DNA of 32,459 nucleotides from contig JAEUTF010000061.1 in the NCBI GenBank assembly GCA_016788185.1, forward strand, positions 1 through 32,459, written 5' to 3'. This document shows positions 1-32,459 of this stretch, one piece after another. How positions within the stretch are numbered: position 1 is the first letter of the stretch; each line of letters opens with the position of its first letter. A model generated the notes under the pieces. It did no database searches, was not told the origin of the DNA, and was given only the letters and a program-made list of their open reading frames with translations. This stretch comes from Bacteroidia bacterium (lineage in GTDB: Bacteria > Bacteroidota > Bacteroidia > AKYH767-A > OLB10). The position numbers and the translations under genes are program-made.

Positions 1-741
1 CTGGTACCACAATCCGCGCCCATAATACGCATCCACGCTTTTCGGATTGATTCGAAGAGCGCCATCGTAGTATTGCAGGGCTAGCTTATTGTTCTTAGCA
101 TGAAAAATCATTGCCAGTTGTAAGTAGGCATCATAATAGTCCGTTTTTTGCTCGATGCTGGTCTGGAAACTGGACACGGCTTTGGCCGTATCGCCCATAT
201 CCCGGTAGCACATGCCTTTCATGAAATAAGCTTTGGGATTGTTGATATCGAGCTTCAGTACTTCATCCAGATTTTTAACAGCCTCCTTGTATTGCTGAGC
301 GATGAAATATAGTTCTGCCAGCTTTTCATATGCCAGTTTGTTCTTCGGGTCGATACTCAGGCATTTATCGAGTGCGGCTTTTGATTTTCCCGGTTTGCCC
401 GAAGCGAGGTGTACATCCGCCAGGGTCAGGAAGTAATCCGCCTTGGTGGTATCCATTTGCAACACTTTCTCCATGTCCAGCATGGCATTGGCCACATCGC
501 TCCTGAGAAGATGCAGTTTGGCACGATCGTTAAACAAGGCCGGATCATCAGGATCCTCACTTATCTTTAAAGATAGGGCTGCAATTTCTTTCCCAAGCGC
601 GCTGGTATCGGCGGTCATCATGGTTTTCTCGTCCTGCTTTTTCTTACCTGAACATGCACTTAATAAAAACATCGCGAAACAAAGTACAATAACAGAGCAG
701 ATAAAACTTCCAGGAATATTTAATGTAGACATTCGGCGCAT
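1..741 (-). CDS. TPR-repeat lipoprotein, C-terminus off the window
   Basis: The reading frame is open from an ATG at 741 to the left edge, giving 247 residues with no stop, so the C-terminus is missing. The N-terminus is a lipoprotein signal: basic MRRMS, a hydrophobic stretch, then the lipobox LLSAC with the lipidated Cys at residue 30. From about residue 60 there are consecutive degenerate TPR units of about 34 residues, with motifs such as ALDKCLSIDPKNKLAYEKLA and AYFMKGMCYRDMGDTAKAV. The protein should be an envelope-anchored scaffold for protein-protein contacts; its partner is unknown. A second ATG at 732 would still leave a signal peptide; I chose 741 as the first ATG after the promoter-like TACTTTTG at 763-770. 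It is divergent from the U32 gene. Confidence 0.85.
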   Translation of the reverse strand, partial: MRRMSTLNIPGSFICSVIVLCFAMFLLSACSGKKKQDEKTMMTADTSALGKEIAALSLKISEDPDDPALFNDRAKLHLLRSDVANAMLDMEKVLQMDTTKADYFLTLADVHLASGKPGKSKAALDKCLSIDPKNKLAYEKLAELYFIAQQYKEAVKNLDEVLKLDINNPKAYFMKGMCYRDMGDTAKAVSSFQTSIEQKTDYYDAYLQLAMIFHAKNNKLALQYYDGALRINPKSVDAYYGRGLWYQ

Positions 742-762
742 GATGAGCAGGGGCAGGGCAGA

Positions 763-770
763 CAAAAGTA
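763..770 (-). promoter_or_regulatory. Bacteroidota -7 box (TACTTTTG) of the TPR lipoprotein gene
   Basis: An exact match to TAnnTTTG on the minus strand, about 20 bases before the ATG at 741. No TTG lies at the usual -33 spacing, so the call rests on the -7 element and its position. Confidence 0.45.
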
Positions 771-1040
771 GGAAAAAGCGCAAAGGACCTTCCGACAGGC
801 CGTTCCTGTACAACCAACACGAAAGGGTAGCCAAAGGTGCAGGTGAAAGAGGTGCCCAGGTGTACATCAAAAACGTCCTGATGCAGGTGGGTATTTGGCT
901 TTGCAAGCGGAAGGCCCGTGGCACACAAGTATATTTAAATCAGCATTTTAAATCTATCCACTTGAAATCCATTCCACCCGGGATCTCCCTCCTGTCGCCC
1001 CCCTTCTCTTACTGATTCAGTATACAGTTACTCCGGTACT

Positions 1041-1199
1041 TTAACCTGCGACCTCATTGATGAAATAATGCCACTCCAGATTTCCATACAGAGGCTCCAC
1101 TCCTGATTGTTCCCAACCATTTTTCAAAAAAAGCATAATGGCGATGTTCCGGTGATTCGTCAACATTACCACCTTCCTGAATCTCCTTAGGGATCTGGT
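1041..1199 (-). pseudogene. Possible C-terminal remnant of a GNAT acetyltransferase
   Basis: On the minus strand a 52-residue open stretch between stops at 1200-1202 and 1041-1043 reads as a GNAT tail. It has RKVVMLTNHRNIAIMLFLKNGW (shortened core: TNHRNIAIMLFLKNGW) followed by an EWHYF ending, resembling the usual N-x-x-A-x-x-F-x-x-x-G-[FW] segment that closes the acetyl-CoA fold. The upstream two thirds of such a domain are absent; the same frame has a stop 12 codons after an ATG. The only internal ATG (1166) would leave 41 residues, too short to function. I read it as a decayed fragment, but an unrelated short ORF is possible. Confidence 0.3.
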
Positions 1200-1278
1200 T
1201 CATCGATTCGGCAGGTGCTGATCTAAATCATAATTCATCGTTAAAAAAACATGCAATTTCGCAGGCTGAACATGACCA

Positions 1279-2538
1279 ATGAAGCAGGTAGAATTATTGT
1301 CGCCGGCAGGCTCTTTTGAATCACTGCAGGCGGCCCTTCAGGGAGGGGCTGATGCGGTGTATTTTGGCATTGAACAACTGAATATGCGGGCAAGGTCATC
1401 CAACAATTTCGGCATAGATGACCTTGCCGAAATTCATGAGATCTGCACCCTGGCGGGTGTTCGCGCCTACCTCACCCTGAATACCATTCTTTATGATCAC
1501 GATCTGGCCCTGATGAAGCGGATACTGAATGCGGCGAAAGAATATAAAATAGATGCCGTCATTGCCTCGGACCAGGCGGTACTCAATTACGCCAAAAAGA
1601 TCGGCTTGCCCCTGCACATCTCTACCCAGGCCAACGTGAGCAACATGGAAAGCGTGGAGTTCTTCTCAAACTTTGCCGATACCATCGTGTTGGCCCGTGA
1701 ACTAAGCCTCGGACAGGTGAAAGCCATCATTGACCAGATCAAGAGAAATAAGATTACCGGCCCTTCCGGTGAACAGTTGCGCATTGAGGTATTTGCACAT
1801 GGGGCACTCTGCATGGCCGTGTCGGGAAAATGTTACCTGAGCCTGCATTCACATTTCGCCTCTGCGAACCGGGGAGCCTGTATTCAGAATTGCCGCAGAA
1901 GTTATGTGGTGACCGATAAGGAAGAAGGAATTGAACTGGAAATCGATAATGAGTATATAATGTCGTCGAAAGACTTATGCACCATCGATTTTCTGGATAC
2001 TTTGCTGGATACGGGCGTACGGATTCTGAAGATTGAAGGTCGCGGACGTTCTGCGGATTATGTGTACACCACCACCAGGTGCTACCGCGAAGCCATCGAT
2101 GCCATTGCCAATGGCACGTACCATCCTGAAAAAGCCAGGGTCTGGAAAGAGGAACTGGCCACTGTATTCAACCGTGGATTCTGGGGAGGATATTTTCTCG
2201 GAAAAGAAATGGGTGAATGGTCGGACGTTTACGGTTCAAAAGCAACGCTGAAGAAAATTTACCTGGGCAAAGGAATTAAGTATTTCAGCAAGCCGGCGGT
2301 GGCCGAATTCCTGCTTGAAACCGATGTACTGGCAGTAGGCCATCACATCATGATTACGGGGCCCACTACCGGAATTGTCCAGGTAGTGGTGGAAGAGCTA
2401 CGGCTAGGCGGAAAGCCCGTACAGCAGGTTAAAAAAGGGGATTATTTTTCTATCAAAATACCGGCGACGATCCGTCCTTCAGACAAATTGTACAAAGTCC
2501 TTCCAACGGATGTTCCGGATCATTCAGCATCGAAATAA
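1279..2538 (+). CDS. trhP: U32-family protein, TrhP-type tRNA U34 hydroxylation protein
   Basis: A 419-residue protein of peptidase family U32. The N-terminal TIM-barrel-like part opens with ELLSPAGSFESL and contains the family signature around residues 170-206 (EVFAHGALCMAVSGKC, then SANRGACIQNCRR). Cys178, 185, 201 and 205 are the four residues expected to hold an iron-sulfur cluster. Residues 330-410 match the U32 C-terminal barrel seen in E. coli YegQ/TrhP and in Bacillus YrrO-type proteins, and the length fits the latter. Characterised members carry out prephenate-dependent, oxygen-independent hydroxylation of tRNA uridine 34; other U32 proteins act on 23S rRNA (RlhA) or ubiquinone (UbiU/UbiV), so the substrate is inferred. 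Its 3' end overlaps the next gene, a ferredoxin, by 29 bases. The ATG at 1272 is out of frame; 1279 gives the conserved N-terminus. Confidence 0.85.
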   Translation: MKQVELLSPAGSFESLQAALQGGADAVYFGIEQLNMRARSSNNFGIDDLAEIHEICTLAGVRAYLTLNTILYDHDLALMKRILNAAKEYKIDAVIASDQAVLNYAKKIGLPLHISTQANVSNMESVEFFSNFADTIVLARELSLGQVKAIIDQIKRNKITGPSGEQLRIEVFAHGALCMAVSGKCYLSLHSHFASANRGACIQNCRRSYVVTDKEEGIELEIDNEYIMSSKDLCTIDFLDTLLDTGVRILKIEGRGRSADYVYTTTRCYREAIDAIANGTYHPEKARVWKEELATVFNRGFWGGYFLGKEMGEWSDVYGSKATLKKIYLGKGIKYFSKPAVAEFLLETDVLAVGHHIMITGPTTGIVQVVVEELRLGGKPVQQVKKGDYFSIKIPATIRPSDKLYKVLPTDVPDHSASK

Positions 2539-2740
2539 ATGCATAGGCTGCAACGCCTGTGTGGAAGCAGCCCGGCATCGCTGGAGGATTTCCAGAAAAG
2601 ACGGAAAAAGTGTACTCGTGGGCGGAGCGGATAAACGGGGTGTTTTTTCGGTTCGGGTCAGCGATGAAGAATATGCTGAAAACATGCAGGCGGCAAAAAA
2701 CTGTCCCGTCGGGATCATTCAAATCATCCGGTTAGGATAG
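2510..2740 (+). CDS. Small single-cluster [4Fe-4S] ferredoxin-like protein
   Basis: A 76-residue protein with Cys11, Cys14 and Cys17 in CIGCNAC, and Cys65 in NCPVGII, the ligand set for one [4Fe-4S] cluster. The middle (residues 25-60) is basic and replaces the second cluster of a classical ferredoxin. The start lies 29 bases inside the U32 gene, a different reading frame, which points to translational coupling. No other ATG precedes the first Cys ligand in this frame. The natural inference is that it passes electrons to the U32 iron-sulfur protein, but that is from position only. It lacks a signal peptide, so it is cytoplasmic. Confidence 0.75.
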   Translation: MFRIIQHRNKCIGCNACVEAARHRWRISRKDGKSVLVGGADKRGVFSVRVSDEEYAENMQAAKNCPVGIIQIIRLG

Positions 2741-2811
2741 TCTACCTTCTTTTACCTATTTCATACGGTGCACCGTTGAAGTAAGCCATGACCCTGGGGC
2801 CGGCTTCGCCT

Positions 2812-2850
2812 TATATAAAAAAGAAAGGGCAGCGCCGAAGCACTACCCTT
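2812..2850 (-). terminator. Intrinsic terminator of recA with UUCG tetraloop
   Basis: Read on the minus strand, an 11-bp stem (2840-2850 with 2825-2835, two G-U pairs) closes on a C(UUCG)G tetraloop at 2836-2839 and runs into a T-rich tail at 2812-2824. It lies about 155 bases after the recA stop. The stretch 2741-3005 otherwise holds no convincing gene. Confidence 0.75.
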
Positions 2851-3005
2851 CTCCCATTCAAAACATCTTCATACCGGCTTGTATACTTCTTGTCAGAAGA
2901 TGGGAATGTACACGAATACATTCCTTTGAACAAGCCCGTACATTTACTTAAGTGGCAGGTCCGGCCAGGTACTGTAAAATCAATATCTGAACCACTTCCC
3001 TGACT

Positions 3006-4022
3006 TTATGCGTTTGCCTTTTCGGCGATTGCCGCACGGATTTTTGCTTCAATTTCATCGCAGAGTTCAGGATTGTCGCTCAGCGTTTGCTTCACGGCAT
3101 CACGTCCCTGTCCGATCTTGGTATCGCCATAGCTGAACCAGGAGCCCGCCTTCTTGATGATATTGTGTTCTACCCCGAGATCAACGATTTCACCCATCTT
3201 GGAAATACCTTCTCCATACATGATGTCGAATTCGGCCAGACGGAAAGGAGGTGCCACTTTGTTCTTCACAATTTTCACCTTAGTACGGTTGCCTACCACA
3301 TGCTCCCCGTCCTTGATCTGGCCGATGCGGCGAATGTCCAGGCGAACCGATGCATAAAACTTCAGTGCATTACCACCGGTGGTGGTTTCGGGATTGCCAA
3401 ACATGACGCCGATTTTTTCACGAAGCTGGTTGATGAAAATACAGCAGCAACCGGTACGGCTGATGGTGGCCGTCAGTTTACGGAGCGCCTGCGACATGAG
3501 GCGGGCCTGCAGCCCCATTTTACTTTCGCCCATCTCCCCTTCAATCTCACTCTTCGGAGTCAGTGCCGCTACCGAGTCGATGACAATGATATCAATGGCA
3601 CCGGAACGGATCAGGTTCTCGGTAATCTCAAGGGCCTGCTCCCCGTTATCCGGTTGTGAGATCAATAAGTTCTCAATATCTACCCCCAGTTTCTGCGCAT
3701 AAAAACGGTCGAAGGCATGTTCCGCATCGATGAAGGCCGCAATGCCTCCGGCTTTTTGCACATTGGCAATGGCGTGAATAGCCAATGTGGTTTTACCGGA
3801 TGACTCCGGTCCGTAAATTTCGATGACACGTCCTTTCGGGTAACCGCCTATTCCCAGTGAGCTGTCAAGTGTGATAGAACCTGTCGGAATGGCTTCTATC
3901 GCTTCAACTGCATCATCTCCCATCCGCATGATGGTGCCTTTTCCATAGGTCTTTTCGATCTTGTCGATCGCAAGTTGTAACACTTTCAGTTTCTCTTTCG
4001 CATCCGCTGCTTCTGTTGCCAT
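3006..4022 (-). CDS. recA: Recombinase RecA
   Basis: A 338-residue RecA of usual length. It binds single-stranded DNA, catalyses strand exchange in homologous recombination and triggers LexA-type self-cleavage. Visible motifs: Walker A GPESSGKT at 71-78, the DAEHA segment with the catalytic Glu at 101, Walker B IIVID at 145-149, the L1 loop around [12 protein letters not shown], and the L2 DNA-binding loop from [10 protein letters not shown] (196) to TTTGGNAL. The C-terminal tail is short and ends in an Ala/Lys-rich segment. The start is the first ATG of the frame, giving the expected MAT(E)-type N-terminus. It is transcribed after, but separated by a terminator from, rpmE. Confidence 0.98.
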
Positions 4023-4093
4023 GATTCTAAATTTTTGATTGTTATATGACTTTTACCGATGATTGCAATACAATCAAAACGGGTATCAACAAA

Positions 4094-4101
4094 TAAAAGT
4101 A
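4094..4101 (-). promoter_or_regulatory. Probable recA promoter (-7 TACTTTTA, -33 TTG)
   Basis: On the minus strand a TACTTTTA box, one base off TAnnTTTG, is preceded by a TTG at a spacing of 19 bases. It leaves a leader of roughly 65 bases before the recA ATG. No LexA-like palindrome was recognised near it. Confidence 0.4.
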
Positions 4102-4165
4102 TTTTTTTTCGAAAAACAATCAATTAAACGGATACAAGTATTTAACAACGGCTTGTCCGAAAATG

Positions 4166-4196
4166 AAAAAGGTCGTCCGGATGGAACGACCTTTTT
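4166..4196 (-). terminator. Intrinsic terminator downstream of rpmE
   Basis: A perfect 11-bp stem (4166-4176 with 4186-4196; core GGTCGT/ACGACC) with a 9-base loop. The A5/T5 ends make it symmetrical, so it can work in either direction. It begins 20 bases after the rpmE stop and insulates recA from rpmE transcription. Confidence 0.85.
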
Positions 4197-4215
4197 ACAA
4201 AGAGTTTAATATCAA

Positions 4216-4485
4216 TTATTTCGAAGCCGGAGTCTTCTTGGCTTTTTCGTAGCGGGTACGGAACTTATCAACACGGCCTGCTGTATCCACCAGTTTCATT
4301 TTGCCGGTGTAAAAAGGATGACTCATGTGGGAGATTTCGAGCTTTACCAGGGGATACTCGTTTCCATCTTCCCATTTTATGCTATCCTTGGTTTCCACAG
4401 CCGATTTGCTGATGAAGGCATAGTCGGTAGAGATATCTTTAAATACTACGAAACGGTAGTTTTTCGGGTGAATGTCTTTCTTCAT
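4216..4485 (-). CDS. rpmE2: 50S ribosomal protein L31, type B
   Basis: An 89-residue type B L31. It has the family N-terminus [15 protein letters not shown] and the signature SHPFYTGK at residues 54-61. The zinc-binding CxxC pair of classical L31 is absent, so this is the zinc-independent paralogue. It sits on the 50S subunit at the bridge to the 30S head. The frame is open further upstream, but the start at 4485 gives the standard N-terminus and follows an excellent promoter at 4507-4536. It is divergent from the beta-helix lipoprotein gene. Confidence 0.95.
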
Positions 4486-4506
4486 GAGTTTAATGGTAAC
4501 GGGCGG

Positions 4507-4536
4507 CAAAGATATGTATTTTTTTGCTTGAGACAA
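4507..4536 (-). promoter_or_regulatory. rpmE promoter: TTG-N19-TATCTTTG
   Basis: On the minus strand a TTG (complement of 4534-4536) is followed after 19 bases by TATCTTTG (4514-4507). Both elements and the spacing fit the Bacteroidota housekeeping promoter, and the box lies 21 bases before the rpmE ATG. Confidence 0.65.
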
Positions 4537-4590
4537 TATACCTCACCATTATCTGTTAAAATTCATGTTTCCCCCCTTTTGCCAATACCG

Positions 4591-4598
4591 TATATTTG
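4591..4598 (+). promoter_or_regulatory. -7 box (TATATTTG) of the beta-helix lipoprotein gene
   Basis: Exact TAnnTTTG match. The ATG at 4606 is only 7 bases after the box, so transcription would begin at or next to the start codon and the mRNA may be leaderless. Confidence 0.5.
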
Positions 4599-4605
4599 TT
4601 GCCCT

Positions 4606-6087
4606 ATGCACCGACTGCACAAAACTAAGTCGCTATTAATCACACTGTTAGCATTAATTCTGTTCGGCTCCTGTCAGAAAGATGAAATACTAAGCGATGC
4701 CGGTGCACGTCCCAACTTTTCGGAAGACACCCTCCTTTTTGATACCGTTTTTGTGAGCATCGGCTCCGTGACCAAAAATTTCAGGGTGTATAACCCCTAT
4801 GACAAAACACTTAAAATATCATCGATCCGCATGGCCGGAGGCAGTACCTCGCTCTTCCGCATGAATGTGAACGGCTTGCCGGGCACTTCCTTTTCCGACA
4901 TTGAAATCAGGGGAGGCGACAGCATCTGGGTTTTTGTGGAGGTGACGGTAAATCCTAACAATCAATTGCTTCCGTTTGTAGTTCAGGATTCCATCGTTTT
5001 TGAAACCAATGGCAACAAACAGGACATTGACCTGGTGGCCTGGGGACAGAACGCACATTTTCTGGTGGCGAAGAAGCAAAGCGCCAATTTACCACCCTAT
5101 GTGGTCATTGACACCAACCTGAACAGCAGTGTGACCTGGGATGAAAGCCTGCCCTATGTAATTTATGGGGGCTATGCGGTGGTCGACTCCTCCACCACCC
5201 TGACCATCACGGAAGGAACGCAGATCCACTTCAGCAATTCGGCCGGTTTATGGGTGTATAAAGGAGGTACCCTGAAAGTGCTGGGCAGCAAAGATAAGCC
5301 GGTGGTGTTTCAGGGCCTGCGTCGTGAACCTGCCCTTCAGGAAGAACCCGGTCAATGGGACCGCATTTGGGTGAACGACGGTGGCATCAACGAGATGGAC
5401 TATGCCATCATCAAAAACGGTTTCATCGGACTTCAGACCGAAACACTGTTTGCTCCCGCCCTCCCGGTTTCTCTGAAGCTGACCAATACGCAGATCCGCA
5501 ACATGAGCGGCCTGGGCATCCTGGCCCGTAATTTCAGCATCGAAGGATGGAACAATGTGATTTCCAACTGCGGGCTGTATTCCGCGGCCTTCACCATGGG
5601 AGGTAGTTATGAATTCACGCATTGCACGTTTGCCAATTTCTGGCGTTATGGCCAGCGAAGTACGCCGCTGATGTACCTGAATAATTACACCACTGACCAG
5701 AACAACCAGGCCATACCGGTGGACATGAGCAAGGCGGAGTTTAAAAACTGCATCATTTACGGTGAAAATGACAATGAACTGGAACTGGACTTCAAGTCGG
5801 GCGCATTGAACAATCACAATTTCAGAAACTGCGTCATCAAGGCCGATAACAATACGCCAACCAGTGATCCCCTGCACTTTGACGTGATTTACAGAAACAA
5901 TGATCCGGATTTCAAAAATACATTTGACAACAACCTGAAACTGGACACTCTGGCCTTTGCCCGTGAAAAAGGGAACCCGCTTTACATTAATCCGGCCGCT
6001 GTTCCTCCCATGACCATTGACCTGGAAGGTCTGACGCGTCCCACCGGAGGCACCAATCCGGATCTGGGGGCTTTTGAACGCGATTAA
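4606..6087 (+). CDS. Right-handed beta-helix lipoprotein
   Basis: A 493-residue protein with a lipoprotein signal peptide ending at LFGSC (Cys23). After an N-terminal beta-sandwich-like region (to about residue 160, resembling domains in bacterial surface proteins) comes a run of short strands typical of parallel beta-helix or pectate-lyase-like folds (about 170-440), with alternating turns such as TEGTQIHFSNSAGLWVYKGG. The C-terminus LTRPTGGTNPDLGAFERD matches the closing motif of many Bacteroidota beta-helix proteins. No catalytic residues could be assigned; it may bind or process polysaccharide. The frame extends further upstream through the rpmE promoter region, but 4606 is the start giving a proper signal peptide. 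It is convergent with the acyl-CoA reductase gene. Confidence 0.8.
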   Translation: MHRLHKTKSLLITLLALILFGSCQKDEILSDAGARPNFSEDTLLFDTVFVSIGSVTKNFRVYNPYDKTLKISSIRMAGGSTSLFRMNVNGLPGTSFSDIEIRGGDSIWVFVEVTVNPNNQLLPFVVQDSIVFETNGNKQDIDLVAWGQNAHFLVAKKQSANLPPYVVIDTNLNSSVTWDESLPYVIYGGYAVVDSSTTLTITEGTQIHFSNSAGLWVYKGGTLKVLGSKDKPVVFQGLRREPALQEEPGQWDRIWVNDGGINEMDYAIIKNGFIGLQTETLFAPALPVSLKLTNTQIRNMSGLGILARNFSIEGWNNVISNCGLYSAAFTMGGSYEFTHCTFANFWRYGQRSTPLMYLNNYTTDQNNQAIPVDMSKAEFKNCIIYGENDNELELDFKSGALNNHNFRNCVIKADNNTPTSDPLHFDVIYRNNDPDFKNTFDNNLKLDTLAFAREKGNPLYINPAAVPPMTIDLEGLTRPTGGTNPDLGAFERD

Positions 6088-6140
6088 TCCCACGCCGGCA
6101 TTTTCCGGACCCGGTCAATTCAATTGAATTTCGCTCTCGT

Positions 6141-7184
6141 TCAGGCGTTGTTTAATTTCATCAGAAACTCAACCGTATCAATGCCGTCCGCATAATCGGC
6201 AAGGCCGGGTTGCTGGGAGGTTCCGAAAGGCAGGTAATCTCCTCCCACGATACATTGAATAGCATCTCGCTCCGCTTCCAGTTTCGCGGATAATTCTTCT
6301 TCGTTGGCATATACCTCATAATGCACTACCGAAACCGGTGTGGCCAGTGCCGGATGCTCTCTGAGTAAAAGGAAGTTGTTGGTGAGAAATTTTTCGTTGT
6401 TGAGCAGGTAGAGTGCGCTGTGATAATCGAGATTGTTCATGTATTTGTTGTGCTGCATGAGGTCCCCGTACGGCTCCATGGCTCTGAAAAAACGGTCAAA
6501 CACATAGCCTGCCGGAACGTACAATTTGGAAACATTCCGGCAACCCAGACCGAAATAACTGAAAATATCCTCGGCAAGATTCCTGAGATCGGCATCCGAC
6601 TCGTCACCGCGCAGGATCGCTACTGAATTCCTGTTTTTACGGATGATGTGCGGATAGCGTCTGAAATAATAGTCAAAATACCTTGACGTGTTGTTGCTAC
6701 CGGTGGCAATAACGGCATCTATATCCTCCAGACGTTTGCTGATCACGATCCTTCCGGCAAAAGACGGTGCGACTTTAAGCAGCACTTCTGTCAGGAAAGG
6801 GATCATCACGCTATCGTCGGAAGAACATTTCACCACCGCTATGTTTCCACTGATTAAAGTCGAAAGCAGATCGTGAAATCCAACGGCAGGAATGTTTCCG
6901 GCCATCACCAGGCCAACTCTTTTCGGAACTGTGGCCTCGAAGCGGAGCTGATCGTATTTTCCGGCCCACCGCATCAACTGATCCTTTTCGAGCCAATGAG
7001 CAATCGCTTTCAGTGCCCGCAGACAATTCCCGGCCGTAAACCAGGGATTCTGTCTGCAGGCCTCTTGCACGATGTTTCTCAACGGGTTACCATCATCCGA
7101 ACCTTCCGTTTCATATTCGTCCAGCAGGGCGGAAAGGGCATGCCCCCACATGGCCAGGCCTTCTATTCGTTCATTTATTTTCAT
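6141..7184 (-). CDS. Acyl-CoA reductase, LuxC-like
   Basis: A 347-residue member of the LuxC/acyl-CoA reductase branch of the aldehyde dehydrogenase superfamily. Recognisable features are the conserved loop GLVMAGNIPAVGFHD at 91-105, the nucleotide-binding-like segment IDAVIATGSNNTSRYF near 155-170, and the thioester-forming Cys215 in YFGLGCRNVSK. LuxC reduces fatty acyl groups to aldehydes with NADPH; here the substrate is unknown, and neither LuxD nor LuxE is nearby. This gene is commonly found next to a ferredoxin gene in Bacteroidota (my recollection), as here. I chose the ATG at 7184, which gives the usual N-terminus; an ATG at 7235 in frame is possible. It is divergent from the ferredoxin with interlocked promoters. 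Confidence 0.8.
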   Translation of the reverse strand: MKINERIEGLAMWGHALSALLDEYETEGSDDGNPLRNIVQEACRQNPWFTAGNCLRALKAIAHWLEKDQLMRWAGKYDQLRFEATVPKRVGLVMAGNIPAVGFHDLLSTLISGNIAVVKCSSDDSVMIPFLTEVLLKVAPSFAGRIVISKRLEDIDAVIATGSNNTSRYFDYYFRRYPHIIRKNRNSVAILRGDESDADLRNLAEDIFSYFGLGCRNVSKLYVPAGYVFDRFFRAMEPYGDLMQHNKYMNNLDYHSALYLLNNEKFLTNNFLLLREHPALATPVSVVHYEVYANEEELSAKLEAERDAIQCIVGGDYLPFGTSQQPGLADYADGIDTVEFLMKLNNA

Positions 7185-7223
7185 ACAATCTGCCGGGTAT
7201 TTCCCGATTTGAAAATTTGTGAT

Positions 7224-7231
7224 TATTTTTG
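7224..7231 (+). promoter_or_regulatory. -7 box (TATTTTTG) of the ferredoxin gene
   Basis: Exact TAnnTTTG match 44 bases before the ferredoxin ATG at 7276. No TTG at ideal -33 spacing was seen. It faces the minus-strand box at 7248-7255 across 16 bases. Confidence 0.5.
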
Positions 7232-7247
7232 CCATGCAATACGACAG

Positions 7248-7255
7248 CAAAAATA
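7248..7255 (-). promoter_or_regulatory. -7 box (TATTTTTG) of the acyl-CoA reductase gene
   Basis: Exact TAnnTTTG match on the minus strand, 63 bases before the reductase ATG at 7184. It carries the identical eight bases as the opposite box at 7224-7231, so the two polymerase footprints would overlap. Confidence 0.45.
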
Positions 7256-7275
7256 TTGCTTTAAACAATCGAATT

Positions 7276-7623
7276 ATGGCAATCAAAATCACTGACGAGT
7301 GTATCAACTGCGGCGCCTGCGAGCCCGAATGCCCCAACAATGCAATTTACGAGGGCGGAGCTGAATGGCGTTTCTCCGACGGAACGTCGGTAAAAGGCAT
7401 GTTCTCAAAACTGGATGGTTCCAATGTGGATGCCGATGCTCCGCAGTCACCAAAATCCATGGACACGTATTACATCGTTTCCGACAAATGCACGGAATGT
7501 GTGGGCTTCCATGATGAGCCTCAATGCGCGGCGGTATGCCCGGTAGACTGTTGTGTGGATGATCCCGACTACCGTGAATCAAAGGATGAGCTTCTGTCGA
7601 AGAAAGACAAAATGCACGCCTGA
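7276..7623 (+). CDS. 2[4Fe-4S] ferredoxin, Allochromatium-like
   Basis: A 115-residue ferredoxin. Cluster I ligands are Cys9, 12, 15 and 19 ([12 protein letters not shown]). Cluster II uses Cys72, 75, 84 and 88, with eight residues between the second and third ligand, the pattern of Alvin/YfhL-type low-potential ferredoxins. About 40 residues separate the two motifs, longer than in clostridial ferredoxins. Two further Cys (92, 93) follow. The start at 7276 gives the family N-terminus MAIKITDEC; an in-frame ATG at 7234 lies directly against the -7 box and is less likely. It carries electrons in the cytoplasm; the divergent acyl-CoA reductase is a possible partner by position, though LuxC enzymes normally use NADPH. 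Confidence 0.9.
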
Positions 7624-7640
7624 TTCCTTAGATAATCGTC

Positions 7641-7669
7641 AAAAACCCCGTACTCTTTACGGGGTTTTT
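7641..7669 (+). terminator. Intrinsic terminator after the ferredoxin gene
   Basis: A perfect 12-bp stem (7641-7652 with 7658-7669, GC core CCCCGTA/TACGGGG) with a 5-base loop and T5 at the 3' side, starting 18 bases after the stop codon. Confidence 0.9.
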
Positions 7670-7752
7670 GCTTTCTATCCCCTTTCCCTACTCTTTGCTT
7701 AACACTCTCCGCAGGTACCAGGAACAGACACCCCGGCTTACAATGAAACCAT

Positions 7753-7760
7753 TAGTTTTG
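7753..7760 (+). promoter_or_regulatory. -7 box (TAGTTTTG) of the exported hypothetical gene
   Basis: Exact TAnnTTTG match 14 bases before the ATG at 7775, just downstream of the ferredoxin terminator. No convincing -33 TTG. Confidence 0.45.
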
Positions 7761-7774
7761 CGTTCAACCCACAC

Positions 7775-8617
7775 ATGCGGCTAATCTGTATTTTGCTCAT
7801 TCTCTTTTTCCTGACTTCCACGCAGGGCCGGGCATCGTCGGATACCCTTCGCCTGAAAGACGCCGTGAATCGCCTGATGGTATTGGGCGACAGTCTCCTG
7901 AAAGGCAGCAACGACAGCATCCGAACTGAAGCCAATGAGCACTTTTCAGCCTTGCTGGACAGTGTACTGCAGTCAGCAGGAGGCACTGAACTGAGCTTCG
8001 GTCAGGTCAGGGCTTTGTCGCACGCTCGTGCTGAAAACCAAAAAGTACGCGCATTGACATGGCTGCTTCAGCGTGAGCGTGGTAACCGTTATGATTATTT
8101 TGGTTATCTGATCCTCCAGCCTGATCCCAAATTGCCGGCAAGGGTCATCCGCCTGAACCAAAATAAAGATTTGGCAAGGGAAGACCTGGATTTTATTAAA
8201 TCCGATCCATCCAACTGGCTGGGGTGCATCTACTACGCCATCCATGTGGAGCGGTATAAAAAGAAAGACCATTACCTCCTCTTAGGTTGGGCGCCGCAAT
8301 CCACATTTACCACCCGGAAATTGGTGGAACCGCTTCAATTCAATACAACTAAAGTCAGCCTGGGTCTTGCCGTGATCAAAGCAGGCGGAAAAGCCCGTCA
8401 TCGTATGGTCTTCGAGTACAATGCTCAGGCTACCATGAGCCTGCGTTACCATGAGAAAGAAAAAATGATTGTCATGGATCATTTATCTTCTTCCGACCCA
8501 AGGCCTGAAGCCAGGGGGATGTACCAGTTGTACGGCCCCGATCTTAGCTACGATGGATTGAAATTCAGTAAGGGGAACTGGCTGTTGCTGAAGGATATTG
8601 ATATCAGAAATAAATAA
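7775..8617 (+). CDS. Exported protein of unknown function
   Basis: A 280-residue protein that begins with a signal peptide (hydrophobic residues 3-15, likely cleavage after the QGRAS region) with no lipobox Cys. Residues 20-80 look helical; the rest, including NRYDYFGYLILQPDP and KKDHYLLLGWAP, looks beta-rich with many aromatic residues. I cannot assign it to a named family. It lies between the ferredoxin terminator and serC, with its own promoter-like box, so it is probably a separate transcription unit. No catalytic motif is visible. Its position in this region may be conserved in relatives, but that needs a genome comparison. Confidence 0.75.
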   Translation: MRLICILLILFFLTSTQGRASSDTLRLKDAVNRLMVLGDSLLKGSNDSIRTEANEHFSALLDSVLQSAGGTELSFGQVRALSHARAENQKVRALTWLLQRERGNRYDYFGYLILQPDPKLPARVIRLNQNKDLAREDLDFIKSDPSNWLGCIYYAIHVERYKKKDHYLLLGWAPQSTFTTRKLVEPLQFNTTKVSLGLAVIKAGGKARHRMVFEYNAQATMSLRYHEKEKMIVMDHLSSSDPRPEARGMYQLYGPDLSYDGLKFSKGNWLLLKDIDIRNK

Positions 8618-8672
8618 GTTTTGTCTTCCGGAAAGCCACCAGACAATCTTCCCGATAACGAGCACAAATCAC

Positions 8673-8703
8673 TTGGCTTTTCGGGGAAATGGTGCTTACT
8701 TTG
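8673..8703 (+). promoter_or_regulatory. Probable serC promoter: TTG-N20-TTACTTTG
   Basis: TTG at 8673-8675, then 20 bases, then TTACTTTG (8696-8703), one mismatch to TAnnTTTG. It leaves a leader of about 45 bases. The spacer contains CGGGGAAAT (8682-8690), also present in the carA promoter spacer. Confidence 0.45.
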
Positions 8704-8752
8704 ATACCGGAATTACAATTCATTTAAACAATACAAAATCAGATATATAGTC

Positions 8753-9817
8753 ATGAGAAAACACAACTTTGGCGCCGGTCCCGGCATCCTGCCTGAATCT
8801 GCGCTACAGAAATCGGCCGCTGCCGCCTTGGATTTCAACAACATTGGCATGTCCATTCTGGAAATTTCTCACCGTAGTAAAGATTTTGATGCGGTCATGA
8901 TTCAAACCAAATCATTGGTGAAAGAGCTACTGGGAGTGCCCGACCACTATTCCATCCTCTTCCTGCAAGGTGGCGCCAGTACGCAATTCGCCATGGTTCC
9001 CATGAATCTACTGCATAAAAAGGCAGCCTATGTGGATTCCGGCGTATGGGCCAATAAAGCCCTGAAAGAAGCCAGGCTTTTCGGAGAGGTGGACGTAATT
9101 GCCTCTTCCAAAGACAAAAACTACAGCTATGTACCCAAAGGTTATCAAATCCCGGGAGATTGTGATTACCTGCACATCACCTCCAACAATACCATTTACG
9201 GTACGCAGATGAAAAATTTTCCGGAAAGTCCGGTTCCGGTGGTTTGCGACATGTCGAGTGATATTTTCAGCCGTCCGGTGGATGTTTCCAAATTCGATCT
9301 GATTTATGCCGGTGCTCAGAAAAACATGGGGCCTGCCGGTGTCACCCTGGTGATTATCAAAAATGATATTTTGAAAGAAGTGCAAAGAGTGGTTCCTACC
9401 ATGCTGCGGTACCAGACTCACATAGACGGTGATTCACTCTACAACACCCCTCCTGTGTTTTCCATCTTTGTATGCATGGCTACGCTGGAATGGCTTAAAT
9501 CCATTGGCGGAGTGTCCGCCATTGAAAAAATCAACCAGGCCAAAGCGGATTTGTTCTATGGAGAAGTGGACAGCAATCCCCTGTTCACCGGCACCTGTGA
9601 GAAGGAAGACCGATCCAACATGAATGCCTGCTTCCTGCTGAAAAACCCGGAGCTGGACGAAGAATTCATGAAAGTAACCAAAGCGGCGGGAATCATCGGA
9701 ATAAAGGGACACAGGTCGGTCGGTGGCTTCCGTGCTTCCATGTACAATGCTCTGCCCATCGAAAGCGTCAAAGTGCTAACGCAGGTGATGAAGGAGTTTG
9801 CCCTGAAAACGGCCTGA
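8753..9817 (+). CDS. serC: Phosphoserine aminotransferase SerC
   Basis: A 354-residue class V aminotransferase. It converts 3-phosphohydroxypyruvate and glutamate to O-phosphoserine in serine synthesis, and SerC enzymes can also serve the pyridoxal phosphate pathway. The N-terminus HNFGAGPGILPES is diagnostic, QGGAS at 72-76 contacts the cofactor phosphate, ISHRS near 38-42 is part of the substrate site, and the PLP-binding lysine is Lys190 in YAGAQKNMGPAG. The C-terminus HRSVGGFRASMYNA is also typical. Length is normal. It is followed after 55 bases by a serA-type dehydrogenase on the same strand, so the two most likely form one transcript. Confidence 0.97.
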   Translation: MRKHNFGAGPGILPESALQKSAAAALDFNNIGMSILEISHRSKDFDAVMIQTKSLVKELLGVPDHYSILFLQGGASTQFAMVPMNLLHKKAAYVDSGVWANKALKEARLFGEVDVIASSKDKNYSYVPKGYQIPGDCDYLHITSNNTIYGTQMKNFPESPVPVVCDMSSDIFSRPVDVSKFDLIYAGAQKNMGPAGVTLVIIKNDILKEVQRVVPTMLRYQTHIDGDSLYNTPPVFSIFVCMATLEWLKSIGGVSAIEKINQAKADLFYGEVDSNPLFTGTCEKEDRSNMNACFLLKNPELDEEFMKVTKAAGIIGIKGHRSVGGFRASMYNALPIESVKVLTQVMKEFALKTA

Positions 9818-9872
9818 ATTAACGGTATTGTGTTTCGCACAAAGCAGTTTGTTTCACACTCAACTTAAGTTT

Positions 9873-10850
9873 ATGGCCAAAATTCTCGCCAACGATGGCA
9901 TCGACAAAGCCGGAAAGAACATTCTGGAGGCAGCGGGAATTGCTGTTGACACCACGAAAGTACCACAGGAAGAACTGGCGAATGTTCTGAATGATTACGA
10001 TGGCATTCTGGTACGTAGTGCCACTACCGTTCGGAAAGAGCTGATCGATGCCTGCCCCAACCTCCGCCTGATTGGAAGAGCCGGTGTGGGTATGGACAAT
10101 ATCGATGTGGCCTATGCCCGTGAAAAAGGTCTTAAAGTGATCAATACACCGGAGGCTTCTTCGCAGAGTGTGGCAGAACTGGTCTTTGCGCATCTCTTCA
10201 CCACCGCTCGCTTCCTGCACGATGCCAACCGCAATATGCCCGGCAGCGACAACAAGGAACGGTTCAACGAACTCAAGAAAAATTATTCGGCAGGCACCGA
10301 GCTGAAGGGGAAAACGATTGGCATCATCGGGTTCGGAAATATCGGTCAGGCGGTGGCCAGGATGGGGATCGGCCTGGGCATGAACATACTTCCCTTTAAA
10401 TTAAGAGCGGAAGATGTAAAAATCGAAATCGATTTTTTTAAAACCATGACCAACGCGAAAATGATACTCACCATGAAGTGCGTACCGTTTGAGCAGCTGC
10501 TCGCAGAGAGTGATTTCATCACGCTGCATGTTCCTTTCCCGAAGGGAGCACCGCCCATTATCGGTAAACGTGAATTCAGCCAGATGAAAAAAGGCGCCGT
10601 CATTGTCAATACCGCCCGTGGAGGCGCCGTGAGTGAAACCGATCTGCTGGCTGCCTTAAACGACGGAACCCTCGCGGCTGCCTGCCTGGATGTTTTTGAA
10701 GGGGAACCCCTGATCAAGGAAGAATTGCGTCATCACCCCCGCGTATCGCTCAGCCCGCATATCGGCGGATCTACCCAGGAAGCACAGGAACGCATCGGTA
10801 TTGAAATTGCAGAAAAGATTGTAGGGTATTTTAAAAACCAGCAGGGCTGA
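9873..10850 (+). CDS. serA: D-3-phosphoglycerate dehydrogenase-type enzyme, short form without ACT domain
   Basis: A 325-residue D-2-hydroxyacid dehydrogenase expected to oxidise 3-phosphoglycerate in the first step of serine synthesis, feeding SerC next door. Visible features: the nucleotide-binding loop GFGNIG at 153-158, catalytic Arg249 in NTARGG, Glu278 in FEGEP, and His296 in SPHIGGS. The regulatory ACT domain is absent, so serine feedback must work otherwise or not at all. The residue after strand beta-2, normally Asp in NAD-dependent enzymes, falls in a LPFKLR segment with no acid. The frame is open upstream to 9828, but ATG 9873 gives the family N-terminus MAKILANDGI. Substrate assignment depends on the neighbouring serC. 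Confidence 0.85.
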   Translation: MAKILANDGIDKAGKNILEAAGIAVDTTKVPQEELANVLNDYDGILVRSATTVRKELIDACPNLRLIGRAGVGMDNIDVAYAREKGLKVINTPEASSQSVAELVFAHLFTTARFLHDANRNMPGSDNKERFNELKKNYSAGTELKGKTIGIIGFGNIGQAVARMGIGLGMNILPFKLRAEDVKIEIDFFKTMTNAKMILTMKCVPFEQLLAESDFITLHVPFPKGAPPIIGKREFSQMKKGAVIVNTARGGAVSETDLLAALNDGTLAAACLDVFEGEPLIKEELRHHPRVSLSPHIGGSTQEAQERIGIEIAEKIVGYFKNQQG

Positions 10851-10871
10851 GCCTGGCTTGCTCTTCAGCTC

Positions 10872-11042
10872 ATGTGCTTTTTAAACCGGAACATCGTTTC
10901 AGCCCTGAGGGAAAGCTTCTACGGAAAAATTAAAATCACATGGCGGGTCCTGTATCCATCGGACGAAATTCTTAAATCAATATTTGAGCCCACCTCTGTT
11001 CTCTTCATGATTGATCTGATCTCCTCTGATAGTATTGTATAA
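10872..11042 (+). CDS. Possible 56-residue ORF, unknown
   Basis: Between serA and the DUF1015 gene there is a 250-bp gap containing a 56-codon ORF that starts 21 bases after the serA stop. The codons look plausible and the end is hydrophobic (SVLFMIDLI), but there is no recognised family, no ribosome-binding signal and no support beyond the open frame. It could equally be untranslated leader for the DUF1015 gene. Confidence 0.15.
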   Translation: MCFLNRNIVSALRESFYGKIKITWRVLYPSDEILKSIFEPTSVLFMIDLISSDSIV

Positions 11043-11100
11043 AACATCAACATAAAATCACATCCCTTCTAAACACATTCAATCCTTCAAAAAAAATACC

Positions 11101-12345
11101 ATGGCTGTATTAAAAGCATTCAAAGGCATACGCCCAACAAAAGAATATGTCAAGCGCGTTGCCTGCCGACCCTACGATGTGCTCGACGAAAAAGAAGCAC
11201 GTTTGGAGGCAAACGGCGACCCCTGTTCCTTCTATCACGTCATCAAACCGGAGATTGATTTTCCCGACGGTTACAATGTTTATGCACCGGAAATTTATAA
11301 AAAAGGTCGTGAGAACTTCGAGAAGATGATGGCCGATGGCGTCTTTAAACAAGACGAAAAGGAATGTCTTTATATCTACAGCCAGACAATGAATGGCCGC
11401 ACACAATACGGCATAGTAGGCTGCGCCGCCGTGGATGATTATGTAAACGACATCATTAAAAAGCACGAACTGACCCGGCCCGATAAGGAGGAGGACCGCA
11501 AGAACCATGTGCGCGTCGGCAACATGAATGCCGAACCCGTATTCTTCGCCTACCCTCACGTGCCAGCGTTGGATGAAATGGTGGCCAGCGTGGTGCAGGC
11601 GGAACCCGCCTATGACCTGGTTACCGATGATGGAATCGGCCATACCTTCTGGGTCATCAATGATCCGGATACCATCCGGCAGATTTGCGAGCTGTTCGCA
11701 AAAGTTCCTTTTACCTACGTGGCCGACGGACACCACCGCACGGCAGCCGCGGCACTGGTGGGCAAGGAACGCAGGGATGCCAATCCCCATCACACCGGCA
11801 AGGAAGAATACAATTTTTTTCTCGCTGTACATTTCCCCGACAATCAGTTGCACATCATGGATTACAACCGGGTCATCAAAGACCTCAACGGCCACAGTCC
11901 TGATCAATTGCTGGAAAAATTAAAAGACAGTTTCAGCATTGAAGATAAAGGCACTTCAGAATACCGCCCTTCCCGGTTACATGAATTCAGCATGTACCTG
12001 GAAGGAAAATGGTATGCGCTGACCGCTAAACCCGGTACGTACAACGACCATGACCCGATCGGCGTGCTGGATGTCACCATCCTGTCTGAACGCGTCCTGG
12101 CTCCCCTTTTTAACATTGTGGATCTCCGCAAAGACAAGCGCATTGATTTTGTGGGCGGCTTACGTGGCCTGGGGGAATTAAAAAGAAGGGTGGATTCCGG
12201 AAACATGAAAATTGCCTTCGCGCTCTACCCCGTGACAATGAAACAGCTCATTGACATTGCCGACAGCGGACAAATCATGCCACCGAAAACGACCTGGTTT
12301 GAACCCAAATTAAGAAGCGGTCTCGTCATTCATTCACTGGATTGA
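11101..12345 (+). CDS. DUF1015 family protein with ParB-like DGHHR motif
   Basis: A 414-residue DUF1015 protein. Typical features are the N-terminal AFKGIRPTKEY and CRPYDVLDEKEA segments, IIKKHELTRPDKEEDRKNH around 118-136, and the conserved DGHHRTAAA at 209-217. The last motif resembles the DGHHR box of ParB/sulfiredoxin-fold enzymes, a fold that includes the free serine kinases SerK and SbnI. Its position next to serC and serA favours a role in serine or phosphoserine metabolism, possibly phosphorylation of serine; this is inference. It has no signal peptide and should be cytoplasmic. It sits 250 bases after serA, so it may be in the same transcript or have its own promoter. A strong terminator follows. 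Confidence 0.85.
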   Translation: MAVLKAFKGIRPTKEYVKRVACRPYDVLDEKEARLEANGDPCSFYHVIKPEIDFPDGYNVYAPEIYKKGRENFEKMMADGVFKQDEKECLYIYSQTMNGRTQYGIVGCAAVDDYVNDIIKKHELTRPDKEEDRKNHVRVGNMNAEPVFFAYPHVPALDEMVASVVQAEPAYDLVTDDGIGHTFWVINDPDTIRQICELFAKVPFTYVADGHHRTAAAALVGKERRDANPHHTGKEEYNFFLAVHFPDNQLHIMDYNRVIKDLNGHSPDQLLEKLKDSFSIEDKGTSEYRPSRLHEFSMYLEGKWYALTAKPGTYNDHDPIGVLDVTILSERVLAPLFNIVDLRKDKRIDFVGGLRGLGELKRRVDSGNMKIAFALYPVTMKQLIDIADSGQIMPPKTTWFEPKLRSGLVIHSLD

Positions 12346-12360
12346 TTTTCATTATTAGAA

Positions 12361-12400
12361 AAAAAAGAGGCTGATTCATCCGAACCAGCCTCTTCCTTTT
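12361..12400. terminator. Bidirectional terminator between convergent genes
   Basis: A 9-bp stem AAGAGGCTG/CAGCCTCTT (12365-12373 with 12386-12394), extended past one mismatch by three more pairs, lies 20 bases after the DUF1015 stop. The plus strand has a CCTTTTTC tail, and the minus strand ends in at least eight T, so it can serve both converging genes. Confidence 0.85.
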
Positions 12401-12410
12401 TCAGGATGTT

Positions 12411-13568
12411 TTAATCCATTGGATTCCCCTCGTTATTGGTCTCAGACTTTTCACTGACAGTACCACCGTTCAGTGCACTGTTGCCACCATCTACCTTAAC
12501 CAGATACTGTTCCTCCTGATACGGTACAACGCAACCTCCCTGATTGGGATCACAACGTACAAAACAACTGCCCGGATTGTCATCAGGAAAAGTATAAATC
12601 TCAACCGTCTTATTGGGGTTAAAACTGAAGTTGGAAGATTGGGCATTTACCGCAAGACCCGAAACCGTACTTGAAGCTACCTGTGTTAAGGCACTGGAAG
12701 CATTGCTGCCCACCTTGTCTTTTCGGAACAAGGCCACGGTGAATGAACCGGAAGCGGTATCACCGGAATTTCTGGCTGCATAGACTACCGGCCCAAGGGC
12801 TACGCTATGCCTCAGTTCACGACAATTCGTGTTTAAGCCACAATTATAGGTAGCCACCTGTGTTCCGGCGGGCAAGCCCTGGCAGAAATCATCAGGCAAA
12901 CGCAGGAATGTTTCATTGTTGGCACCGAATGAAGCACTTCCTGGTCGAAACAAAGGACGATTCACATTGCTCAATGCGCTTGGCCTGGGGACAAGATCCG
13001 CCTTTTTGGCGACTACGGGAGGTGCGGGAGCTGCAGGAACTACAAATGAAAAAGTGGTGCTGAAAACATACGGATCCACACCGGAACAACTACTACAGTT
13101 TTTAATGCGCTTGGCCACCCTGAAAAAAACAGTGGTACCTGCCGCATAACTGCTTCTGGACCTGCTGCCGGTGGCGGTGATGACATTCCTTACTCTGGTT
13201 TTCGATAAGGTAGAAGCCAATACACCGGCAGGAGGAGTAAAATCCGGGTTATTGGAAGCCAGATTAGGCAGACCGCTAAGTGCCGCACTGGTGGTGGCCG
13301 TGTACAATTTAAACGTCACCAGCGGAAAGCAAGGGGTGTTGCTGGTTTCATTTTGAACCACCTTGAACAACTCCGAAGTAATGGTAAAAGGCAGAGAGGT
13401 GGAGCTTACCGGCAAAGTGGCCGGCGTCTGCGGTGTGCCGACGACCACTTTCGCAACCATCAAAGCCAAGACGCCAGCGGGTGTTCCGCAATTGGCCTGA
13501 CCACATACTTTTCCAAAGCTGAATCCGAGCAGAAGCAGCAAAGCAGATAATTTGAGATTAATTTTCAT
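12411..13568 (-). CDS. Secreted Cys-containing protein with CARDB-like C-terminus
   Basis: A 385-residue protein with a signal peptide (hydrophobic LSALLLLLGFSFG, likely cleaved after VCGQ). The N-terminal half (25-190) is rich in Ser, Thr and Ala and looks beta-sandwich-like. The second half begins with KKADLVPRPSAL and ends with VSEKSETNNEGN, the opening and closing signatures of CARDB adhesion-type domains, with at least six Cys that could form disulfides. It is probably an extracellular or surface binding protein. No sortase, type IX sorting or lipoprotein motif was seen. The open frame extends to 13688, but ATG 13568 gives the signal peptide and follows a good promoter. Confidence 0.7.
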   Translation of the reverse strand: MKINLKLSALLLLLGFSFGKVCGQANCGTPAGVLALMVAKVVVGTPQTPATLPVSSTSLPFTITSELFKVVQNETSNTPCFPLVTFKLYTATTSAALSGLPNLASNNPDFTPPAGVLASTLSKTRVRNVITATGSRSRSSYAAGTTVFFRVAKRIKNCSSCSGVDPYVFSTTFSFVVPAAPAPPVVAKKADLVPRPSALSNVNRPLFRPGSASFGANNETFLRLPDDFCQGLPAGTQVATYNCGLNTNCRELRHSVALGPVVYAARNSGDTASGSFTVALFRKDKVGSNASSALTQVASSTVSGLAVNAQSSNFSFNPNKTVEIYTFPDDNPGSCFVRCDPNQGGCVVPYQEEQYLVKVDGGNSALNGGTVSEKSETNNEGNPMD

Positions 13569-13585
13569 AGTGTTAAAGTTTTGAC

Positions 13586-13613
13586 CAAAACTAAGTCTGT
13601 CTTTCCCGTACAA
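13586..13613 (-). promoter_or_regulatory. Promoter of the CARDB-like gene: TTG-N17-TAGTTTTG
   Basis: On the minus strand, TAGTTTTG (13593-13586) is an exact -7 match, preceded by TTG at 17 bases (and a second TTG at 20). It lies 18 bases before the ATG at 13568. Confidence 0.6.
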
Positions 13614-13727
13614 CAATCCCCTAATAGGGTGAAATGCCCGCATTATGAATTCTTTCTGAAGATTATAGCGTATAGGAACAAAGTCCATCTTTGAATTAAT
13701 TTACCTTTACCATCAAACCAATTACAG

Positions 13728-14711
13728 ATGAATATCCTGGAGGTATTTACCGTTGCTGACCACCTGAATTCCCTGAAACAGTTATCAATAAAAGCAGGGC
13801 CGGCTAAAAAAGACAGTTGTCCGTTTTATCAACTTGGAGCCCGCAACTTTTTCTTTAAACTGGAAGCCATTGCGCGGATCTTCAGAGAAACGATCAATGA
13901 ACCGTACTATGATAAAATTTACAATTCCATTAAACTTACCGAGGATGCATTGGGTCAATACGATTATCAAAAGGTACTGGCAGATGAGTTTGTCAATGAC
14001 GGGCGACTGCCCGATGGGTTCAGGACGTACTTTAAAAATGCCGAGACTAAAGGGTTGAATCAACTGAACCTTCACCTGGAAGAAAACGGCTGGATTCCGG
14101 ATGCTAACGTAAAATGCGATACCCTTCTCCTTGCCTACAGTGACAAAGCCACGATCGACAGCAATGACTTTTTACCATCCTATCTAAAATACCTGAGCGG
14201 CTACATTCAAAAACTTGAGAAGAATTTCAGGGAAGGTAAAACAGATCCGGAAAAAATTGAAGAAGGCGTACATGAACTGCGAAGAAAGCTGCGCTGGATT
14301 TCGATCTATACGCAGGTAAGCGGCGGCATCATTCAATTGACCACAAAAAACAAAAGCAATGGCATCAACAAAAAATACCTCGACCCGTCCATTTTGAATT
14401 CCCCTTTTATGAAGGTGCCCCATGCGCCAAAAGGATTGAAGACGATTTCAATTCACATCGAAAACTTCGCCGCACTCAGCTGGATCATCAATGAACTGGG
14501 TGTTTATAAGGACCAGGGACTGCGGTTGGAAGCCATCAACAGGGCCTGCCTTGAAACCGTGAAACCGGATGCGGCGAATAAAATTCAATCCATCCTGAAC
14601 CCGGAAGAAATCAGTCTTGACCGGATTAGTGAAAAAGTCAGAAAAATAACCACCGGATTTTTTAATGAGGATAAGATCTTAAGCCGGATATTGGATGACC
14701 TTAAACAGTAA
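13728..14711 (+). CDS. Helical protein of unknown function with CHAD-like segment
   Basis: A 327-residue, probably cytoplasmic, largely alpha-helical protein. I do not recognise a clear family. Residues 178-194 (EEGVHELRRKLRWISIY) resemble the His/Arg-rich helix of CHAD domains, which bind polyphosphate, and the residues after Cys31 (FYQLGARNFFFKLEAIARIF) could be a matching helix. The remainder lacks the usual density of conserved Arg and His, so this is only a suggestion. The start at 13728 is the first ATG and is preceded by a weak TACCTTTA box. The gene is divergent from the CARDB-like gene and is followed 70 bases later by a hydrolase with its own promoter. Confidence 0.7.
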   Translation: MNILEVFTVADHLNSLKQLSIKAGPAKKDSCPFYQLGARNFFFKLEAIARIFRETINEPYYDKIYNSIKLTEDALGQYDYQKVLADEFVNDGRLPDGFRTYFKNAETKGLNQLNLHLEENGWIPDANVKCDTLLLAYSDKATIDSNDFLPSYLKYLSGYIQKLEKNFREGKTDPEKIEEGVHELRRKLRWISIYTQVSGGIIQLTTKNKSNGINKKYLDPSILNSPFMKVPHAPKGLKTISIHIENFAALSWIINELGVYKDQGLRLEAINRACLETVKPDAANKIQSILNPEEISLDRISEKVRKITTGFFNEDKILSRILDDLKQ

Positions 14712-14734
14712 AAGAAGTGATTTCCGGCCAAAAA

Positions 14735-14765
14735 TTGTTCGCAAGCAATCTTTGAGGTAATTTTG
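14735..14765 (+). promoter_or_regulatory. Promoter of the hydrolase-yggS operon: TTG-N20-TAATTTTG
   Basis: TTG at 14735-14737 is followed after 20 bases by an exact TAATTTTG (14758-14765), 16 bases before the hydrolase ATG. Confidence 0.6.
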
Positions 14766-14781
14766 AAAATCTATAGACCGT

Positions 14782-15486
14782 ATGACATCCAAGCCGAATC
14801 TACTGTTGTTACATGGGGCATTGGGCGCCTCCGATCAATTTCAGGCACTCACGGTGCATCTGCGGGAAGAGTACAGTGTACATACCTATGATTTTCCCGG
14901 TCATGGCGGAAAAGCTTTTGCGGAAGAACCACTGAGTATTCCTGTCCTGGCCAAACACCTCGAAGATCACCTCGTCGAATTCCACCTGGTGGGCTGTCAT
15001 GTGTTTGGTTACAGTATGGGAGGCTACGTTGCGCTCTGGCTGGAAGCCCTGAAGCCCGGACTCTTTTCATCCATTATGACCCTAGGCACCAAGTTCAACT
15101 GGACCCGTGAAAGTGCCGAGAAAGAAGCAAAAATGATCGATCCGTCCTTTTTGACGGCCAAAGTACCGCGTTTCGCAGAAACCCTGAAACTCAGACATGC
15201 TCCCGGCGACTGGACACGTCTATCGGCTGAAACCATGCATCTGATGCTTCACCTGGCCAAACATCCGCTGGGTTTGGATGCTTTTGGACAAATTACCTGC
15301 AAAACAAGAATTGCTTTAGGCGACAGGGATCAAATGGTCAGTATTGCTGAAACCGAATCCACGTATACCGCGCTTCCCAATGCCTCCCTTCTGATACTGC
15401 CTGAAACCGCACATGCCCTTGAAAAAGTAAATCACAGCTACCTCGCAATGGAAATCAAACACTTTCTGCAAAACCATGGCATTTAA
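14782..15486 (+). CDS. Alpha/beta hydrolase
   Basis: A 234-residue alpha/beta-hydrolase fold protein. The oxyanion-hole segment LLLLHGALG is at 7-15, the nucleophile elbow GYSMGG places Ser78, the acid is probably Asp183 in GDRDQM, and the catalytic His is His211 in ETAHALEK. It has no signal peptide. It probably cleaves an ester or thioester, but the substrate is unknown. Its last 11 bases overlap the start of the yggS-like gene in another frame, indicating translational coupling. Size and the short lid fit the small 2-hydroxy-ketone hydrolase/MenH-like group, though no menaquinone genes are nearby. Confidence 0.85.
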   Translation: MTSKPNLLLLHGALGASDQFQALTVHLREEYSVHTYDFPGHGGKAFAEEPLSIPVLAKHLEDHLVEFHLVGCHVFGYSMGGYVALWLEALKPGLFSSIMTLGTKFNWTRESAEKEAKMIDPSFLTAKVPRFAETLKLRHAPGDWTRLSAETMHLMLHLAKHPLGLDAFGQITCKTRIALGDRDQMVSIAETESTYTALPNASLLILPETAHALEKVNHSYLAMEIKHFLQNHGI

Positions 15487-16144
15487 TCAGCAGGCTCACA
15501 GGGACCTTCTCAAAGAGCTGGAACCTTACAAGGCAAGACTTATCGCCGTAACCAAAAAAAAACCGGCTACTGAAATAGCAGAGGCCTATGCCGCCGGGCA
15601 GAAAGATTTCGGTGAAAACTACGTTCAGGAACTGGATGAAAAAAGAGCGCAGATTCGTGAAAAAATACGGTGGCATTTCATCGGACATCTGCAAACCAAT
15701 AAAGTAAAAACCATTGTCCCTTATGTCAGTCTGATACAAACCATCGATAGTTTTAAGCTGCTGAAGGAAGTGAACAAAGAATCAGCCAAAGCCGGTATCA
15801 TCACCGATTGCCTCGTACAGGTCCACATCGCAAAAGAAGAAAGCAAATTCGGTTTCAGCGAAGAAGAAGTGGAAGCCCTGATGTTATTTCCCGAATTGAG
15901 TGAAATGGAAAATATACGTATCAGAGGGCTGATGGGGATGGCCAGCCTGACCGACGAGAAGAGCCAGGTTAAAAAAGAGTTCCTTGGCTTGCACACGTTG
16001 TTTACCAATTGCAGGTTGATGAGCATGGACCCGGATGCATTCGATACCTTGTCCATGGGCATGAGCAGTGATTACAAAATAGCACTCGATTGCGGCAGCA
16101 ATATGATCCGGATCGGAAGTCTGCTTTTCGGCGAACGACGATGA
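15476..16144 (+). CDS. yggS: YggS/PROSC-type PLP homeostasis protein
   Basis: A 222-residue PLP-binding protein of the YggS/PLPBP family, which buffers pyridoxal phosphate and affects amino-acid balance without known catalysis. Lys27 in LIAVTKKKP is the expected PLP Schiff-base residue. GENYVQE (46-52), WHFIGHLQTNKVK (66-78), and LSMGMSSDY followed by IRIGSLLFG near the C-terminus are family hallmarks. The length is normal for bacteria. The start overlaps the upstream hydrolase by 11 bases; the ATG is required for the conserved N-terminal helix. It is followed after 61 bases by the isoaspartyl peptidase gene on the same strand. Confidence 0.95.
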   Translation: MAFNQQAHRDLLKELEPYKARLIAVTKKKPATEIAEAYAAGQKDFGENYVQELDEKRAQIREKIRWHFIGHLQTNKVKTIVPYVSLIQTIDSFKLLKEVNKESAKAGIITDCLVQVHIAKEESKFGFSEEEVEALMLFPELSEMENIRIRGLMGMASLTDEKSQVKKEFLGLHTLFTNCRLMSMDPDAFDTLSMGMSSDYKIALDCGSNMIRIGSLLFGERR

Positions 16145-16205
16145 ACTGCCAACAGGACGGCCAGGAGCCTCCCCATGGCCATGAATTAAAAAAACAGCAT
16201 TCAAC

Positions 16206-17153
16206 ATGAACCTATATAGCCTTGCCATTCACGGAGGTGCCGGAACCATCAGCCGGAAATCACTGCGTCCGGAAATGGAAAAACAGTACCGGGAAGCCCT
16301 GGAAACCGCCCTTCAGTCCGGCGAACAAATATTGAAAAAGGGAGGTTCAGCTATGGATGCCGTTATACAATCGGTGATGAGCCTTGAAGACTGCCCGCTT
16401 TTCAACGCAGGCAAAGGTTCGGTTTTTACCCATGATGCAAAACACGAAATGGATGCCTCGGTGATGCGCGGCGATACCCTTGGGGCAGGCGCGGTGGCAT
16501 GTGTCCAACAGGTGCGAAATCCGGTATTGCTGGCCCGGAGGGTGATGGAACAGTCTGAACACGTGATGCTGAGTGGACGAGGAGCGGAGGAATTCGCCCG
16601 GGGACAAGGCATCGCCTTTGAAAGCGATGAATACTTTTATTCTGAAATCCGTTTCCGGCAATTAAAAGATGCCATTCATGAGGACAGGATTCAACTGGAT
16701 CATACCCCGGAAGATAAAAAATTCGGAACCGTAGGTGCCGTAGCCAGGGATGCGAATGGATTACTGGCGGCGGCTACCAGTACCGGTGGAATGACCAACA
16801 AGCGCTATAACCGCATCGGCGACAGCCCGGTGATCGGTGCAGGCACCTATGCCAACAACCGAACCTGTGCCATCAGCTGCACCGGACACGGCGAGTATTT
16901 TATCCGTGCGGTAGTCGCCTATGACATCTCCTGTCTGATGGAATACAAAGGCATGAGCCTTTCCGAAGCCTGTCACCTTGTGGTGATGGAAAAATTAAAA
17001 CAACTGGGTGGCGAAGGCGGTTTGATCGCCGTAGATGCGGCCGGTAACATCGCCCTGCCTTTCAACTCCGAAGGGATGTACAGGGCCTGGGTGCGGAAGG
17101 GGGAACCCTTACAAACGGCCATTTACAAGGATGAGATCAGTTCAGCGGAATAA
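16206..17153 (+). CDS. iaaA: Isoaspartyl peptidase/L-asparaginase, Ntn-hydrolase
   Basis: A 315-residue plant-type asparaginase precursor. It cleaves isoaspartyl dipeptides and asparagine and matures by self-cleavage before the nucleophile Thr175 in the segment KKFGTVGAVA. The N-terminus has IHGGAG, and GGSAMDAV and FNAGKGSV (66-73) line the site; GGMTNKRYNRIGDSP, followed by TGHGEYFIR, is the C-terminal subunit signature. There is no signal peptide, so a cytoplasmic role in repair-peptide or amino-acid breakdown is likely. It follows yggS on the same strand and converges on a DUF5723 gene, the 3' ends overlapping by 17 bases. Confidence 0.93.
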   Translation: MNLYSLAIHGGAGTISRKSLRPEMEKQYREALETALQSGEQILKKGGSAMDAVIQSVMSLEDCPLFNAGKGSVFTHDAKHEMDASVMRGDTLGAGAVACVQQVRNPVLLARRVMEQSEHVMLSGRGAEEFARGQGIAFESDEYFYSEIRFRQLKDAIHEDRIQLDHTPEDKKFGTVGAVARDANGLLAAATSTGGMTNKRYNRIGDSPVIGAGTYANNRTCAISCTGHGEYFIRAVVAYDISCLMEYKGMSLSEACHLVVMEKLKQLGGEGGLIAVDAAGNIALPFNSEGMYRAWVRKGEPLQTAIYKDEISSAE

Positions 17154-18588
17154 GGTTTTCCTTCATCCTTGGTTTCCGTCCACCTTTCCCATCGGCACAC
17201 TTTCCGAAATTTTTAATGGAGACACCAAAATAGACATTGGCGCCATACGCATCGGTAATTCCCAACAAGGCACCGGGCATATCGGTGCCCAGGCTGAAGG
17301 CTCCCACTCTTACGCCTAATCCCATTCTTGGTCTGAAATAGTCGTACAGGGAAACAGGAAGGGAAATCTCAAAACCACGGGTCTCAAAACGGGGTGTCAC
17401 TGCAATCTGACTGCTTCTTCGTATGGCATTTTCACCAGCAGGAATTCCCTGGAGGATTGAAAAATTGATGAAATAATGCTGTTTCAGTGCCCAATCAAAC
17501 TGAAGTGAGGCGGCAGCCGGTAAATACATGGTAAAACTGCTGCGAAGCAAGGATGGATCATAGATTCCATTGAGTTGTGCATTGATAACAGAATCAGAAT
17601 TCATACTACCGTCCAGATTGGTGGTATCAAATCCAAACCAGTCGGCCCCCCGAACATCGAAACGGTATGCGCTAGCCTGGTTGTTAAAGCGAATGTAGCC
17701 CGCATCCAACAGGGATATCCCGAGTTTCCAGTCATACGGCTTTCCATCAGGCGCCTCTTTACAGGGATTGTAAAATTCTTCATTCCTGTTTCTGATATAC
17801 TGCATGCCTATCGAAGTACTCCAACCACTCCCCCGGTTTGTAAGTAAATCAGCGGCGGAAATTCCACCTTCAGAAGGCAGCGCATAACCGTAACTTCCGG
17901 AAAGCGATTCCAGCACCGGTAGCGTGTCGGCAGGAAGCGCATAACTTGCATGATCAATGGTAACAAAGGCGCCGTGAAGGCCATAATTGTAATTCAGGCT
18001 AAGTCCCGCCGTGAAAAATGATTTCGGCTGGTTTAACAGGACCATGGCTACACTCCCGCCGATGGAGTTCCAGTTCAGCAGGCCGATGGAAAGATCCCTG
18101 ATCTGGTACGCCGCACTTCCCTGTGGAGCCGGGTCAAAACCATCCTTCAGGTTACCGGCCAGATGAGAAGGCACATTGGCGGCGCTGGCTTCAAGCCGTA
18201 CAGACGTATGAAAGGCAAAGGAAAATTTCTTTCCCGAATGGATGAAGCCGGGCAATTTAACAAAGCCGGAGGCATAGGCCTGCTTGTCATCTTCTGAATC
18301 ATTGGTCATTAACTTTTCATCGCCGTTCGCCTCGGACTTGAATCCATTTTTCAAGACTTTGCTGTTTTTACGCAGGTACAGGTAGTTGTTCATCAGCGCC
18401 TGATCGAACGATAAGATATGGAATTCATTGCGGTAAGGCGCCGCCGCGATAGAAGCCGGATTGAGTTCGAGGCCCATCTGGCCGGCGTAATTACTGCCTG
18501 AGAGCCCCCACATTTCCTGGGCACTCGTCCTGTTGACAAGGGAAGCTAGCAGAAATACGATAGAAATTAAAAAGAGACTGCGGATCAT
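17137..18588 (-). CDS. DUF5723-type outer-membrane protein, paralogue A
   Basis: A 483-residue exported protein. The signal peptide ends around TSAQ before EMWG. The mature part has alternating strands and the LNPASIA segment near residues 50-57, a signature shared by many Bacteroidota barrel proteins of the PorV/FadL kind. YNYGL, LPAAAS and FRPRMGLG are shared with the next gene, its paralogue, along most of the length. I infer a beta-barrel in the outer membrane; function unknown. A TTG at 18597 extends the frame, but ATG 18588 gives a clean signal peptide. The 3' end overlaps the asparaginase gene by 17 bases, with no room for a separate terminator. Confidence 0.75.
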   Translation of the reverse strand: MIRSLFLISIVFLLASLVNRTSAQEMWGLSGSNYAGQMGLELNPASIAAAPYRNEFHILSFDQALMNNYLYLRKNSKVLKNGFKSEANGDEKLMTNDSEDDKQAYASGFVKLPGFIHSGKKFSFAFHTSVRLEASAANVPSHLAGNLKDGFDPAPQGSAAYQIRDLSIGLLNWNSIGGSVAMVLLNQPKSFFTAGLSLNYNYGLHGAFVTIDHASYALPADTLPVLESLSGSYGYALPSEGGISAADLLTNRGSGWSTSIGMQYIRNRNEEFYNPCKEAPDGKPYDWKLGISLLDAGYIRFNNQASAYRFDVRGADWFGFDTTNLDGSMNSDSVINAQLNGIYDPSLLRSSFTMYLPAAASLQFDWALKQHYFINFSILQGIPAGENAIRRSSQIAVTPRFETRGFEISLPVSLYDYFRPRMGLGVRVGAFSLGTDMPGALLGITDAYGANVYFGVSIKNFGKCADGKGGRKPRMKENLIPLN

Positions 18589-18884
18589 ACTGTTCAATAA
18601 GTTGGTTCAGGATGCAAGTAATGGCAAGCCTGTCCAAAAAGAGATCAAGCTGCCGCATTTCTTACAAAACCAAGGTTCGCTTCCACTTTAGCGGGATGAT
18701 GCAAAAAGGCTGAGAAACAGGAATAGCAAAGCGGATGCTGAACGACATCAGCCCGAAATATTCAGGCTTGCTTTATGCTGAACCTCCGCCTGGAAAAAGC
18801 GAATTGGCCAGTTGCATCGCGCAGTATCGCCCTTCATCTGAAAAACTGACGTTTGGACGAATTCAATCCGGAATTGAGTGTGAT
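18589..18884. other. 296-bp spacer between DUF5723 paralogues
   Basis: No gene was recognised on either strand. The longest plus-strand frame (from 18735) runs antisense into the paralogue and lacks any family resemblance. No exact TAnnTTTG box or terminator hairpin was seen, so whether the two paralogues share a transcript is open. Confidence 0.4.
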
Positions 18885-20333
18885 TTACTTCGGTGTCTTA
18901 CAATTCTCAATATTGGGTCTTCTCCCCCTTCCCGATCCCGAACCATCGCAACCCTTGAAACTTCTCCAGGCCAGGCCGAAATACAGGTCAGCCCCATAGG
19001 AATCCGTAATGCCCAGCAAAGGACTGATCATATCCGTGCCGATCGTTAAAATTCCGAACCGAAGCCCCAAACCTATGCGCGGACGAAACTGCTCGTAAAA
19101 AGAAAATGGCATGGAAATTTCAAAATGCCGTGATTCATACCGAGGGGTCAACGCCACCTGATTGGCCCGACGCAGGGAATAAGGGCCGAAAGGTATGCGT
19201 TGCAGGATGCTCAGGTTCAGAAAAACATTTTCGTTAAAAGGAACATCCAGCTGTACCGAAGCCGCAGCCGGAAGAACCATACGCATGCTGCGCTGATCAC
19301 GGGAACTCCGGGAATTTCCATAGAACTGTTCACTCAATATTGAATCAGTAGTGACCCAATCATCAAATTTCACCGTGTCAATTCCAAACCAGGCTGTATT
19401 GCGGTTATCGAAAAGGTAAGTTCGGGTTCCTTCAGTGTAATGGAGGTATCCTATGTCCATCAGTGAAACGCCCAGGCGATAGTCGTATGGCTTTTCACCG
19501 TTGTTGCGTTTACAGGGATTAAAAAATGCTTCGTTTCGGTTTTTAAAGAACTGCACCCCTGCCGTAAACGAATAACCTTTCCCTCTTTTTGCGAGCGGAT
19601 CATTGCTTCCCCGGGTGCCATTGTCGGGTAAAGCGTGTCCGTATTCAGCCTGGATGTTGTTCACGATCAGCAGGGTGTCGGCCGGTAAAATATAATCGGC
19701 ATCGTCCAACCTGACATACACCCCAGTGAGACCGTAGTTGTAATTGAGCGTGACCCCACCTGTCCAGAAATACTCCTTCGAATCATGCAAGACCCCGGCT
19801 ATCGTGACGCCGAATTCGTGCCAGGTAAGCAGGCCCGCACGCAGGTTTCTGACCGCATAATTGGTGTTTTGCTGAGGGTTGTAATCGAATCCTTCTTTCA
19901 GGTATTTCGCAAGATGATAGGGCACCTTGCTGGCACTTAACTCCGCCCGGGTGGAGACATGAAAAGCGGCAGATAATTTTTTCCCGGACCAGATGAAAGC
20001 CGGGTATTTCAAAAAAGCGGACCCGTAAGCGAATTTGTCCGGATTCCTGGTGTAGCGGTCCGTAAATTTATCTTCTTCTACGCTTTCTCCTTTAACGCTT
20101 TTACGGATCAACCTGCTGTCACCCTTCAGGTACATGTAGTTGTTGAGAATGGAAGCATCCAATGAAACAAAGTGTATTTCCCAGCGGTAAGGTGCATCCG
20201 CAATGGAAGCCGGGTTCAGGTCTATTCCCATCTGACCAGCGTAATTGCCGGGTGCCGCCCCCCACATTTCCTGTGCATACGCCCCGGTACCCAGACCGGT
20301 TAACAGGTACAACATCAGGAGTTGAATGCGCAT
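18885..20333 (-). CDS. DUF5723-type outer-membrane protein, paralogue B
   Basis: A 482-residue paralogue of the gene at 17137-18588. Both begin after the signal peptide with QEMWG, carry NYAGQMG and LNPASIA, and share ILPADTL-type strands, NRNE, NPCK, KPYD, LPAAAS and LLGITD; differences are concentrated in loops. The signal peptide here ends at GAYAQ. The start is ATG 20333 (the codon before it is TTG). The C-terminal tail is basic (GRGRRPN). The tandem arrangement points to local duplication. It follows the FAD oxidoreductase gene by 101 bases on the same strand. Confidence 0.75.
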   Translation of the reverse strand: MRIQLLMLYLLTGLGTGAYAQEMWGAAPGNYAGQMGIDLNPASIADAPYRWEIHFVSLDASILNNYMYLKGDSRLIRKSVKGESVEEDKFTDRYTRNPDKFAYGSAFLKYPAFIWSGKKLSAAFHVSTRAELSASKVPYHLAKYLKEGFDYNPQQNTNYAVRNLRAGLLTWHEFGVTIAGVLHDSKEYFWTGGVTLNYNYGLTGVYVRLDDADYILPADTLLIVNNIQAEYGHALPDNGTRGSNDPLAKRGKGYSFTAGVQFFKNRNEAFFNPCKRNNGEKPYDYRLGVSLMDIGYLHYTEGTRTYLFDNRNTAWFGIDTVKFDDWVTTDSILSEQFYGNSRSSRDQRSMRMVLPAAASVQLDVPFNENVFLNLSILQRIPFGPYSLRRANQVALTPRYESRHFEISMPFSFYEQFRPRIGLGLRFGILTIGTDMISPLLGITDSYGADLYFGLAWRSFKGCDGSGSGRGRRPNIENCKTPK

Positions 20334-20434
20334 CAAATGGGGCTTGAAAGGATCCCCTATTTAACGTCAAATTCCGTGCAAAAGTTGCTGTTCCGATCCG
20401 GACCGGTCATTTTAACCGCCAGACGGGAATCCGC

Positions 20435-21841
20435 TCACACAAACATCTTTCCCGGGTTGAGAATTCCGTTCGGATCAAACAAGGTCTTGATTCCTTTCTG
20501 AATAGCTAACTGACTGGTGTTAAATGGTATATCCATGTACGTCTTCTGCACATAGCCTATGCCATGCTCACCCGATATGGTACCCTTCAATTGCACACAT
20601 AAATGAAAAATCTCACGGATGCCCATGGGGACTTTGTGATTCCAGTCTTCCTCTGACATGTTGTCGCGGATGATGTTTACATGCAGGTTCCCATCTCCGG
20701 CATGACCATAGCAAACCGATTTAAACCCATACTTCCGTCCTATCTCCTTAACCCCCCGCAGCAAGACCGGCAATTCGGCGCGAGGTACCACGGTATCCTC
20801 TTCCTTGTACACCGAATGCGATTTCACCGCCTCGCCAACTGCCCTTCGCATGCGCCAGAGATCTGATTTCTGCTGTGCCGTATCTGCAAACATCACTTCA
20901 TCGCATTCGTGGCTGTACATGATTTCACTGATTCTTTCACAATCCTTGAACAATACCTCCAGGTCATGTCCATCCACCTCAATGAGCAGATGCGCCATGT
21001 GTTCTTCCTTGACGGGGATCTTCACATCCACAAATTTCAAAACGAAGTCGATGGCGTCCCTCTCCATGAATTCCATGGCGGAAGGTGTAAATCCTGCCCT
21101 GAAGACCGCGGAAACGGCTTCGCAGGCTTTCTCAGGCGAGAAAAAAGGAACGAGCATCAGAAGGTTTTGTGTAGGGAGCGGGATCAGGCGAAACACTATT
21201 TTCGTGATAATTCCCAGGGTACCTTCACTGCCAATGATCAATTGCGTGAGGTTGTAACCGGTGGAGTTTTTCAGCACATTGGCACCTGTCCAGATGATTT
21301 CACCGGTCGGCAAGACCACTTCACAATTCAACACATAATCTTTGGTGGTACCGTATTTCACGGCCTTCGGTCCTCCGGCATTCTCGGCAAGATTTCCTCC
21401 CAGAAAACAGCTGCCCCGACTCGCAGGGTCGGGCGGATAAAAGAGTCCCCTGGCCTCTACAGCGTCCCGGAATACCTGGTTGATCACCCCCGGTTCCACC
21501 GTAGCCTGCAGGTTTCTTTCATCGATTTCCAGAATGCGGTTCAGCCTCTCAGTGCTCAGTACAATGCCCCCGAATACTGGCAGGGCTCCGCCACTCAGGC
21601 CGGTACCGGCGCCACGCGGTGTCACCGCTATCTTCTCACGATTGGCCAGCCGCAGGATGGAAGATACCTCGCCGGCCGTGGCCGGTTTGACTACCACCGC
21701 CGGCATAAATTGCAGGTCTTCGGTTTCGTCCTGGCCGTAAATTTCCCGGTCCTCTCTGGACTGAAGGATATGACTGCTTCCGACTATGGCGGACAGTTCA
21801 TTAAGCAAGGTGGGGTTTATCTCCGTAATCAATTCCATCAT
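20435..21841 (-). CDS. FAD-linked oxidoreductase, GlcD/D-lactate dehydrogenase-like
   Basis: A 468-residue protein of the glycolate oxidase subunit GlcD/D-lactate dehydrogenase group, which oxidises a 2-hydroxy acid to the 2-oxo acid. The FAD-binding PCMH domain covers about 45-225, with PRGAGTGLSGG at 75-85, FYPPDPAS at 134-141 and IIGSEGTLG at 202-210. The C-terminal FAD-oxidase domain carries GHAGDGNLHVN at 379-389 and SGEHGIG at 423-429, typical active-site residues. There is no GlcE or GlcF subunit beside it and no iron-sulfur domain, so it is likely a stand-alone enzyme. The start is the first of two adjacent ATG codons, directly downstream of a -7 box. Confidence 0.9.
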   Translation of the reverse strand: MMELITEINPTLLNELSAIVGSSHILQSREDREIYGQDETEDLQFMPAVVVKPATAGEVSSILRLANREKIAVTPRGAGTGLSGGALPVFGGIVLSTERLNRILEIDERNLQATVEPGVINQVFRDAVEARGLFYPPDPASRGSCFLGGNLAENAGGPKAVKYGTTKDYVLNCEVVLPTGEIIWTGANVLKNSTGYNLTQLIIGSEGTLGIITKIVFRLIPLPTQNLLMLVPFFSPEKACEAVSAVFRAGFTPSAMEFMERDAIDFVLKFVDVKIPVKEEHMAHLLIEVDGHDLEVLFKDCERISEIMYSHECDEVMFADTAQQKSDLWRMRRAVGEAVKSHSVYKEEDTVVPRAELPVLLRGVKEIGRKYGFKSVCYGHAGDGNLHVNIIRDNMSEEDWNHKVPMGIREIFHLCVQLKGTISGEHGIGYVQKTYMDIPFNTSQLAIQKGIKTLFDPNGILNPGKMFV

Positions 21842-21845
21842 GCCG

Positions 21846-21853
21846 CAAATTTA
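21846..21853 (-). promoter_or_regulatory. -7 box (TAAATTTG) of the FAD oxidoreductase gene
   Basis: Exact TAnnTTTG match on the minus strand; the ATG at 21841 begins only 4 bases after the box. The transcript would be leaderless or nearly so. Confidence 0.45.
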
Positions 21854-22042
21854 TACAGGTTTCCAATCCGACCTGCCTCTCCAACCTTCCCGGATGCCAT
21901 CGGCCGGATCGGCAATACCGGGCAGATCTTTTTATTTCCCGCCATACCCCCACAAAAAAGGGCAGGAAAATGTGCTGGCATACGCTGCAGGAAGCACAGA
22001 GAAAAGTGTAGGATACCACCTGGCCACAGCAGGTATTTTAAC

Positions 22043-22050
22043 TAATTTTG
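22043..22050 (+). promoter_or_regulatory. -7 box (TAATTTTG) of the amidoligase-cluster esterase
   Basis: Exact TAnnTTTG match 17 bases before the ATG at 22068. No -33 TTG at the usual spacing. It is the best candidate promoter for the cluster. Confidence 0.45.
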
Positions 22051-22067
22051 CCTATTAATTTCATAAA

Positions 22068-22778
22068 ATGAAAGAAGAATACGTTAAGTGGTTTTCCCCC
22101 ACACTGGGTCACGAAACCGAAATGCTGGTTTTCGGAACCGGTGGCCGGCCGGTCGTCATCTTTCCCACATCCATGGGAACCTATCATCAAAACAAAGATT
22201 TCAAGCTAATTGACAGTGTTGAGTGGTTTGTAAACAGCGGGCTGGTTAAAATCTATTGCCCCGACAGTGTAGATGAACATTCCTTTTACGAGGAAATGAT
22301 CCATCCCGGCGAGCGAATCCGCCGGCACCTCGTGTACGACCGCTTTATCCTGGATGAGGTGGTTGGACGCGCCAGCCAGGAAACTGCACAGCACAAGGTG
22401 ACGGTAGCCGGCTGCAGTTTTGGGGGATACCAGGCCATTAACTTCGCTTTCAGGCACCCCGACCGCGTATCGAACGTATTCAGTATGGGAGGCGCTTTCG
22501 ACATCACCAATCACATGGATGGCTATTACGACGAAAGTGTGTATTACAACAATCCGGTTGATTTCCTCGGGGGACTGCAGGATGAAAACCTTTGGAAAAT
22601 GGGCATCATCCTCGGTGTTGGCGAACACGACTTCTGTTTGCCACAGAACAAGCGGCTGGCAGAAATAATGGCCAGAAAAGGCATGCCCTACTGGCTGGAT
22701 ATCCGTCCCGGAATGCCGCATGACTGGCCAGCCTGGCGAGAAATGCTTCCCACGTATTTCGGAAGGATGGAATTCTGA
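22068..22778 (+). CDS. Esterase-like alpha/beta hydrolase, first gene of amidoligase cluster
   Basis: A 236-residue alpha/beta hydrolase of the putative-esterase kind (esterase D/Ag85-like). The nucleophile elbow GCSFGG puts Ser117 in place, Asp188 in GEHDFC is the probable acid, and His218 in GMPHDWPAW closes the triad. There is no signal peptide. The substrate is unknown. It begins a run of same-strand genes: an ATP-grasp enzyme, a GCS2 ligase and a glutamine amidotransferase. A hydrolase beside amide-bond-forming enzymes could release or deprotect an intermediate. The 136-bp gap to the next gene contains a weak hairpin, so continuous transcription is not certain. Confidence 0.8.
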   Translation: MKEEYVKWFSPTLGHETEMLVFGTGGRPVVIFPTSMGTYHQNKDFKLIDSVEWFVNSGLVKIYCPDSVDEHSFYEEMIHPGERIRRHLVYDRFILDEVVGRASQETAQHKVTVAGCSFGGYQAINFAFRHPDRVSNVFSMGGAFDITNHMDGYYDESVYYNNPVDFLGGLQDENLWKMGIILGVGEHDFCLPQNKRLAEIMARKGMPYWLDIRPGMPHDWPAWREMLPTYFGRMEF

Positions 22779-22847
22779 GAGCGATCCGCCCCGGGGATTG
22801 CAGCGCTTACTCCGGATGGTCAGGAACTCCGCATGTGAGGCTATTAA

Positions 22848-22875
22848 AAAACCGGCAGCCTGCTAGCACGGTTTT
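22848..22875 (+). terminator. Weak hairpin between the esterase and ATP-grasp genes
   Basis: AAAACCG (22848-22854) pairs with CGGTTTT (22869-22875) around a 14-base loop. The stem is short and the only T run is within it, so at most partial termination or attenuation is expected. Confidence 0.25.
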
Positions 22876-22914
22876 CAGTAAATTCGAACCAGATAAACTT
22901 TAACATTTACGCTC

Positions 22915-23916
22915 ATGAAACGTATTGGAATCATGCATGGCATGGAACGCAGTTTTCCAGATGCCCTTATCGAAAGAATTAATTCAAAAAATGAACCGGG
23001 CATCCAGGCCGAACTGGTAAAAATCGACAAATGCATCCAGGGTGAATCCACTCCTTATCATGTCATTCTCGACCGCATTTCGCAGGATGTTCCTTTTTAC
23101 CGCGCTTACCTGAAAAATGCAGCGCTGTGCGGAACCGCCGTCTTAAACAACCCCTTTTGGTGGAGTGCCGATGAAAAATTCTTCAATAACTGCCTGGCGA
23201 TACGTCTGGGGATTCCGGTACCCAAAACCTGCCTGCTCCCTTCCAATCAATGGCCTACCGATACCAGTGAGGCTTCTTTCCGGAACCTGGCCATGCCTCT
23301 CGACTGGCAGGGAATGTTTGAGTACACCGGTTTGCCGGTGTACATGAAACCCCATGCGGGCGGAGGATGGAAGAACGTATTTCAACTGGATACGCAGGAC
23401 GGCTTTTTTCAGTCGCATCAAACCACCGGCCAGCTGGTGATGCTGCTGCAGGAAGAAATAAAATTTGAATCCTATTTCAGAGTGTACTGTATCGGTCAGC
23501 GTGATGTAAGAATCATGGAATACGAACCCCGCAACCCGCACCACCTGCGTTATGTGCACAACAAGTTCAATGCGGACAAAAAATTACTCGATACCATCCT
23601 GGATTATACCTACCGCCTCAACGAAGCCCTGGGCTATGACTTCAACACGGTTGAATTTGCGGTAAGGGACGGAATCCCTTACGCCATCGACTTCTGCAAT
23701 CCGGCTCCGGACGCCGACATCCACAGCGTGGGCCAGGAGAACTTCGACTGGGTCATTGAATCGGCCGCCAACATGTGTATCCGCCGGGCAAAGTCTCACC
23801 GCGAGAATGCAGACAACCTTACCTGGGGCACGTACATGAAAAACGCCACCATGGGAATGGCTACCGGCCATGATGTGCCGAAATTCGGACACACCCCTGA
23901 AATTGAAAAAGCGTAA
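22915..23916 (+). CDS. ATP-grasp enzyme
   Basis: A 333-residue ATP-grasp fold protein that would activate a carboxylate as acyl phosphate and join it to an amine or thiol. Residues 142-151 (VYMKPHAGGG) form the ATP-phosphate loop with Lys145, QEEI near 179-182 is the adenine-binding hinge, and FNTVEFAVRDG with IDFCNPAPDAD (243-268) supplies the Mg ligands Glu247, Asp259 and Asn262. The N-terminal part (1-100) is a preATP-grasp-like domain beginning MKRIGIMHG. It does not match glutathione synthetase or D-Ala-D-Ala ligase closely. It stands between an esterase and a GCS2-type ligase. A strong hairpin follows its stop codon. Confidence 0.8.
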   Translation: MKRIGIMHGMERSFPDALIERINSKNEPGIQAELVKIDKCIQGESTPYHVILDRISQDVPFYRAYLKNAALCGTAVLNNPFWWSADEKFFNNCLAIRLGIPVPKTCLLPSNQWPTDTSEASFRNLAMPLDWQGMFEYTGLPVYMKPHAGGGWKNVFQLDTQDGFFQSHQTTGQLVMLLQEEIKFESYFRVYCIGQRDVRIMEYEPRNPHHLRYVHNKFNADKKLLDTILDYTYRLNEALGYDFNTVEFAVRDGIPYAIDFCNPAPDADIHSVGQENFDWVIESAANMCIRRAKSHRENADNLTWGTYMKNATMGMATGHDVPKFGHTPEIEKA

Positions 23917-23926
23917 GCGAATGCGG

Positions 23927-23951
23927 GTGCCGGAGGAAGTTTCTCCGGCAC
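23927..23951 (+). terminator. Strong hairpin after the ATP-grasp gene
   Basis: A perfect 9-bp GC-rich stem (23927-23935 with 23943-23951) and a 7-base loop begin 11 bases after the stop. The 3' side reads TTTGCTTTC rather than a pure T run, so it may be a partial terminator or an RNA stabiliser between cistrons. Confidence 0.5.
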
Positions 23952-23999
23952 TTTGCTTTCGCTGGCACCTGTAAAAATCACTGCGGAACCATTCATTTA

Positions 24000-24011
24000 C
24001 GGGGATCCCCG
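24000..24011. promoter_or_regulatory. 12-bp palindrome CGGGGATCCCCG upstream of the GCS2 ligase
   Basis: A perfect palindrome 26 bases before the ligase ATG. Its half-sites CGGGGA and TCCCCG recur, spaced by two bases, inside the carA promoter (26962-26975). A shared operator is possible, but chance is not excluded. Confidence 0.25.
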
Positions 24012-24037
24012 GCCCCGGCTCAAAAAACCATTCACTT

Positions 24038-25135
24038 ATGACCATGTTTACTTTAGGTATTGAAGAAGAATTTCAGATCATTGACCCCGAAACGCGTGAG
24101 CTGAGGAGCCATATGCACCAGATCATTGAAGGGGGTAAAACCACGCTCAAGGAACAGGTAAAAGCGGAAATGCACCAGAGCGTGGTGGAGGTGGGTACGA
24201 ACATCTGCCGTGATGTGGACGAGGCCAGGAAGGAAGTCACGTACCTCCGCAGGATGATCGGGGAAATTGCCGCCAAGCAGGGCCTGCTTTTCGCAGCAGG
24301 CGGCACACATCCCTTTTCACGCTGGCAGGATCAGCTGATCACGGATCACCCCCGCTACCATGAAATTGTCGACAAATTGCAGGATACGGCCAGAGGCAAC
24401 CTCATTTTCGGGCTTCACGTGCACGTTGGCATCCCCAGCCGTGAAATTGGTATTCAGCTGATGAACCAGGCCCGCTATTTCCTGCCGCACATCTTCGCGC
24501 TTTCGGCCAACTCTCCGTTCTGGCTGGGAAGGAACACCGGATTTCAGGCCTACCGTACCAAGGTGTTTGATAAGTTTCCGCGTACCGGCATCCCTGAGTA
24601 TTTTTCAAGTGTGGCCGAATACGACAGCTATGTGAATCTGCTGATTAAAACCAATTGCATCGACAATGGAAAGAAAATATGGTGGGACCTTCGCCTGCAC
24701 CCTTTCTTCGAAACCATTGAATACCGGATTTGCGATGTGCCCATGCGCATCGATGAAACCATTGCACTGGCCGCCCTGATGCAAGCCGTCACAGCAAAAA
24801 TCTACAAGCTGATGAAACAAAATCTCAGCTTCCGGAATTACAGCAGAGCGCTGATCAATGAAAACAAATGGAGGGCGGCCCGCTATGGCATTCACGGCAA
24901 ACTGATCGATTTTGGCAAACAGGAAGAGGTGGAAACCAAGGCCCTCATTTATGAATTGCTGGACTTTGTGGATGATGTGGTGGACGACCTGGGCAGTCGA
25001 CATGAGTTGCGTTACATTGAAAAGATGCTGGAGCAGGGAACCGGTGCCGACCGGCAGTTGAAGATTTACGAAAATACCGGAGATCTGAAAGATGTGGTAG
25101 ATTACATGGTAAGTGAAACCAATTACGGGATCTGA
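24038..25135 (+). CDS. YbdK/GCS2-type carboxylate-amine ligase
   Basis: A 365-residue member of the glutamate-cysteine ligase family 2 (YbdK). These enzymes join the gamma-carboxyl of glutamate, or another carboxylate, to an amine with ATP. The N-terminus has GIEEEF (7-12) with the metal-binding Glu residues, FGLHVHVGIP covers 124-133, LSANSPFW is at 155-162, and IEYRICDVP supplies the later metal ligands. Length is normal for YbdK. The true substrate of most YbdK proteins is unknown, and here the gene lies between an ATP-grasp enzyme and a glutamine amidotransferase, so glutamate-cysteine ligation should not be assumed. ATG 24038 or the next Met two codons later are both possible starts. Confidence 0.9.
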   Translation: MTMFTLGIEEEFQIIDPETRELRSHMHQIIEGGKTTLKEQVKAEMHQSVVEVGTNICRDVDEARKEVTYLRRMIGEIAAKQGLLFAAGGTHPFSRWQDQLITDHPRYHEIVDKLQDTARGNLIFGLHVHVGIPSREIGIQLMNQARYFLPHIFALSANSPFWLGRNTGFQAYRTKVFDKFPRTGIPEYFSSVAEYDSYVNLLIKTNCIDNGKKIWWDLRLHPFFETIEYRICDVPMRIDETIALAALMQAVTAKIYKLMKQNLSFRNYSRALINENKWRAARYGIHGKLIDFGKQEEVETKALIYELLDFVDDVVDDLGSRHELRYIEKMLEQGTGADRQLKIYENTGDLKDVVDYMVSETNYGI

Positions 25136-25165
25136 ACGTAAAAAAACGATTCCGATCAGCAGCGC

Positions 25166-26017
25166 ATGCAGGGCAAGGAAAGCAATATTATCAGAGTCGC
25201 CATTCTCGACCTTTACAACAATGAACCCAATGAGGGGATGCGGGGCATTTTGTCACTGCTGGAGCGTCAAGCGGTACCCGCCCCATTTACTCTTGAGTAC
25301 AAACGATTTGACGTACGTTTCAAGGATGAAGTGCCGGATGATTCTTTCGATATTTACATCAGCAGCGGAGGTCCGGGCAGCCCGCTCGAAGAACCGGGAG
25401 CGCAGTGGGAAAAAGATTATTTCCGTCTGATAGACCGTCTATGGGAAATCAATAAGGAAGATCGCTCCTCCAAAAAATTCGTCTTCTTCATCTGTCATTC
25501 CTTTCAGCTCATGTGCCGGCACCTGGAACTGGCCGAAGTCACCAAAAGACATTCAACGGCTTTCGGAATTTTTCCGGTGCACAAACTGGAAGCAGGCTTT
25601 CAGGAACCTTGTTTCAGCGCTATTCATGATCCGTTTTATGCGGTAGACAGCCGCGACTGGCAGGTCGTGCAGCCGGACCGGAAGAAAATGCAAAGGACCG
25701 GTGCTGAATTGCTGGCCATTGAAAAAGAACGAAGTCATGTTCCCTACGAACGGGCCGTCATGGGCATCCGTTTCAGCCCGGAAATGATCGGAACACAATT
25801 CCATCCGGAAGCCGACCCGCTGGGCATGCTTCATTATCTTCTTCGCAAAGACAAAAAAGAAATTATTGTGCGACATCACGGACAGGAAAAATACGATGAG
25901 ATGCTTTTACACCTGAATGATCCCGACAAAATCAGCCTGACGCAATCCGGCATTATCCCGGCTTTTCTGACCAACGCGATCCGCCAGACCATCCGCCTGG
26001 CCGGATTAACGGTTTAA
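25166..26017 (+). CDS. Class I glutamine amidotransferase-like protein with unusual elbow
   Basis: A 283-residue class I glutamine amidotransferase (GATase1) protein. SSGGPGSP at 66-73 is the oxyanion loop, Cys110 in FFICHSFQL is the nucleophile, and His213 with Glu215 in GTQFHPEADP complete the triad. The elbow is C-H-S-F-Q where the usual sequence is C-x-G-x-Q, so the Gly after the nucleophile is replaced. About 65 extra residues follow the triad. There is no fused synthase domain, so it may deliver ammonia to a partner, or act on a gamma-glutamyl product as peptidases of this fold do. It starts 30 bases after the GCS2 ligase gene and is very likely cotranscribed. Confidence 0.82.
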   Translation: MQGKESNIIRVAILDLYNNEPNEGMRGILSLLERQAVPAPFTLEYKRFDVRFKDEVPDDSFDIYISSGGPGSPLEEPGAQWEKDYFRLIDRLWEINKEDRSSKKFVFFICHSFQLMCRHLELAEVTKRHSTAFGIFPVHKLEAGFQEPCFSAIHDPFYAVDSRDWQVVQPDRKKMQRTGAELLAIEKERSHVPYERAVMGIRFSPEMIGTQFHPEADPLGMLHYLLRKDKKEIIVRHHGQEKYDEMLLHLNDPDKISLTQSGIIPAFLTNAIRQTIRLAGLTV

Positions 26018-26124
26018 GAAGCGGATCTGAATGCAGGATTTTTCAGGGCTTCTCCACAAACTGCCCTTGCACATTTTTCCTGATCAACACGAAACCGAAA
26101 CCCATCGACCGCTGAAAATTACAG

Positions 26125-26132
26125 TATGTTTG
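26125..26132 (+). promoter_or_regulatory. -7 box (TATGTTTG) of the RNase H gene
   Basis: Exact TAnnTTTG match with only 4 bases to the ATG at 26137, suggesting a leaderless transcript. No clear -33 TTG. Confidence 0.45.
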
Positions 26133-26136
26133 TGCC

Positions 26137-26778
26137 ATGTCAGCCAAAATAAAATTCTATGTGGTATGGGAAGGACGTCGCCCCGGAGTTTACAACACCT
26201 GGGATGAATGCAAAAGAAACATAGAAGGATTTCCTAATGCAAAATACAAATCCTTTGCTTCCAGAAAAGAAGCGGAAGCAGCTTACGAAGAAAAACCCGC
26301 CAGACATATTTTCAGGAAAAGCGAAGAACGAAAGGCGACGTCTGCGCATCGGGTATCCGCCGGCGGATCGCCAAAAAAGGACAGCATTTGCGTAGATGCA
26401 GCCTGCAGCGGCAACCCCGGACTGATGGAATACAGAGGGGTTGACTTCATCAGTGGCGAGGAAATTTTCCACATGGGTCCGTTTAAAGAGGGAACCAACA
26501 ACATCGGCGAGTTTCTGGCCATTGTACACGGACTGGCGCTCCTCAGGCAACAACATCATCCCTCCAAAATCATTTATTCGGATTCAAAAATTGCCATCGG
26601 CTGGGTAAAGAAAAAAAAATGCGGTACCAAGCTGGAACTTACCAGGCATAACGGCCATCTTTTCGATCTTATACACCGTGCCGAACGCTGGCTCGAAAAC
26701 AATACCTATCAGAATCCAATCCTGAAATGGGAAACCGAAGTCTGGGGAGAAATCCCGGCGGATTTCGGACGAAAATGA
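26137..26778 (+). CDS. rnhA: Ribonuclease H1 with N-terminal viroplasmin domain
   Basis: A 213-residue RNase H that cleaves the RNA strand of RNA-DNA hybrids. Residues 4-50 (KFYVVWEGRRPGVYNTWDEC) form the viroplasmin/hybrid-binding domain common to eukaryotic RNase H1 and many Bacteroidota. A basic linker leads to the catalytic domain, where the metal ligands are Asp87 (CVDAACSGNPG), Glu125 (NNIGEFLAI), Asp149 (YSDSKIAI) and Asp209 (IPADFGRK). Length is normal. It stands alone, with its own promoter-like box. Confidence 0.92.
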   Translation: MSAKIKFYVVWEGRRPGVYNTWDECKRNIEGFPNAKYKSFASRKEAEAAYEEKPARHIFRKSEERKATSAHRVSAGGSPKKDSICVDAACSGNPGLMEYRGVDFISGEEIFHMGPFKEGTNNIGEFLAIVHGLALLRQQHHPSKIIYSDSKIAIGWVKKKKCGTKLELTRHNGHLFDLIHRAERWLENNTYQNPILKWETEVWGEIPADFGRK

Positions 26779-26956
26779 TCGGTTACCTTTTTTATTGAAA
26801 ACGGCCCTCATCGTGCTGCTGACCCGCTAAAACTGACAGGGGTCTCTTCGGTTGGCCGGCCGCCCATTTTGACGAATCCTAAAATTGGTTTTTAGGGATT
26901 CCGTTCCTCAACACCACTAAATTCATTGTAAATAACCGGTTTACAGGATACTAACA

Positions 26957-26990
26957 TTTGCCGGGGAAATCCCCGTTTTCTGTATTTTTG
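26957..26990 (+). promoter_or_regulatory. carA promoter with embedded palindrome
   Basis: TTTG at 26957-26960 and an exact TATTTTTG at 26983-26990 are separated by 22 bases, slightly long for a Bacteroidota promoter. The spacer holds CGGGGA-AA-TCCCCG (26962-26975), well placed for an operator. The leader to the ATG is about 25 bases. Confidence 0.55.
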
Positions 26991-27020
26991 CATTTTAGAA
27001 TTCATCCTCTTCTCCCCTAC

Positions 27021-28145
27021 ATGAAATATACTTCCAAATTACCTGCCCTCTTATTGTTAGAAGACGGAACCATTTTCCATGGTAAATCGGCCGGTGTGCG
27101 CGGCATGGCCACCGGGGAACTCTGTTTCAATACGGGGATGACCGGGTACCAGGAAATTTTTACCGACCCCTCCTACACCGGACAGCTGATGGTGATGGCC
27201 AGCGTGCACATTGGCAATTACGGAATCAAACTCGATGAATCGGAATCCACCGGTATCCGGATCGCCGGCATGATATGCAGAAATCTGAGTCCGATGATGT
27301 CAAGAAAGGATGCCGACATGAGTATTCAGGATTTTCTGACACAAAACAACCTGGTGACCATCACCGATGTGGACACGCGCGCTATTGTCAGGCACATCCG
27401 GAACAAAGGGGCCATGAACGCCATCATCAGCACCGACAGCCAGGACCTTGATTTTTTGAAAAAAGAACTCGCCAAAGTACCTTCCATGGAAGGACTGGAA
27501 CTCTCCAGCAGGGTATCTTCCTTAACCGCATGGGACTTCAATGACAGCGGTGACATCCGAGTGGCGCTGCTGGACGAAGGATTTAAACTGAACATCGCCC
27601 GCCACCTGGCCCTTCAGGGTTGCAGGGTACGGATATTCCCTTACAATACCAGCTTCAGCGAGATGCAGCAATGGCAGCCGGATGGTTACATGCTGTCTAA
27701 CGGTCCCGGCGACCCGTCGGCCATGCCGGAAGTGGTGAATACAGTAAAACAAATCCTGGATTCGGGGACGCCTCTTTTCGGCATCTGCCTCGGACATCAG
27801 TTGCTGGCAGAGGCCTGCGGCATGCGCACCTACAAAATGCATCACGGACACAGAGGGATCAATCACCCCGTTAAAAACTTCCTCCGTGGTACCAGTGAAA
27901 TCACCTCCCAAAACCACGGTTTTGCCGTGAAACAGGAGGACGTGGAAAATGCGGCTGACCTTGAAATCACCCATAAAAACCTGAACGACCATACCATTGA
28001 AGGCATCCGGGTAAAATCAAAGCCTGCTTTTTCAGTGCAATACCACCCGGAAGCGGCTCCGGGCCCGCACGACGCCGCCTACCTCTTCGATGAATTTGTT
28101 GCCATGATTCGTCAGTATGCAGGCCGCAAAGCGGCTACCGTATAA
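27021..28145 (+). CDS. carA: Carbamoyl-phosphate synthase small subunit
   Basis: A 374-residue CarA, the glutaminase subunit that supplies ammonia to CarB for pyrimidine and arginine synthesis. The N-terminal domain has the expected LLEDGTIFHG, FNTGMTGYQEI and SYTGQ motifs. The C-terminal GATase1 domain carries Cys256 in FGICLGHQ, and His342 and Glu344 in YHPEAAPGP. NGPGDP at 227-232 is the oxyanion loop. The start at 27021 fits the promoter; the longer frame from 26958 runs through the promoter and is rejected. There is no carB in the window, and the next gene is an unrelated peptidase. Confidence 0.95.
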   Translation: MKYTSKLPALLLLEDGTIFHGKSAGVRGMATGELCFNTGMTGYQEIFTDPSYTGQLMVMASVHIGNYGIKLDESESTGIRIAGMICRNLSPMMSRKDADMSIQDFLTQNNLVTITDVDTRAIVRHIRNKGAMNAIISTDSQDLDFLKKELAKVPSMEGLELSSRVSSLTAWDFNDSGDIRVALLDEGFKLNIARHLALQGCRVRIFPYNTSFSEMQQWQPDGYMLSNGPGDPSAMPEVVNTVKQILDSGTPLFGICLGHQLLAEACGMRTYKMHHGHRGINHPVKNFLRGTSEITSQNHGFAVKQEDVENAADLEITHKNLNDHTIEGIRVKSKPAFSVQYHPEAAPGPHDAAYLFDEFVAMIRQYAGRKAATV

Positions 28146-28270
28146 GGTGATTTTTTTATCCTGATTGCAAACCTGACAACTTTTCTTCCGGGTGAGCATT
28201 ACATTTGATGCACAGCACCCTGATCTGACGCCTCCTCTCCGTATTCCGATCCATTACTTATTTTTACCCA

Positions 28271-31200
28271 ATGAAGTACCTGGTCGTCCTCCTGCTCGTC
28301 CTGCGATCATCCTGGTCATTTTCTGCCAATGAAAAATCCTATTTTCAACAGGAAGTCAATTACAAAATTCAGGTCAGCCTCAACGACTTGAAACACAGCC
28401 TCCGGGCTGAGATTGAAATTGAATACATCAACCATTCGCCGGACACGCTGTATGAGTTGTGGTTTCATTTGTGGCCCAATGCGTACAGCAGCCGCCAAAC
28501 GGCTCTTTGCAAACAGTTGCTTGAAAACGGCGATGCCTCCCTGTACTTTGCCAACGACGACGAACGGGGCTACATGGATTCGCTGGCATTCACCGCCGAC
28601 AATCAGTCATTGAACTGGACCTATGACAAAAGCAACAGGGATGTGGCTTTGCTGAAACTGAACAATGCTCTTTTACCCGGATCAAGGGTGGTCATCAAAA
28701 GCCCCTTCTATGTAAAACTTCCCTCTGCCCGCTTCTCACGGCTGGGTCATATCGGGCAGGCCTATGCCATTACACAATGGTATCCCAAGCCTGCCGTGTA
28801 CGACCGGTATGGCTGGCATGCCATGCCCTATCTTGATCAGGGAGAATTTTACTCGGAATTCGGCTCTTTTGACGTGAGTATCACCTTGCCCGAAAATTAT
28901 GTGGTAGGAGCCACCGGGGACCTTCAGACGGCTTCTGAAATTGAATGGATGGACCGGAAAGCCACAGAAAACAAAATGTATTCCGACAACAACAACTTTC
29001 CCCTCTCCTCCTCTGCCACCAAAACCATCCGATTCAGGCAGGAACAGGTTCACGATTTTGCGTGGTTTGCGGACAAGCGCTTCCATGTTTTAAAAGGAGA
29101 AATTCAATTGCCCGGAAGTGGAAAAAAAGTCACCACCTGGGCGCTTTACACCAATTCAGAACCCCGGCTCTGGGAAAACAGTATCGAATACATCAACGAT
29201 GCCATTTTGCATTACTCCAAATGGATCGGAGACTATCCCTACCGGCAGTGCACCGCCGTGGATGGCACCATCGCTGCCGGCGCTGGCATGGAGTATCCGA
29301 ATATCACCATCATTGGCCAATGCCGTGACGAATTTTTACTTGAACTGGTCATAGCCCATGAAGTGGGACACAACTGGTTTTACGGCATTCTGGGCTCCAA
29401 TGAACGCAGGCACCCCTGGATGGATGAAGGCATCAACTCCTACTACGAAGCCCGGTATGTTTTGGAGAAGTATCCGCCTGCCAGGTACGGAAACAAAAAT
29501 GAACTTGGGGCAGATCAGCTGACCGGACGCTTGCTGGGCACCGGCAAATTCAATTACCGCGAAACCGGAATGTTTGAATACCTGCTTTCAGCCAGTAGCC
29601 ATACCGATCAACCTATAGAGGGTGTTGCCACCGGATTTACCATGGTGAATTACGGAACGATAACCTATAAAAAAACGGCCCAGGCTTTTCTTTACCTTCA
29701 ATCGTACCTGAGCGAGCCGGTATTTGATGCCGCCATGCAGGAATATTACCGCCAGTGGCGCTTTAAACATCCCTACCCCTCCGACTTGCGAAGCACGCTG
29801 GAGCAAAGCAGCCGGAAGAACCTGTACTGGTTTTTTAATGATGTACTGAAAGAAAACGAAAAGCAGGATTTTAAACTCAGAAACGTAACGAAAACCGGTG
29901 AGGGTTTCACTTTTACCACAAGGGAAAAAAGCCGGGTGCGGGCGCCCTTCCCGGTCAGTGGCTTTATAGGGGGCAGTAAAGTGACTGAAAAATGGTTTGA
30001 ACCCGGCATGGAAGGGGATTCACTCCGTTTGAATTGCAGCGCCTGTGACGAAATTGTGATCGATGCAGAGGGCCTTACACTGGATGTAAACCGGAGGAAC
30101 AACAGCTCGGTGAAAAAACGCTTCCCTGAATTATTCATTTTACCGAAAGTAAAATCCTTCGATCGTTCATCGGTATACATTACACCGGTGGCGGCCTGGA
30201 ACAAATACAACCAATGGATGCTGGGTGCGGCTGTTTACAACTCCTTTCTCCCCTTCCGGAAAATTGAATATGCAGTAAGTCCGCTTTACAGCTTTGGCGA
30301 CCATTCGCTGAACGGAACCGCGAACCTGTCGATCCATTTCGATGTAAAAAACAATCTTCTCCGCGGACTTCAGTTCAGGCAGAGTTTCCGGAAATTTTCC
30401 TATGCAGAGGAAAATTACAGAACCGAGCAGGGCGCATTGGTGGAAACGGTGCTGGGGTATCTCCGCTATTCACCCGAAATGATCCTGCAATTTAACAAGA
30501 AAAACCTGCGTTCCACCCTGACCCGGGAACTGAGCCTGCAGACGGTGCATCTGTGGGAAGACAACATCGTGTATCAGACCCATAGCGGCAGTTCCTCCGC
30601 CTCCGTAAAATCACGCTACAAAGACTTTTACCGGTTGATCTACGAAGTGCAGGACCGCAGGGTGCTTGATCCCTGGTCCTTTCGCATTGCTGCCGAGAGT
30701 AACAAGGAAGTTTTTAAAGCGGAATCCGAATTGAATTACCGGATCAGTTACAGGATGAAAGGGAAAGGTGCGGACATCCGTGTCTTTGCCGGAAAAAGTT
30801 TCATGGAGAAGCCGGCCGGCCGTTACGGATTTTTTCTCGGTGACCGAAACGGGGTATTCGGATCCACCGATTATGCCTACGATGAATGGTACTTCGGGCG
30901 CAGTGAAACCGAGGGTCTTTTGTTTCAGCAAATGGCTTTGCGCCAGGGTCAATTTAAAATCTACACCCCGATTGGTTTGTACCGCGACTGGATTTTTGTC
31001 CTGAACCTGAGTGCGGATTTTCCCGTACCGCTCCCCCTGCGCTTTTATGCTGATATCGGAACGACGGAAGACTTCAAAAGAGATGTCAAAAGAGTGTACA
31101 ACCTCAATGCCGGCTTCAGTTACAATGCCGGTATTTGTCTGAGCATCGCGAGGAACACACTTGAAGTGTACTTCCCGCTCATCAAGTCGGAAGAAATAAG

Positions 31201-31306
31201 AAACTACCTTGAAACCAACGATGTTAAATTCGCGGAGCAGATCCGCTTTGTCTGCAACATCGCCCGGATGAATCCTCTTCGTTTACGGAACAGCTTTTTC
31301 CGCTGA
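28271..31306 (+). CDS. M1-family metallopeptidase with C-terminal barrel-like region
   Basis: A 1011-residue exported gluzincin. The signal peptide covers residues 1-19. The catalytic part (about 25-560) has the M1 exopeptidase motif GAGMEYPN at 337-344, the zinc site HEVGH at 363-367, and the third ligand Glu386 in WMDEG, 18 residues downstream of the second His. After about residue 630 comes roughly 380 residues of short alternating amphipathic strands rich in Tyr, Phe and Arg, with no second enzyme motif; this resembles an outer-membrane beta-barrel that would tether the enzyme. The protein ends in Phe-Phe-Arg. It probably trims peptides at the cell surface. A weak TATTTTTA box at 28259-28266 precedes the start. 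Confidence 0.85.
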   Translation: MKYLVVLLLVLRSSWSFSANEKSYFQQEVNYKIQVSLNDLKHSLRAEIEIEYINHSPDTLYELWFHLWPNAYSSRQTALCKQLLENGDASLYFANDDERGYMDSLAFTADNQSLNWTYDKSNRDVALLKLNNALLPGSRVVIKSPFYVKLPSARFSRLGHIGQAYAITQWYPKPAVYDRYGWHAMPYLDQGEFYSEFGSFDVSITLPENYVVGATGDLQTASEIEWMDRKATENKMYSDNNNFPLSSSATKTIRFRQEQVHDFAWFADKRFHVLKGEIQLPGSGKKVTTWALYTNSEPRLWENSIEYINDAILHYSKWIGDYPYRQCTAVDGTIAAGAGMEYPNITIIGQCRDEFLLELVIAHEVGHNWFYGILGSNERRHPWMDEGINSYYEARYVLEKYPPARYGNKNELGADQLTGRLLGTGKFNYRETGMFEYLLSASSHTDQPIEGVATGFTMVNYGTITYKKTAQAFLYLQSYLSEPVFDAAMQEYYRQWRFKHPYPSDLRSTLEQSSRKNLYWFFNDVLKENEKQDFKLRNVTKTGEGFTFTTREKSRVRAPFPVSGFIGGSKVTEKWFEPGMEGDSLRLNCSACDEIVIDAEGLTLDVNRRNNSSVKKRFPELFILPKVKSFDRSSVYITPVAAWNKYNQWMLGAAVYNSFLPFRKIEYAVSPLYSFGDHSLNGTANLSIHFDVKNNLLRGLQFRQSFRKFSYAEENYRTEQGALVETVLGYLRYSPEMILQFNKKNLRSTLTRELSLQTVHLWEDNIVYQTHSGSSSASVKSRYKDFYRLIYEVQDRRVLDPWSFRIAAESNKEVFKAESELNYRISYRMKGKGADIRVFAGKSFMEKPAGRYGFFLGDRNGVFGSTDYAYDEWYFGRSETEGLLFQQMALRQGQFKIYTPIGLYRDWIFVLNLSADFPVPLPLRFYADIGTTEDFKRDVKRVYNLNAGFSYNAGICLSIARNTLEVYFPLIKSEEIRNYLETNDVKFAEQIRFVCNIARMNPLRLRNSFFR

Positions 31307-31344
31307 TACAATCCCTATCTTCGCACCTACAGCAACAGGAAAAC

Positions 31345-32124
31345 ATGCAGCTGCCGCCAGGAAAAAAAATTTACTTTATCAGTGACTTTCACCTCGGTGT
31401 GCCGGACCATGCCAGCAGTCTGCTGCGGGAAAAGAAAATCGTGCGCTGGCTGGAACTGATCCGGAAAGAAGCTGCTGTTTTGTATCTGATGGGCGATGTA
31501 TTCGACTATTGGTTTGAATACAAACATGCTGTTCCCAAAGGATATGTACGCCTGCTGGGAAAACTGGCTGAATTGTCGGACAGCGGCATTGAAATTCACT
31601 ATTTCACCGGCAACCATGATATGTGGGTTTTCAATTACCTGCCGGAAGAAATCGGTTTACAGGTTCACCGGGAACCCATCCAAAAAGAATTCAACGGAAA
31701 AAAATTTTTTCTCGGCCATGGAGACGGACTGGGGCCGGGCGATCACGGATATAAATTCATTAAAAAGGTGTTCTCGAATTCCGCCTCTCAGTGGCTCTTT
31801 GCCCGTTTACACCCCAATGCCGGCATCAGCCTGATGCGGTATTTTTCTAAAAAAAGCCGCATCGCCACCGGTAACGAGGATGCAATCTTTCTGGGTGAGG
31901 ATAAAGAGTGGCTGATCATCCATGCAAGAGAAATCCTGAAAAAAGAGCATTTCGATTATTTCATTTTCGGACATCGCCATCTGCCCCTGGACGTTCAGTT
32001 GAACGAACGAAGCCGCTACATCAACTTAGGTGAATGGATCAATCATTTCATGTATGCTGAATTTGACGGAATGGATGTTCACCTGAAAAAATTTGAAGAC
32101 AGGATTCCGGAGAATCAGCATTGA
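31345..32124 (+). CDS. lpxH: UDP-2,3-diacylglucosamine diphosphatase, LpxH-like
   Basis: A 259-residue calcineurin-like phosphoesterase that would cleave UDP-2,3-diacylglucosamine to lipid X in lipid A synthesis at the inner membrane. The five motifs of LpxH are in order: SDFHLG (Asp14, His16), GDVFDYW (Asp51), GNHDMW (Asn90, His91), GHGDGLG (His125), and FGHRH (His210, His212). It starts 38 bases after the M1 peptidase gene on the same strand, so cotranscription is likely; a TATCTTCG sequence (31316-31323) could be a weak separate promoter. It converges on the last gene. Confidence 0.9.
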   Translation: MQLPPGKKIYFISDFHLGVPDHASSLLREKKIVRWLELIRKEAAVLYLMGDVFDYWFEYKHAVPKGYVRLLGKLAELSDSGIEIHYFTGNHDMWVFNYLPEEIGLQVHREPIQKEFNGKKFFLGHGDGLGPGDHGYKFIKKVFSNSASQWLFARLHPNAGISLMRYFSKKSRIATGNEDAIFLGEDKEWLIIHAREILKKEHFDYFIFGHRHLPLDVQLNERSRYINLGEWINHFMYAEFDGMDVHLKKFEDRIPENQH

Positions 32125-32168
32125 GTTGAAAAGAAACTCTAAATGCTTTGAGCGCTTGAAAAAACGCT

Positions 32169-32459
32169 TTACTCAAAGGTGCCCCAATTGCGCTTAATGA
32201 TCGCTTCCTGGTGCTGTTCAACGGTGGGGATGTACTCTTCCGCACCCGAAGCTTTGGCTGCATCAAAGGCTCTCGCATTGATCACCAGCGCCTCGTCGAA
32301 CTGCCGGTCTTTGTACAAAAACCAGCTGTACTTATCGAGGGTAAGGTAATCGCTCCAGGCACTCGGGCTGAAATGAATATTGAAAACATAATACCGTGTA
32401 TGCAGTTCCATCCAGGAGGTGGACGCGGAGAGAAACAAGGCCGCCAGCAATACGAAGAT
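32169..32459 (-). CDS. Membrane protein with TPR-like tail, N-terminus off the window
   Basis: A minus-strand frame open from the right edge to a TAA at 32169-32171, giving 96 residues with the N-terminus missing. A hydrophobic segment FVLLAALFLSAS at the edge looks like a transmembrane helix. The middle WSDYLTLDKYSWFLYKDRQFDEAL followed by NARAFDAAK (shortened: KYSWFLYKDRQFDEAL) resembles a TPR helix pair. No named family was recognised. A first in-window ATG lies at the Met after TSW and would remove the membrane segment, so I treat the gene as truncated. Confidence 0.6.
   Translation of the reverse strand: MFVLLAALFLSASTSWMELHTRYYVFNIHFSPSAWSDYLTLDKYSWFLYKDRQFDEALVINARAFDAAKASGAEEYIPTVEQHQEAIIKRNWGTFE

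Follow-up and report, generated by a model that had tools for sequence, protein, structure and literature searches.

Small pseudopeptides made by stand-alone ligases are already known from other gene clusters. A GCS2 ligase and a ligase of the glutathione-synthetase fold form the textbook pair for glutathione-like thiols, and transient gamma-glutamyl protection is known from the polyamine (Puu) and butirosin pathways. Peptidylpolyamine synthetase is the function given for YgiC and YjfC, and Cp1B of the E-64 pathway, an amide-forming ATP-grasp enzyme, couples epoxysuccinate with an amino acid (PMC12568646). In aniline breakdown, a GATase-like enzyme found beside a gamma-glutamyl ligase hydrolyses a gamma-glutamyl amide (PMC4539516, PMC11335346). 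For the gene combination described here, and for the exchange of two of its ligases (C and F) for a single one (K2), no description was found in a full-text literature search, though the 2009 survey of amidoligase operons (Iyer and colleagues, Mol BioSyst) may overlap.

The four genes of the window

The window, that is the whole stretch of 32,459 nucleotides that was analysed, contains four intact and open ORFs which are co-directional on the + strand. Gene A (22068..22778, +) encodes a 236-aa alpha/beta-hydrolase of the PF00756 'putative esterase' family and is followed by gene B (22915..23916, +), encoding a 333-aa ATP-grasp ligase of predicted RimK fold. Gene C (24038..25135, +) encodes a 365-aa GCS2/YbdK-type carboxylate-amine ligase (NCBIfam NF010039) and gene D (25166..26017, +) a 283-aa class-I glutamine-amidotransferase-like protein with a conserved C-terminal extension. 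The first-pass annotation had placed these four families on one strand with all motifs intact, and this was borne out by the ORF coordinates, the Pfam and NCBIfam matches and the predicted fold of B, as well as by the conservation of the relevant residues of A, B and D, which was judged across 10-13 relatives.

Protein C has matches to PF04107 (GCS2, E 3.5e-63) and to NF010039 'carboxylate-amine ligase' (E 9e-165, 547.8 bits against a cutoff of 371) placing it among the GCS2/YbdK-type carboxylate-amine ligases, while it fell below the cutoffs of the glutamate–cysteine ligase models. It was alone in having a clear solved relative by sequence (YbdK type) in searches of the PDB, where the profile of A found solved esterases as distant matches only and those of B and D found nothing. 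Protein A matched PF00756 in a Pfam profile search (E 4e-10), with Ser117 (GCSFGG), Asp188 and His218 invariant in the relatives. Protein D is a member of the class-I GATases, with a PF00117 match of E 7.6e-7 (29.4 bits against a cutoff of 22.8) and an invariant triad of Cys110 (ICHS), His213 and Glu215.

No Pfam family was matched by B in a profile search, and its match to the RimK-family model TIGR00768 was weak (E 1.4e-3, 18 bits, not reaching the cutoff of 143.4). Its AlphaFold (AF2) model (pLDDT 81.8) has the RimK/LysX ATP-grasp fold, with the best match to RimK itself (Z 20.3, rmsd 2.9 over 259 residues), followed by LysX/ArgX (Z about 19) and Ddl-type small-molecule ligases (Z 17-18). 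The glycine-rich GGGWK and D259-x(2)-NP are invariant in the relatives, which provides both the glycine-rich loop and the metal ligands of the ATP-grasp fold. This fold leaves the substrate unfixed, as RimK-like enzymes also modify proteins.

The genes are separated by gaps of 136 bp (A-B), 121 bp (B-C) and 30 bp (C-D). Between B and C (23927..23951, +) there is an inverted repeat whose 12-nt arms are 1 nt apart and 92% complementary; it received no terminator call in a consensus scan and, by its sequence, is possibly a hairpin or a partial terminator. Inverted repeats were also present between B and C in some close relatives, and thus a single transcript is uncertain in this genus. Scans for sigma-70 promoters and terminators performed no better than on shuffled sequence. 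The sequence TAATTTTG at 22043-22050, 17 bases upstream of the start codon of A, is similar to the −7 promoter element of Bacteroidota (consensus TAnnTTTG), and a chance match is quite possible. It should also be noted that two adjacent genes of one family, each encoding about 485 aa, lie on the − strand of the window (17137-18597 and 18885-20336), and since both match one single gene in relatives a tandem duplication in the genus is suggested.

A fifth gene and the conserved neighbourhood

Relatives of B were found as at least 585 coding matches in GTDB stretches, and B was present in 17 of 61 genomes comprising the window genome and its relatives. The neighbourhoods were read for the best 80 of the at least 585 matches, whose titles are those of Bacteroidota in a broad sense, including Ignavibacteria. 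Most of these 80 loci have the order A-B-C-D, and A-B-C-D(-F), with F a fifth gene, occurs across the Bacteroidota and Ignavibacteria loci. The check for conserved neighbours across Bacteroidota that had been proposed for the four families was therefore run and passed, with A-B-C-D recurring in dozens of genomes. Median gaps in the relatives were 43 bp (A-B), 28 bp (B-C), 38 bp (C-D) and 6 bp (D-F); with such tight spacing the A-B-C-D group has the appearance of an operon, even if the genes of the window are spaced more widely. The first-pass annotation had taken these four genes as the whole unit, and while they are indeed conserved neighbours, F and often a second, divergent esterase (EST2) also belong to it.

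Gene F, which encodes about 396 aa, lies downstream of D, usually directly after it, in 53 of 95 clustered sequences (94 loci and the window, with a few pairs of loci perhaps being near-duplicates). In the window genome, F is located on contig C88 (52% identity), away from A-B-C-D, and a candidate for EST2 is on contig C146 (48% identity), so that the set of this genome appears complete but split. No Pfam match was obtained for F; PF03738 (GSP_synth) was absent for two F proteins, and a fused F protein scored 13.8 bits against this model, short of the cutoff of 29.3. The predicted model of F (pLDDT 91.6) has the fold of the eukaryotic glutathione synthetase, GspS and YgiC group, with Z values of 25.6 for YgiC, 24.2 for GspS, 22.4 for Cp1B and mostly 20-24 for eukaryotic glutathione synthetases. 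The matches to the glutathione-synthetase/GspS/YgiC group span 313-370 residues, hence the whole chain, and are clear of other ATP-grasp proteins (3k1t, Z 12.6; the rest, 8.0 or less). By sequence profile, the PDB gave only a weak match to YgiC (E 0.023).

Some neighbours of these genes were seen in a few loci each. An 867-aa ORF in locus L120 (5637-8240, +) consists of an N-terminal sodium:solute symporter (PF00474) fused to F, and in locus L124 of a related genome a similar symporter has a gene of its own immediately upstream of F; the fusion may point to an imported substrate. In the lineage of L121, L127, L128, L131, L136 and L138, F is immediately preceded by a gene of about 480-510 aa which is amidohydrolase-like, its family having been assigned by eye. 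Between A and B, an extra alpha/beta-hydrolase gene is present in L068, L084, L099, L103 and L110, which are titled as or resemble Cyclobacteriaceae, and belongs to PF12146 in L099, the one tested. In L152 and L153, the gene immediately after B resembles histidine/aromatic ammonia-lyases, again by eye. A class-III aminotransferase gene which recurs beside the cluster was dropped as a general component, because copies taken from its two types of location turned out to be distinct paralogues (28% identity in the pair compared).

Co-inheritance of the ligases and the permuted ATP-grasp

The presence of the genes was then compared across a sample of 247 Bacteroidota genomes for which a completeness of 90% or more was requested. 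B was found in 86 genomes, a count taken after removal of partial weak matches, C in 79, F in 73 and D in 59. B and F are shared by 70 genomes, with B alone in 16 and F alone in three, while B and C are shared by 70 and C and F by 68. Fisher p values for B-C, B-F and C-F ranged from 1e-35 to 1e-43, which ignores shared ancestry and overstates independence. B and F lie at most 8 kb apart in only 41 of their 70 shared genomes, so the link at the genome level holds even where the genes are scattered. Pairwise protein distances of the five families across 46 loci were correlated with a Mantel r of 0.86-0.92, to which shared ancestry contributes. Together, the recurring order, the co-occurrence in genomes and the tight gaps rule out chance adjacency.

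For A, only matches of cluster grade were entered, by judgement (46 genomes), because weaker matches to A are general esterases; A lies at most 8 kb from B in 43 of the 44 sampled genomes holding both, a figure which this curated list biases towards linkage. A is not present in many of the genomes with B, C and F. C itself is missing in five genomes with B and F (G097, G122, G216, G236 and G270), and is thus either not obligatory or replaced.

Replacement was seen in genomes with B and without F, 13 of 16 of which encode K2, a circularly permuted ATP-grasp protein (PF14403). Only one of the 70 genomes with B and F has a relative of K2, of 37% identity and located elsewhere. In all eight loci read, K2 lies between B and D, giving the order A-B-K2-D, with A undetected beside B in two of the eight; a more distant GCS2 protein is encoded elsewhere in five of the 13 K2 genomes. 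K2 therefore occupies the place of C (and F), a single permuted ligase standing in for two. The most conserved core is B with C and F, or B with the permuted ATP-grasp, and C and D are dispensable in some lineages. This replacement narrows the chemistry, since whichever version is present has to supply the same B, D and A.

About a third of the sampled Bacteroidota (86/247) carry B, mostly with its core partners, and both B and F are without a Pfam family despite this wide spread. No plasmid matches were found for B or F, and the distribution of the cluster, in single copy and in many families, looks like that of core metabolism. From a module of such broad distribution, apparently chromosomal and single-copy, a product generally useful to the cell would be expected. 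Its carriers include cultured Algoriphagus, Dyadobacter, Mucilaginibacter and Pedobacter, which opens the question to direct experiment.

Proposed pathway and comparison with known systems

The constant core of B with either C and F or K2 is read as a stand-alone, multi-ligase amide pathway. We give a probability of about 0.55 to the genes encoding most of a chromosomal, ribosome- and NRPS-independent pathway to a small pseudopeptide, a free metabolite, by glutathione-like chemistry. For the substrates, the order of steps, the roles of A and D and the nature of the product as a free small molecule, we infer the following. C would phosphorylate a carboxylate and couple it to an amino acid or an amine, the gamma-carboxylate of glutamate being the probable substrate. 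A second amide bond would be added to this product by F, in the way of the synthetases for glutathione, homoglutathione and glutathionylspermidine, and a third by B, with its predicted RimK/LysX fold. By analogy with the GATase-like protein of aniline breakdown, the most likely role of D is the cleavage or trimming of a gamma-glutamyl amide. A and the second esterase encoded elsewhere in the genome may act on an ester in the substrate or the product, by hydrolysis or transfer; the first-pass annotation had proposed that the esterase would release or trim the product. A tentative extension, at rather less than even odds, is that the product is an undescribed cofactor-like or stress metabolite of about a third of the sampled Bacteroidota, made by three ligases of different families, two of which some lineages have swapped for one permuted ATP-grasp with the rest of the operon unchanged.

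In agreement with the first-pass annotation, which saw no carrier protein or peptide precursor, none recurred beside the cluster among neighbourhood ORFs of at least 80 aa; as only ORFs of this size were called, a short precursor could escape detection.

The role of D bears on two other explanations. C could add a transient gamma-glutamyl group to a reactive amine, with B and F building on it and D removing the group at the end, as the Cys-His-Glu kept in D, the near restriction of D to genomes with B (58 of the 59 with D) and the gamma-glutamyl amide hydrolysis in aniline breakdown (PMC4539516, PMC11335346) would suggest. We consider this unlikely, as F occurs without D in 27 genomes and D persists where the permuted ATP-grasp replaces C, so that D does not follow C in the way expected of a deprotecting enzyme; it is also often directly beside F or K2. 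The other explanation has D as a glutaminase subunit feeding ammonia to one of the ligases, with a primary amide in the product. The membership of D in PF00117 with intact catalytic residues is in keeping with this, and D and F, with a median of 6 bp between them in relatives, look like a functional pair, but many genomes with B, C and F are without D. To our knowledge, those enzymes with the F fold that have been characterised take amino acids or amines as substrates and not channelled ammonia, and we regard ammonia supply as quite improbable.

It is very doubtful that B adds residues to a protein in the manner of RimK, with C and F making the tag. Its best fold matches do act on proteins, namely RimK on ribosomal protein S6 and LysX/ArgX on LysW, but the Ddl-type ligases match B nearly equally (Z 17-18 against 20), the characterised relatives of C and F act mostly on small molecules, and no small carrier or ribosomal protein gene recurred beside the cluster among neighbourhood ORFs of at least 80 aa. 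A low-molecular-weight thiol replacing bacillithiol or glutathione, which the pairing of a GCS2 ligase with a glutathione-synthetase fold would call to mind, is most improbable, since BshC of bacillithiol synthesis is present in 242 of the 247 genomes, the window genome included, regardless of the cluster, and no pattern of replacement is seen. A second, additional thiol beside bacillithiol is possible.

Read as a multi-ligase pathway to a small pseudopeptide, the cluster resembles the aniline system AtdA1/AtdA2 in having a ligase predicted to form glutamyl amides beside a free GATase-like protein (PMC11335346), although its ligase belongs to the GCS2 rather than the GS-like type and the cluster has no oxygenase. 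With the E-64 pathway (Cp1B ATP-grasp and Cp1D amide synthetase), the dapdiamides and the cystargolides it has in common the NRPS-independent formation of pseudopeptides by stand-alone amide-forming enzymes, and Cp1B has the same fold as F (PMC12568646). It differs from these in that no epoxidase, warhead gene or adenylate-forming amide synthetase was seen in the cluster, and in a distribution resembling that of core metabolism. The predicted model of F shares its whole fold with GspS and YgiC/YjfC (Z 24-26), a likeness of fold which does not imply a polyamine substrate. Unlike GspS, F is without an amidase domain, and it has an invariant Glu112-x-Gln114 at the position where GspS has Glu-x-Asn. 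As in glutathione and homoglutathione biosynthesis, a GCS2 ligase and a ligase of the glutathione-synthetase fold would take part in one pathway. However, the identity of F to glutathione synthetases is only about 10-12%, C belongs to the YbdK/NF010039 group and lies under the cutoffs of the glutamate–cysteine ligase models, and beyond this pair the cluster has B as a third ligase, together with esterases and a GATase-like protein.
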